Origin: Lachnospiraceae bacterium
GTDB lineage: Bacteria; Bacillota; Clostridia; Lachnospirales; Lachnospiraceae
NCBI GenBank assembly: GCA_017938145.1
Contig: JAGBCB010000070.1
Coordinates: 1 to 49,960 of the forward strand
Reading direction: 5' to 3'
DNA length: 49,960 nucleotides
A model generated the notes under the pieces. It had not been told where the DNA came from. It was given only the letters and a program-made list of their open reading frames with translations, and made no database searches. Shown here one piece after another: positions 1 through 49,960 of the stretch. The stretch's first letter is position 1, and each line of letters begins with the position of its first letter. The position numbers and the translations under genes are program-made.

Positions 1-1374
1 ATGGATGTGCGCCGTGGAGAGCATCCGCACTGGGGCACCCTGATTTTTAATTATGGAAGACCGGAAGTATCCAATTTCCTGATTTCCAATGCACTTTACT
101 GGGTAGAAAAGTACCATGCGGATGGTATCCGTATGGATGCCGTTGCTTCCATGCTCTATCTGGATTATGGCAGGGAGTATGGCCAGTGGGTGGCAAATAA
201 CTATGGTGGAAGGGAAAATCTGGAAGCGATTGAACTGATAAAGCATTTGAATTCCATTATGCACAAGCGTAATGAAGATGTGCTGATGATTGCTGAGGAA
301 TCCACCGCATGGCCGATGGTAACGGAAGTGGTAGAAGCCGGCGGTCTTGGTTTTGACATGAAGTGGAACATGGGCTGGATGAATGACTTTTTACAGTATT
401 TAAAGACAGACCCGTTATTCCGTAAGCATGCCCACGGCTGTATTACCTTCAGTATGATGTATGCCTATAGTGAGCATTATCAGCTGGTATTTTCCCATGA
501 TGAAGTGGTTCATGGCAAGGGGTCTTTAATCAACAAGATGCCTGGTGATTATGATAATAAGTTTGCTAACCTTCGTACTGCACTGATGTTCATGACCGGA
601 CATCCGGGCAAGAAGCTTCTGTTTATGGGACAGGAATTTGCCCAGTTTGCAGAGTGGAGTGAGGCCAGAAGCCTTGACTGGCATTTGCTGGAGCAGTATG
701 ACAAGCACCAGAAATTCCATGCTTTTAATAAGGACATGAATAAACTGTACCATACAGAACCTTCCCTGTATGAGCAGGATTTTTCACCGGAAGGTTTTGA
801 ATGGATGAGCTGTATGGATGCGGACCGCAGTATTGTTTCTTTTGTCAGAAGGGCAAAGAATCCGGACGATTGTTTATTGTTTGTCTGCAACTTTACTCCG
901 GTTGCTTATGAAAACTTCCAGCAGGCAGTTCCACTTCCTGGTAAGTATAAAGAAATTTTTAACAGTGATGCGGAAAAGTATGGCGGTACCGGTGTGGTGA
1001 ATTCCAGACAGAAGACAGCAAAAAATGTGCCGTGTGATGGCAAGGAATACTCCATTGAAATCAGTGTTCCACCACTGGGAACGACCGTATTCCGTTTTAA
1101 GAAGGACGAGCCAAAGGCAGAAGGTAAAGAGGAAGCCGCTTCTTCAGAAGTAAAACCGGAGAAGCAGCGCAGAACTACCCGGAAGGCAAAAGTACAGAAA
1201 GAAACAGCAGAAGCGGAAGCAGTTGTAACAGAAGAAGTACCTGCGAAAGAAAAGAAAACAACAAGAAAACCAGCAGCGAAGAAAAAAGTGGAGAATGAAG
1301 CAGAGAACGCAGCTGCAGAAGAATCTGCTGAAGTAAAAAAAACAAGAAGAACAAGGAAAGCTAAGGAGGCATAA
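1..1374 (+). CDS. glgB: 1,4-alpha-glucan branching enzyme, C-terminal part, with basic tail (5' end outside window)
   Basis: GH13 branching enzyme that makes alpha-1,6 branches in glycogen. The window opens inside the catalytic domain, so the true start lies upstream; the ATG at base 1 is internal. Visible GH13 motifs are DGIRMDAVASMLY with the nucleophile Asp, IAEEST with the acid/base Glu, and FSHDEVVHGK with the third carboxylate. The C-terminal beta domain ends near residue 365. After it come about 90 residues rich in Lys, Arg, Ala and Glu (TTRK and PAAKKK motifs) that are not part of normal GlgB and resemble histone H1-like tails. The MscS gene follows 5 bases after the stop and its ribosome site lies inside the glgB end, so the two are probably co-transcribed. 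Identity is very secure; the tail's role is unknown. Confidence 0.95.
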   Translation: MDVRRGEHPHWGTLIFNYGRPEVSNFLISNALYWVEKYHADGIRMDAVASMLYLDYGREYGQWVANNYGGRENLEAIELIKHLNSIMHKRNEDVLMIAEESTAWPMVTEVVEAGGLGFDMKWNMGWMNDFLQYLKTDPLFRKHAHGCITFSMMYAYSEHYQLVFSHDEVVHGKGSLINKMPGDYDNKFANLRTALMFMTGHPGKKLLFMGQEFAQFAEWSEARSLDWHLLEQYDKHQKFHAFNKDMNKLYHTEPSLYEQDFSPEGFEWMSCMDADRSIVSFVRRAKNPDDCLLFVCNFTPVAYENFQQAVPLPGKYKEIFNSDAEKYGGTGVVNSRQKTAKNVPCDGKEYSIEISVPPLGTTVFRFKKDEPKAEGKEEAASSEVKPEKQRRTTRKAKVQKETAEAEAVVTEEVPAKEKKTTRKPAAKKKVENEAENAAAEESAEVKKTRRTRKAKEA

Positions 1375-1379
1375 GCACA

Positions 1380-2183
1380 ATGGAAGCAGTTTTAGCATTT
1401 ATTACGGCCAGTATATTACCGGCACTGATTAAGATTTTAATTGCCATCGTTATTTATTATGTTGGCACAAAGCTTATGAAGTTTATCATGAATGTCACAG
1501 AAAAGGCAATGGAAAAAGGCAAGGTGGATGCAGGTGTCCAGTCCTTTATTAAGTCTGCCCTCCGTATTGTACTGTACATTGTACTGGCATTTATTATCAT
1601 CAGCTATCTTGGTATTGCTACCACAGGTATTGCAGCATTGTTTGCATCTGCTGGTGTTACCGTAGGTCTGGCACTGCAGGGAAGTCTGTCCAATCTGGCT
1701 GGTGGTGTACTGATTCTGATTTTAAAGCCATTTAAAATTGGTGACTACATTGTAGCCTGTGGGGAAGAAGGTACCGTAACGGATATTGAAATCTTTTATA
1801 CAAAGTTATCTACAGTAGATAACAGGAAGATTGTGATTCCAAACGGTGCATTATCCAACAGCAACATTACCAACGTTTCCCATGAAGAGTTCCGTCGTGT
1901 GGATTTAGTACTTGGTGTATCTTATGAAAGTGATGTAAAGACAGTAAAGAATATTCTGGCTGACATTGCAGCAAAGAACGAAATGGTACTGAAGGACAGA
2001 GACATTAATATCTATATTAATGAATTTGCTGCGAGCTCCATTGATTTTGGTTTCCGTGTGTGGACAAAAGCGGAGAATTACTGGACATTAAAGTGGCAGT
2101 TAATGGAAGATGTGAAGGCGGCTTTTGATGCAAACCATATCGAAATTCCATTCAACCAGATTGACGTTAATATGAAAAAATAA
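1380..2183 (+). CDS. MscS-family small-conductance mechanosensitive channel
   Basis: A 267-residue inner-membrane channel that opens under membrane tension and releases solutes on hypo-osmotic shock. It has hydrophobic helices at about residues 7-35 and 60-85. The pore helix carries the Gly/Ala-rich MscS pattern (GLALQGSLSNLAGG, about residues 95-110), followed by the beta-domain motif FKIGDYI. The length is normal for a minimal MscS. The start ATG at 1380 has an AAGGAGG ribosome site that overlaps the end of glgB, which suggests translational coupling. The link with glycogen metabolism is probably only operonic. Confidence 0.93.
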   Translation: MEAVLAFITASILPALIKILIAIVIYYVGTKLMKFIMNVTEKAMEKGKVDAGVQSFIKSALRIVLYIVLAFIIISYLGIATTGIAALFASAGVTVGLALQGSLSNLAGGVLILILKPFKIGDYIVACGEEGTVTDIEIFYTKLSTVDNRKIVIPNGALSNSNITNVSHEEFRRVDLVLGVSYESDVKTVKNILADIAAKNEMVLKDRDINIYINEFAASSIDFGFRVWTKAENYWTLKWQLMEDVKAAFDANHIEIPFNQIDVNMKK

Positions 2184-2281
2184 GTAACCAGTGTCAAAGT
2201 ATGGCATAGTTATGATTAGGATTAGAAAGTTTGATAAGTAAGATTCAGAAAAGACTTTTCTTTTTCAAAAAAATGTGATAC

Positions 2282-2333
2282 TATAATATCAATTTTAGTA
2301 AGGGTGTTCTAAATGGAAGTTTAGGGCACCTTT
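2282..2333 (+). promoter_or_regulatory. Putative glnN promoter -10 box and 5'-UTR hairpin
   Basis: TATAAT at 2282-2287 follows an AT-rich stretch, with only a poor -35 candidate around 2259-2266. In the leader, 2300-2306 (AAGGGTG) plus CTAAA pair with TTTAG plus CACCTTT at 2327-2333. This gives a hairpin between the promoter and the glnN start, possibly a nitrogen-responsive leader or just mRNA structure. I recognise no named riboswitch. Confidence 0.35.
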
Positions 2334-2373
2334 ACCTGTTACAAGCAGAATTGCAGAAAGGTATGGTTTTAGT

Positions 2374-4488
2374 ATGGCAGAGAGGATTACGGAATTTTTC
2401 GGTATTGACGTTTTTAATGAGGCGGTCATGAGAGAACGGCTTCCCAAGGCGACATTTAAGGCACTTAAGAAGACCATGGAAAATGGAGAGGAACTGGATT
2501 CCCAGATAGCGGATATTGTTGCCAGTGTTATGAAAGACTGGGCAATTGAAAAGGGTGCGACCCATTACACCCACTGGTTCCAGCCAATGACCGGCATTAC
2601 GGCAGAAAAACATGATGCGTTCATTACTCCGGCAGCCGAAGGTAAGGTAATTCTGGAGTTTTCCGGTAAAGAGCTGATAAAGGGTGAGCCGGATGCCTCC
2701 TCTTTCCCATCCGGTGGTCTGCGTGCTACCTGTGAGGCAAGAGGCTATACTACCTGGGACTGTACCTCTCCGGCATTTGTAAAAGAAGATGCAGCAGGTG
2801 TAACGCTGTGTATTCCGACAGCATTCTGTTCTTATACCGGAGAAGCACTGGATAAAAAGACTCCGCTGCTGCGTTCCATGGAAGCGATTGACCGGGAAGC
2901 GGTACGTGTGTTAAAACTGTTTGGACATCAGGATGTGACCAATGTGTCCTGTTCGGTTGGACCGGAACAGGAATACTTTTTAATTGACAGAGAAAAGTTT
3001 TTACAGCGTGAGGATCTGATTTTTACCGGCCGTACCCTGTTTGGCGCAAAACCGCCAAAGGGTTCGGAAATGGATGACCACTATTTTGGTACATTAAAGG
3101 AGAGAGTGGCTGCCTACATGAAGGAGTTAAATGTGGAACTCTGGAAATTAGGTGTGCTCGCAAAGACACAGCACAACGAGGCAGCTCCGGCACAGCATGA
3201 GCTTGCTCCGATTTATGCGACGGCAAATATTTCCGTAGACCATAACCAGCTCGTAATGGAGGTTATGAAAAAGGTGGCAAAGCGTCACGGTCTGGAATGC
3301 CTGCTGCATGAAAAACCGTTCAAGGGTCTTCACGGTTCCGGCAAACACAATAACTGGTCCATGGTAACGAATACAGGCAAAAACCTGCTGGACCCGGGTA
3401 AAAAGCCAAATGAGAATTTACAGTTCTTATTGTTTGTGACAGCAGTAATCAAGGCAGTGGATGAGCATGCTACACTGCTGCGTTATTCTGCTTCCAATCC
3501 GGGCAATGACCACCGTCTGGGCGGTCATGAGGCACCTCCGGCGATTATCTCCATTTTCCTGGGAGAACAGTTAGAGGACATTGTGCGCCAGATTATTGAA
3601 ACCGGAGAAGCAAAGGACTGCAAGAAGAAGGTTTATATGAACATCGGTGTACACACCCTTCCGGAAATCAAGAAGGATGCGACTGACAGAAACCGTACTT
3701 CGCCGTTTGCGTTTACCGGAAACAAGTTCGAGTTCCGTATGCTTGGTTCTTCCATGTCTGTCGCAGGACCAAACACTGTATTAAATACCATCGTGGCTGA
3801 TACGTTAAGCCAGTTCTCTGATGAACTGGAGAAGGCTGCGCCGGAAGAATTTGAGACAGTGTTAAAGAAACTGCTGCAGAGGGAACTGACTGCCCATGAA
3901 CGTATTATTTTCAATGGTGACGGTTATTCAGAAGAATGGACGAAGGAAGCAGAGCGCAGAGGGCTGCCAAATGAAGCTTCCATCGTGGATGCCACCAAAT
4001 CCCTGTTATACGACAGAACGGAGGAGGTATTTACAAAACACAGGGTATTCAGCCGGACAGAGCTGGAAGCACGTGCGGAGATTAATTACGAAAATTATTC
4101 CAAAACATTAAACATAGAGGCAAAGACCATGGTGGATATGGCAGCAAAACTGTACATTCCGGCATTTATCCGGTATGCGACAGAACTGGCAGAGTCTATT
4201 AATGCGGTAAGAGCGGCTGTTCCGTCTGCAGACTTTACGGTGCAGACAAAGCTGCTGACCCAGGTTTCAGAGCTTTTGGCAGAGACAGAAGCCGCCATGG
4301 AACGGTTAAAAGAGGAACGGACAAAAGCGTACCATACCAAGGGTGCAAGAACACAGGCGGAGGCTTACCGTGCGAATGTCGTGCCTGCCATGGAGGCACT
4401 GCGTGCTCCGGTAGATAAGCTGGAGGGCATTGTGGATAAAAAGGCATGGCCGGTGCCAACGTATGGTGATCTTGTATTTGAGGTATAA
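2374..4488 (+). CDS. glnN: Glutamine synthetase, class III (GlnN type)
   Basis: ATP-dependent ligation of ammonia to glutamate, a cytosolic enzyme. The 704-residue length is diagnostic of class III GS (about 700, against about 450-470 for class I). The N terminus ([20 protein letters not shown]) is the standard GSIII opening. Catalytic motifs include [12 protein letters not shown], the NEAAPAQHE region, GSGKHNNWS and [15 protein letters not shown]. The C-terminal about 150 residues form the helical GSIII domain. The ATG at 2374 is chosen by family alignment; the ribosome site AGAAAGG sits somewhat far upstream. The gene is monocistronic, preceded by its own promoter region and followed by hairpins. 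Confidence 0.97.
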
Positions 4489-4505
4489 GAATTAATGTAA
4501 CAGTT

Positions 4506-4540
4506 CAGCCCCATCAACGAAGTTGATTTTTAATGGGCTG
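4506..4540 (+). terminator. Nested hairpin after glnN
   Basis: CAGCCC (4506-4511) pairs with GGGCTG (4535-4540). Inside it, ATCAAC (4513-4518) pairs with GTTGAT (4522-4527) and is followed by TTTT. The inner stem with its T-run is a minimal intrinsic terminator. Confidence 0.55.
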
Positions 4541-4600
4541 CGAATCGTAACTATGAAGCAAGGCTGAATGGTTACGAATTAATAATTTTTGATAATGACA

Positions 4601-4636
4601 GAATACATAATATACGTACAGGTATGTTATGTATTC
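4601..4636 (+). terminator. Hairpin upstream of the NlpC/P60-like gene
   Basis: GAATACATAA (4601-4610) is perfectly complementary to TTATGTATTC (4627-4636), with a 16-nt loop followed by a moderately T-rich tail. It may be a second terminator after glnN or an element of the next gene's leader. Confidence 0.35.
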
Positions 4637-4684
4637 TTGTTATATTCATGGGTTAGAGCGTGTAAGGTATGAAGGAGAAGTGGC

Positions 4685-6241
4685 ATGAGAGACATGATAT
4701 ACTGGCTGCTGCTGATGGCCGCATTCAGTTATGCGTTTTGTGCTGGAAATGATAGTACGGGAAGCGGAAATGAGATGCAGGAATGCCTGGAAAAGATAGA
4801 AGAACTGGCGCTCGGACTGCAGATAGAGGATGTTCCGGTGACGGAGGTTCTATGCGAATTTCCGGTGGAGTACAGCGATGGCTTCTGGGTGGATGAAGAA
4901 GAGAATATTTACGTTCTGGCAACTTACGAAAAATGTATCTGGGAATACAAAGCAGGAGAAACAAGGCAGATTCCACTGGAGGCAGCGGTTCTGCCGGCAG
5001 ATGTGGTGGCAGCCGGCGGACTGCTGTATGTGTATGATGATCTTCTTTCGGAAGTACAGATTTACACAAAAAAGGGGGAACTGAAATGCCGCAGTAATAT
5101 TAATCTGCAGGAAGATTATGTAAAACAACTGGTCATGGAATCCGGAACAGCTGCAGTGATTACTTATGGCGGACGGAGAATCTGTATTAATCCGGAAAAC
5201 GGGGAACAGACGGTTTTACTGCAGGAGACTGTCCGGAAGGCAGAAAAAAGCGGTTATGATTATGTGGAATTTCTGGCGGCAGATAACACAGGAAAGGAAT
5301 ATTTTGTCTGTACCAGTCTATTAAAAGAAGGAACTTTACTTGCGGGGGAACTGGTGCTGCATGCCGTTTCGCCAAAGGGGACACAGCTTGGCAGCTATGT
5401 ACTTCCGGTAGAAGAGTTTGACTATCTGGCGGGAACATATCTGCAGATACAGGAAGATGGCCGGATTTATCTGATGGTAACCGGAGAAAAAACACTGGAA
5501 ATAAGAAAAATAGAACTGGGAAGAGAAGCTGTTTCCAATCTGCCGGAGATTATCCAGGCGGCAGAAAAGCTGGAACAGGAGAACCAGGAAGAACTGGAAT
5601 ACCGGAGAGTGAGAGGTTTTGACTGTACCAGAACGGTGGAACTGGACAGGGAAGAAGTCTGGGAACGGGTACTTGCCATGGCGGAATATGAATGGACGCT
5701 GCGAAAGACAAATACAGAAACTACCAGAATGACAGAAATTGAGTTTCCGAGAGAAATTGAGGCATTACGCCAGGCGGGAGAAAAAGAAGAAGACTGGAGT
5801 GCGGAAATAAAGGGACTGCCATACTGCTGGGGAGGATTCTGCTCCATTTACGGTGGAGAGAGCGGCATAACATTCGATAAAGCACTGGAACAGGGGTATC
5901 TTACCGGAAACAGCCTGACAGAGGGCTATTATAAAACTGCAACAATTGGTGTGGATTGTTCAGGACTTCTGACGGCAGCGCTGGGATTTGATGAAAAACT
6001 GGGAACCAAGGATCTGCTGGAAATAGGTACGGTTCTGGAGAACCCGGAAGAACTGGAAGTGATGGATTATCTGGTGAGTCCGGGAAACCATGTGATGGTG
6101 TTCTGCGGCTGGCTGGATGCTGCTACTATGCTGGTCTGTGAATCTGCCGTCCGGGAAGGAAAAGTAAGCATTCATCCAAAAACGATTCATGAACTGGCGG
6201 TAAATGGAAGTTACATACCATGTTCGTTCTGGCAGGAGTGA
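4685..6241 (+). CDS. Secreted/exported protein with C-terminal NlpC/P60-like cysteine peptidase domain
   Basis: 518 residues. The ATG at 4685 has AAGGAG just upstream. A hydrophobic N terminus (residues 5-20) looks like a signal sequence. Residues about 55-280 read as repeated beta strands (for example EENIYVLATYE, GGLLYVYDD), compatible with a beta-propeller fold; this is inferred, not matched to a family. The last 150 residues resemble NlpC/P60: LPYCWGG, then GVDCSGLL with the likely catalytic Cys near residue 425, and NHVMVF with the likely catalytic His near residue 468. Such enzymes cut peptidoglycan stem peptides. A mid-region acidic, probably helical stretch (about 290-370) links the two parts. 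No operon partner is obvious. Confidence 0.7.
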   Translation: MRDMIYWLLLMAAFSYAFCAGNDSTGSGNEMQECLEKIEELALGLQIEDVPVTEVLCEFPVEYSDGFWVDEEENIYVLATYEKCIWEYKAGETRQIPLEAAVLPADVVAAGGLLYVYDDLLSEVQIYTKKGELKCRSNINLQEDYVKQLVMESGTAAVITYGGRRICINPENGEQTVLLQETVRKAEKSGYDYVEFLAADNTGKEYFVCTSLLKEGTLLAGELVLHAVSPKGTQLGSYVLPVEEFDYLAGTYLQIQEDGRIYLMVTGEKTLEIRKIELGREAVSNLPEIIQAAEKLEQENQEELEYRRVRGFDCTRTVELDREEVWERVLAMAEYEWTLRKTNTETTRMTEIEFPREIEALRQAGEKEEDWSAEIKGLPYCWGGFCSIYGGESGITFDKALEQGYLTGNSLTEGYYKTATIGVDCSGLLTAALGFDEKLGTKDLLEIGTVLENPEELEVMDYLVSPGNHVMVFCGWLDAATMLVCESAVREGKVSIHPKTIHELAVNGSYIPCSFWQE

Positions 6242-6369
6242 GCCTGGCGTTGTTTAAGTGGGACTTTACAAAATGGAAAATATAAGGTAAAATAATTATT
6301 TGGATTATAAAATAGCATGGAAATGTGGAAGAAAGAGGATTTTTTCTTCGAAGTACAAGGAGGACTGAC

Positions 6370-8007
6370 ATGATACAGGCATGTAATGTAACGCTGCGTC
6401 TTGGAAAGCGTGCGTTGTTTGAAGATGTAAATATTAAGTTTACGGAAGGAAACTGTTATGGTCTGATTGGTGCCAATGGTGCCGGAAAATCTACATTTTT
6501 GAAGATTCTGAACGGTCAGCTGGAGCCGAGCAAAGGTGAGGTTGTCATTACCCCGGGACAGAGACTTTCTTTCTTACAGCAGGATCATTTCAAGTATGAT
6601 GCATATAACGTACTGGATACGGTAATTATGGGTAATAAGCGTCTGTATGACATTATGCAGGAAAAGGATGCCATTTACGCAAAGGAAGATTTTACAGAAG
6701 AAGATGGTAACAGGGCAAGTGAACTGGAAGCAGAGTTTGCTGATTTAAACGGCTGGGAAGCAGAATCTGATGCAGCAGTTCTTTTGAATGGTCTTGGTAT
6801 TGAAACCGATCTGCACTATACCATGATGGCAGATTTAAATGGTTCCCAGAAGGTGAAAGTACTGCTTGCACAGGCACTGTTCGGAAATCCGGACATCCTG
6901 CTGCTGGACGAGCCGACCAACCATCTGGATTTAGAGGCAATCCGCTGGCTGGAGGAGTTCTTAATTAATTTTGAAAATACCGTAATTGTGGTGTCCCATG
7001 ACCGTTATTTCTTAAATAAGGTCTGCACCCACATTGCGGATATTGACTATGCAAAGATTCAGCTGTATGCCGGTAACTACGACTTCTGGTATGAGTCCAG
7101 CCAGTTAATGGTAAAGCAGATGAAGGAAGCCAACAAAAAGAAAGAAGAGAAGATTAAGGAGTTACAGGAATTTATCCAGCGTTTCTCTGCCAACGCTTCC
7201 AAGTCCAAGCAGGCAACTTCCCGTAAGAGAGCCCTGGAAAAGATTGAACTGGATGACATCCGTCCATCTTCCAGAAAATATCCTTATATTGATTTCCGTC
7301 CGGCCAGAGAAATTGGTAACGAAGTTCTGACCGTAACCAATCTGTCCAAGACAATCAATGGTGTGAAGGTGCTGGATAACATCTCCTTTATTGTAAACCG
7401 TGAGGATAAGATAGCTTTCGTAGGAAGCAACACACTGGCTGCTACTACTTTGTTTAAGATTTTAATGGGTGAAATGGAGCCGGATTCCGGTTCCTTTAAG
7501 TGGGGAATTACAACGACACAGGCATATTTCCCGAAGGACAATACCCAGATGTTCTCTGTGGATGAGACCATCGTGGATTTCCTTATGCCATTCTCTCCGG
7601 AAAAGGATGTAACGTATGTCCGTGGCTTCCTTGGCAGAATGTTATTTGCCGGTGAAGAAGGTGTCAAGAAGGTAAATGTATTATCCGGTGGTGAAAAGGT
7701 AAGAGTTATGCTTTCCAAGATGATGATTATGGGATCCAATGTTCTTGTCATGGACGAACCGACCAACCATCTGGATATGGAATCCATTACGGCACTGAAT
7801 AATGGTCTGATTAAGTTCCCAGGCGTACTGTTGTTTACCGCACTGGATCATCAGTTCATCCAGACAACGGCAAACCGTATTATGGAAATTGTTCCGGGCG
7901 GCAGCCTGATTGATAAGACCACTACTTATGATGAGTATCTGGACAGCGATGAAATGGCTCGTAAGAGAACCATGCTTACCATGATTGAGGAAGAAGTGGA
8001 AGATTAA
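6370..8007 (+). CDS. ABC-F family ATPase (YbiT/EttA-like) with altered second Walker A
   Basis: Soluble tandem-NBD protein of 545 residues, the ABC-F class that binds ribosomes. I start it at ATG 6370 because AAGGAGG lies at 6357-6363; a longer frame from 6325 has no ribosome site. NBD1 has a normal Walker A (GANGAGKST), an unusual signature LNGSQ, and Walker B LLLDEPTNHLD. A charged inter-domain linker (about residues 235-290, KEANKKKEEKIKELQEF) follows. NBD2 has signature LSGGEK and Walker B VMDEPTNHLD, but its P-loop reads GSNTLAATTLF, with Ala where the conserved Lys should be. That predicts weak or no ATP hydrolysis at one site. It is a housekeeping-like or antibiotic-tolerance ABC-F; the subfamily is not certain. 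Confidence 0.92.
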   Translation: MIQACNVTLRLGKRALFEDVNIKFTEGNCYGLIGANGAGKSTFLKILNGQLEPSKGEVVITPGQRLSFLQQDHFKYDAYNVLDTVIMGNKRLYDIMQEKDAIYAKEDFTEEDGNRASELEAEFADLNGWEAESDAAVLLNGLGIETDLHYTMMADLNGSQKVKVLLAQALFGNPDILLLDEPTNHLDLEAIRWLEEFLINFENTVIVVSHDRYFLNKVCTHIADIDYAKIQLYAGNYDFWYESSQLMVKQMKEANKKKEEKIKELQEFIQRFSANASKSKQATSRKRALEKIELDDIRPSSRKYPYIDFRPAREIGNEVLTVTNLSKTINGVKVLDNISFIVNREDKIAFVGSNTLAATTLFKILMGEMEPDSGSFKWGITTTQAYFPKDNTQMFSVDETIVDFLMPFSPEKDVTYVRGFLGRMLFAGEEGVKKVNVLSGGEKVRVMLSKMMIMGSNVLVMDEPTNHLDMESITALNNGLIKFPGVLLFTALDHQFIQTTANRIMEIVPGGSLIDKTTTYDEYLDSDEMARKRTMLTMIEEEVED

Positions 8008-8033
8008 GAAATGCGTTTGCTATGTGATAGTGA

Positions 8034-8070
8034 GGGGCTGTTATGCAGAACAGCCCCTTGCGTTATTTTA
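8034..8070 (+). terminator. Intrinsic terminator after the ABC-F gene
   Basis: GGGGCTGTT (8034-8042) pairs perfectly with AACAGCCCC (8049-8057) around a 6-nt loop, followed by a T-rich tail. An upstream in-frame ATG for the next gene (8043) falls inside this hairpin, which argues against that start. Confidence 0.85.
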
Positions 8071-8084
8071 AATGGGAGGTACGG

Positions 8085-8840
8085 ATGAAAAAATTATTCA
8101 ATTCGTTTCAATTAAAGTGTATTACCATTGCCATGATGATTGGCGGTATTTATTTGCAGCAGATTCTGTATAAGCTGAATGAAGAAGTACTGGCAGCAGG
8201 AGGCACCATGCCAAAGATGCAGTCCCTGCTTTACCATATGGGATATGTGGTTTATCTGGCTGCGTTTCCGGTGGCAGCGTTTCTTTTGGTAGAGGCAGCA
8301 AAAAAGACTTCCGACCGGAAAGCATTGTTGAAACGTCTGCTGGTGATGGGACTTCTGGTGGAAATTCCGATGGATATGGCGACTTTTGGACTGGCAGAGT
8401 GGAAAAACTGGGGACTGAACCAGAATTATTTCTTTACGTTGTCGATTGGTCTTGGCGTGATAATGGCAGTGGAAGCACTGGCAAAAAAGTATGCCGCAGG
8501 TAGTATGGGAAATAATCTGCTGACGCTTCTGGTGTATCTGCTGGCAGCACTGATAGCAGTGCTGGGGCGGACAGAACAGGGCAGTGTCGGAGTACTGACG
8601 GTGATTTGTCTTTTTCTTTTTTATGGGAATAAAATGTTTTCTCTGGTTTCCGTGGCGGCACTTTATATTTTATTTATGGGAAGTGCCAACGGACTGGAAT
8701 ATCTTCCGGTACTGGGCATTCTGCTGGTGTGGATGTATAATGGAGAGCAGGGAAAAGCAGATAAAATGACGAGACTGGTGTTTTATGCAGCATTTCCGGT
8801 GGCGTATTGTGTGCTTGGAGTGATAGCGAGGTTTTTGTAG
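8085..8840 (+). CDS. TraX-like polytopic membrane protein (acyltransferase superfamily)
   Basis: 251 residues with about seven to eight hydrophobic segments. The start at ATG 8085 is supported by GGGAGG at 8074-8079. The pattern of a short basic N terminus, a first helix (CITIAMMIGGIYLQQ), then FPVAAFLLVEA followed by a basic loop with a run of charged residues and LLVMGLLVEIPMD, resembles the TraX family. In F plasmids TraX N-acetylates pilin; chromosomal Clostridia versions are of unknown function and are probably membrane-bound acyltransferases. The gene lies alone between a terminator and the toxin-antitoxin promoter. Confidence 0.65.
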   Translation: MKKLFNSFQLKCITIAMMIGGIYLQQILYKLNEEVLAAGGTMPKMQSLLYHMGYVVYLAAFPVAAFLLVEAAKKTSDRKALLKRLLVMGLLVEIPMDMATFGLAEWKNWGLNQNYFFTLSIGLGVIMAVEALAKKYAAGSMGNNLLTLLVYLLAALIAVLGRTEQGSVGVLTVICLFLFYGNKMFSLVSVAALYILFMGSANGLEYLPVLGILLVWMYNGEQGKADKMTRLVFYAAFPVAYCVLGVIARFL

Positions 8841-8861
8841 GCGGAGTTTTTTAATAAAGAG

Positions 8862-8890
8862 TTGATTTTTAGTTAAAAATAGCCTATACT
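8862..8890 (+). promoter_or_regulatory. Promoter of the type III antitoxin RNA
   Basis: TTGATT (8862-8867), a 17-nt spacer and TATACT (8885-8890) form a good sigma-A promoter. The predicted transcript starts near 8897, just upstream of the repeat array. Confidence 0.8.
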
Positions 8891-8896
8891 ATAATA

Positions 8897-9070
8897 GAAG
8901 GCAGAACAGTCTGTCTGTCGCGAATGACGGCAAGAATATCATTCAACAGTTAGTTGTTTGTGTTCTCCGCGAATGACGGGAACTCAATGTAGAATATCAT
9001 TCAATAGTTAGTTGTGTATGGTCTCCGTGGATAACGGGACTGAAAATTAGAATATTATCCAATAGTATGT
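8897..9070 (+). ncRNA. Type III antitoxin RNA: three tandem repeats (ToxI-like)
   Basis: Three imperfect tandem units start at 8919, 8968 and 9026. Each opens with a CGCGAATGACGG-like core (CGTGGATAACGG in the third). Each then has a conserved arm starting AGAATATCATTCAA, full length in units 1 and 2 and shortened in unit 3. The arm period is 58 nt. The first unit is 49 nt because it lacks 9 nt between core and arm. Each core can fold as a small stem: TGTCG with CGGCA in unit 1, TCCG with CGGG in unit 2, CCGT with ACGG in unit 3. These changes partly preserve pairing. A second small stem, CAAC with GTTG, is present in units 1-2. In known type III systems such repeats are cut by the toxin into single units that bind and inhibit it. 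Promoter, repeats, terminator and toxin gene are in the canonical order. Confidence 0.82.
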
Positions 9071-9101
9071 GAATAGCTCCTGCAAAGGGGCTATTCTTTT
9101 T
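9071..9101 (+). terminator. Attenuating terminator between antitoxin repeats and toxin gene
   Basis: GAATAGCTCC (9071-9080) pairs with GGGGCTATTC (9087-9096), with one G-T pair and a 6-nt loop, followed by five T. In type III systems this partly read-through terminator keeps antitoxin RNA in excess over toxin mRNA. The toxin's ribosome site AGAGGAG begins immediately after it. Confidence 0.9.
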
Positions 9102-9113
9102 AGAGGAGATAAA

Positions 9114-9599
9114 ATGGAATTAGTAAAAGTAACACCAGAGTTTTATGAACTTTGTGAAAAATACGGTGCAAATAAGAACCGACAATTATTAGTTAGTGAA
9201 GCAGGTAGACCATGCGTATTAGTTGTAAGTTTGGTGTATTGTGGGAAGAAGCGTAAATTTGTTGTGCCAATGAAGTCTAATATCAAATCTTCTGAAGATA
9301 AAAAGAATTATTTTGCATTGCCACCGAATAGCAGGACTCAGAGAGGCTGCCGCCATGGGGTATTCTATATCAAACTGTTTCCTATAAGTGAGAGATACAT
9401 AAATCCATATTATTATAGCAATAATACTTATCTTTGTAAAATAAAAAAGAAAATAGATGAAAATGAAAAAATAATAGTGAATGCCTGTCAAAATTATCTG
9501 GAAAGATATGCGAATGGAAAAGGAATGAACTATACTCCTGACATAGACAAAATTATAGAAATATTAGATAATCAAAATGCAGACACGGAGGAAATATGA
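9114..9599 (+). CDS. Type III toxin, ToxN/AbiQ superfamily (TenpN/CptN-like) endoribonuclease
   Basis: 161 residues, ATG 9114 with AGAGGAG at 9102-9108; a longer GTG frame from 9069 would read through the terminator and is rejected. Motifs in order: LVKVTPEFYELCEKYG at the N terminus, RPCVLVVSLVYCGKKRKFVVP (two beta strands), the MKSNI segment that aligns with the ToxN-family active-site loop, then LPPNSRT and RHGVFYIKLFPIS. The family consists of sequence-specific RNases held inactive by their own repeat RNA; several abort phage infection. Assignment rests on these motifs plus the repeat array and attenuator directly upstream. Codons are AT-richer than in neighbouring genes, which suggests acquisition. 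The stop overlaps the next start (ATGA). Subfamily is uncertain. Confidence 0.82.
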   Translation: MELVKVTPEFYELCEKYGANKNRQLLVSEAGRPCVLVVSLVYCGKKRKFVVPMKSNIKSSEDKKNYFALPPNSRTQRGCRHGVFYIKLFPISERYINPYYYSNNTYLCKIKKKIDENEKIIVNACQNYLERYANGKGMNYTPDIDKIIEILDNQNADTEEI

Positions 9600-10087
9600 T
9601 TTCGTTAAAACTCTTAGAAATGAATCGTTTTATGGGAAAGCTCCTGAAAGGAGAAAATTTTGATGGTTTTCTGTTAAAGGAAGGATTTTTGCGCACAGGA
9701 ATGGAGTATCGTTTTCAGGGCAGGGTGTTCCCAGAATATTTTGATACGGAGGAACAGGAAAAACACAAGGAGGAATATACTTACTGGGGAGAGGTAAAGC
9801 CCTTTGTGTTTGAACTGGTGAAGGGAAAGAGGACACCGCTTGCGTTTTCTTTTACGCTGCTGTTAGCGAAAAATCAAACAACGGAGTTGCTGGTAAGACG
9901 TTCGGTGAATGTGGGAGAGGATTCCCCTTCTCTGTTTTTACAGGTGCGTTTTGAACATGGAGAAGGTCATATTGTTACCGGAACAGCGAGAAATATTTTT
10001 ACGCTGGATAAGTCGCTGGAAGAGGCATGGGATACGGAAGTGAAGCATATATTTAAAGCGATGGAACTGGCTGTGGAAGAAGAATAG
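9596..10087 (+). CDS. DUF5721 family protein
   Basis: 163 residues, no signal or membrane segment. The start ATG at 9596 overlaps the toxin stop (ATGA) and has ACGGAGG upstream. The pattern fits DUF5721, a Lachnospiraceae family of unknown function: an N-terminal helix (MNRFMGKLLKGENFDGFLL), then FPEYFDTEE, and WGEVKPFVFELVKGKRTPL. Its base composition matches the chromosome better than the toxin gene does. The toxin cassette may therefore have landed directly in front of it and now supplies its transcription. Confidence 0.75.
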   Translation: MISLKLLEMNRFMGKLLKGENFDGFLLKEGFLRTGMEYRFQGRVFPEYFDTEEQEKHKEEYTYWGEVKPFVFELVKGKRTPLAFSFTLLLAKNQTTELLVRRSVNVGEDSPSLFLQVRFEHGEGHIVTGTARNIFTLDKSLEEAWDTEVKHIFKAMELAVEEE

Positions 10088-10133
10088 ACCAGAACGTGTT
10101 TGAAAATCGCAGAAGGTATGAGGGGGATTACAA

Positions 10134-11300
10134 ATGAAACATTTGGATAAGAACAGCTTTCTTTTTATTACGGTTGGAATGCTTTCTCTGTTTTGTGGCT
10201 GTAGTCAGAATGGCAGTGTAGTGTATGAGGAAAAGAAGCCAACGACACAGATAGTATCAACAGCATCACTGGAACCAACAGCAACGGTTACGCCAATGCC
10301 GACCGTAACATCGGAACCAACAGCAACGGTTACGCCAATACCGACCGTAACACCGGAACCAACAGCAACGGTTACGTCAACACCGACCGTAACACCAGAA
10401 CTAACGGTAACGGTTACACCAACGCCGACCGTAACGCCGGAACCAACGGTAACAGTTACACCAACGCCGACCGTAACGCCGGAACCAACAGCAACGGTTA
10501 CACCAACACCAACTGTAACGCCAAAGCTGACACCAACACCGACGCCGGAACCTGTTCTGATAATACCAAAGACATCAGCGGCAACTGCAGGGGCACTGGC
10601 AGGCATGGAAGCTGGAAAAACAAAAGAAGATTTTAATGTCAATGATTTTTTTGCAGGTGCGGTATTTTCGGGAGATTCTGTACTGTCCCATTTTTACTGG
10701 ATGGTTCCGTATTATGACAAAGAAACGTTTGGTGGCTGTTATTTTCTTGGAAAAGCAGGCTATTCGGTCCGGGAAGCGTTAAGGGTGGACAGTGAAATTC
10801 ATCCGATGTATCAGGGAGAACAGCGCCAGATATGGGAAAGCATGAAACTGATAGAACCGGCACCGGAGCGTATCCTTTTGTTCTTTGGATTTAATGACAT
10901 TGGTATTGATGGAATAAAAGGGTTTATGGGCAATTATGATAAAATGATAAACCATATCAGGGAGGCAGTACCGGACATCAAAGTGTATATTATCGGTCTT
11001 ACGCCTATGAGAGAGGATATGGAAGGAAAGTATTTAAATAATTCGATTATACAGGAAGTTAATAGTCTGCTTCAGGAATATTGTATAGAAAATAATTTTG
11101 GTTATATTGATGTGTCAACCGCATTATGGGATGAAAAGGGAGCACTGAATACAGAATACAGTGATGGTACGAATGTGCATCTGACAAAAAGTGCCTATCT
11201 TTTGTGGAAAGAAGCAATGGTGAATTATGGAAAAGAAGTGCTTTTGATGGAGTATAAAGAAAGGATGGCGGAAGAAAAAAATAAGACGGTAGAGAGGTAG
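10134..11300 (+). CDS. SGNH/GDSL-hydrolase-like lipoprotein with Thr/Pro repeat stalk
   Basis: 388 residues, ATG 10134 with a purine-rich GAGGGGG ribosome site. The N terminus is lipoprotein-like: hydrophobic stretch, then Cys23 in LFCGCSQ. Residues 49-132 are six 14-residue repeats of the form TATVTPxPTVTPEP, a likely extended cell-wall-spanning stalk. The C-terminal about 220 residues look SGNH-like: FSGDSV with the putative nucleophile Ser, GFNDIG with the block III Asn, and SDGTNVHLT with the Asp/His pair, in the right order. Family members deacylate polysaccharides or lipids; some modify cell-wall polymers. The substrate cannot be told. A strong terminator follows. Confidence 0.78.
   Translation: MKHLDKNSFLFITVGMLSLFCGCSQNGSVVYEEKKPTTQIVSTASLEPTATVTPMPTVTSEPTATVTPIPTVTPEPTATVTSTPTVTPELTVTVTPTPTVTPEPTVTVTPTPTVTPEPTATVTPTPTVTPKLTPTPTPEPVLIIPKTSAATAGALAGMEAGKTKEDFNVNDFFAGAVFSGDSVLSHFYWMVPYYDKETFGGCYFLGKAGYSVREALRVDSEIHPMYQGEQRQIWESMKLIEPAPERILLFFGFNDIGIDGIKGFMGNYDKMINHIREAVPDIKVYIIGLTPMREDMEGKYLNNSIIQEVNSLLQEYCIENNFGYIDVSTALWDEKGALNTEYSDGTNVHLTKSAYLLWKEAMVNYGKEVLLMEYKERMAEEKNKTVER
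10278..10529 (+). repeat. Six in-frame 42-bp tandem repeats coding for the Thr/Pro stalk
   Basis: Six units of 42 bp encode TATVTPxPTVTPEP variants and differ at a few codons. The multiple of three keeps the frame, so copy number can vary without loss of the lipoprotein. Confidence 0.92.
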
Positions 11301-11335
11301 CAAACTTCATAATTCATTTGTAATTTACAGAAAAA

Positions 11336-11376
11336 TCCGTTATATTATGGTCAGAATGGTATAACGGATTTTTTTT
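11336..11376 (+). terminator. Intrinsic terminator after the SGNH lipoprotein
   Basis: TCCGTTATA (11336-11344) pairs perfectly with TATAACGGA (11360-11368), followed by eight T. Confidence 0.9.
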
Positions 11377-11399
11377 GTTGGGAAGGAGTGAAGAACGAT

Positions 11400-12277
11400 A
11401 TGGCAAGAACAGTAGCAATTGGTCTACAGAGTTTTGAGGATATACGAACCGGAAATTATTTTTATGTAGATAAGACTTCGTTTATCAAAGAATGGTGGGA
11501 ATCCGGGGACAGTGTAACACTTATTACCCGTCCGCGCCGTTTTGGAAAAACTTTGAACATGAGCATGCTGGAACATTTTTTTCTGTGGATTATGCAGGAA
11601 GGGGAGAACTGTTTGAAGGGCTTTCTATCTGGCAGGAGGAAAAATACCGGGAACTGCAGGGAACGTATCCGGTAATTAGTTTAAGCTTTGCCAGAGTGAA
11701 GGAAGCAAATTATGCGGATGCCAGGGCAAGGATGTGTGAGATACTCCAGAAACTGTATGTAAAGTTTTCTTATATAAAAGATAGTCCGGTAATGACTGAA
11801 ACAGACCGGGCATATTTTGACCGAATGCTGGCAAGCGAAATCAGTCATATTGATGCGACCTCATCCCTGTATCATCTTTCTGATTTTTTGTATCGTTATT
11901 ACGACAGAAAGGTCATTATTCTGCTGGATGAGTATGATACGCCAATGCAGGAGGCGTATGTGAATGATTACTGGAATGAACTGGTAGTATTTACAAGAAG
12001 TCTGTTCAATTCCACTTTTAAAACAAATCCGTGGTCTATTTTGAATTTTATAGATAAACAAAATTATACTGCTTATTGGGCAAATACAAGTGGAAATAAT
12101 TTGGCTGGAAAGCTTCTCAGGGAAGCAAATCCAGAGGTAAAAAAGCAGTTTGAAATTTTAATACAGGGAGGTACGGCAGCAAAGGGAATTCCGGCAGAGC
12201 GTATCCGCAGTTATGGTCTTGTTTTTGAAGGGAAGACAGTGTTGGTTGGTGACTGCTTCGAAAGCGGAGCGTTATAA
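11400..12277 (+). pseudogene. Decayed AAA-ATPase-like / PD-(D/E)XK nuclease gene
   Basis: The N terminus (IGLQSFEDIRTGNYFYVDKT, then a P-loop-like RPRRFGKTLN) is that of the large Clostridia/Bacteroides family with an AAA-ATPase-like domain followed by a PD-(D/E)XK nuclease domain, normally 500-600 residues. Here the frame breaks in a run of seven T at 11576-11582; one more T would restore the family sequence EHFFSVDYAG. Two in-frame deletions are also apparent. One joins TFKTNP to the NPWSI motif, losing the stretch normally between them. The other joins ILIQGG directly to the C-terminal IRSYGLVFEGK ending, losing most of the nuclease domain. The start is ATG 11400 with GGAAGGAG upstream. 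It is probably non-functional; deletion extents are inferred from family memory. Confidence 0.82.
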
Positions 12278-12333
12278 GCGGCAGGAAATTTATATTTCCG
12301 TGGGTCGGTCAAATTATAAATAATCTATAAATA

Positions 12334-12360
12334 TTAGCACTCATTTAAAATGAGTGCTAA
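12334..12360 (+). promoter_or_regulatory. CIRCE operator (HrcA binding site)
   Basis: TTAGCACTC (12334-12342), 9-nt spacer, GAGTGCTAA (12352-12360): a perfect consensus CIRCE inverted repeat. HrcA repressor bound here would block the htpG promoter that starts 9 bases downstream and release it on heat shock. Confidence 0.97.
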
Positions 12361-12368
12361 TATTTTTC

Positions 12369-12397
12369 TTGACATTTCGGAAAATCAGTATTATAGT
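12369..12397 (+). promoter_or_regulatory. htpG promoter
   Basis: TTGACA (12369-12374), 17-nt spacer, TATAGT (12392-12397), a strong sigma-A promoter immediately after CIRCE. The ribosome site GAAAGGAG precedes the ATG at 12432. Confidence 0.85.
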
Positions 12398-12431
12398 GTA
12401 TCATATCAGGTAACGAAAGGAGTAATTCAGC

Positions 12432-14453
12432 ATGAGTACAATGAAAGGAAATCTTTCCATCAATTCCGAAAACATATTCCCGATTATTAAGAAATGGTTA
12501 TATTCTGACCATGACATATTTTTCCGTGAGTTAATTTCCAACGGATGTGACGCTATTACCAAGTTAAAGAAATTAGAGATGATTGGTGAGGCAGAGGTGC
12601 CGGAGGATAATGAATATAAGATTCAGGTGATTGTAAATTCTGAGGAAAAGACACTGACGTTTATTGATAACGGTATCGGTATGACTTCGGACGAAGTAAA
12701 CGAGTACATTAACCAGATTGCGTTTTCTGGTGCAAAGGACTTCTTAGAGAAGTACAAGGACAAGGCAAATGAAGACCAGATTATCGGTCACTTTGGTCTT
12801 GGCTTTTATTCCGCATTCATGGTAGCGGACAAGGTAACGATTGACACACTTTCCTATAAGAAGGACGCAGCTCCGGTTCACTGGGAATCCGAAGGCGGCA
12901 TGGAGTATGAAATGGGTGAGGGCGACCGTGAGGTTCGTGGTACTACCATTAAGCTGTTCTTAAATGAAGACAGCTATGAGTTCTCCAATGAATACCGTGC
13001 CAAGGAAGTTATTGAAAAGTACTGTTCCTTTATGCCGATTCCGATTTACTTCTTCAATGCTGCGAGCCAGGAAGAAGAGGAAGAGGAGGATGTAGTGGAA
13101 GCTGCTGATACAAATACAGCAGATGCAGAGGAAACAGCGGAAGGTGAAGAAAACGAGACTGCAAAGAAGGGTCCGGAACCGGTTAACACTCCAAATCCTT
13201 TGTGGAATAAGCATCCAAATGAATGTACCGAGGAAGAATACAAGAAGTTTTACAGAGATGTATTTATGGATTACAAGGAGCCATTGTTCTGGATTCACCT
13301 GAACATGGACTATCCATTCAATTTAAAGGGTATTTTATATTTCCCTAAGTTAAATACCGAGTATGACAGCATTGAAGGAAAGATTAAGCTGTACAGCAAC
13401 CAGGTATTTATTGCGGATAACATTAAGGAAGTAATTCCGGAATTCTTAATGCTCTTAAAGGGTGTGATTGACTGTCCGGACCTGCCTTTGAATGTTTCCA
13501 GAAGTGCTCTGCAGAATGACGGTTTTGTAAAGAAGATTTCTGATTACATTACCAAGAAAGTGGCAGACAAGCTGTCTGGTATGTACAAGGTAAGCAGAGA
13601 CGAATACGAGAAGTTCTGGGATGATATCTGCCCATTCATCAAGTTCGGCTGCTTAAAGGACGAAAAGTTCCGTGAAAAGATGAAGGATTTCATTATTTTC
13701 AAGAACTTAGAGGGCAAGTATCTGACCCTGCCGGAATACATCAAGGCAGCAAAGGGTGAAACTACAGAAGCTACCGGTGAAAACGGCGAAAAGATTGAGG
13801 CTGAGGTTGTGGATGAAACAAAGAGTGCTTCTGATACCGCAGAGTCCGGCGAGCCGAAGAAGGATACCGTTTACTATGTAACGGATGAGAAGCAGCAGAG
13901 CCAGTATATCAATATGTTTAAGGAAAACGGCATTGATGCGCTGATTATGACGCACAACATTGACCAGCCGTTCATCAGCCAGTTAGAGTATGAGAACAAG
14001 GATGTGAAGTTCCAGAGAATTGATGCAGACTTAACAGAAAGCTTCACCGAAAGCAGCGAGGATATCGCAGCACTGGGTGAGGAACTGTCTGAATTATTCA
14101 AGAAGGCACTTGGCAAGGAAAAGCTGGAAGTTAAGGCAGAGAAGATTAAGAGTGACAAGATTTCTGCCATGATTACCCTGTCCGAAGAAAGCCGCAGAAT
14201 GCAGGATATGATGAAGATGTACCGCATGAGCGGCATGAAGGATGATATGTTTGCAGGCGGTGAAAAGCTGGTGCTGAATGTAAATCACCCACTGGTGAAG
14301 TATCTGGCAGAGAACAAGGAGAGCGAGCATGCCAATATGCTTTGCGAGCAGCTGTATGATCTGGCAATGCTGGCACACAGACCGTTGGAGCCGGAAGCAA
14401 TGACAAAGTTTGTGGAGCGTTCCAATGAAATTATGATGCTCCTTACGAAATAA
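12432..14453 (+). CDS. htpG: Chaperone HtpG (Hsp90) with acidic linker insertions
   Basis: Cytosolic ATP-dependent Hsp90 chaperone, 673 residues (bacterial HtpG is usually about 620-630). GHKL ATPase motifs are seen in order: ELISNGCDAITKL, DNGIGMT, GHFGLGFYSAFMVADKV. The middle domain is recognisable by NVSRSALQ. Two acidic low-complexity inserts account for the extra length. One lies between the N and middle domains (about residues 211-248, a run of Glu then Thr/Ala/Glu), where eukaryotic Hsp90 has its charged linker. The other is in the middle domain (about residues 442-475). Control by CIRCE/HrcA is read directly from the upstream operator. Identity is secure; the inserts' purpose is unknown. 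Confidence 0.97.
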   Translation: MSTMKGNLSINSENIFPIIKKWLYSDHDIFFRELISNGCDAITKLKKLEMIGEAEVPEDNEYKIQVIVNSEEKTLTFIDNGIGMTSDEVNEYINQIAFSGAKDFLEKYKDKANEDQIIGHFGLGFYSAFMVADKVTIDTLSYKKDAAPVHWESEGGMEYEMGEGDREVRGTTIKLFLNEDSYEFSNEYRAKEVIEKYCSFMPIPIYFFNAASQEEEEEEDVVEAADTNTADAEETAEGEENETAKKGPEPVNTPNPLWNKHPNECTEEEYKKFYRDVFMDYKEPLFWIHLNMDYPFNLKGILYFPKLNTEYDSIEGKIKLYSNQVFIADNIKEVIPEFLMLLKGVIDCPDLPLNVSRSALQNDGFVKKISDYITKKVADKLSGMYKVSRDEYEKFWDDICPFIKFGCLKDEKFREKMKDFIIFKNLEGKYLTLPEYIKAAKGETTEATGENGEKIEAEVVDETKSASDTAESGEPKKDTVYYVTDEKQQSQYINMFKENGIDALIMTHNIDQPFISQLEYENKDVKFQRIDADLTESFTESSEDIAALGEELSELFKKALGKEKLEVKAEKIKSDKISAMITLSEESRRMQDMMKMYRMSGMKDDMFAGGEKLVLNVNHPLVKYLAENKESEHANMLCEQLYDLAMLAHRPLEPEAMTKFVERSNEIMMLLTK

Positions 14454-14480
14454 AATTAAGATTTGCCCCATATAGTATTT

Positions 14481-14555
14481 CCGGGAAGAACCACGAATCC
14501 CCACAGGAGCTGTTCAGCGACCACTGCTCCTGTGGGGATTTGTGGTTCTTCCCGG
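14481..14555. repeat. Long near-perfect inverted repeat (30-nt arms) after htpG
   Basis: Arms 14481-14510 and 14526-14555 match at 29 of 30 positions around a 15-nt loop. No T-run follows, so it is not a classical terminator. It may be a MITE-like or REP-like element, or an mRNA-stabilising 3' hairpin. Apart from this hairpin and the degV promoter, the gap from 14454 to 14822 shows nothing I recognise. Confidence 0.85.
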
Positions 14556-14734
14556 AGCGTTATGCTGTAACAGCAGGTGGAAAAACAGCTCAAAAAGGTG
14601 AAAACACTTCATTTTGATGATTATTCCTTTGAAGGAGATGGTGGGAGTTTAATATTATACAGGAGAGCAGAGAAATAATAAGTTATTTGTAGAAAATTTT
14701 CCAATAGTTCATTCTTTTTTTATGGAAATCCCCT

Positions 14735-14762
14735 TTTCAAATCTGTATAAATGTGGTATTAT
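14735..14762 (+). promoter_or_regulatory. Putative degV promoter
   Basis: TTTCAA (14735-14740), 16-nt spacer, TATTAT (14757-14762), about 60 bases before the chosen start codon. Confidence 0.45.
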
Positions 14763-14822
14763 GGATGTAGTATTGAAAACCATATAAAAAGATGGACAAA
14801 ACTATTTTTTACGGAGGTCTTT

Positions 14823-15656
14823 ATGGCATACAAGATTATTGGAGACAGCTGCACAGATATCACAGAAGAGATGAAGCAGGAGGGTTTTATCAGTCTGGTG
14901 CCGCTGACATTAACGATAAAAGGGGAAACTTTTGTGGATGATGATACCTTTAACCAGAAGGAATTTCTTGCAAAGATGAAGCAGAGTGAGGAGTGTCCAA
15001 AGTCTGCCTGTCCATCTCCGGAGCGCTATATGAGGGAGTTTGAAGGACAGGAAGAGTGTTATGTGGTGACCCTTTCTTCCAGATTAAGTGGTTCCTATAA
15101 CAGTGCGGTTCTGGCAAAAAATATGTATCTGGAGGAGCATCCGGAGGCAAAGATTGAAATTGTGGATTCCAAGTCGGCTTCCTGTGGACAGATGTTACTT
15201 GTGGTAAAGCTGCGTGAATTAAAGGAAAAGGGATTTGGCTTTGAAGAAGTACAGAAAAAGATTACGGAGTTCCGAGATAATATGCAGACCAAATTTGTGC
15301 TGGAATCTCTGGAAAACCTCAGAAAAAACGGCAGACTGAGCAAGGTGGCATTTACCCTCTGCAATGTGCTGAATATCCGTCCGGTCATGGCGGCTGAGGA
15401 TGGCGAGATTATCAAAATTGACCAGACGAGAGGACACAATAAGGCACTGATGCGCATGATTGAGTATATTGAGGCAGACGCTACGGATGTGACGAATAAG
15501 ATTGTGGGGATTTCCCACTGCAACAACCGGGAGCGTGCGGAGATGGTGAAGCGGGAGATTTTAAAGCGGCTGCCGTTTAAGGATTGTATTATTGTGGATA
15601 CGGCTGGCGTGGCGACACTGTATGCGAATGATGGTGGAATTATTGTGAGTTATTAA
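14823..15656 (+). CDS. DegV family fatty-acid-binding protein
   Basis: 277 residues from ATG 14823, supported by ACGGAGG just upstream; a longer frame from 14751 has no ribosome site. The N-terminal pattern IIGDSCTDITEEM and later TLSSRLSGSYNSA and IVDSKSASCGQ are DegV hallmarks. The fold binds a fatty acid and in FakB proteins presents it to the FakA kinase for phosphorylation. No fakA-like gene is adjacent, so whether this paralog serves fatty-acid uptake is open. It sits alone, followed by a tRNA promoter. Confidence 0.93.
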   Translation: MAYKIIGDSCTDITEEMKQEGFISLVPLTLTIKGETFVDDDTFNQKEFLAKMKQSEECPKSACPSPERYMREFEGQEECYVVTLSSRLSGSYNSAVLAKNMYLEEHPEAKIEIVDSKSASCGQMLLVVKLRELKEKGFGFEEVQKKITEFRDNMQTKFVLESLENLRKNGRLSKVAFTLCNVLNIRPVMAAEDGEIIKIDQTRGHNKALMRMIEYIEADATDVTNKIVGISHCNNRERAEMVKREILKRLPFKDCIIVDTAGVATLYANDGGIIVSY

Positions 15657-15693
15657 AGGTATTATTTTTTATAAGTTTTTCAAAAAAAAGTTC

Positions 15694-15722
15694 TTGACTT
15701 TTTATGCTGTTGGTAGTATCAT
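15694..15722 (+). promoter_or_regulatory. Promoter of the tRNA-Pro/tRNA-Thr unit
   Basis: TTGACT (15694-15699), 17-nt spacer, TATCAT (15717-15722); the first tRNA begins about 30 bases downstream. Confidence 0.75.
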
Positions 15723-15753
15723 ATTGTAGTCAGTTGATGACACATAGATACAT

Positions 15754-15827
15754 CGAGGCGTGGCTCAGTTTGGTAGAGCGCTGCGTTCGGGACGCAGAGG
15801 CCGCGTGTTCGAATCACGTCGCCTCGA
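15754..15827 (+). tRNA. tRNA-Pro (anticodon CGG)
   Basis: Cloverleaf: acceptor CGAGGCG pairs with CGCCTCG, D arm GCTC with GAGC, anticodon stem CTGCG with CGCAG around loop TTCGGGA (anticodon CGG), and T loop TTCGAAT. Discriminator A. No CCA is encoded. Confidence 0.95.
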
Positions 15828-15837
15828 TTTTCAACAA

Positions 15838-15864
15838 GGACACCCATTTTTTCTATGGGTGTCC
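15838..15864 (+). terminator. Hairpin between the two tRNA genes
   Basis: GGACACCCAT (15838-15847) pairs perfectly with ATGGGTGTCC (15855-15864). There is no long T-run after it, so it may be a partial terminator or a processing structure. Confidence 0.5.
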
Positions 15865-15914
15865 TGTTGTACAGGGAAAAGTAACCGGCAGACACGGTTA
15901 CCAGTAGAATATTT

Positions 15915-15987
15915 GCTGAAATAGCTCAGTCGGTAGAGCACTTCACTCGTAATGAAGGGGTCGAGGGTTCAAGTCCCTTTTTCAGCT
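15915..15987 (+). tRNA. tRNA-Thr (anticodon CGT)
   Basis: Acceptor GCTGAAA pairs with TTTCAGC, D arm GCTC with GAGC, anticodon stem CTTCA with TGAAG around loop CTCGTAA (anticodon CGT), and T loop TTCAAGT. Discriminator T. No CCA is encoded. Confidence 0.95.
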
Positions 15988-15992
15988 TGCAG

Positions 15993-16022
15993 GGTTATCG
16001 CATTTTTGCGGTAACCTTTTTT
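15993..16022 (+). terminator. Terminator after tRNA-Thr
   Basis: GGTTATCGCA (15993-16002) pairs with TGCGGTAACC (16007-16016) around a TTTT loop, followed by six T. Confidence 0.9.
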
Positions 16023-16080
16023 CACATTCGGGATTCTTTTGTCATATACTGATGATATCAGAGGGGAAAGGAATCAAAGT

Positions 16081-16866
16081 ATGGGGTTTCTTGATATTTC
16101 ACAGTTAAATTATTCCTATCATACAAAAGCAGGCGAAACGAAAGCACTCTCTGGTATTAACCTGGCGGTCAGGGAGGGGGAATTTCTTGCCATTGTGGGT
16201 CCCAGCGGCTGCGGTAAGTCCACACTGCTGAATCTGATTGCGGGACTGCTCAAAACACAGGAGGGAAATATTACCATAGAGGGGGCGCCGGTGGCAGAAA
16301 GCCGGGATAAAATCGGCTATATGCTGCAGAAAGACCATTTAATGGAGTGGCGCAGTACGGAGGATAATATCCGGCTGGGTCTGGAAATAAATAAAATGGA
16401 AACAAAGGAAAAAGAGGCTTTGATGGAGCAGATGCTGAAACAGTATGGATTGTATGAATTCCGTAAGGTGAAGCCAAAGGAATTGTCCGGTGGCATGCGG
16501 CAGAGAGCGGCACTCATCCGGACGCTGGTGATGGAACCGGAACTGCTGCTTCTGGATGAACCATTTTCAGCATTGGATTACCAGACCCGCTTAAGTGTGG
16601 CAGATGACATTTATGCCATTTTAAAAGCAGAGGGAAAAACCGCAGTGATGATTACCCATGACATTGCAGAAGCAATCAGTATGTCGGAGAGGGTAATTGT
16701 GCTGACCAGCCGGCCGGGACGGATAAGAAAGGAAATACAGGTTCATTTGACCATGGAAGATGGAAAACCGCCGGTGAAGCCATCCCAGGCCAGAAGTGCA
16801 CGGGAATTCGCAGTATATTATCAGCAAATCTGGAAGGAGTTGATGGGAGATGATGATGAACGGTAA
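16081..16866 (+). CDS. SsuB/TauB/ThiZ-type ABC transporter ATP-binding protein
   Basis: 261 residues from ATG 16081 (GGGGAAAGGA upstream). One NBD: Walker A GPSGCGKST, Q-loop MLQKDHLMEW, signature LSGGMRQR, Walker B LLLDEPFSALD, and switch His in MITHDIAEA. The short Q-loop and C-terminal VLTSRPGRI motif are typical of the nitrate/sulfonate/taurine/thiamine-precursor subclass. The permease gene overlaps its end by 17 bases, so the two are co-translated. No substrate-binding protein gene is adjacent, so the substrate (sulfonate, or pyrimidine thiamine precursor) cannot be decided. Confidence 0.92.
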   Translation: MGFLDISQLNYSYHTKAGETKALSGINLAVREGEFLAIVGPSGCGKSTLLNLIAGLLKTQEGNITIEGAPVAESRDKIGYMLQKDHLMEWRSTEDNIRLGLEINKMETKEKEALMEQMLKQYGLYEFRKVKPKELSGGMRQRAALIRTLVMEPELLLLDEPFSALDYQTRLSVADDIYAILKAEGKTAVMITHDIAEAISMSERVIVLTSRPGRIRKEIQVHLTMEDGKPPVKPSQARSAREFAVYYQQIWKELMGDDDER

Positions 16867-17686
16867 GCGGATGCTGTTCCAGAATCTGGACCGGCAGAAG
16901 GAAGAGCAGGGGATTTCTGCGGCACAGGCAGCGTATCTGGCAGGATGCCGCCGGGAAAAACGGGTAGTACGTCTCTGGCAGTGGCTGATTATGGTACTGT
17001 TTCTGGGATTGTGGGAACTGGGTGCAAGAACCGGAGTGATTGATTCTTTTGTATTCAGTTCCCCATCCGGCGTGGTGGAAACCATGATTACAATGTCAAA
17101 GGACGGCAGTCTGTGGTATCACACAGGCATTACATTGGCAGAAACTTTTGTAAGTTTTCTGCTGATTTTATTTTTTGGAATCGGAATAGCGGTTCTGCTC
17201 TGGTGGAATACTAAATTATCAAAAATTCTGGAACCATATCTGGTTATGCTGAACAGCCTGCCAAAATCAGCGCTGGCTCCGGTATTTATTGTCTGGCTGG
17301 GTGCCAATATGAAAACGATTATTGTGGCAGCCGTATCGGTGGCAGTGTTTGGTTCCATCCTGACGCTGTACCACAGTTTTTCGGAGACGGAAGAAGATAA
17401 ACTAAAGCTGATTTACACGCTGGGCGGGGGAAGAAAAGAAGCACTGACCAAAGTAATTCTGCCGGGCAATATTCCGACCGTGGTCAGTCTGATGAAGGTT
17501 AATCTGGGTCTTTCCCTGGTAGGTGTCATTATTGGTGAATTTCTGGCGGCAAAGGCGGGGCTTGGCTACCTGATTATTTATGCCAGCCAGGTATTTAAAC
17601 TGGACTATGTCATTACCAGTATTTTTATTTTATGCGTGATTTCCGTGCTGCTGTATCATGGAATTGCACGATTGGAGAAAAAGTAA
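16850..17686 (+). CDS. SsuC/TauC/ThiX-type ABC transporter permease
   Basis: 278 residues, starting at a triple-ATG (16850, 16853, 16856), with AAGGAG at 16834-16839 and a second GGGAG at 16844-16848. A cytoplasmic N-terminal extension of about 45 residues precedes six hydrophobic segments. The EAA coupling loop is visible as LGGGRKEALTKVILPGNIP near residue 195-215. It pairs with the upstream ATPase, whose gene it overlaps. The usual third subunit, a periplasmic or lipoprotein binding protein, is not encoded on either side. Confidence 0.92.
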   Translation: MMMNGKRMLFQNLDRQKEEQGISAAQAAYLAGCRREKRVVRLWQWLIMVLFLGLWELGARTGVIDSFVFSSPSGVVETMITMSKDGSLWYHTGITLAETFVSFLLILFFGIGIAVLLWWNTKLSKILEPYLVMLNSLPKSALAPVFIVWLGANMKTIIVAAVSVAVFGSILTLYHSFSETEEDKLKLIYTLGGGRKEALTKVILPGNIPTVVSLMKVNLGLSLVGVIIGEFLAAKAGLGYLIIYASQVFKLDYVITSIFILCVISVLLYHGIARLEKK

Positions 17687-17705
17687 CAGTATTATTGTAT
17701 ACAAT

Positions 17706-17755
17706 CCCCTTTTCCGCAGAACAATTAATACAAAAACAGCCTTGTGGAAAAGGGG
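17706..17755 (+). terminator. Hairpin after the SsuBC-like pair
   Basis: CCCCTTTTCC (17706-17715) is perfectly complementary to GGAAAAGGGG (17746-17755) across a 30-nt loop, followed by TTTC. Probable terminator. Confidence 0.55.
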
Positions 17756-17802
17756 TTTCAAAGAAAAGAGAGGTTTTACGAAAAATCTCGACAATTTTTT
17801 TC

Positions 17803-17832
17803 TTGACAAAACGTATACCATAATAATATAAT
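17803..17832 (+). promoter_or_regulatory. Promoter of the oligopeptide transport operon
   Basis: TTGACA (17803-17808), 18-nt spacer, TATAAT (17827-17832): near-perfect consensus. The transcript would carry a leader of about 310 nt before the first gene. Confidence 0.85.
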
Positions 17833-17839
17833 ATTACCG

Positions 17840-18151
17840 TTAAGAAAAGTGAATCAGAGTTCTATTCTGACGGATTATTGAAGCGAAGAGGCTTTCTATG
17901 AAATTTGTAGGGGTTTCTGCGCTTTCCTTGTATATACGGCTTTTCTCTTTTGTGGTAGCACGTTACTATAGTAAAATACGTACCGGACCTGCCAAAATAG
18001 CTTAAGCTATTTTTATTAAACTGTTTATAAACAGTTTAATAAAACAGGTACAGTTCAGGGAAAAAGGCTGCCCGGAAGAAATGCAATGTATGTAAGAAAG
18101 AGAGCAATGCAGTGGAATGAAGAGGAGCTTTACAAAAAAGGAGGACAAATT
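17840..18151 (+). promoter_or_regulatory. Long structured 5' leader of the opp operon with two adjacent perfect palindromes
   Basis: The leader holds a 20-nt perfect palindrome at 17994-18013 (centre CTTAAG). It overlaps a 34-nt perfect palindrome at 18011-18044, with arms TTTTATTAAACTGTTTA and its complement. Upstream, AATCAGA can pair with TTCTGA and TTACTA with TAGTAA. No known riboswitch core or T-box sequence is recognisable. The palindromes could be repressor operators or RNA switches. The ribosome site AAAGGAGGAC lies directly before ATG 18152. Confidence 0.6.
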
Positions 18152-20632
18152 ATGTTCAAGAGAAATCTGAAAAGAGCAATTACCATCGCACTGAGTGCAT
18201 GTCTGATGGTAGGCGCTGCTGCAGGTTGTGGAAATAAGGAGGAGAATAACAATACTACTCCTGCTCCAACACAGGCTGCAGACAATGGTAACACAGACAA
18301 CAATGGAAGCGCAGATAACAACGGAAGTGGCAGCACAGGTAACAGCGGTGATGCTGGTACAGCAGAGCCTACCTATACGTATAATGGTGCGCTGACTACA
18401 TTTCCGACTAACTGGAATTTCCATGAGTATGAGACTACGTATGATACTGAAATTTTAAATTACATTTCAAGCGGTTTCTATGTGTTCGATTACAATGATA
18501 CCAAGGATGGATACAAGCTGGTTCCTGGTATGACAGTAGATTTCCCTGTGGATGTTACTGCAGATTATGTTGATCAGTATGGTATTGAAGCAGGTGAAAC
18601 CGCCAGAGTATGGAAGATGACTCTGCGTGACGATTTAAAGTGGGAAGATGGCACTCCAATTAAGGCACAGGATTTCGTGACATCTGCCAAGTTATTATTA
18701 GACCCGGTTGCCAAGAACCACAGAGCAGATACACTGTACAACGGCAGTCTTGAAGTGGTTGGTGCAAGAGAGTACTTATATCAGGGTACTTCCACATTTA
18801 CACCACTGGGTGTCGGCGTAAGTGATTACCTGGCAAATGGCGGTGCTGCAGAAAATATTTATGTGGATATGTCTTTCTGGGGTATTACAGCAGCAGACGG
18901 CACAAATTATGCAGCAGCTACCGATGATACCATGGTAAGAGATGAGGCTGTTGCAGAAGGACAGCCGGAAGATTATGTATCTGCCAAGTATCTTTATGAG
19001 ACATACCTTGGACCAGGCTGCCCTTATGAAAGTGAATCCAGCGCATATCTTGGTACCATGGTAGATTATGCAGCAGACTACAGCTTTGACAATGTTGGTG
19101 TGATGGCATTATCTGATACAGAACTTGTACTGGTTCTGGTTAAGCCTCTGGAAGGTTTCTACCTGCACTATGCATTAACCAGCAGCTGGTTAGTTAAGGA
19201 AGATTTATACAACAGCTGTATCACTGTCAAGGATGGTGTTTATTCGAACAATTACGGTACTTCCGTGGAAACAACCGCTTCCTATGGTCCTTATAAGCTG
19301 ACATTCTTCCAGGCAGATAAAGAGTTCGTACTGGAAAAGAACGAAAACTTCTATGGTCTGACGGAGGACACTTACCAGACAACAACAATCAAGGTGGCTT
19401 ACGTTGCAGAGCCTGCGACAAGACTGGAAATGTTCTTAAGCGGTCAGCTGGATTCCTATGGTTTACAGGCAGAAGATATGGAAGAGTACCAGTCCAGTGA
19501 TTATACGTACTATACTTCTGAGCCATCCACATTCTTTATTGCATTAAATCCGGATATGGATGCATTGACAGCAAATCAGGCTAACGTTGGTGCAAACATC
19601 AACAAGACCATTCTTACCGTAAAGGAATTCCGTCAGGCACTTTCCTTTGCATTAGACCGTAGTGCATTTGCTCTTGCAGTTTCTCCTGTAAACGGACCTG
19701 CATACAGCTTATACTCTGATTTAATTATTTCTGATCCGGAAAATGGTACTTCCTACCGTTCCAGAGAAGAAGCAAAGCAGGTTTTAGTTAATTTCTGGGG
19801 ACTGGCGAACGAAGTTGGTGAAGGCAAGATGTATGCAACCAAGGATGAAGCAATTGACAGTATTACCGGTTATAACCTGGCTATGGCAAAGCAGTATTTT
19901 GATTTAGCATATGATAAGGCAGTTGCAGAAGGTTTACTGGATGCAGATGATACCATCGAAATCAAGATTGGTACTCCAAATGCAACCTCCAACTTCTATA
20001 ACAAGGGTTATGAATATCTTGTAAACTGCTACACAGAAGCAGTGGTTGGCACTAAGCTGGAAGGCAAGCTGACATTCACCAAGGACGATACGTTAGGCAA
20101 CGCATTTGGTGAAGCTTTAAGAACAAATAAGGTAGATATGCTCTTTGGTGTAGGCTGGAATGGTTCTGCACTTGACCCATACAGCTTAATTGAAGCATAT
20201 ACCCACGAAGATTACCGTTATAACCGTCATTGGGATACTTCCAAGGAAATGCTGACAGTGAATCTGAATGGTACAGACTATACCGCTTCCATTATTGACT
20301 GGACAAGAACCCTGGCTGGTACTGAAATTGAAATTGCCAAGGCTGATGGTACAAAGGAAACCTTCAAGGCAGGTTCCAATGATGGTGTGGATGAACTTCG
20401 TTTCCAGATTCTTGTAGCTCTGGAAGGTGCGGTTCTTGACACTTATGAAATGATTCCTATGATTGACAACTCTTATGCAGCCTTAAAGGGCATGCAGTTC
20501 AATTACTATACCGAAGATTATATTTACGGTGTAGGTCGTCATGGTGATTATAAGTATATGACATATAATTACACAGATGCTGAGTGGGATGAATTTGTGA
20601 AATCCCAGGGCGGCAAGCTGAATTACAAGTAA
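18152..20632 (+). CDS. oppA: Oligopeptide ABC transporter substrate-binding lipoprotein (SBP family 5), unusually long
   Basis: 826 residues from ATG 18152 (GGAGGAC upstream); an upstream frame from 18086 is rejected. A signal peptide with lipobox AAGC anchors it to the membrane, followed by an Asn/Gly/Ser-rich linker (about residues 30-70). The SBP_bac_5 fold is indicated by WKMTLRDDLKWEDGTPIKAQDFV, SYGPYKLTFF, and the C-terminal DMLFGVGWNG region. OppA proteins are usually about 540-600 residues, so roughly 200 extra residues are spread through the sequence, including one around 230-330. It captures extracellular peptides for the OppBCDF complex encoded next. A strong hairpin follows and probably keeps its transcript level above that of the permease genes. 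Confidence 0.9.
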   Translation: MFKRNLKRAITIALSACLMVGAAAGCGNKEENNNTTPAPTQAADNGNTDNNGSADNNGSGSTGNSGDAGTAEPTYTYNGALTTFPTNWNFHEYETTYDTEILNYISSGFYVFDYNDTKDGYKLVPGMTVDFPVDVTADYVDQYGIEAGETARVWKMTLRDDLKWEDGTPIKAQDFVTSAKLLLDPVAKNHRADTLYNGSLEVVGAREYLYQGTSTFTPLGVGVSDYLANGGAAENIYVDMSFWGITAADGTNYAAATDDTMVRDEAVAEGQPEDYVSAKYLYETYLGPGCPYESESSAYLGTMVDYAADYSFDNVGVMALSDTELVLVLVKPLEGFYLHYALTSSWLVKEDLYNSCITVKDGVYSNNYGTSVETTASYGPYKLTFFQADKEFVLEKNENFYGLTEDTYQTTTIKVAYVAEPATRLEMFLSGQLDSYGLQAEDMEEYQSSDYTYYTSEPSTFFIALNPDMDALTANQANVGANINKTILTVKEFRQALSFALDRSAFALAVSPVNGPAYSLYSDLIISDPENGTSYRSREEAKQVLVNFWGLANEVGEGKMYATKDEAIDSITGYNLAMAKQYFDLAYDKAVAEGLLDADDTIEIKIGTPNATSNFYNKGYEYLVNCYTEAVVGTKLEGKLTFTKDDTLGNAFGEALRTNKVDMLFGVGWNGSALDPYSLIEAYTHEDYRYNRHWDTSKEMLTVNLNGTDYTASIIDWTRTLAGTEIEIAKADGTKETFKAGSNDGVDELRFQILVALEGAVLDTYEMIPMIDNSYAALKGMQFNYYTEDYIYGVGRHGDYKYMTYNYTDAEWDEFVKSQGGKLNYK

Positions 20633-20694
20633 TAAAAAATTAATTTAGCATCCGGTTCATCTGAAACGGAAGGATGTAAAACAGAAAAAACAAC

Positions 20695-20729
20695 CACTGG
20701 AGAGAGGCGGAACCGCATTCTCTCCGGTG
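20695..20729 (+). terminator. Intra-operon hairpin between oppA and oppB
   Basis: CACTGGAGAGAGGCGG (20695-20710) folds against CCGCATTCTCTCCGGTG (20713-20729) with few mismatches. No T-run follows. A likely role is stabilising the binding-protein mRNA or partial termination. Confidence 0.65.
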
Positions 20730-20821
20730 TGTTGTAATTTTGTGTTTATACAGATTCTGTAAATTGGAGGACGATTTAAGGAAGCTGTATAAATACAAAA
20801 TATTCGGAGGTAGTAAAAACT

Positions 20822-21778
20822 ATGAGTACAATTAAGTATATCTGCAAGAGACTTGCATTAATGGTTTTTGTTTTTGTTACTATTCTGACGATTTGTTTTG
20901 TACTGGTAAAATTGCTGCCGGTGACAGAAGCAGAGCAGTTTGGCAAGGACATGAACTTAATTTTACAGCGTCGTAAGGCACTGGGGTATGATAAGCCGAT
21001 TTTAGTGCAGTATCTGATTTTCTTACAGAAGAGTCTGCTGGGTGGAGACTGGGGTATCAGTGAAGAACTGTATCGTGGACAGGAAGTATGGGGAATGTTT
21101 GTTTCCAAGCTTCCGGCAACGGTATTAGTTAATGTATATTCCATGCTGTTCAGTGTACCTTTAGGACTGGCTCTTGGTACTTATGCAGCGTTAAAGAAGA
21201 ATAAGTGGCAGGACCATCTGATTTCCACTCTTGTAATGGTTTGTATTTCTGTACCAAGTTTTGTATATGCACTGTTAATCCAGTATTTTCTGTGCTTCAA
21301 GCTGCAGCTGTTCCCATTACAGATGAATTCCGGTTCGGATTATTTTACATGGTCCATGTTTAAATCGGTAATTCCGGCAGTAATTTCCCTTGGTCTGGGC
21401 AGTGTGGCAAGCTTTACACGAAGTGTAAGAGCGGAGTTGTCCGAAGTACTGACCAGTGATTTTATGCTGCTTGCCAGAACAAAAGGTTTAACCAGGGCCC
21501 AGGCAACCGTGCGCCATGCGTTCCGTAATTCCATGGTGCCGATTTTCCCTATGATTTTAGGTGAATTTGTTGCAATTCTTTCCGGTTCCCTGATTATTGA
21601 AAAGATTTTCGGTGTACCGGGTGTAGGTCAGCTGTATGTAAGTTCCATAACAGCGAGAGATTATAATTTCTTTATGCTGTTATCAGCATTTTATACGTTA
21701 ATTGGACTGGTTTCCGGTATTGTAGTAGATATCAGTTATGGTATTATTGATCCACGAATCAGAATGGGGGAACGTTAA
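20822..21778 (+). CDS. oppB: Oligopeptide ABC transporter permease, OppB type
   Basis: 318 residues, ATG 20822 with TCGGAGGTAG upstream. Six hydrophobic segments. The N terminus (YICKRLALMVFVFVTILTI), an extracytoplasmic loop, and the coupling motif ARTKGLTRAQATVRHAFRNS define the DppB/OppB permease. The C-terminal GVPGVGQLYVSSITARDY is also characteristic. The usual length is about 305-320. It forms a heterodimer with the OppC-like permease whose gene starts one base after its stop. Confidence 0.95.
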   Translation: MSTIKYICKRLALMVFVFVTILTICFVLVKLLPVTEAEQFGKDMNLILQRRKALGYDKPILVQYLIFLQKSLLGGDWGISEELYRGQEVWGMFVSKLPATVLVNVYSMLFSVPLGLALGTYAALKKNKWQDHLISTLVMVCISVPSFVYALLIQYFLCFKLQLFPLQMNSGSDYFTWSMFKSVIPAVISLGLGSVASFTRSVRAELSEVLTSDFMLLARTKGLTRAQATVRHAFRNSMVPIFPMILGEFVAILSGSLIIEKIFGVPGVGQLYVSSITARDYNFFMLLSAFYTLIGLVSGIVVDISYGIIDPRIRMGER

Positions 21779-21779
21779 G

Positions 21780-23324
21780 ATGGATAAGAAAACTTTTGAT
21801 TATAACAATATTCCAAAAGATAAATTCGAATTCTGTCAGCGGGACGAGTCCATTCATGATAAGAAATTCGATACCAAGCCGGTGGGCTATTTTAAAGACG
21901 CCATGATGCGTTTCTGCAGAAACAAGAGTTCCATTGTTGCGGCGTTCATTATTCTGTTTTTAGTATTATTTGCTGTATTTGTGCCAATTTTCTGCAGCAA
22001 TAAGTATACCAGTATGCCGACAGATACTACCTATCTGCAGTATACAAAACTGCTTCCAAAGTGGGATTTGTTTGCGTGGGCAGGCATGGACGGCTGTACT
22101 GACATGACACTGAATAAAGACAACTATTATAAGAAGCTGGCAATTGCCGAGGAAACCGGTGTCAATCCAATTGTAAAAGTATATAAGGCAGACTATGTGG
22201 ATGCCAGCAGCACCACAGATACTACCTTCTATGATGTAAGAATTGACTCTTATACAAATCTTGGTATGACCTTTCTGACTCTTACAGAAGAAGAATACAG
22301 GGATATTCAGGAATGGCAGAAGGAGAGCGGTATCCAGGTTATTTATCCGGCAGTGGATACTTCGGACTTAAAGATTGCTACCTTAAAGAATGATGCAAGC
22401 ATCTGGTATAAGTGTACCAATAAGGGTATGCCGAAGCTGGATAAGGATGGACATTTCCAGCCGATGTACAAGACAACCGGCAGTGATGGCGGTTATGACA
22501 GCCTTCGTATAGCTGGTGATGACGGTTCTTACCGCTATGCAGTACTGGCAGGTACTTCGGAAGCAACTTCCTATAAGGTACGTGTATTTTTATACAATTA
22601 TTTCCAGTACCGTTATGGTTTTGAACCGGCATTTGTTTTTGGTACAAATGCGTATGGTCAGGATATTTTAACACGACTGGCTGGTGGTATGCGGTTCAGT
22701 CTGGTGTTTGCTATCTGTATTTCCGCAGTCAACCTGTTTATTGGTGCTATTTTTGGTGCGATTGAAGGTTACTACGGCGGAAAGATGGACCTTATTCTGG
22801 AACGTATCAAGGATATTCTGGGTAATATTCCGTTTATTGTTGCGGTTACCCTGTTCCAGTTGCATCTGGCGCAGAAAGTGGGACCGATTGTATCCCTGCT
22901 GTTTGCCTATGTGCTGACCGGCTGGACCGGTATGGCTGCCCGTGTGCGTATGCAGTTTTACCGTTATAAAAACCAGGAATATATTCTGGCGGCACGTACG
23001 CTTGGTGCCAGTGATGCACGATTAATGTTTAAGCATATTTTCCCAAATGCACTGGGAACACTGATTACCGGAAGTATTCTGGTGATTCCTAGTACATTTT
23101 TCTCGGAATCCAATTTAACTTACCTCGGTATTGTTAATCTGGATACGTCTACCAGATCCTCGATTGGTAGTATGTTAGCGGCAGGACAGCCTTTGATTTC
23201 CTCTTATCCGCACATTATGCTGTTCCCGGCCATTGTCATCTCTTTAATGATGATTTCCTTTAATTTATTTGGTAATGGTTTAAGAGATGCATTTAACCCA
23301 TCATTACGAGGAACGGAGGACTAA
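21780..23324 (+). CDS. oppC: Oligopeptide ABC transporter permease, OppC type, with large extracytoplasmic insertion
   Basis: 514 residues from ATG 21780; OppC is normally about 300. The ORF extends further upstream to 21738, but 21780 directly follows the oppB stop. The first membrane helix (about residues 54-73) is followed by about 205 extra residues before the standard FGTNAYGQDILTRL motif near residue 284. This insert lies on the outer face and may contact the enlarged binding protein. The remaining five helices, the coupling loop AARTLGASDARLMFKHIFPN, and the C-terminal FNLFGNGLRDAFNP ending are normal. Confidence 0.93.
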   Translation: MDKKTFDYNNIPKDKFEFCQRDESIHDKKFDTKPVGYFKDAMMRFCRNKSSIVAAFIILFLVLFAVFVPIFCSNKYTSMPTDTTYLQYTKLLPKWDLFAWAGMDGCTDMTLNKDNYYKKLAIAEETGVNPIVKVYKADYVDASSTTDTTFYDVRIDSYTNLGMTFLTLTEEEYRDIQEWQKESGIQVIYPAVDTSDLKIATLKNDASIWYKCTNKGMPKLDKDGHFQPMYKTTGSDGGYDSLRIAGDDGSYRYAVLAGTSEATSYKVRVFLYNYFQYRYGFEPAFVFGTNAYGQDILTRLAGGMRFSLVFAICISAVNLFIGAIFGAIEGYYGGKMDLILERIKDILGNIPFIVAVTLFQLHLAQKVGPIVSLLFAYVLTGWTGMAARVRMQFYRYKNQEYILAARTLGASDARLMFKHIFPNALGTLITGSILVIPSTFFSESNLTYLGIVNLDTSTRSSIGSMLAAGQPLISSYPHIMLFPAIVISLMMISFNLFGNGLRDAFNPSLRGTED

Positions 23325-23330
23325 AGCAGC

Positions 23331-25511
23331 ATGGAAAAGAAATTATCAGTTAAAAATTTAGTAATATCCTTTAGAACTCCTGCCGGTAAGGTTCAGGCAG
23401 TCCGGAATATCAGTTTCGATCTGCATAAGGGAGAAACTCTTGCTATTGTAGGAGAATCCGGTTCCGGTAAGTCCGTAACCAGTAAGGCAATTCTGGGAAT
23501 TCTTGCTGGTAACTCCATTGTAGAAGGTGGTTCCATTGTATACGATGGAATGGATTTATTAAAGGTGGGAGAAGACGAATTTTACCGCATCCGTGGTGAT
23601 AAGATCGCAATGATTTTCCAGGACCCGTTATCCAGCTTAAATCCAATCATGCGTATTGGTAAACAGCTGACTGAGGCCATGCTGTTAAAGGGCAAGGCAC
23701 GTCAGAAGTCCAGTAAGGAAGCATTTAATACAACGCTGGCACAGTTAGAAAAGGCGATGATTGAGTCTCTGGCTGATGCAAAGAGTGGTAAGAATGCTGC
23801 AGACATGACAGAGTTATGTAAAAAATTTGATAAGTTTGAGTTTAAGCAGATTGAGCTGGAACAGGCATACAAAGAAGCTTATGAAGCAGCACTGGAAGCG
23901 GTGGATGCTGTAAAGGATGTGTTATTCCACATTGAAAAAAATGCTTTTGAGAAGGATGAAAAAGAAACCATTTCAGAAATTATCCGTCTTTCCAAAGGCA
24001 CGAAAAATACCTATGTGGTATCAGACGATGCAGCTAAGCTGGATCAGCTGCTTGCGGAAGTAAAGTCTGTATTTTCCGCAGAAATGAAAGAAAAGCAGAA
24101 CCGTACGTTTACCCGTACTGCAAATACTTTGAAAGAAATCCAGAACATTTTAGAAAAGGCACTGGAAAAACAGGAGCCGGATTTCTTCAGCATGGGCTGT
24201 TACGTGGCTTTTTCCGGCAAGGAAGTACCAAAGGATATGCCAGTGGAAAAGCTGAATGAGATGATGCGTAAGTATGCAGATGAAACCCTCATTAACGAGT
24301 TTCGTCAGTGTGCCAAGGCGGGTCTTGCCCACAATGTGAAAAAGTATAATGGCTTAAAGAAAGAGGCGTTACAGGTACTGCGTGCCAATCGTGATGTATT
24401 TACGGCAGAAAATCTGGACAGAAAGGCATGCGAGGCAGCGGCAGATACCATGACAAAGGCAGTGGAGGCTTCCATTGACCGTCTGGAAATTCACAAAGAC
24501 GGTGTGGCTTATGTCTTTGGTGTCAGCATCAAATCTGACTTAAATAACTATTTCGAAGGCATTGAAAAAAATAAAGCAGCAGCAAAGAAGCATGTAAAGC
24601 AGCAGAAGAAGTATGACAGTCTGGTAAAGAAGGGCAAACAGCCATCCTGGAAGGTAACTCCTTCTACGGCAGTGGATCTGGATGCGGCGAAGCAGACGAC
24701 CATTGACCTGGTGGACCGTATGATTGCCCACTATGAAGAAGTAGTGGCAGCCGGTGTGGAAAAAGATTTTGACAAGGCTACGGATGACCTGATTGTATTC
24801 TTTAAGGAAAACGCTTCCGGCGTGGTCAACAAGGTGACCAAGTCCATGGCGAAATATAAGGCACTGAAGCTGATGGAAGAAGTAGGTATTACCGATGTCA
24901 GAAGACGTTACCGCCAGTATCCGTTTGAATTTTCCGGCGGTATGAGACAGCGTATCGTTATTGCCATTGCCCTGGCGGCTAATCCGGATATTTTAATCTG
25001 TGACGAGCCGACTACTGCGCTGGACGTAACCATTCAGGCGCAGATTCTGGAACTGATTAATAAATTAAAGAGAGAACGAAATCTGTCCATTATTTTCATT
25101 ACCCATGACCTTGGTGTGGTAGCCAACATGGCGGACAGAATTGCGGTTATGTATGCCGGAAAGATTGTGGAATACGGTAATTGTGAGGAAGTGTTCTATG
25201 AACCGGCACATCCGTATACCTGGGCACTGCTTTCTGCCATGCCGGATGTGGAGACAAATGAGAGACTGGAATCCATTCCGGGCACTCCTCCAAACATGAT
25301 TTATCCTCCGGTGGGCGATGCGTTTGCAGACCGTAACAAATATGCGTTAAAGATTGATTTTGAGATGCAGCCTCCGATGTTCAAAATCAGCGATACCCAT
25401 TCTGCGGCTACCTGGCTGCTTCATCCGGATGCACCAAAGGTAGAGCTGCCGAAGATTATTACGGAGCGTATTGCGAGAATGAAGACGAAGGGAGGAAACT
25501 ACAATGCCTAA
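23331..25511 (+). CDS. oppD: Oligopeptide ABC transporter ATPase, OppD type, split by a long helical insertion
   Basis: 726 residues; OppD is normally about 330-360. The N part has Walker A GESGSGKS and the Q-loop segment QDPLSSLNP (about residues 97-105). The C part resumes near residue 505 with EVGITDVRRRYRQYPFEFSGG, Walker B ICDEPTTALD, and the OppD C-terminal domain (PHPYTWALLSAMP-like). Between them lie about 370 residues of Lys/Glu/Ala-rich, probably coiled helical sequence in the helical subdomain of the NBD. The frame is open and codon use is even, so this looks like a real insertion rather than a fusion artefact. It overlaps oppF by 8 bases. Confidence 0.92.
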   Translation: MEKKLSVKNLVISFRTPAGKVQAVRNISFDLHKGETLAIVGESGSGKSVTSKAILGILAGNSIVEGGSIVYDGMDLLKVGEDEFYRIRGDKIAMIFQDPLSSLNPIMRIGKQLTEAMLLKGKARQKSSKEAFNTTLAQLEKAMIESLADAKSGKNAADMTELCKKFDKFEFKQIELEQAYKEAYEAALEAVDAVKDVLFHIEKNAFEKDEKETISEIIRLSKGTKNTYVVSDDAAKLDQLLAEVKSVFSAEMKEKQNRTFTRTANTLKEIQNILEKALEKQEPDFFSMGCYVAFSGKEVPKDMPVEKLNEMMRKYADETLINEFRQCAKAGLAHNVKKYNGLKKEALQVLRANRDVFTAENLDRKACEAAADTMTKAVEASIDRLEIHKDGVAYVFGVSIKSDLNNYFEGIEKNKAAAKKHVKQQKKYDSLVKKGKQPSWKVTPSTAVDLDAAKQTTIDLVDRMIAHYEEVVAAGVEKDFDKATDDLIVFFKENASGVVNKVTKSMAKYKALKLMEEVGITDVRRRYRQYPFEFSGGMRQRIVIAIALAANPDILICDEPTTALDVTIQAQILELINKLKRERNLSIIFITHDLGVVANMADRIAVMYAGKIVEYGNCEEVFYEPAHPYTWALLSAMPDVETNERLESIPGTPPNMIYPPVGDAFADRNKYALKIDFEMQPPMFKISDTHSAATWLLHPDAPKVELPKIITERIARMKTKGGNYNA

Positions 25512-26601
25512 TCAGGGAGAAACCTTATTACGTGTGGAACATCTCTGCCAGTACTTTGGTAAAAACAAAGCAGTGGATGATGTCAGCTTTGAAGTAAAAA
25601 AGGGCGAAGTATTCGGCCTTGTAGGTGAGTCCGGTTGTGGTAAAACAACCACAGGACGTTCCATCATCAAGTTATATGATATTACCTCTGGTAACATATA
25701 TTTCAGAAATGAAAGAATTGCTGCCGGAACGCTTTCTTATAAGAAAAACATGCTGGAAGCAAAGAAAAAGTTCCAGGAAGAGAAGAAAGCTTTAGAAGCT
25801 GCCGGTGGTGCAGACAGCAAGAAGAAAATTGCGGAAAAGAAAGCAGCACTGGATAAGTATCTGGCAGAGCAGAAGGAACAGATAAAGTTTGCGGTAAAGG
25901 ATCATAAGAGAAGACGTGTGGTAACGGAAATCCAGATGATTTTCCAGGACCCGATTTCTTCCCTTGACCCACGTATGACCGTTGGCGACATTATTGCGGA
26001 AGGTCTCGTGATCCGTGGTGAAAAAGATAAGCAAAAGATTAATAAAAAGGTTTATGAAGCACTGGAAATGGTAGGTCTGGTACGTGAGCATGCCGGACGT
26101 TATCCACATGAGTTCTCCGGTGGACAGAGACAGCGTATCGGTGTAGCAAGGGCAGTTGTTATGAATCCGGAGCTGATTATTGCCGATGAACCGGTTTCTG
26201 CGCTGGACGTATCCATTCAGGCACAGGTAATCAATCTGCTGGATGATCTTCGTGAAAAGATGGGACTGACCATTATTTTCGTTGCCCATGACCTGTCTGT
26301 TGTAAAGTATTACTCCGACAGAATCGGTGTAATGTACTTTGGTAAGATGGTAGAACTGGCTGATTCGGATGAACTGTTTAAGCATCCGCTTCATCCATAC
26401 ACCAGATCCCTGTTGTCTGCGATTCCTATGCCGGACCCGGAATACGAAAAGCAGCGTCAGAGAATTACCTATGTTCCGTTGAAGGAGCATGATTATTCCG
26501 TGGATCTTCCAAGTCTGCGTGAAGTCTCTCCGGGACATTTTGTTCACTGTAACGATATGGAATTTAAGAAGATTCAGGAAACACTTGCGAAGGAAGCATA
26601 A
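25504..26601 (+). CDS. oppF: Oligopeptide ABC transporter ATPase, OppF type, with helical insertion
   Basis: 365 residues, overlapping the end of oppD by 8 bases; ribosome site GGGAGG. Walker [10 protein letters not shown] near residue 42, Q-loop QDPISSLDP near 148, signature FSGGQRQR, Walker [11 protein letters not shown], switch His in [11 protein letters not shown], and a typical C-terminal tail. The Walker A to Q-loop distance is about 55 residues longer than usual. The extra segment ([20 protein letters not shown] and following) is Lys/Glu-rich and helical, in the same style as the oppD insert. The operon ends at a strong terminator. Confidence 0.94.
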
Positions 26602-26607
26602 TAACGG

Positions 26608-26662
26608 GCTGCTGCAAAAGACAGGCGTTTGTCTGGCCAATGTCTTTTGCAGCGGCTTTTTT
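26608..26662 (+). terminator. Terminator of the opp operon
   Basis: A 16-nt arm at 26608-26623 pairs with 26641-26656 (one G-T pair) around a 17-nt loop, followed by six T. Confidence 0.93.
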
Positions 26663-26676
26663 CAAGGAGATTTTGA

Positions 26677-27066
26677 ATGAAGAAATATATAATACAGGTT
26701 GGAATCGGACTGCTGTTTGCGGCTGCAATTATTTTTTACCGCATGCCACAGATGGAAGAAGGAACAGCAGGTGTTCTGATGGCGGTCAGTGACGGATTTA
26801 CGGTGACAGGATTGCTTTATATCTGTTTTGGCATATTACTGTTTGCCTCTGGTACCGGTTTTTTTGATTTTCTGGGATATGCTTCCCACAGGGTCATTGA
26901 ATTTTTTATTCCGCGGCTGGACAAAGGAACAGAAAACTATTATGAATATAAAGTAAAAAAGCAGGAAGAACGGAAGAAATTTTCCCTGAAGTCCACTTTG
27001 CTGGTTGGTCTGGGATTTGTAGGAATTGCCGTGATTTTTACAATGCTCTGGTATCAGACGGTTTAA
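26677..27066 (+). CDS. DUF3899 family small membrane protein
   Basis: 129 residues, ATG 26677 with AAGGAGA upstream. It has three hydrophobic segments (about residues 5-22, 40-62 and 105-125) and a charged loop between the second and third. The middle region SDGFTVTGLLYICFGILLF followed by GFFDFLGYA matches the DUF3899 pattern of unknown function. It directly precedes a zinc-ribbon membrane protein gene with about 48 bases between, so the two probably share a transcript. Confidence 0.75.
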   Translation: MKKYIIQVGIGLLFAAAIIFYRMPQMEEGTAGVLMAVSDGFTVTGLLYICFGILLFASGTGFFDFLGYASHRVIEFFIPRLDKGTENYYEYKVKKQEERKKFSLKSTLLVGLGFVGIAVIFTMLWYQTV

Positions 27067-27114
27067 GCGCCATTGTCCTGTCAGACAGGAAATTCCATAC
27101 AGGAGGAAAACAGA

Positions 27115-27570
27115 ATGGGTTTAATTACATGCTCCAAATGTAAAAAGATTTATGATTATGAAAAGTACAGTGGTATTTGTCCGAAATGTGCCCGTTACAA
27201 CAGTGAGAATTCTGCTTCGGAAGAACATCAGGAACTGCATGACCGCTATGATGGTGGTTACAGCCATACTGCCCAGGACAGCCACCATTCTTACCATCAG
27301 AAATATGATGAAAACCCGGACCCGCATGGAAATGGGACAGAGGCGTGGAAGGACACGATGGAAACGGTGCAGAAGAACCTGAAGGATGCAGCGGAAACCG
27401 TTGGAAAAACAATAACTTCACAGGTGCAGGGAGCAGTGGGGAATCAGCAGGAAAAAAAGAGAAACAAGCGGTTGAAAGTGCTCATTGGTGTACTAATTTT
27501 TGTGTTTGTAGTCAATTTTGTCCTGCCATTGCTGTTTATTTTATTTTCTGCTGTTTTTATAGGTTTTTAG
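27115..27570 (+). CDS. Zinc-ribbon protein with C-terminal membrane anchor
   Basis: 151 residues from ATG 27115, which has CAGGAGG upstream; a longer frame from 27073 lacks a ribosome site. The N terminus holds two CxxC pairs (CSKC and CPKC, 14 residues between) forming a zinc ribbon. A His/Asp/Tyr-rich linker and a helical stretch (about residues 75-110) follow. A strongly hydrophobic tail (about residues 122-150) is a membrane anchor, so the ribbon would face the cytoplasm. No known family is recognised. It is followed by a very strong terminator. Confidence 0.72.
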   Translation: MGLITCSKCKKIYDYEKYSGICPKCARYNSENSASEEHQELHDRYDGGYSHTAQDSHHSYHQKYDENPDPHGNGTEAWKDTMETVQKNLKDAAETVGKTITSQVQGAVGNQQEKKRNKRLKVLIGVLIFVFVVNFVLPLLFILFSAVFIGF

Positions 27571-27608
27571 GGATATATCGCAGCGTTTAACAGTACAGTA
27601 ACAGGAAG

Positions 27609-27669
27609 GATACCGGTATGTAGTTCCGGCTTTGCAGAAAAAGCTGGAACTACATGCCGGTATCTTTTT
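27609..27669 (+). terminator. Strong terminator after the zinc-ribbon gene
   Basis: GATACCGGTATGTAGTTCC (from 27609) pairs with the complementary arm ending at 27664 with few mismatches around a short A-rich loop, then five T. Confidence 0.93.
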
Positions 27670-27774
27670 AGTATGGCATACAGACGAACGAATATTCGAA
27701 AAAATATTGACAGGAAGAAGGAAGAGTGGTATGATATAAACAAACAGATGTTCTGTAAAGAAATGAGGGATAGT

Positions 27775-29280
27775 ATGAATCTTATGGAAAAACTTCATAT
27801 ACTCGCAGATTCTGCGAAATACGATGTTGCCTGTACCTCCAGTGGTTCTGCCAGGAAAGGGGTTGCCGGCGCCATTGGCAATTCCGTGGCTCCCGGTATC
27901 TGCCACACGTTTTCTGCGGATGGCAGGTGCATTTCTTTACTTAAAATCCTTTATACCAATCATTGCATTTTTGACTGCAAATACTGTATTAATCGTTTTT
28001 CCAATGATGTGGTGCGTACCAGTTTTACTCCGGAGGAGGTCTGTACCCTCACTATGGAGTTTTACCGCAGAAATTATATCGAGGGTTTGTTTTTAAGCTC
28101 CGGGATCAATCATACGCCCAACGCAACCATGACTGAAATCGTAGAAACGTTAATGCTTCTGCGTGAAAAGTATCATTTTAACGGTTACATACATTGTAAA
28201 GCAATTCCGGGAGCGGACCCGGATTTAGTAGAGCTGGCAGGCTGGTATGCGGACCGTATGAGTGTAAATCTGGAGCTTCCTACTACAGAGGGGCTGAGAG
28301 CACTGGCACCTCATAAAAACCGTAAAAACATTCTTCTTCCCATGCGTCAGATTCAGTCCGGCATAGAAGAAAATATGCAGTCACTGGGAGTTCAGGACAG
28401 CCGGGGACGTTACTGGTATACCGCCAGGGAACTGGGCAGGAAAGAAGAAAATACCACCCTTTTACTACGGGAACAGCTTCGGCAGAAACTCCTGTCAGAA
28501 AAGGAAACAGGAGGCAGGGAGCCGGATCTGTTCCAGGAAGTACAACATGTCTCCGGAACTTCGGGACTGCATATGAAGAAGGAAGCGAAATGGGCAAACC
28601 AGCAGCATACCGGCCGTTTTGTGCCTGCCGGTCAGTCCACACAGATGATTATCGGAGCAACCGGGGAGAGTGATTACCAGATTCTGTCCGTGTCCGAGGC
28701 ATTATATAAAAAATTTGATTTAAAACGTGTATTTTATTCCGCTTTTATCCGGGTTAATGAGGATTCCAGCCTGCCGGTTCTGCCGGGCGGCCCGCCATTG
28801 CTCAGGGAACACCGGCTGTATCAGGCAGACTGGCTGCTGCGGTACTATGGGTTTGAGGCGAAAGAACTTCTTTCAGAAAACCAGCCCAATTTTAATGAAT
28901 TTCTTGATCCGAAATGCGACTGGGCACTGCGTCATCCGGAGCAGTTTCCGGTAGAAGTAAACCGGGCTGATTATTATACGCTGCTGCGGGTGCCCGGAAT
29001 TGGAGTGAAGTCTGCCAGACGCATTGTACAGGCCAGAAAGACAGCCAGACTGGATTTTCCGGATTTGAAGAAAGCAGGGGTGGTTTTGAAGCGTGCCGTT
29101 TATTTTATTACCTGTGGCGGAGCATGGTACTATTCCATGAAAATGACCCAGGGTCTGATTCTTCAGAATCTTCTGTTGTCGGAAAAAATACCGAAACAGC
29201 CGGAGAATATACGGTATGAACAGTTGTCCCTGTTTGATGGAACTTATCAGGATTTTTTATGTGAGAGTGGTACAGCATGA
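27775..29280 (+). CDS. Putative DNA modification/repair radical SAM protein (TIGR03916 type)
   Basis: 501 residues from ATG 27775 (GAGGGATAG upstream); an upstream frame from 27673 begins inside the previous terminator region and is rejected. The radical SAM cluster motif is CIFDCKYC (CX3CX2C). The opening LHILADSAKYDVACTSSGSA is characteristic of the family annotated as a radical SAM protein linked to uracil-DNA glycosylase. A helix-hairpin-helix (LLRVPGIGVKSARRIVQARK) near residue 400-420 supports DNA binding. The stop overlaps the start of its standard partner (ATGA). The chemical substrate is unknown. Confidence 0.9.
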   Translation: MNLMEKLHILADSAKYDVACTSSGSARKGVAGAIGNSVAPGICHTFSADGRCISLLKILYTNHCIFDCKYCINRFSNDVVRTSFTPEEVCTLTMEFYRRNYIEGLFLSSGINHTPNATMTEIVETLMLLREKYHFNGYIHCKAIPGADPDLVELAGWYADRMSVNLELPTTEGLRALAPHKNRKNILLPMRQIQSGIEENMQSLGVQDSRGRYWYTARELGRKEENTTLLLREQLRQKLLSEKETGGREPDLFQEVQHVSGTSGLHMKKEAKWANQQHTGRFVPAGQSTQMIIGATGESDYQILSVSEALYKKFDLKRVFYSAFIRVNEDSSLPVLPGGPPLLREHRLYQADWLLRYYGFEAKELLSENQPNFNEFLDPKCDWALRHPEQFPVEVNRADYYTLLRVPGIGVKSARRIVQARKTARLDFPDLKKAGVVLKRAVYFITCGGAWYYSMKMTQGLILQNLLLSEKIPKQPENIRYEQLSLFDGTYQDFLCESGTA

Positions 29281-30059
29281 AGTATATATTACAATGTGAA
29301 GACAGTATCGAAGGCATTTTTTCGGCAGTATACAGTGCCTGGGAACTAAAATACGGTCATGAAAATACTGCTATCCAGGTGCTGGGAGGAGAGGAAGAAA
29401 CGCTGGAGCTGTTTACTACGTATATTCCCCTAAAGCCGGATGTGGAAAAAGCACAAAAAGTATTAAATACGATTCAGCGCGTATGTTCTGAAGCGGTATA
29501 TGAGCGGTTATTTTATGCGGCGTGTTCAGATGCGGCAGACAAGGCGGACACGATATACCGTTACATCCAGACGGCTTTGCGGATGGGAAGCAGGGTGGTA
29601 AATCATCTGGCAGACCCGGCGGTAGCCCGGGTAATGGAGCTTTCCAGAGCCGTAGGCAATGCGCAGCACCATTATCTTGGTTTCCTGCGCTTTATCGAAA
29701 TACCAGAGCATATTTTACTGGCCCGGTATGAACCGAAACACCGCCTGACGGAGCTGATAATGCCTCATTTTGTAGAACGTTTTCCAGAGGAACGGTTTGT
29801 TATCTGGGATACTGTGCGCAATGTGACAGGAGTGCATGTTCCGGGAGAATCGTTTGTTATGCTTCATCTGACGGAAGCACAGACTGCTGTTTTACGGGAC
29901 TATACGGAAGATAACATGGAGGCAGAGCAGCTGTGGCGGGCATTTGTAGAGAGCATTAGTATAAAAGAACGGGAAAATAAAAAGCTGCAAAGAAATAACA
30001 TTCCGCTACATTTCAGAACGTATATGCCGGAATTTAAGAAGGGAGAAGAAAGACCATGA
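29277..30059 (+). CDS. TIGR03915 family putative DNA repair protein, partner of the radical SAM protein
   Basis: 260 residues, start overlapping the radical SAM stop. The opening YILQCEDSIEGIFSAVYSAWE, the central GSRVVNHLADPAVARVMELS, and the motif HHYLGFLRF are those of the SAM-linked DNA-metabolism family (also called DUF4130). In other bacteria this domain can be fused to a uracil-DNA glycosylase; here it stands alone. Translational coupling to the radical SAM gene upstream and an ATGA overlap with the GNAT gene downstream make a tight three-gene unit. Confidence 0.88.
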   Translation: MKYILQCEDSIEGIFSAVYSAWELKYGHENTAIQVLGGEEETLELFTTYIPLKPDVEKAQKVLNTIQRVCSEAVYERLFYAACSDAADKADTIYRYIQTALRMGSRVVNHLADPAVARVMELSRAVGNAQHHYLGFLRFIEIPEHILLARYEPKHRLTELIMPHFVERFPEERFVIWDTVRNVTGVHVPGESFVMLHLTEAQTAVLRDYTEDNMEAEQLWRAFVESISIKERENKKLQRNNIPLHFRTYMPEFKKGEERP

Positions 30060-30946
30060 ATGTAGTTGGGGCAACAGATATTAGTTTTTCTTACCAGATA
30101 GGGGAGAGTGAGTGGAACATGGGAGCAAAATATCAGTTAAAGGCAGTAGTATTTGATGTGATAGAAGAATGCAGGGAATTAAAAAAGGCTCTTTCCGAAG
30201 AGGGGATTTTAGTAATTGTTCCTTTCTTTGGACTACAGGTGGAGAGTACCCTGCTGGAAATGCTCAGGGAAACGGAGCTTACCCTGGGGGACTGTCTGAT
30301 GGTTACAAATAATGACCAGCATGCCAGAGTTGCCACACGACTCGGACTGGTGACAGTTGGCTGTGTAGAAGGACATTTTGAGATTCCAAAGGTAGATACT
30401 CTTCTGGAAGCACCGGGAGAAGTATCGGTCTGTTATCTGAACCAGGTATACTGCCATGCAAAGGGATTTCCGGCATTTATTACAGAAACAGAGCGCTGCA
30501 TTATCCGGGAACTGGCAGAAGAAGATATGGATGAACTGTATGAAATTCTGACAGACCGGGAAGTGGCAAAATATCTCCCGGTTAAAGAAGGTGACAGGGA
30601 AGAGGAAATGGAAAAACTGATTTCGTATGTATCCTGTGTGTATTCCTTCTATGGCTATGGTTACTGGGGTGTATTTTCCAGGGCAACAGGAGAATTAATT
30701 GGCAGGGCAGGATTTAAGGAAGGCAGTTATCCTCTGGAAGCAGGCTATGTGATAAAACGTGCGGAATGGGGAAAAGGTCTGGCTACGGAAGTACTGTCTG
30801 CACTGGTACAGTATGCAGAACAGGAACTGGATTGTACCGAAGTTTTTGTAAAAATTGATGAGGAAAATAAAGCTTCCGCCAGAGTAGCGCAAAAGTGTGG
30901 TGTAACGATGCTACCCGCCTGTCAGGAGCAGGAAGAAAATCTTTAA
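30056..30946 (+). CDS. GNAT-family acetyltransferase with N-terminal HAD-like region
   Basis: 296 residues, start overlapping the previous stop. The C-terminal half (about residues 142-290) is a GNAT domain: IIRELAEEDMDELYEILTD, then GYGYWGVFSRATGELIGRAG, the acetyl-CoA-binding region EWGKGLATEVLSAL, and ENKASARVAQKCG. The N-terminal half (about residues 25-120) has a weak HAD-like pattern, with LMVTNNDQHARVATRLGL resembling the HAD nucleotide-handling segment, but catalytic Asp residues are not clear. An alternative start at 30119 would shorten it slightly. Substrate unknown. Confidence 0.75.
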   Translation: MNVVGATDISFSYQIGESEWNMGAKYQLKAVVFDVIEECRELKKALSEEGILVIVPFFGLQVESTLLEMLRETELTLGDCLMVTNNDQHARVATRLGLVTVGCVEGHFEIPKVDTLLEAPGEVSVCYLNQVYCHAKGFPAFITETERCIIRELAEEDMDELYEILTDREVAKYLPVKEGDREEEMEKLISYVSCVYSFYGYGYWGVFSRATGELIGRAGFKEGSYPLEAGYVIKRAEWGKGLATEVLSALVQYAEQELDCTEVFVKIDEENKASARVAQKCGVTMLPACQEQEENL

Positions 30947-30963
30947 ACCATAGGGAAATATGT

Positions 30964-30994
30964 AATAGGCTTAGGCAGAAAACCTGAGCCTATT
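30964..30994. terminator. Bidirectional terminator
   Basis: AATAGGCTTAGG (30964-30975) pairs with CCTGAGCCTATT (30983-30994), with one G-T pair. It sits between the converging GNAT gene and lipoprotein gene and can serve both. Confidence 0.75.
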
Positions 30995-30999
30995 TCGTA

Positions 31000-31383
31000 T
31001 TAACGGTTGCTTTCGTTTGTGGTGGAATTATTCGTATCTGTATTGGTATTATTATTATGATTGTTGTCATCACCAGTCAGACCGTCACCGATGTCATTGA
31101 CTGCATCGCCTACACCATCAATCACATCTTCTGCACCATTGATGATACCATCACCGGTGTCTTCGATACCTTCCATAATGCCGTCACCTAAATTGTCCGG
31201 AGTATCCGTTGGAGCAGTTGTAATCTGTGGTGTTACGGTTGGGGACGGAGTAGTAGTATTCCTTCCATTGGTACCATTTGTCACAGAATTGTTATTGTCT
31301 CCTGAGTTGTCACGACCGCAGGCAGCAAAGCTGCAGAACAGCATGCAGCAAAGAGCGAGCATGAAAAATTTCTGCTTTTTCAT
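31000..31383 (-). CDS. Small lipoprotein with Asn/Thr/Gly/Asp-rich low-complexity body
   Basis: 127 residues on the minus strand; AGGAGG lies 6 bases before its ATG at 31383. The signal peptide ends in lipobox FAAC (Cys near residue 22). The rest is low complexity: an Asn/Thr/Pro stretch, then short repeats of the form GDGIxDGxED / GDAVNDIGDG (about residues 66-105), then an Asn/Thr tail. The Asp/Gly repeats could bind Ca2+ or simply be a flexible surface stretch. No family is recognised. It is the only core gene here on the minus strand. Confidence 0.8.
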   Translation of the reverse strand: MKKQKFFMLALCCMLFCSFAACGRDNSGDNNNSVTNGTNGRNTTTPSPTVTPQITTAPTDTPDNLGDGIMEGIEDTGDGIINGAEDVIDGVGDAVNDIGDGLTGDDNNHNNNTNTDTNNSTTNESNR

Positions 31384-31554
31384 AAAGCACCTCCTATAGG
31401 ATTAAATTGTTTTGACGAAGCATCGTCTATGTGTAGTATTTGCGGTGTGGGAAATGTTATACATGGAAAGCATAGTGACAGATGAATTTTTTTCTGGTAA
31501 AATAAAAAAGAAAGTTTGTTGTAAGAAACAGATGTTCCTGAAACGGAGGTTATT

Positions 31555-32067
31555 ATGGAAATAGAGCGTAAATTTACAGTAAAAAAATTGCCGGAAAATT
31601 TAGAACAGTATGAAAAAAAAGAAATAGAACAGGCATATCTTTGTACTGGCCCGGTGGTGAGAATCAGGAAAAGTAATGAGGATTATATTTTGACATACAA
31701 ATCAAAAAAAGGAGTGGTTCTTCCGGAACATGCTACTGCCAGAAGCTGTGAGGAAGTGGAGCTTCCATTGACAAGGGAAGCATATGAACATTTACGTGAA
31801 AAAGCAGATGGGCAGGTAATTGCAAAGACAAGATATCTGATTCCTATAGAGAATGGAAGAAAAATTGAGCTGGATATGTTTCATGGATATCTGGAAGGGC
31901 TGATTTTTGCTGAAGTGGAATTTGGCAGTGAAGAAGAGGCAGCGGCTTACCAGATGCCGGACTGGTTTGCAGAGGATGTGACCTTTGACCGTCGTTACAG
32001 CAATGCAGTCATGACACGTTATACAAGCCTTAAGGAACTGCAGGACAGCAGTCCGGCGGGAAAATAA
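31555..32067 (+). CDS. CYTH domain protein (triphosphate tunnel metalloenzyme)
   Basis: 170 residues, ATG 31555 with ACGGAGG upstream. The N-terminal EIERKF is the ExExK signature of the CYTH/TTM superfamily. Alternating Lys/Arg residues (VRIRKS, TYKSKK), later Arg (TRYLIP) and acidic strands (KIELDMFHG, AEVEFGSEEEA) line the expected tunnel. Bacterial members act on inorganic triphosphate or nucleotide triphosphates with divalent metal. It lies 15 bases upstream of the rRNA methyltransferase gene and is probably co-transcribed. Confidence 0.92.
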   Translation: MEIERKFTVKKLPENLEQYEKKEIEQAYLCTGPVVRIRKSNEDYILTYKSKKGVVLPEHATARSCEEVELPLTREAYEHLREKADGQVIAKTRYLIPIENGRKIELDMFHGYLEGLIFAEVEFGSEEEAAAYQMPDWFAEDVTFDRRYSNAVMTRYTSLKELQDSSPAGK

Positions 32068-32082
32068 CGATAAAACGATGAA

Positions 32083-33459
32083 ATGAGAGAAATGGAGATT
32101 AAAATCGGAATGAAAAAGGGTGAAGAATATACTGGTGTTGTAGTACGGACAGAATTTCCCAATAAAGGAATTGTAGAACTGGAAGACCGGAAGATTATTG
32201 TGAAAAATACGGTTCCGGGACAGAAGATACGGTTCCGTATTGCCAAATTGAAGCAGGGAAGAGGAGAAGGAACCCTGCTGGAAATTGTGGAGAAAGCTCC
32301 GGAAGAGGTGGCATCTGCCTGTCCACATTTTGGTATCTGTGGTGGTTGTGTTTATCAGTCCCTGCCATACGAAGAACAGCTGAAACTGAAAGCAGGTCAG
32401 GTAAAGAAATTATTGGACCCGGTGGCAGGAGAGTATGAATTTCTTGGAATTAAAGGCAGTCCGAAACCATTGGAATACCGTAACAAGATGGAGTTTTCTT
32501 TTGGTGATGAAGTAAAAGGCGGCGAACTTATGCTGGGACTTCATAAACGGGGAAGTTTTTATGATATCGTGGATGTCAGCGAATGTACGCTTGTACATCC
32601 GGATTTCAGGAAAATTCTCGTTTGCGTGAGAGATTACTGCAGGGAGCAGGGACTGCCATATTACCATAAAATGAGCCACGAAGGATATCTGCGCCATCTG
32701 CTGGTGCGCCGGGCAGAAAAGACGGGGGAGATTTTAGTAAATCTGGTGACAATTTCCCAAAAAGAACTGTCACTGGAACCATTAAAGGAGCGTCTGTTGT
32801 CGCTGCCGTTGGAAGGAAAATTTGCCGGAATCCTGCATAGCCTGAATGATGGTCTGGCAGATGTGGTTCGTAGTGAAAAAACAGAAGTGTTGTATGGCGA
32901 AGAATATTTTTATGAAGAGATACTTGGACTTCGCTTTAAAATTTCAACATATTCCTTCTTTCAGACCAACTCCCTGGGGGCAGAAGTGTTGTACAGCCAG
33001 GCAAGGGAATTTATTGGCGAAGGAAACCGTAAGGTAGTATATGATTTATACAGCGGCACAGGTACAATCGCCCAGCTGATGGCTCCGGCAGCGGAAAAAG
33101 TCATAGGGGTGGAAATTATTGAAGAAGCAGTGGAGGCTGCCAGGGAAAATGCTGCAGGTAATGGACTGGAGAACTGTGAATTTATTGCCGGGGATGTGCT
33201 TAAGGTTCTGGACAGCATTGAGGAAAAGCCGGAATATATCATTCTGGACCCGCCACGGGATGGAATTCATCCAAAAGCTCTGCAGAAGATTATTGCTTAC
33301 GGTGTGGAACGTATGGTATATATTTCCTGCAAACCGACCAGTCTGGCAAGGGACCTGGAAGCATTGACCGCAGGAGGTTACCGGGTGGAAAAGGTGGTAT
33401 GTGTAGATATGTTTCCACAGACAGCTTCGGTTGAAACCATTGCGTTACTATCAAAATAG
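32083..33459 (+). CDS. rlmD: 23S rRNA (uracil-5-)-methyltransferase, RlmD/RlmCD type
   Basis: 458 residues if started at 32083; ATG 32110 is an alternative better placed against GGAG at 32094. An N-terminal TRAM RNA-binding domain (KKGEEYTGVVVRTEF...) is followed by an Fe-S Cys cluster (CPHFGICGGC), the SAM motif YDLYSGTGTIAQL, ILDPPRDGIHP, and the catalytic-Cys segment YISCKPTSLARDL near residue 410. The enzyme makes m5U in 23S rRNA; in Firmicutes one such protein can modify both positions 747 and 1939. It could also be the tRNA-directed paralog, which sequence alone does not settle. Confidence 0.92.
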   Translation: MREMEIKIGMKKGEEYTGVVVRTEFPNKGIVELEDRKIIVKNTVPGQKIRFRIAKLKQGRGEGTLLEIVEKAPEEVASACPHFGICGGCVYQSLPYEEQLKLKAGQVKKLLDPVAGEYEFLGIKGSPKPLEYRNKMEFSFGDEVKGGELMLGLHKRGSFYDIVDVSECTLVHPDFRKILVCVRDYCREQGLPYYHKMSHEGYLRHLLVRRAEKTGEILVNLVTISQKELSLEPLKERLLSLPLEGKFAGILHSLNDGLADVVRSEKTEVLYGEEYFYEEILGLRFKISTYSFFQTNSLGAEVLYSQAREFIGEGNRKVVYDLYSGTGTIAQLMAPAAEKVIGVEIIEEAVEAARENAAGNGLENCEFIAGDVLKVLDSIEEKPEYIILDPPRDGIHPKALQKIIAYGVERMVYISCKPTSLARDLEALTAGGYRVEKVVCVDMFPQTASVETIALLSK

Positions 33460-33511
33460 GATAAAAAAGAGCCGGAAAGATTTTTCAGACTGATGAAAAA
33501 TAAGATGTAAG

Positions 33512-33579
33512 TTCTTACAAAAATATTTGTAAGAAATGAAAGAAGCCAGGAATGCTATGAAACAGTAGTGCTGGCTTCT
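33512..33579 (+). terminator. Hairpins after rlmD
   Basis: TTCTTACAAA (33512-33521) pairs with TTTGTAAGAA (33526-33535). Next, AGAAGCCAG (33541-33549) pairs with CTGGCTTCT (33571-33579) and is followed by a T-rich tail. The second is the likely terminator. Confidence 0.75.
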
Positions 33580-33716
33580 TTATATTTATTAGTGCATAAT
33601 TCACAAAAAAATAATGTGAAATTCATGAAATATAGAGAAAATGACATGGAATGGAAGAAAAAATGGATGTAAGCATTTACTAAAATAGAAATACGTGGTA
33701 AAATAGAATTAACTTT

Positions 33717-33763
33717 ATGGGTGAAATTTTACCCATGAGAGATTTCATCCGCAGACTGCGGAT
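33717..33763 (+). promoter_or_regulatory. Leader hairpins before the pectin methylesterase gene
   Basis: ATGGGT (33717-33722) with ACCCAT (33731-33736), then ATCCGCA (33747-33753) with TGCGGAT (33757-33763), lie between AT-rich promoter-like sequence (TAAAAT boxes around 33680-33706) and the AAGGAGCGG ribosome site. These may be operators or leader structure. Confidence 0.4.
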
Positions 33764-33787
33764 AGAGTAAAAGGAGCGGGGTAGAAA

Positions 33788-36700
33788 ATGATACGTAACG
33801 GAAAAAAATGGAAAAAGACCCTTGCGGGTGTAGCTGTAGCTGGTATGGTGCTTTCACCAGTGTCCAATGCAGGTATCCAGATTGTATTTGCGGATGATTT
33901 GCTGATTTCTGCAAATCCAACGGTGGATGGTTCTGTCGTTTATGATTTTAAGGATGGTTCCATTGTGCCGACAGATACGGATGGCAAGAGCGATGTGACA
34001 TCAGCAGACGGAAAGCTGACAGTAAAAGTGGGTACACAGAATGCATACCAGTACAATGGAGCACAGCATGGCGTGGCATTCAAGGCAGGCAATTCGGTGG
34101 AAATTAAGGTAGATGGAGCTGTGACAGTAACGGTTGGCGACTGCCAGTATTCCAATGCCACAGAACTTACCATGGTGAATGCAGAAGGTACCTGGTCACA
34201 GACAGTTGCAACAGGTGCAGGCTGCCAGCATAATGATGGCAGTGCCATGGTGTTTCACTATGAGGGCGGTGCAACTACACTAATTTTGAATTTTGATAAC
34301 ACAGCCTATGTTCCAAGTATCACAGTGACACCAAATAAGGATGTTGTTACATATGATTTCCGGGATGGTTCCATTATTCCAACAGATACGGATGGCAAGA
34401 GTGATGTTACTTTTGGCAATATGACAGTAAAAGTAGGAACACAGAATGCATACCAGTACAATGGGGCGCAGCATGGTGTGGCATTCAAGGCAGGAAATTC
34501 CATTGAGTTCAAGGTAGATGGTCCTTCTGTGATTGAAGTGGGCGACTGCCAGTATTCCAATGCGAAGGAACTGACCATGACAAGTGCAGATGGTTCCTGG
34601 ACCCAGACAGTTCCTGGTGCCATGGGCTGCCAGCATAATGACGGAAGTGTCATGGTGTTCAAATATGATGGCGAAGCTACAACATTAACATTGAACTTTG
34701 ATAATACAGCGTATGTTCCAAGTATTACAGTAAAGAAACTGGTGGCAGATGTTCCGGATGAAAATGGTGTTCCAAAGGATTCCGTGTTTATGTACAATTT
34801 CCCGGCAGGGGATGTGCTTGTTTCAACAGAACATACAGCAGACAACCAGTTAAATGGTACAGCAACCAGCAAGGATGGTTTCCTTTCTGTGGTAAGTGCA
34901 GGCAGTGCTTATTTCCATGATATGGATCACGGTCTTGCAGTGACCAATGGTGACAAGATTGAAGTAAAGGTTGCGGGTGATGCAGTGATTACCCTGCTGA
35001 CCTGCCAGTACGGCGGAGGTGACGGAAGCTGGGTTGCTTCCACAACCAAAGGTGAGATTGTTTCTGAAACAAAACAGCCGGCCATTTTAGAAGAATATGA
35101 TGGACAGCCTGTAGTATTTAAGTATGAGGGTGTTGCTACTACACTTACCTTTACGTTAAAGGCAAATGATGGTGAATTCTATCTGCATGGTGTGAATGTG
35201 GCAAATCTTCCGGAAAAAACAGAAACTCCGGCAATGGTTGGCAACGGAAAAATTGATGTATGGGATTTTGGCGGAGAGCAGCTGGATCCTTCCAGATACA
35301 ACAATATGCTGACTGCTGACATGATTAACAGCTGGTATGATGACAGCATTGCAGAGGGTACCAGTGGCAACACACTTAAGAGCTTTGCAACAGAAGATGT
35401 TATGTTTAACTCCAGTGGTAAGACAAATAACCGTCTTCGTACAACAAACACTGCAGTTACCAGATATGATGACAAGAATAAGGTTTATACAGCAGCAGAC
35501 GGTACACAGACCACATTGAATGGTTTTGTATATTCCAACTCTGCTTCCACCTCCAGGGTATGGGTTGGTGTAAAGCTGTATGAAGGCGATATTTTAACAG
35601 CGTATACTTCTTCCAATGGCGGTATGGCAACAGTTACGGTAGAAACTCCAAGCGGTAAGCTGATTGAGGTTCCTTCCGATGGAAGCCAGGGTGCTGCCAT
35701 GAACAAGATTTATGCGGCTGAAACCGGTATTTACCGTTTATACTGCCTGGATGAAAAATTAGTGGTATGCCGTCTGGAAAGAGAGCATACGGCACCGGTT
35801 CTTGTATCCGGCAAGATTGAAAAGCCGGAAACATTGGGTGATTACACACTGATTTATACGAATAATAAGACCGGAGAAGCTGTGGAAGTAAAGCCGGAAG
35901 CAGACGGCTCTTATGAAGTATGGTTAAGAAATACATACGATTATACGGTATCTCTTGGAAATGCCAATGGTTATGTGGTAACAAGTGATGCCGTTGTGGA
36001 AATCAATGTTCCGGGTGCGGGACTTGTAGCAGGCGGTGTATACGAAGTAGTTCCTGGCGATATGTTAAAGGACATTGCAAAGAGATTTTCCAGTTCCATC
36101 TGGGAACTTGCAAAGTTAAATGCCATTGAAAATCCGGATATCATCCGTATTGGACAGAAGCTTCAGCTTCCTGGAGCGGAAACCTCTTCTGATACAGCAG
36201 CATCCACCGTTGATGTTACCGTAGAGGCAGTAGACCTTGTTTCCATGACAGGTAAGATTACCGGTCTTGGTGAGGATGTGGCTGACTTAAAGCTTTCCTT
36301 TGTAAATGAGGATATGATTTACGTACCGGAGCTTACCATCGAAGGAGATACTATCACAGCCCAGTTAGAGCGTGGAGTGACTTACGATATCGTAGCAGAA
36401 AATGTAAATGATTATTACTTGTCCGAAGCAGCAACAATTTCCCTGTCGGAAGATAAGGAACAGAATATTGTATTTGCAGCTAAGCCGGTATATGAAGTGG
36501 CATTAGAAACAACCGGCATCGAACCAGATGTCTGGGCTAATGCAGCAGTGACATTTACCAATATTAACGAAGCCGGATACTCTTATACATTCACACCGGC
36601 AGCAGAAAAGGTTGCACTCCGTGATGGTCAGTACAAGGTGACGGTTTCCGGTGTCGGCAGTGATGTAGCACAGAAGATGACAGCAGATGTTAAGGTGAAT

Positions 36701-38815
36701 GGTGCAGATACAACGGCAAAGATTGCCTTTGAAGCATTATCCAGCTGGGATTTTGCCAAGTTAAATAAGGCATTTGGTGGTGCCGGAATTGAAACTATCG
36801 GCGAAAACAAGTATTGCAGTGGTCTGGAATTAGTCGGCAGTGTTCAGGAAAATAAGACATACCTCCTGCTTGGCGGTGATGGTGCAGCAGTGAAGGTTCC
36901 GGTGAAGGCTGGACAGAAAGTAACTGTAAACTATTGCTATTGCGCTTCCTTTAATATCAATGGTGAAATTGCCGTAGATGAAAAGTCCGGAAGTACAAGC
37001 CAGATTGATACAGTTGTTTATACAGCGAAGGAAGATGGTTTTGTAACCATCAATGGTGTGGCAGGTACTAATGCAAACCAGACTTACTTTACAAGTATTG
37101 ATGTTACCACTCCTGTAGAGTATAAGGAAGTAATTACCGTAGGTGCAGATAAGGAATATCAGTCCATCAATGCTGCTCTGGATGCAGTAGAGATGATGGA
37201 AAGAACCGAGGATCAGAGAGTTACCATTGAAATTGATCCAGGCAACTACGAAGAAATGTTAGTCATTGATATGCCAAACATCACCTTAAAGAATGCAGCC
37301 GGTGAAAAGGCTAGTCTTGCAGTAACCAATAAGGGTGTGGATATTGATGAAAATGCGGTAAGAATTACTTCTTACTATGGTCATGGCTACAGCTACTACA
37401 GCATGGGCCCTGACTGTAAGTATGACGCAGAACTTCTGGAAGTAAATAAAGCAAATGGTTCTTACAGCTTTAAGAATCCAGGTTCCGGTTCTACTTCCGG
37501 TTCCTACTGGAATGCAACTGTGGTTGTTTATGCAGATGGTTTCCAGGCAGACGGCATTATTTTTGAAAATTCCTTCAATCAGTACATTTCCAAGAAGGAA
37601 GCAAATGATATTGTTGTCATGGAAAGCGGAAACAAGGGCGAAAGACCGACTACCGCTGGCGATACCTCTGTCCAGAACAGGGATTTTGTAGAAAGAGCAG
37701 GCGCTCTCTCCATCGCAAGTGGTACCCATATTTATTTCAACAACTGTAAGTTTATCGGCAGACAGGATACCTTATACGGACAGTCCGGTTCTGTAGTGGC
37801 ATTTAATGAATGTGATATTTTAGGTGCAGTTGACTATATCTACGGTGGTATGACCGCAGTATTCAGTGACTGTAACCTGATGATGAATACCAGTGAAAAG
37901 AGCTCTGACGCAGCTTACCTTACTGCGGCACAGCAGGCAGGCGGCAGAGGATTCCTCTTCTGGAACTGTAATGTAACATCCACAACTCCGGGTGTTGACA
38001 CTGCTTCTGAGTATACTTCCAAGCCGGGTTACTTCGGCAGACCATGGCAGGGTACTACCAGTGAAGCCGTATTTGTGAACACAACCGTTCAGATGTCCGA
38101 TGCTTACTGGGGCGGCACTTCCTTAATCAGCCCAATCGGCTGGATGGACAGCCTTGGCGGTCCTTCTTCCGGTATGTATGAGTATGGTACAGTGGAAGCT
38201 TCCGGTGAGAATAACAGCGCAGCAAGAGCAGAGTGGTCCACAAGCCTGACAGAACTTGTTCTGAACGATGGCACAGATATCTCCACAAGAGAAAAGGCAT
38301 TTACTGCATTCCTTGGTGACTGGATGCCATTTGACCTGACAAAGGCAGAAAAGAAGCATGAAGTGATTGTTCCTGTCAAGGAAGAAGTAACCGTGGAAGA
38401 TGTGGTAGTTGACCTGACAGCCGGCTTAACCGGTGGTGTAAACTACGATGGTATCTCTGTATTGGAAGATATGGCTTCCAAAGGCGCAGATAGTGCACAG
38501 GAAATCGAAGGTGTTGCTTATGCCAATGCTATCGCAGGCAGCAACAATGCAAGTCCTAAGGGAGGTGCGGTTCCTACAGAAGGTGCAGCAGTAAAGGTTA
38601 CTCCGGCAGCATCTGGAAAATTTACAATTGTCTTAAAGCTGAACAGCGGTAAGCAGGCTTACTTTGTAGATGGGGATGCGAATGTAATTGATTACATTGA
38701 AGCAGCAGAAACAGTGTACCTGACGAAGACGTATGAAGTGGAAGAGGGCAAGACTTACTACTTCTATGGTCAGGGAACAAAGCCATACATTTATTTCCTT
38801 GGTTTAGACTACTAA
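33788..38815 (+). CDS. Giant secreted pectin methylesterase (CE8) with LysM domain and N-terminal beta-domain repeats
   Basis: 1675 residues with a Sec signal peptide (about 1-35, ending VFADD). Residues about 50-320 hold two close copies of a beta-rich module (YDFxDGSIxPTDTDGKSDVT ... DNTAYVPSITV), with a more distant third to about 480, probably carbohydrate-binding. A different beta module follows (about 490-680). A LysM domain (about 750-797: YEVVPGDMLKDIAKRF, then IENPDIIRIGQKLQLP) should hold the enzyme to peptidoglycan. The CE8 pectinesterase domain spans about 1113-1525: FIGRQDTLYG, ILGAVDYIYGG with catalytic Asp, and YFGRPW with the substrate-binding Arg. A C-terminal beta domain completes it. 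It removes methyl groups from pectin, preparing it for the lyase encoded next. Confidence 0.93.
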   Translation: MIRNGKKWKKTLAGVAVAGMVLSPVSNAGIQIVFADDLLISANPTVDGSVVYDFKDGSIVPTDTDGKSDVTSADGKLTVKVGTQNAYQYNGAQHGVAFKAGNSVEIKVDGAVTVTVGDCQYSNATELTMVNAEGTWSQTVATGAGCQHNDGSAMVFHYEGGATTLILNFDNTAYVPSITVTPNKDVVTYDFRDGSIIPTDTDGKSDVTFGNMTVKVGTQNAYQYNGAQHGVAFKAGNSIEFKVDGPSVIEVGDCQYSNAKELTMTSADGSWTQTVPGAMGCQHNDGSVMVFKYDGEATTLTLNFDNTAYVPSITVKKLVADVPDENGVPKDSVFMYNFPAGDVLVSTEHTADNQLNGTATSKDGFLSVVSAGSAYFHDMDHGLAVTNGDKIEVKVAGDAVITLLTCQYGGGDGSWVASTTKGEIVSETKQPAILEEYDGQPVVFKYEGVATTLTFTLKANDGEFYLHGVNVANLPEKTETPAMVGNGKIDVWDFGGEQLDPSRYNNMLTADMINSWYDDSIAEGTSGNTLKSFATEDVMFNSSGKTNNRLRTTNTAVTRYDDKNKVYTAADGTQTTLNGFVYSNSASTSRVWVGVKLYEGDILTAYTSSNGGMATVTVETPSGKLIEVPSDGSQGAAMNKIYAAETGIYRLYCLDEKLVVCRLEREHTAPVLVSGKIEKPETLGDYTLIYTNNKTGEAVEVKPEADGSYEVWLRNTYDYTVSLGNANGYVVTSDAVVEINVPGAGLVAGGVYEVVPGDMLKDIAKRFSSSIWELAKLNAIENPDIIRIGQKLQLPGAETSSDTAASTVDVTVEAVDLVSMTGKITGLGEDVADLKLSFVNEDMIYVPELTIEGDTITAQLERGVTYDIVAENVNDYYLSEAATISLSEDKEQNIVFAAKPVYEVALETTGIEPDVWANAAVTFTNINEAGYSYTFTPAAEKVALRDGQYKVTVSGVGSDVAQKMTADVKVNGADTTAKIAFEALSSWDFAKLNKAFGGAGIETIGENKYCSGLELVGSVQENKTYLLLGGDGAAVKVPVKAGQKVTVNYCYCASFNINGEIAVDEKSGSTSQIDTVVYTAKEDGFVTINGVAGTNANQTYFTSIDVTTPVEYKEVITVGADKEYQSINAALDAVEMMERTEDQRVTIEIDPGNYEEMLVIDMPNITLKNAAGEKASLAVTNKGVDIDENAVRITSYYGHGYSYYSMGPDCKYDAELLEVNKANGSYSFKNPGSGSTSGSYWNATVVVYADGFQADGIIFENSFNQYISKKEANDIVVMESGNKGERPTTAGDTSVQNRDFVERAGALSIASGTHIYFNNCKFIGRQDTLYGQSGSVVAFNECDILGAVDYIYGGMTAVFSDCNLMMNTSEKSSDAAYLTAAQQAGGRGFLFWNCNVTSTTPGVDTASEYTSKPGYFGRPWQGTTSEAVFVNTTVQMSDAYWGGTSLISPIGWMDSLGGPSSGMYEYGTVEASGENNSAARAEWSTSLTELVLNDGTDISTREKAFTAFLGDWMPFDLTKAEKKHEVIVPVKEEVTVEDVVVDLTAGLTGGVNYDGISVLEDMASKGADSAQEIEGVAYANAIAGSNNASPKGGAVPTEGAAVKVTPAASGKFTIVLKLNSGKQAYFVDGDANVIDYIEAAETVYLTKTYEVEEGKTYYFYGQGTKPYIYFLGLDY
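33941..34734 (+). repeat. Two tandem copies of a beta-module coding segment (about 410 bp)
   Basis: Segments starting 33941 and 34353 are closely similar at the DNA level, sharing long identical stretches such as GACAGATACGGATGGCAAGA. They are therefore recent or gene-converted internal duplications within the esterase gene. Confidence 0.88.
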
Positions 38816-38829
38816 CAGTAAAATAGGAG

Positions 38830-38865
38830 GCAGAAAGAAAGTAACGTTTCTTACTTTCTTTCTGC
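38830..38865 (+). terminator. Terminator after the pectin methylesterase gene
   Basis: GCAGAAAGAAAGTAA (38830-38844) is perfectly complementary to TTACTTTCTTTCTGC (38851-38865) around a 6-nt loop, followed by a moderately T-rich tail. Confidence 0.8.
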
Positions 38866-38938
38866 TGTCCCTGTTTTAACTGCCATAAGCAGAACGGGAT
38901 ATAAAGGGAAGAGTTTTCCGGATAGGGGAAATATTTAA

Positions 38939-39036
38939 AAATCAGTGGAGGGCAAAAATGCAGATGATTTTTAAGTATTTCTCTTGGGCGGAAGCCTGAG
39001 TGAGGGAAATCCCAAGGGATTTTCGCACTTCTGATT
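38939..39036 (+). promoter_or_regulatory. Structured leader of the pectate lyase gene
   Basis: AATCAG near 38940 can pair with CTGATT near 39031, enclosing a domain of about 95 nt. Inside it, GAAATCCC pairs with GGGATTTTC around 39005-39024. The sequence AGGGCAAA near 38949 recalls c-di-GMP-I aptamers but the rest of that motif is absent. The ribosome site GGGAGG follows the structure directly, so it could gate translation. Confidence 0.4.
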
Positions 39037-39057
39037 AAAAAAAGGGAGGAAAAAAAG

Positions 39058-42000
39058 ATGACACAGTTAAAAAAGCGTCTGACCAGCATAGCAATGGTAC
39101 TTCTTATGGTAATCAGCATGCTGCCAATGGGTGGAACAGTAATCCGGGCAATGGCAGACGAAACAACAAAGGTGTTTGATGCGACAACCCTGGATGGCAC
39201 TGGTGTGGCAGACAAGGATGCAATCGCAGAAGGAACAACCTATGCCGATGGATTTTTTAAAGTAGTCGGTACGGTAACCCAGAGAACAAAGGATGACGGA
39301 ACAATTAAATCCGTAGAAGTGGCAAAGGCAGCCAAAGGCGCCATTCAGTTCACTACCTTTGGAATTTCTGATGTAGTAATTGAAATGAGCAGTACCGGAG
39401 GTTCCAATACATCCGTAGTGGCACTGGTAAATACAGCAGATGGCAGTGCGGTGGCAGAGGATACCGGTATTACTTTAGTGACTGGCACAGACAGAACCAC
39501 ATTAAAGTATACCAGTCTTCCTGCAGGTACTTACCAGGTAGTAACACCGGAAAGTGAAGAGTACGGAAGAAATGCCAGACTGTATACCATTACAGTAAAG
39601 GAACTTCCGGTTGCGGCAGCCGCAGCAGAAACCGTGGAATATGTATTTGATGCAACCACGCTGGATGTTGTGGCAGATAAGCATGTGTATGAAGAAGGAA
39701 CCGTATTTGCAGATTACTTTAAGGTAATCGGCGAAGTGACCCAGAGAACAAATGGCGATGGAACCGCAGTTAAGTCTGTGGAAGTAAAGAAGGCAGCACA
39801 GGGTTCCCTGACATTCACGGTAACCGGAACAGCGGATGTTACCCTGAATATGGGAAGTACCGGAGGTTCCAATACTTCTGCAGTGGCACTGGTAGATGCT
39901 GCTGGTAATGTAATTGCCAACAACGAAGGAATTTCTTTGGTAGAAACGACAGCACAGACTACCATGACCTATACTGGTCTGGCTGCAGGTACTTACAGTG
40001 TAATTACACCGGACAATCCGGATTATGCAAGAAATGCAAGAGTATTCTCCATCAAGGTTGTAGAGACTACCGGTGGAGCAGCAACTACAGAGTATGTATT
40101 TGATCCTACGACATTTGCTGTAGTGGGTGACAAGGAAGCATACGAAGAGGGAACGGTATTTGCAGATTACTTCAAGGTAGTTGGTACCGTAACCCAGAGA
40201 ACCAACAGCGACGGTACAGCGGTTAAGTCTGTAGAAGTTGCCAAGGCAGTAAAGGGTGCCATTTCCTTTACGGTAAACGGAACAGCAGATGTTACACTGG
40301 AAATGGGAAGTACCGGAGGTTCCAATACTTCCGCAGTGGCATTACTGGATGAAAATGACAATGTAGTGGCAAATAATGAAGGTATCAGCCTGGTGGAAAC
40401 AACAGCAGCTACGGTGATGACCTATACCGGCCTTCCTGCAGGTACATACCGTGTTGTAACTCCGGACAACCCGGATTACGCAAGAAATGCAAGAGTGTTC
40501 AAAATTGTTGTAGTACAGACCTCCAGTGGGGAACGTCCTGCCCGTGCGGCATGGGATTCCGTGGCTGCTCCTGAAATTACGAAGGCAGTAGCAGAGGGCG
40601 GTTCCATCAAAGTTTCCTACAAGATGGTAATCGGTTATGACGGTGCGGATAAGATTACTGTGGAAATGTTAGACGCAGCTGGCAATGTAGTTGCTTCTGA
40701 GTCCGCAGCTTCCGACGGTACAGAAGGTACGGTATCCTTCTCTCCGGAGGTGACCGGTGATTATACCTTTAGAATTACAGCAGTCAGAGCAGAGGAAGCT
40801 GACAAGGTGGCAACTTCTGCGGCAACAGCATTTGTGCTTCCATTAAAGACTCCTGCCTGCACCAGCGCAACCAGCGAAGGTAATGGTAAGGTTTCCGTAG
40901 TATGGGCTCCGGTGGATGAAACAGAATCTTATCTGGTTTCCTACCATGAGGCAGGTTCTGATGCCATTGTACAGGCAGGCACCACTACAGAAACAGAGTT
41001 TGTAGTGGAAGGTCTTACTGTGGATACCGAGTATGTATTTATGGTACAGGCAGTCAGAGGCGAAGAAATTACTGAAGCTGGTACGATTGAAGGAAAGGCA
41101 ACCAAAGAAAAGCAGCGTGTATGGTCCTTTTCCGCATTTGGTTCCAGTACCAATACAAAGGACAACTGGTATGAAGGCAATGCCAATGATGGTACAGTAA
41201 CCGTAGCGTCCTTAAATGGCAAGGGTAAAATTGTTCCAAATTCCACGGATGGTATTGCGTTCTATTATACAACCATTGACCCGGAAACCGAAAACTTTAA
41301 GTTAAGTGCAACCATTCATGTAGATGAGTGGACGATTTCCAATGGTCAGGACGGTTTTGGTATGATGGTAGCCGATGCGGTTGGCGAACATGGTGATTCC
41401 GGTACATTCTGGAACAACTATTTCTCCGCAGTGGTTTCCAAGGTGGAATACTGGTATGATCCGGAAACAGATTCCCTGGTAACCCATGGTACAGGTACCG
41501 GCAACAAGATTTCCATGAAGCTTGGTGTTGGTTCCCAGCAGAAGATTGGTGTTACTGCGGCAAATATTGCAGATGGCACAATCTCTACCAATATCAATGA
41601 ATTATTTGATGCAAGAACAACCACTTTTGAAACCAGCCAGAAGTTAATGCCGGGTACAAATACCTTCAATATTGTTGGTAATGCAACCAATAATCCAGAA
41701 GGAACTCTTCCGGAAAAGGCATTACTGACCGAGTTTGATTTTACGATTGAAAGAAATAATACCGGTTACTTCATTTCTTATGATGATCCTAAGACTGGTG
41801 AAACCGTAACCCACAAGTATTATGATATCGAAAGAACTGCATTAACCCAGATTGATCCTGAGAATATTTATGTAGGTTTCTATGCATCCAGAAATGCAAA
41901 GATTACGGTAACAAATATTTCTCTTACCACTTCTGACCCTGCAACGGATGCTCCGGCAGAAGGCAGAGAATTATCTTACGTTCCTGTAGTTTGTGATGTT

Positions 42001-43734
42001 ATTTCTGCATCTGCTACTGGTAACGAGGATTATAAGCTGACCATTTACACAAATGCAGAGGGTACTCTGACAGTAAAGGATGGTTCCGGCAATGTAATCG
42101 CTGAAAATCTTGCGACAAATGCAGATGATTATACTTATATTGACACAAAGTTAGCAGTAGGCCAGACAATTTTCAAGATTAACTTCGTTCCAAACGCAGA
42201 CTTCAAGTTTGGCGAGTACGAGGTTCTTGCAAGTTATGATCCGGTTGATGTAACGTTAAGTGTCATGAGAAGAACCTTTGACGGTGATATCATTTATGTT
42301 GCTCCGGAGGTTGATCCTTCCTCTACTGGTAAGGGTACAAAGGAAAGCCCAACAGATATCAATACCGCAGTGAAGTATGTACGCCCAGGTCAGGTGATTT
42401 TACTGGAAGGCGGAAGATACTGGGAGTTCTTAAAGACCATTACGGTAGAGCGCGGCAATGATGGTACAGCAGAACAGCCAATTTATTTAATGGCAGACCC
42501 AGAGGCAACAGAACGTCCGGTTCTTGACTTTGAGTACAACGAAGGCAAGGGTATTACTATTGCTGGTAACTACTGGATTTTGGATGGTTTTGACATTACG
42601 AATACAGCAGACGGCCAGAAGGGTCTTGTAATTGCCGGAAGCAACTGTGTTGTTCAGAATATTAATGCATACAACAACGGTAATACCGGTATTCAGATCA
42701 GCCGTTATAAGTCTACCGACTACTGGGAAGACTGGCCGGCAAACAACCTGATTCTCAACTGTACTTCCTGCAATAATGCAGACCACGGTTATGAAGATGC
42801 GGATGGTTTTGCGGCAAAACTGACCGTAGCGGACGGCAACGTATTTGACGGCTGTGTAGCATATAATAATGCCGATGACGGCTGGGATTTATTTGCCAAG
42901 ATTGAAACAGGTTCTATCGGTGTAGTTACCATTAAGAATTCCATTGCATATGGCAATGGTTATCTGGTAGACGGAACCAATGCTGGTAATGGTAACGGCT
43001 TCAAACTTGGTGGTGACAGCATGGCTGGAGCGCATATTCTGGAAAACTGTGTGGCATTTAATAACAAGGCGAAGGGTATCGACAGTAACAGTGGTCCGGA
43101 TGTTCAGGTTCACAACTGTACTTCCTTCAATAACGGAAGCTACAATGTGGCACTGTACACAAACAATGCGGCAGACACAGCGTATGTGGTAGACGGTGTG
43201 ATTTCCTTCCGTACGGAAGTTATGGAACAGGCGGAGCAGCTGAAGTTAAAGGGTACACAGGATGAAACCAAGGTATATGGTGCCAATAATTACTTCTACA
43301 ATGCAGAAACACAGACTTCTGTAAACAATGCAGGTGAAGCAATGGATGCGTCCTGGTTTGTGACAACAGATACAACAACTGCATGGACAAGAAATGAAGA
43401 TGGTACCATCAATATGAATGGTCTGTTTGTATTATCCGATGCAGCACCAGAAAATACCGGTGCAGTCATTGGTGGTACAGCAAATACAGATTATAGTGGT
43501 ATTGTAAAGGAATTACAGGCAAAAGAAGCAGAAGCAAAGCCTACTGCAGCTCCGACGGCAGCGGCAGATAATAATGCTTCCGGAAACAATGCCTCTGGAA
43601 ATAATACTTCCGAACCAGCGTCCAGCACAACGAATGTTGGAATGATTGTCGTTATTGTAATTGCAGTAGTAGCAGTAGCAGGTGTTGCAGTTGCAGCAAT
43701 GATGGCGAAGAAGAAAAAGGGCGGGAATAAGTAA
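39058..43734 (+). CDS. Giant cell-surface pectate lyase, family PL9, with C-terminal membrane anchor
   Basis: 1558 residues with a signal peptide (about 1-34). Residues about 37-485 are three copies of a beta module (VFDATTLxVVADKxxYEEGT ... SVEV ... TGGSNTS), probably carbohydrate-binding. Two fibronectin type III-like modules (about 495-680) and a concanavalin-like domain (about 682-985, starting VWSFSAFG) follow. The PL9 right-handed beta-helix spans about 1074-1490: IIYVAPEV, GNYWILDGFDITNT, DGFAAKL, NADDGWDLF, and NGFKLGGD with a likely catalytic Lys. An Ala/Ser/Asn linker, one membrane helix (about 1526-1548) and a Lys-rich tail (AKKKKGGNK) anchor it. There is no LPxTG. It cleaves polygalacturonate by beta-elimination, downstream of the neighbouring esterase. 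Confidence 0.93.
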   Translation: MTQLKKRLTSIAMVLLMVISMLPMGGTVIRAMADETTKVFDATTLDGTGVADKDAIAEGTTYADGFFKVVGTVTQRTKDDGTIKSVEVAKAAKGAIQFTTFGISDVVIEMSSTGGSNTSVVALVNTADGSAVAEDTGITLVTGTDRTTLKYTSLPAGTYQVVTPESEEYGRNARLYTITVKELPVAAAAAETVEYVFDATTLDVVADKHVYEEGTVFADYFKVIGEVTQRTNGDGTAVKSVEVKKAAQGSLTFTVTGTADVTLNMGSTGGSNTSAVALVDAAGNVIANNEGISLVETTAQTTMTYTGLAAGTYSVITPDNPDYARNARVFSIKVVETTGGAATTEYVFDPTTFAVVGDKEAYEEGTVFADYFKVVGTVTQRTNSDGTAVKSVEVAKAVKGAISFTVNGTADVTLEMGSTGGSNTSAVALLDENDNVVANNEGISLVETTAATVMTYTGLPAGTYRVVTPDNPDYARNARVFKIVVVQTSSGERPARAAWDSVAAPEITKAVAEGGSIKVSYKMVIGYDGADKITVEMLDAAGNVVASESAASDGTEGTVSFSPEVTGDYTFRITAVRAEEADKVATSAATAFVLPLKTPACTSATSEGNGKVSVVWAPVDETESYLVSYHEAGSDAIVQAGTTTETEFVVEGLTVDTEYVFMVQAVRGEEITEAGTIEGKATKEKQRVWSFSAFGSSTNTKDNWYEGNANDGTVTVASLNGKGKIVPNSTDGIAFYYTTIDPETENFKLSATIHVDEWTISNGQDGFGMMVADAVGEHGDSGTFWNNYFSAVVSKVEYWYDPETDSLVTHGTGTGNKISMKLGVGSQQKIGVTAANIADGTISTNINELFDARTTTFETSQKLMPGTNTFNIVGNATNNPEGTLPEKALLTEFDFTIERNNTGYFISYDDPKTGETVTHKYYDIERTALTQIDPENIYVGFYASRNAKITVTNISLTTSDPATDAPAEGRELSYVPVVCDVISASATGNEDYKLTIYTNAEGTLTVKDGSGNVIAENLATNADDYTYIDTKLAVGQTIFKINFVPNADFKFGEYEVLASYDPVDVTLSVMRRTFDGDIIYVAPEVDPSSTGKGTKESPTDINTAVKYVRPGQVILLEGGRYWEFLKTITVERGNDGTAEQPIYLMADPEATERPVLDFEYNEGKGITIAGNYWILDGFDITNTADGQKGLVIAGSNCVVQNINAYNNGNTGIQISRYKSTDYWEDWPANNLILNCTSCNNADHGYEDADGFAAKLTVADGNVFDGCVAYNNADDGWDLFAKIETGSIGVVTIKNSIAYGNGYLVDGTNAGNGNGFKLGGDSMAGAHILENCVAFNNKAKGIDSNSGPDVQVHNCTSFNNGSYNVALYTNNAADTAYVVDGVISFRTEVMEQAEQLKLKGTQDETKVYGANNYFYNAETQTSVNNAGEAMDASWFVTTDTTTAWTRNEDGTINMNGLFVLSDAAPENTGAVIGGTANTDYSGIVKELQAKEAEAKPTAAPTAAADNNASGNNASGNNTSEPASSTTNVGMIVVIVIAVVAVAGVAVAAMMAKKKKGGNK
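39169..40512 (+). repeat. Three tandem copies of a beta-module coding segment (about 450 bp each)
   Basis: The three modules start with FDATTLD, FDATTLD and FDPTTFA. They share VTQRTxxDGTxxKSVEV, STGGSNTS and YARNARVF-like segments, with copies 2 and 3 the most alike in DNA. This points to internal duplication. Confidence 0.9.
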
Positions 43735-43773
43735 AGGATCGTCTGATGGTAAAGCGTCAGTGAAGAATGGATG

Positions 43774-43822
43774 ATACACAGGTCTGGGTATAAGAGTAAT
43801 ACCTGGACCTGTGTATTCTTTA
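43774..43822 (+). terminator. Terminator after the pectate lyase gene
   Basis: ATACACAGGTC (43774-43784) pairs perfectly with GACCTGTGTAT (43806-43816), with further inner pairing, followed by a T-rich tail. Confidence 0.85.
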
Positions 43823-43866
43823 TTGTTTATACAGTAAAAATTATTCAAAAAATTTAAAAATTCCTG

Positions 43867-43895
43867 TTGACAAAAACATTTTTATGGTGTATTAT
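43867..43895 (+). promoter_or_regulatory. Promoter of tRNA-Gly
   Basis: TTGACA (43867-43872), 17-nt spacer, TATTAT (43890-43895); the tRNA begins about 45 bases downstream. Confidence 0.85.
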
Positions 43896-43939
43896 ATAAA
43901 TGTGCTTGAGAGACAGCACAGAAATTAAAAATTATTTAT

Positions 43940-44012
43940 GCGCGAGTGGCTCAGTTGGTGGAGCGCGACCTTGCCAAGGTCGAGGCCGCGGGTTCGAGTC
44001 CCGTCTCGCGCT
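43940..44012 (+). tRNA. tRNA-Gly (anticodon GCC), integration target of the island
   Basis: Acceptor GCGCGAG pairs with CTCGCGC, D arm GCTC with GAGC, anticodon stem CGACC with GGTCG around loop TTGCCAA (anticodon GCC), T loop TTCGAGT. Its last 20 bases are repeated at 49479-49498, marking it as the attachment gene. The gene is intact. Confidence 0.95.
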
Positions 44013-44014
44013 CT
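43993..44014 (+). other. Left attachment site (attL) in tRNA-Gly 3' end
   Basis: 22 bp (TTCGAGTCCCGTCTCGCGCT plus CT) are identical to 49479-49500. The site covers the T loop to acceptor end of tRNA-Gly, the usual core for tRNA-targeting tyrosine recombinases. Confidence 0.88.
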
Positions 44015-44024
44015 GAAAAAAATG

Positions 44025-44056
44025 AGAGTTGGTTGGAAAACCAACTCTTATTTTTT
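44025..44056 (+). terminator. tRNA-Gly terminator, duplicated at the far end of the island
   Basis: AGAGTTGGTT (44025-44034) pairs with AACCAACTCT (44039-44048), followed by TATTTTTT. An identical stem occurs at 49511-49534. Confidence 0.88.
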
Positions 44057-44211
44057 GTGAGCACGAGTGCTCACGAACCCATGCAAACATGCATGGGTTC
44101 TGAGTCGTCTACGTTCCACTTCGGTCCGTCCAGAACTGACATCCACTGGATGTCATGGACCGCTCCGCTCCGGTCCGCGCAAAGTTTGTGTGTCTACAAT
44201 TTTGTACCCAG
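44057..44211. repeat. Hairpin-array intergenic repeat, copy A
   Basis: Consecutive inverted repeats are packed into about 120 nt: GTGAGCAC/GTGCTCAC (44057-44074), GAACCCATGC/GCATGGGTTC (44075-44100), GACATCC/GGATGTC (44138-44154), GGACCG/CGGTCC (44157-44176). It is more GC-rich than the surroundings, and a related copy lies at 49538-49738. The remaining gap 44212-44247 leads to the integrase 3' end. Confidence 0.88.
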
Positions 44212-44220
44212 TTGTACCCA
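44202..44220. other. Paired TTGTACCCA direct repeats (possible integrase arm sites)
   Basis: TTGTACCCA occurs at 44202-44210 and 44212-44220, and again at 49401-49409 and 49729-49737. Short direct repeats flanking the core sites of tyrosine integrases often bind the integrase N-terminal domain. Confidence 0.45.
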
Positions 44221-44247
44221 CTGACGACAAGATTGACGACAGAGTAG

Positions 44248-45468
44248 TTACAACGCTTTACTAATCAATTCGTAGGTATCTTTTTCGGGCAATGGATTGT
44301 ATATGTAGCCGAGAGTGGTGGAAAGTTCCGTGTGTCCTAGTAATTCTCTGATGGCATCCAGAGGAACACCGTTAGATGCAAGCATACTTGCGTAGGTTTT
44401 TCGCATCTTATGGGTGCTTTTCGTTTGTATTCCTTGCCGTTCTGCGTATTTCTCCAAAACGTAAGCAATTTGTCTGCTTGTAATTCTCTCTCCATCACGT
44501 ACAAAAATATACTCGCTTTGCCGAGGAATTTGTTTCAGCAGTTCGATTGCCTTTGGTGGTACTGCTACAAAACGGTCAAGATGCGTTTTGGTATGGTCTG
44601 CCACATAACGGGTATTGCTTTCCTGCTCCCTTACTTCCTCACGGACAATATGCAGTGTGGTATTGTCCTCCCAATCGCTCCATTTTAACGCTACAAGCTC
44701 TCCAACACGCAAACCCAGATAGAAGTTCATTCGAACTGCTAAAAAGGCTAAATCGCCCGTTTCTGTAAATTTTGCATCAAGATAGTGGTTTAACTCTGCC
44801 AATTCATCCGTATTGAAAGTTTGTGTCTTTCCGGTTTTTCTTACTACCTGCCGATACTTCACAAGGATTTTAACCTCATTCATGGGATTAACGGCCAAAT
44901 ACTTTTTACGTACGGCATATTCAAACATACCAAGCAGAATAGTCTTTGCGTTTGTCCATTCCTTTCGGGCAAGGTTAAAATCTCTCACAATGCGGTTACA
45001 CTCCATTTCAAGCAGTAAAGAGTCAATTTGTTTTAACTTCATGGAATGAAGTTTGGAAGACTCAAAATACTTTCTGTAATGCTGCTTGTGTCGCGTAATG
45101 GTATTGGGACTTCCGGCAAGCTCGCTTTTGTAAGCAATCCATTCTTCGAAAAGATTATAAAAGGTTAGTTTTTCAAGGTGCGAGTTGGAAAAGTATAATG
45201 GAATAAGCTTCTCCAACAATTTTTCTTCTGTTTGTGCTTTGATGATTTTGTAGTTTCCATTTGCATCCTTAAATCGTGTCTGCCACCGTCCTTTCTCAGA
45301 AGATGGTGCAGTAAGGCTATAAGGGTGCATTTTCTTTACAAGGTCTATTTTTCTACTCATAGGTATTTCATCAAGCGCACTACCCACATTCAAAATATCA
45401 TACTTGGAATTGAGTTGCAATAATTCCAACAGATAATCTTGAAAAATGTCGTTATTCAATTTTTTCAC
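44248..45468 (-). CDS. int: Tyrosine recombinase / integrase
   Basis: 406 residues on the minus strand, ending about 235 bases from tRNA-Gly. The N-terminal part (about 60-95: SLTAPSSEKGRWQTRF, KDANGNYKII) is an arm-binding AP2-like domain, followed by a SAM-like core-binding domain (about 100-200). The catalytic domain shows Arg in GLRVGELVALKW, Lys in HTKTHLDRF, HxxR in STHKMRKTYAS, His in LGHTELSTTLGY, and the Tyr nucleophile just after (GYIYNP). The start is an apparent GTG at 45468 with no clear ribosome site. An internal Met at residue 37 is an alternative. It mediates integration and excision at tRNA-Gly. Confidence 0.95.
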   Translation of the reverse strand: MKKLNNDIFQDYLLELLQLNSKYDILNVGSALDEIPMSRKIDLVKKMHPYSLTAPSSEKGRWQTRFKDANGNYKIIKAQTEEKLLEKLIPLYFSNSHLEKLTFYNLFEEWIAYKSELAGSPNTITRHKQHYRKYFESSKLHSMKLKQIDSLLLEMECNRIVRDFNLARKEWTNAKTILLGMFEYAVRKKYLAVNPMNEVKILVKYRQVVRKTGKTQTFNTDELAELNHYLDAKFTETGDLAFLAVRMNFYLGLRVGELVALKWSDWEDNTTLHIVREEVREQESNTRYVADHTKTHLDRFVAVPPKAIELLKQIPRQSEYIFVRDGERITSRQIAYVLEKYAERQGIQTKSTHKMRKTYASMLASNGVPLDAIRELLGHTELSTTLGYIYNPLPEKDTYELISKAL

Positions 45469-46148
45469 CGCCAGTCTGTAAACGATTAGACTACGTTTGT
45501 CAAAAGACCAGTTGAAAATTTAATATTTTGTCGGTTTGAAAATATTATGCCTTTCCGCCGTATCCAGTGATTTTCTTCTCAAATATGCTTTGAAAATCCT
45601 AATAATTCGTTCGAAAAAATGAGTAACTATGAAAAATGAGGTTTCAAATAGTTATTTTTAACCATGAATTTCAGGGCGCAAAATAGTGATTTTCGGACTG
45701 TTCTACATTTCGGAACGGGTTATACATCAACCGAAAAAATGACAAAAATAATCTTTTTACAGCGCATAGATGGCGTGACGGTTGGCGGTAATATAAACTC
45801 ATGGAATTGTGGAGAGTATGGTGGATTGGTCGGGATGTTCGTTTTGGAAGTTGACGATTGTATGTCTGTAAAAAAAGTTATAATAAAAACAAGGTTTTTG
45901 AACAGAACATTTTTATCTCTATAAGCGATACTTGTTTATAGAGAATTTTTATTGGGTGGATTTTGTGATATAGGAACAATTTATTGACACATACACGGAC
46001 AATGAGTAGAATGTAGTTAGGTTGAATTTTGTAATGTATAGGAATTAATAAGTTAGAAATATGTTTTACTAGAAATAATTTTAAAGGTAAAAGAGATAGA
46101 CGAGCGGAAAACAAGACACGCATCTTATGAAGAGAGGTGGATTGCTAG
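45469..46148. other. AT-rich non-coding gap between integrase and cargo operon
   Basis: About 680 bases without a convincing gene. On the minus strand TTGACA (45498-45503) with a weak -10 (45475-45480) may drive the integrase. On the plus strand the cargo promoter sits at 45984-46012. A plus-strand frame at 45664-45924 lacks a ribosome site and any family pattern. The gap may hold excision and regulatory sites; nothing else is recognisable. Confidence 0.6.
45984..46012 (+). promoter_or_regulatory. Promoter of the island cargo operon
   Basis: TTGACA (45984-45989), 17-nt spacer, TAGAAT (46007-46012), about 135 bases before the first cargo start codon. Confidence 0.75.
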
Positions 46149-46772
46149 ATGAATTTACCAGATAATTTTAAAGTGTTATCTTTGGAGTTTTGTCGACAGA
46201 CAGATTTTCATAAAGAAGCAAGGATGTTGAATGATGAATTAGATAAAGCAACCAAAGAGAATGATATCCAATCATACATAAAAAGAAATGAAAAATGGTT
46301 TATTCCATTGTCGATACTTAAAAACTATGATTTCGGACATCATTTTGCGTGTGTTGTACCTGAATATTCACTTGGAAGTGAATATAGGGTTGATTATTTA
46401 CTTATTGGAAAAAATTCTATAGGATATCATTTTGTTTTAGTTGAATTTGAAGATGTTAATGTGGATTATAAAAATAAAACATCTAATTCTGAAACAGAAA
46501 AAGTGCGCAAGGGCTTAACACAGATAAGAGATTGGAAACGCTGGCTTGATAAAAATAAGAATTATTTTGAAAATAGTGAAGGCATAGCAGAATTTGGTAG
46601 GAATATACCAAGTTGGGGATTTTTCTATTGCTTGGTTGTCGGTAGGCGGGAGCAAATGAGTGATATGGCTAATCAATTACGAGGAGAAATGCAGAGTGAT
46701 TTACCAAGTTTAAAAATTATTTCTTATGATAGATTGGTTGACAATGTTTCATTGATGCACAATGGCATATAG
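46149..46772 (+). CDS. Shedu-like protein (DUF4263/SduA-type PD-(D/E)XK domain)
   Basis: 207 residues, ATG 46149 with GAGAGGTGG upstream. The pattern of a helical N terminus (QSYIKRNEKWFIPL), then ACVVPEYSLGSEYRVDYLL with Asp82, HFVLVEFED with Glu99 and Glu101, and the helix GLTQIRDWKRWLDKN matches the DUF4263 domain of Shedu (SduA) defence nucleases. In Shedu the second acidic motif is usually ExK; here the Lys position is Glu. That may alter metal binding or indicate a variant seen in shorter DUF4263 proteins. Typical SduA proteins are about 380 residues, so this is close to the bare domain. It is first in the cargo operon. Confidence 0.72.
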   Translation: MNLPDNFKVLSLEFCRQTDFHKEARMLNDELDKATKENDIQSYIKRNEKWFIPLSILKNYDFGHHFACVVPEYSLGSEYRVDYLLIGKNSIGYHFVLVEFEDVNVDYKNKTSNSETEKVRKGLTQIRDWKRWLDKNKNYFENSEGIAEFGRNIPSWGFFYCLVVGRREQMSDMANQLRGEMQSDLPSLKIISYDRLVDNVSLMHNGI

Positions 46773-46880
46773 TTTGATGTGTGATAAATGCAGGTTAATA
46801 AACATGTGTATATTACTTTTTAATATCTTATAGCAAGAATAAAACCTGCAATTATTGGAATTAGAAGGAGTGATTACGCA

Positions 46881-47969
46881 ATGGATAATAAAGCGGAGAA
46901 GGAATATTGCCATGGAAGAGATGAAGAATTTATTACATATTATTGTGCAATAAATGAACCCATTGCGGAAATTGTTATTCTGGATTATTTTACGAAGTTT
47001 GCGAAAGTAGAAAAATTGAGTAATATATTTGAAGATGATTTTTCAGTAAATTATAAAATCGAAATTCCGGTGGCCTTAATTGATATTCAATGTCTTTTGT
47101 GCTTTATGTTTATGAATAAGCATATTACTCCGCCAGCAACATTTGGTGTCGTATTAGCAGAAATATTTAGTATATATAATTCTATAGGAGAGAAAACAAA
47201 TATAGAAAAAGTATTTGAAATTAGTTTTGAAAACTATAAAAAACGTAATCCGAATGCAACTGATAAAGAATTAGAAAAATTTAGAAGAAAGGGAGAAAGT
47301 AAAATAAATTCATATAGGCAACATGATGATGATGTTCATAATGTTGTAGAAATTTTGAAATCGAGAATTGATGCTGATAAACACAAAACTATGGAAAAAT
47401 ATTGTAAGAACTATCCATTGAAGGTAATAGAAGAAGATAGATACTATGTGTTACATGTTCCAGAAAAATACATAAAGAAATATATAGGGGATAAATGTCC
47501 AAAGTTCCTTTATTACTATATGTTTGATAATCAGCAAAAATATGAAAAGGAATACGGGAAAGTGCTATTGAATTTGATGGAGCAAGGCGTAATTAAATCC
47601 CGTTGGAAAAATGAATTTTCATTATATATGCTTATTAAATCATATTTTCCATCTGCAATTTATCAATATCACGCTGAGTGGTTAAAAAAGCAGTCGTTAG
47701 ATATTTTCATTCCAGAGTATAAAATAGGAATAGAATATCAGGGAATTCAACATTATGAAGATGTTGCTGTTTTTAGAGGAACAGATGGCTTGTTGGAAAC
47801 ACAGAGACGTGATAAGATAAAAAAGGAGAAGTGTAAACTAAATGGTGTCACGTTAATTGAATGGCTATATACCGATAAAGTTGAAGAACAAAAACTAATA
47901 GATGTTTTAATAGAACATAATATTCCAATTCCGCAAAAGCAAGATATTGCTAATTTTTATAAAGAATAA
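46881..47969 (+). CDS. Cargo nuclease-like protein, C-terminal PD-(D/E)XK/Vsr-type endonuclease domain
   Basis: 362 residues, ATG 46881 with AGAAGGAGTG upstream. The N-terminal about 230 residues are of unknown family: a Cys-containing start (EYCHGRDEEFITYYC), a hydrophobic stretch (about 68-85) and charged helices (EKFRRKGESKINSYRQHDDD). The C-terminal about 110 residues have a compact endonuclease pattern: LDIFIPEYKIGIEYQGIQHY (Asp near 273, Glu near 285, Gln near 287), then an FRGTDG segment and QRRDKIKKEKCKLNGVTLIEW, as in Vsr/DUF559-type or restriction-like nucleases. It is probably a DNA nickase or nuclease effector. The gap of 108 bases from the DUF4263 gene contains no promoter I would trust. 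Confidence 0.65.
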   Translation: MDNKAEKEYCHGRDEEFITYYCAINEPIAEIVILDYFTKFAKVEKLSNIFEDDFSVNYKIEIPVALIDIQCLLCFMFMNKHITPPATFGVVLAEIFSIYNSIGEKTNIEKVFEISFENYKKRNPNATDKELEKFRRKGESKINSYRQHDDDVHNVVEILKSRIDADKHKTMEKYCKNYPLKVIEEDRYYVLHVPEKYIKKYIGDKCPKFLYYYMFDNQQKYEKEYGKVLLNLMEQGVIKSRWKNEFSLYMLIKSYFPSAIYQYHAEWLKKQSLDIFIPEYKIGIEYQGIQHYEDVAVFRGTDGLLETQRRDKIKKEKCKLNGVTLIEWLYTDKVEEQKLIDVLIEHNIPIPQKQDIANFYKE

Positions 47970-48047
47970 TATAAATAATTCAGCAAGGTATATTGTTTTT
48001 GGAATTTATGTAGTTGAAACTATTCTAATTGTAATGGGTTGGTATTT

Positions 48048-48842
48048 ATGAAATTATTATTTTGGAATACGCATAAAAATAAGAATATCAATGAATATGT
48101 TAGTAATTTGGTAGCAGAAAATGAAATAGATATCCTTATTTTAGCGGAGTATAGCGGTAATATTACTGAATTAGATTCTATTTTAGCGAAAAGTCAAAAG
48201 CGTCTTAAGAGGTGCAATACCATTGGCTCAGATAGGATAAAAATATGGAGTAATTATTTAGATGTGCAACCGGGTATTCAAGAAAAGCATTATTCGTTAC
48301 AAATTATCAATAATGAGTACATTGTATGCGGAGTCCATTTGTTTTCGAATTTAAATGGAGAGCGTAATGATGAAAGAGTCTTGCTTGCAAATAGAATAAT
48401 GGATGAAATAAGCAAATTGAAGCAAAAAATAAAGACGGATAAAGTTATTATACTGGGGGATATAAATGAATCTCCATATGAAAAAACAAGTTTAAGTGCA
48501 CTAGGATTTCATGGTATGCCGTCTTTGAATGTTAGTGATGATAAGACTAGAGTGGTTTCAGGGGTAGAATATGAAAAAATGTATAATCCTATGTGGAATT
48601 TATACGGTGACTTTGAGTATCCCCCAGGAACATATTATCGTTCGGAGTCAAACCTTTGTACAGCCGCATGGTACATGATAGATCAAATTATAATAAGTCA
48701 ATCAATGATTGGCTTATTAAATAGAAATGACTTGAAGATAATTGTAGAATGTATGGGAAATTCTTTGTATACTGAAAATAAACATCCAAATAAAAGGATT
48801 AGTGACCATTTTCCGATTATGTGTGGTTTTAATATTATGTAA
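48048..48842 (+). CDS. Endonuclease/exonuclease/phosphatase (EEP) fold protein
   Basis: 264 residues from ATG 48048. The ribosome site is weak; a TTG start at 48039 is possible. EEP motifs are seen in order: LLFWNTHKN (Asn7), ILAEYSG (Glu34), CGVHLFSN, ILGDINESPYE (Asp and Asn near 138-140), YMIDQIIIS, and RISDHFPI with the terminal Asp-His pair near 253. All catalytic positions of the DNase I-like fold appear present. Members cleave nucleic acids or phosphoesters of lipids and nucleotides. In this operon with two other nuclease-like proteins, a nucleic acid or nucleotide substrate is the natural guess, but it is not shown by the sequence. Confidence 0.82.
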   Translation: MKLLFWNTHKNKNINEYVSNLVAENEIDILILAEYSGNITELDSILAKSQKRLKRCNTIGSDRIKIWSNYLDVQPGIQEKHYSLQIINNEYIVCGVHLFSNLNGERNDERVLLANRIMDEISKLKQKIKTDKVIILGDINESPYEKTSLSALGFHGMPSLNVSDDKTRVVSGVEYEKMYNPMWNLYGDFEYPPGTYYRSESNLCTAAWYMIDQIIISQSMIGLLNRNDLKIIVECMGNSLYTENKHPNKRISDHFPIMCGFNIM

Positions 48843-48855
48843 AGGGAGGTATAGT

Positions 48856-49386
48856 ATGAATATAAAAGAATTTGATTTTGAGTTGAAAGATACAAAGACT
48901 CCAGAATGTGTGATAAAGGAATATGTGGGAAAAATATCAGAACGGACAAAGGGGATGGTAGTGTGTGATATTCTTTCATATAATGGAGAGACAGAGAGTT
49001 ATAGAAAGAGAAATGGTTGGTTCGCCACAGCGGAAATGATTGAAGAATTTGGTAAAGATATTACGATAGACATACAAAATAGTTTAGGTGAATTAGGTGA
49101 TATAGATAATAAATATGAAGTATTTCTTACTGTGAAGGGATTAGAACATTATAAGTATAGAATTATGTTTATACGTTATGGGGCAATATCATATCCTGTG
49201 ACTGTAGTCTTAAATGAAGATATTGCAGAAGCATATAGTGGTAAGTCTCAATATGAGTATATAGTAGGTTCTATGGCTGAATTAGAAGAAATGCTTGAGA
49301 AAATTTTTGATACAGAGTATTGCATGAGTTTGATACAAAATCTGATTTATGAGGCGTTGCGACAAGAGAGAAAAAATAGTCAGTAA
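48856..49386 (+). CDS. Unknown small cytosolic protein, last gene of the island
   Basis: 176 residues from ATG 48856, supported by AAGGGAGG directly upstream; a longer frame from 48802 overlaps the EEP gene and lacks a ribosome site. Soluble, acidic, mixed alpha/beta. Recognisable segments are a conserved-looking RKRNGWFATAEMIEEFGKDI, a beta-rich middle (YEVFLTVKGLEHYKYRIMFI) and an amphipathic C-terminal helix. I recognise no family. Only 13 bases separate it from the EEP gene, so the two are translationally linked; an immunity, regulatory or specificity role is possible. Confidence 0.75.
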   Translation: MNIKEFDFELKDTKTPECVIKEYVGKISERTKGMVVCDILSYNGETESYRKRNGWFATAEMIEEFGKDITIDIQNSLGELGDIDNKYEVFLTVKGLEHYKYRIMFIRYGAISYPVTVVLNEDIAEAYSGKSQYEYIVGSMAELEEMLEKIFDTEYCMSLIQNLIYEALRQERKNSQ

Positions 49387-49400
49387 TTTAAGAAGTATTT

Positions 49401-49409
49401 TTGTACCCA
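49401..49409. other. TTGTACCCA site near the right end of the island
   Basis: The same 9-mer is found at 44202, 44212 and 49729. Just after it, TTGTAGACACAC (49412-49423) is the inverse complement of GTGTGTCTACAA, seen near 44188 and 49714. It is therefore an inverted counterpart of the sequence beside the other sites. Confidence 0.45.
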
Positions 49410-49478
49410 CCTTGTAGACACACGTTGGGTAGTGCGCTAAACCCCTTTCTTTATGCGTATTTGCGAAAGACGGTGTAC

Positions 49479-49500
49479 TTCGAGTCCCGTCTCGCGCTCT
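49479..49500 (+). other. Right attachment site (attR)
   Basis: A perfect 22-bp copy of the tRNA-Gly 3' end, without the rest of a tRNA upstream (49420-49478 does not fold as one). It marks the island's right boundary. Confidence 0.88.
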
Positions 49501-49738
49501 TAAAAAAATGAGAGTTGGTTGGAAAACCAACTCTTATTTTTTTAAGAGCGCGAGTGCTCACGAACCCATGCAACATGCATGGGTTCTGAGTCGTCTACGT
49601 TCCACTTCGGTCCGTCCAGAACTGACATCCACTGGATGTCATGGACCGCTCCGTTCCGGTCCGCGCAGGACCGAGGTCCACTGGACCTCGTGCGCCCCGT
49701 CTCACGCAAAGTTTGTGTGTCTACAATTTTGTACCCAG
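49501..49738. repeat. tRNA terminator plus hairpin-array repeat, copy B
   Basis: It repeats 44015-44211, with a few substitutions and an extra segment of about 38 nt (near 49670-49707). That segment adds one more hairpin, CGAGGTCC with GGACCTCG. Frames across this repeat give similar short peptides in both copies but have no start signals. Confidence 0.88.
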
Positions 49739-49752
49739 AATGGTGAAAAATG

Positions 49753-49781
49753 TTTTCAAATGTAGGAAAATGTGCTATTAT
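49753..49781 (+). promoter_or_regulatory. Promoter at the right edge of the window
   Basis: TTTTCA (49753-49758), 17-nt spacer, TATTAT (49776-49781). It would drive a gene beginning beyond the window. Confidence 0.55.
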
Positions 49782-49831
49782 AGTATAGTAAAGATACTTT
49801 TGGATTTTTTATTGGGCAAAGGAGACCAGCT

Positions 49832-49849
49832 ATGAATAGTCAAGAATAA
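49832..49849 (+). CDS. Five-codon mini-ORF (possible leader peptide)
   Basis: ATG 49832 to TAA 49849 encodes MNSQE, with an AAAGGAG ribosome site correctly spaced at 49818-49824. Such short leaders control downstream genes by ribosome stalling. No downstream gene is visible in the window, so the role is a guess. Confidence 0.35.
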   Translation: MNSQE

Positions 49850-49902
49850 ATTTCAAAAACATTTGATTTTTCTTTGACTACCGAAAATGGCCGACTTTAA
49901 CT

Positions 49903-49924
49903 AGACCTTCAGTGAAGGCCTTTT
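49903..49924 (+). terminator. Small terminator-like hairpin after the mini-ORF
   Basis: CCTTC (49906-49910) pairs with GAAGG (49914-49918), extended by two pairs outside a mismatch, followed by TTTT. It would fit an attenuator behind the mini-ORF. Confidence 0.4.
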
Positions 49925-49960
49925 GAAAAAAATCTATGTAAAGCCTTTGCTAAGCTAAAT

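Follow-up and report, generated by a model that had tools for sequence, protein, structure and literature searches.

The EEP superfamily includes ExoIII/APE1, DNase I, sphingomyelinase and CdtB, and EEP phosphatases carry the same catalytic residues as its other members. The usual active site of Shedu proteins is D...E-x-K, and a toxin-first gene order occurs in some types of toxin-antitoxin module. A review describes E. coli SduA (EcSduA) as having an N-terminal clamp for the DNA end (PMC12904381). TgvAB is described as a two-gene system related to GmrSD that lies inside a type I restriction-modification (RM) operon (PMC11411939). Here we describe a small mobile island that carries a short Shedu-family protein together with a conserved pair of genes, EEP and PAR, for which no description was found in PADLOC (2023) or in the literature searched.

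The window, which is the whole 49,960-nt stretch of Lachnospiraceae contig JAGBCB010000070.1 that was analysed, comes from a gut bacterium and contains an island of ~5.5 kb integrated at a tRNA-Gly gene (Table 1). It encodes an integrase and four co-directional genes, in the order short Shedu-type protein, PD-(D/E)XK-type protein (protein 3), EEP-fold protein and the unclassified PAR. The preliminary description of a tRNA-Gly island with an integrase is borne out by the ARAGORN tRNA, the PF00589 integrase and an att core at both ends. The 22-bp att repeats that it reported as intact are indeed exact at both ends as far as the core (TTCGAGTCCCGTCTCGCGCTCT) is concerned, but the repeat is longer than this: positions 43993-44181 and 49479-49667 are 96% identical over 189 bp, with another exact match of 34 bp. 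As the repeat runs past 22 bp, the terminator region of the tRNA is also duplicated. The limit of the core is supported by a congener locus (L160), in which four copies have exactly these 22 bases and differ in their flanks. By eye, the bases before two of these copies (13318 and 14427) are nearly identical to the right att arm, and a similar stretch lies at position 255 of L165.

Table 1. Features of the island and its integration site, in window coordinates.
Feature	Position	Strand	Basis or remark
tRNA-Gly (GCC), integration target	43940..44013	+	ARAGORN
att core, left copy (tRNA 3′ end)	43993..44014	+	exact 22-bp repeat
Long direct repeat, left copy (att core, tRNA terminator and further bases)	43993..44211	+	match to right copy
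Tyrosine integrase, 406 aa	44248..45468	-	PF00589, 9.3e-23
Promoter-like site TTGACA-17-TAGAAT, upstream of cargo genes	45984..46012	+	11/12 consensus matches
Short Shedu-family protein, 207 aa	46149..46772	+	PF14082, PADLOC SduA
PD-(D/E)XK-type protein (protein 3), 362 aa	46881..47969	+	PHROG endonuclease matches
EEP-fold nuclease/phosphodiesterase (predicted), 264 aa, first gene of pair	48048..48842	+	PF19580
PAR, 176 aa, second gene of pair, unclassified	48856..49386	+	downstream of EEP in family loci
Right att arm	49450..49478	+	by-eye comparison with L160
att core, right copy	49479..49500	+	exact 22-bp repeat
Long direct repeat, right copy	49479..49738	+	first 231 bp 95% identical to region at island-free tRNA-Gly of congener G295

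Two of the three congener genomes have a related integrase with other cargo at the orthologous tRNA-Gly (E = 1.1e-169 and 4e-162, six loci searched); the third gave no match. The integrase, the att core at either end and the different cargo that relatives carry at this site identify the island as a tRNA-targeting integrative element. No replication, regulatory or packaging-interference gene of the kind found in a PICI-like phage satellite was detected among its five main proteins, whose PHROG matches are to integrases, endonucleases or families of unknown function only. With nuclease-like cargo that includes a Shedu-family protein, this integrative island also has the compact defence-island shape first ascribed to it.

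The Shedu-like (DUF4263) assignment of the first cargo gene was upheld, as the protein has the SduA_C domain in common with Shedu (SduA) proteins above the Pfam cut-off (PF14082, 6.3e-15, 56.1 bits against 27) and matches ten PADLOC SduA models (PDLC00386 at 1.1e-42). However, an alignment with five relatives revealed that it departs from the canonical D...E-x-K site: D82 and E99 are present, whilst E101 replaces the usual Lys. E-x-E is likewise found in four of the five relatives (L132-L135), E-x-K only in L136. SduA_C fills most of the protein (residues 35-197 of 207). With only 34 residues ahead of the match and a stop codon in frame immediately upstream of the start, an EcSduA-like N-terminal clamp could hardly be accommodated; in this the short form differs from type I (EcSduA-like) Shedu, which has a DNA-end clamp domain. 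One of the relatives (L133) appears by eye to sit in a type I RM operon.

In protein 3 the nuclease-like part covers approximately residues 218-348, and the N-terminal part is partly common to longer proteins in L137 and L138. No Pfam family was matched above cut-off, nor any PADLOC-DB 2.0.0 family (library dated 2023) at E<=1. Among PHROG families it matches one without known function (3.5e-20), as well as endonucleases of the HNH, homing and intron-encoded kinds with E-values between 3.7e-18 and 3.1e-5, a likeness shared with homing-endonuclease-like PD-(D/E)XK proteins. It also matches L138, a NUMOD1-bearing relative in the window's own genome, but is itself a stand-alone 362-aa form: the alignment stops near its C-terminus, before the NUMOD1 part of L138.

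The EEP protein matches PF19580 at 5.3e-7 (29.4 bits, cut-off 27). Residues N7, E34, H97, D138, N140, D212 and S252-D253-H254 are invariant in 54 EEP sequences; all but S252 occupy the Asn, Glu, His/Tyr, D-x-N, Asp and D-H positions that we take to be catalytic, so that the window EEP keeps every catalytic position of the superfamily. It weakly matches xth/ExoIII models, as well as ExoIII and EEPD1 in the PDB, and an exodeoxyribonuclease III model is matched by 7/54 members; against the NCBIfam EEP model PRK05421 it scores 21 bits, far under the cut-off of 144. Unlike the superfamily generally, this family has a motif of its own (Y179-N180, invariant, and P181, nearly so) and a constant downstream partner. 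No PADLOC-DB 2.0.0 family, in the library dated 2023, matches the window EEP at E<=1. To judge from its sequence, EEP would most likely be an active, metal-dependent DNase I/ExoIII-like phosphodiesterase. Because EEP phosphatases have these same residues, a nucleic-acid substrate is something that we infer.

With E<=1 as the limit, PAR had no match in Pfam, PADLOC or NCBIfam; in PHROG it matched a single family, of unknown function, at 0.024. Moreover, no Pfam family recurs among 61 PAR proteins, none being found in more than one of them. An AF2 model (pLDDT 85.8) was compared with solved structures and gave no clear fold match. PAR is also the more variable of the two, mean column identity being 20% in the 61 PAR versus 37% in the 54 EEP sequences.

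EEP and PAR form a real, conserved two-gene unit. PAR lies directly downstream of EEP in 67/69 family loci, broken copies included; of the other two, one is at a contig end and one has a diverged partner. These loci come from seven phyla: Bacillota, Bacteroidota, Pseudomonadota (Magnetococcales), Acidobacteriota, Armatimonadota, Auribacterota and Planctomycetota (where EEP is broken). The pair is also present on five viral-collection contigs. Among 295 genomes EEP was found in 11 and PAR in nine, all nine among the eleven, and each of the ten PAR places adjoins an EEP place. A reciprocal search of 391 genomes of the class recovered EEP in three and PAR, adjacent, in the same three (the window's own genome, G093 with a rearranged EEP, and G490), a patchy presence. 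The two genes are separated by a median of 1.5 nt and at most 29 nt (54 pairs; ORFs were begun at the first start codon, so overlaps are perhaps overstated), and are thus adjacent and coupled as in toxin-antitoxin modules. Their distances are strongly correlated (Mantel r = 0.90, n = 50, p = 0.001). At least 8/69 loci (L060, L062, L065, L068, L079, L100, L101, L102) have an EEP that is disrupted or truncated where no contig end accounts for it, which suggests that the system is often lost. In L065, L101 and L102 PAR remains intact; the opposite, an intact EEP beside a PAR interrupted by an in-frame stop, occurs once (L061) and may be a MAG error.

For a minority of copies the neighbours are methylase genes or, where the pair lies within a type I RM operon, hsdS on one side and hsdR on the other. 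The order hsdS-EEP-PAR-hsdR is found in L056, L059, L063 and L069 (with Pfam names for three of the four), and in L053 and L055 EEP follows an MmeI-like gene by 28-46 nt. PADLOC type I proteins among the 122 nearest neighbours number four specificity and four nuclease subunits, versus none among the families listed (25 of 26) for 98 distant control genes, which also show scattered PADLOC matches of 1-2 members per family. However, an RM-type match within 2 kb exists at only 10/67 loci, a count that was made with queries taken from genes close to the pair and that includes two loci (L042, L058) with a weak D12 match only. The four hsdS/hsdR cases share a single region of the EEP tree and so are not independent, and the window's own copy has no RM gene beside it. 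In those four loci the pair resembles TgvAB (PMC11411939) in being two genes inside a type I RM operon. It differs in that TgvAB is described as GmrSD-related, whereas no PADLOC family is matched by EEP or PAR at E<=1.

At roughly even odds (about 50%), the island cargo consists of independent modules, namely a minimal Shedu, a PD-(D/E)XK endonuclease-like protein and EEP+PAR, the last being an effector-partner defence against phages and other mobile elements with a PAR-gated EEP nuclease. The anatomy and context of the pair are what point to a nuclease substrate, EEP-PAR binding, gating and defence. PAR would most likely bind EEP and hold it harmless or direct it; when foreign DNA is sensed, PAR would release or aim EEP. 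Within RM operons the pair may sometimes act as an add-on. More tentatively, EEP+PAR could be a two-gene anti-phage system, present in several phyla and so far undescribed, whose EEP nuclease is both held and triggered by a dedicated sensor with a fold absent from solved structures, and which has repeatedly been inserted into RM operons to give a second layer of defence.

The main alternative, which we consider unlikely, is a toxin-antitoxin or addiction module, with EEP as the toxic nuclease, PAR as the antidote and the stabilisation of mobile DNA as the main role. The overlapping or abutting genes, the EEP-first order known from some toxin-antitoxin types, the greater variability of the small partner and the three loci with a broken EEP and an intact PAR all agree with this. 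However, L061 is unexpected under a strict toxin-antidote relationship, if it is not a MAG error, and a search of 50,697 phage records and 72,556 plasmid records, in which an addiction module should turn up, gave no match to the window EEP. Toxin-antitoxin function and defence overlap, and the one does not exclude the other. A housekeeping or repair accessory carried as cargo, acting for example on damaged ends, would fit the weak resemblance of EEP to ExoIII models and to the PDB entries of ExoIII and EEPD1. It is rendered improbable by the patchy presence (3/391 genomes of the class), the location of the pair on an integrative element and viral-collection contigs, and the RM neighbourhoods of some copies.

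The four cargo genes had also been proposed to form a single operon and to act together. The sequence is compatible with an operon, as the upstream promoter-like site is the best of the scan and no plus-strand terminator-like site lies between it and position 49517; but the 21 promoter-like sites of the scan, which are consensus matches and no proof of function, are not above chance (24.6). Joint action found no such backing. At 67 EEP-family loci, the ORFs of 110 aa or more include no match (E<=1e-6) to protein 3, to the window Shedu or to two further Shedu proteins, and the stretches with Shedu (five) and with protein 3 (four) contained no match to EEP or PAR. The five other genomes with Shedu (of 246) and the ten others with EEP (of 295) do not overlap, the two samples not being identical. 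G244 is the one genome, other than that of the window, in which the pair occurs along with a match of 72 residues to the nuclease part of protein 3, and there the two lie on different contigs. Co-occurrence of the four genes elsewhere was therefore not found within these searches, and one new multi-nuclease defence system expressed from one operon is highly improbable, even though its genes share a strand, an upstream promoter-like site and a mobile element, given these absences and the apparent type I RM operon around one Shedu relative.

The conserved unit is thus the two-gene EEP+PAR module, found across phyla, and not the four-gene set. If it is a defence system, the EEP fold, classically one of repair enzymes and toxins, would gain a dedicated two-gene role in defence, and the pair would offer a compact test case for the gating of a nuclease by a variable partner.

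The conserved unit in the island is the pair formed by the EEP-fold protein (EEP) and its downstream partner (PAR). Among 295 genomes of the order, EEP was found in 11 and PAR in nine, all nine being among the eleven with EEP, and every PAR place (10/10) adjoined an EEP place. The two EEP-only genomes hold a truncated EEP (G072) and a strongly diverged ORF in the place of PAR (G216). Profile searches of 391 genomes at class level (E≤0.001 for PAR, E≤1e-15 for EEP) found both proteins in the same three genomes, adjacent every time. These include the window's own genome and G093, in which EEP is rearranged, leaving only G490 as new, so this is a small test. For the set of loci, 68 came from scanning species genomes and a viral collection added four with EEP and one with PAR; L103-L106 were removed as they are not family members. 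In 67 of the 69 family loci PAR lies 3′ of EEP in the same orientation; the exceptions are L051, where the contig ends inside EEP, and L096, where the next gene resembles PAR at 7.5 bits only. The spacing between the two genes is short (54 pairs, median 1.5 nt, maximum 29 nt). Moreover, the proteins have diverged in a correlated manner (Mantel r = 0.90 over 50 pairs, p = 0.001; the highest r among 999 permutations was 0.20). The pair occurs in Bacillota, Bacteroidota, Pseudomonadota (Magnetococcales), Acidobacteriota, Armatimonadota and Auribacterota, and also in Planctomycetota, there with a broken EEP. It is a conserved two-gene module inside the island, a description of which was not found in the literature searched.

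Several loci depart from the usual form. In G093 (locus L036) the 5′ part of EEP is inverted (8093-8380, minus strand) immediately ahead of the remainder (8503-8856, plus strand), with an open PAR frame behind; this is either a broken copy or an invertible segment, and strong inverted repeats were not found. L083 encodes a PAR of 380 aa with a long C-terminal extension (8515-9657). The diverged protein in the place of PAR in L096 (8866-9741, 291 aa) contains a PAR-like YPVKI stretch.

The preliminary description had proposed that all four cargo genes act together against phage. This is not supported, as the Shedu protein and protein 3 (the PD-(D/E)XK-type protein) do not co-occur with EEP in the loci searched. 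In flanks of up to 8 kb either side of EEP in 67 family loci, no ORF of ≥110 aa matched protein 3, the window's Shedu protein or two further Shedu proteins (E≤1e-6). Relatives of the Shedu protein were found in five other genomes out of 246 and those of protein 3 in 13, mostly for the nuclease part only. Around each of the five Shedu relatives, neither EEP nor PAR was matched at E≤1e-3. The same held for four protein 3 relatives, of which one belongs to the window's own genome and three come from the 13 genomes, with contig ends limiting the stretch covered for two of the three. The four-gene set is, as far as searched, unique to this island, and its genes are best read as three modules.

The coordinates and gene list first given for the island are correct (see table). 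The 22-bp repeats reported with them are present as a core at both ends, but their extent was understated: the left and right flanks are 96% identical for 189 bp and share a further exact stretch of 34 bases, because the terminator region of the tRNA is also duplicated. None of the five main proteins was recognisable as a phage-satellite protein. The window is contig 60 of a genome of 72 contigs. Its last 143 bases (49818-49960) have a 99% copy near the start of contig 54 and are matched over shorter lengths early in contigs 33 and 48; a multi-copy repeat probably forms the contig's end.

Features of the tRNA-Gly island in the window
Feature	Position	Strand	Remark
tRNA-Gly(GCC)	43940-44013		
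att core, first copy	3′ end of tRNA-Gly		22 bp
Tyrosine integrase	44248-45468	-	between att copies
Shedu protein	46149-46772	+	207 aa; between att copies
Protein 3	46881-47969	+	362 aa; between att copies
EEP	48048-48842	+	264 aa; between att copies
PAR	48856-49386	+	176 aa; between att copies
att core, second copy	49479-49500		22 bp

Three other genomes of the genus were compared at this site. In two of them (G295 and G296), the tRNA-Gly next to a homologue of the gene for a 1558-aa protein is followed by a related integrase, likewise placed and oriented (E = 1.1e-169 and 4e-162), and the genes after this integrase differ from the window's cargo; the third gave no match. The island is therefore a member of a family of elements. 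In G295 the att core is present four times within 12.3 kb, and the bases preceding two copies are nearly identical to those preceding the window's right att. A 231-bp copy (95%) of the repeat region also lies at another tRNA-Gly of G295, without an island. The tRNA-Gly site is a place of cargo exchange between elements, which argues against one machine made of all cargo genes. The att copies of G295 (locus L160; 2131, 10963, 13318 and 14427) form a tandem array after one integrase-bearing element; no integrase was found in either of the two further att-bounded segments, which resemble cassettes riding on one integrase.

The window's Shedu protein is of a short type that leaves little space for a clamp at the N-terminus, and has E-x-E in place of the E-x-K usual in the Shedu active site. 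BamHI is a nuclease with Glu at the position of that Lys, so the protein need not be dead. In protein 3, the C-terminal part is of PD-(D/E)XK type and its motif D-I-F-I-P...G-I-E-Y-Q-G...Q-H is kept, with variation, in four relatives. Its N-terminal region, initially regarded as unknown, is partly common to L137 and L138. The latter is a 780-aa relative of protein 3 with NUMOD1 (own genome, contig 15, 4799-7141) and adjoins a gene whose start resembles an AAA-type ATPase.

Across 54 EEP sequences, N7, E34, H97, D138, N140, D212 and S252-D253-H254 are invariant. These residues fit the catalytic positions of the EEP fold, and the enzyme should therefore be active. The NCBIfam EEP model PRK05421 was matched by 10/54 members and an exodeoxyribonuclease III model by 7/54. 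Against the PDB, the first EEP-fold entries were EEPD1 and ExoIII, at E values of at least 0.016 and ranked behind a chance match. These resemblances appear to favour a nuclease over a phosphatase acting on lipids or sugars. PAR is more variable (mean column identity 20% over 61 sequences, against 37% for EEP over 54), with a conserved core around Y99 and Y113-P114. No Pfam family was found in more than one of the 61 members, and for the predicted model, which is a good one (pLDDT 85.8), no clear relative turned up in comparisons with solved and viral structures. Weak, non-significant fold matches were seen to gp671 (TM 0.43/0.54) and gp674, two proteins of one phage, Bacillus phage G. A partner that varies around a single conserved core would fit a sensing or inhibiting role.

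In L056, L059, L063 and L069 a type I restriction-modification (RM) operon contains the pair, with hsdS on one side and hsdR on the other (Pfam names back both genes in L056 and L063, and hsdR in L069), and in L035 the pair follows hsdS and hsdR. It is also found 3′ of an MmeI-like gene (L053, L055) and, on viral contigs L107 and L108, of a D12 methylase. PADLOC assigned four type I specificity and four type I nuclease proteins to the 122 nearest neighbours (best 25 of 245 families), and neither to 98 genes lying farther off in these loci (best 25 of 26 families), where other defence models had one or two matches each. An RM-type match lay within 2 kb of the pair at just 10/67 loci, two of these weak; RM genes thus accompany the pair in a minority of loci. 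Elsewhere the pair lies between apparent housekeeping genes with no obvious mobility gene adjoining; by eye these are heme genes (L080), an upstream murA-like gene (L092, L095) and glyA (L076). On two viral contigs it is near apparent lysis genes (L109) and an apparent tail gene (L110), by eye an accessory pair in a prophage.

Alongside the observed pairing, correlated divergence and catalytic conservation, the likeliest scheme is that EEP would be a non-specific or structure-directed nuclease in need of control. PAR, whose gene probably shares a transcript with EEP and comes directly behind it, would bind EEP and set when or where it cuts. The main rival is a toxin-antitoxin pair, and most of the anatomy of EEP and PAR is common to both readings. 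For the controlled nuclease there is a likeness to TgvAB, described as two genes within a type I RM operon that act jointly against phages with modified genomes (PMC11411939); EEP and PAR are likewise two genes, and in some loci lie inside such an operon. By this analogy, the pair may cover invaders missed by the neighbouring RM system.
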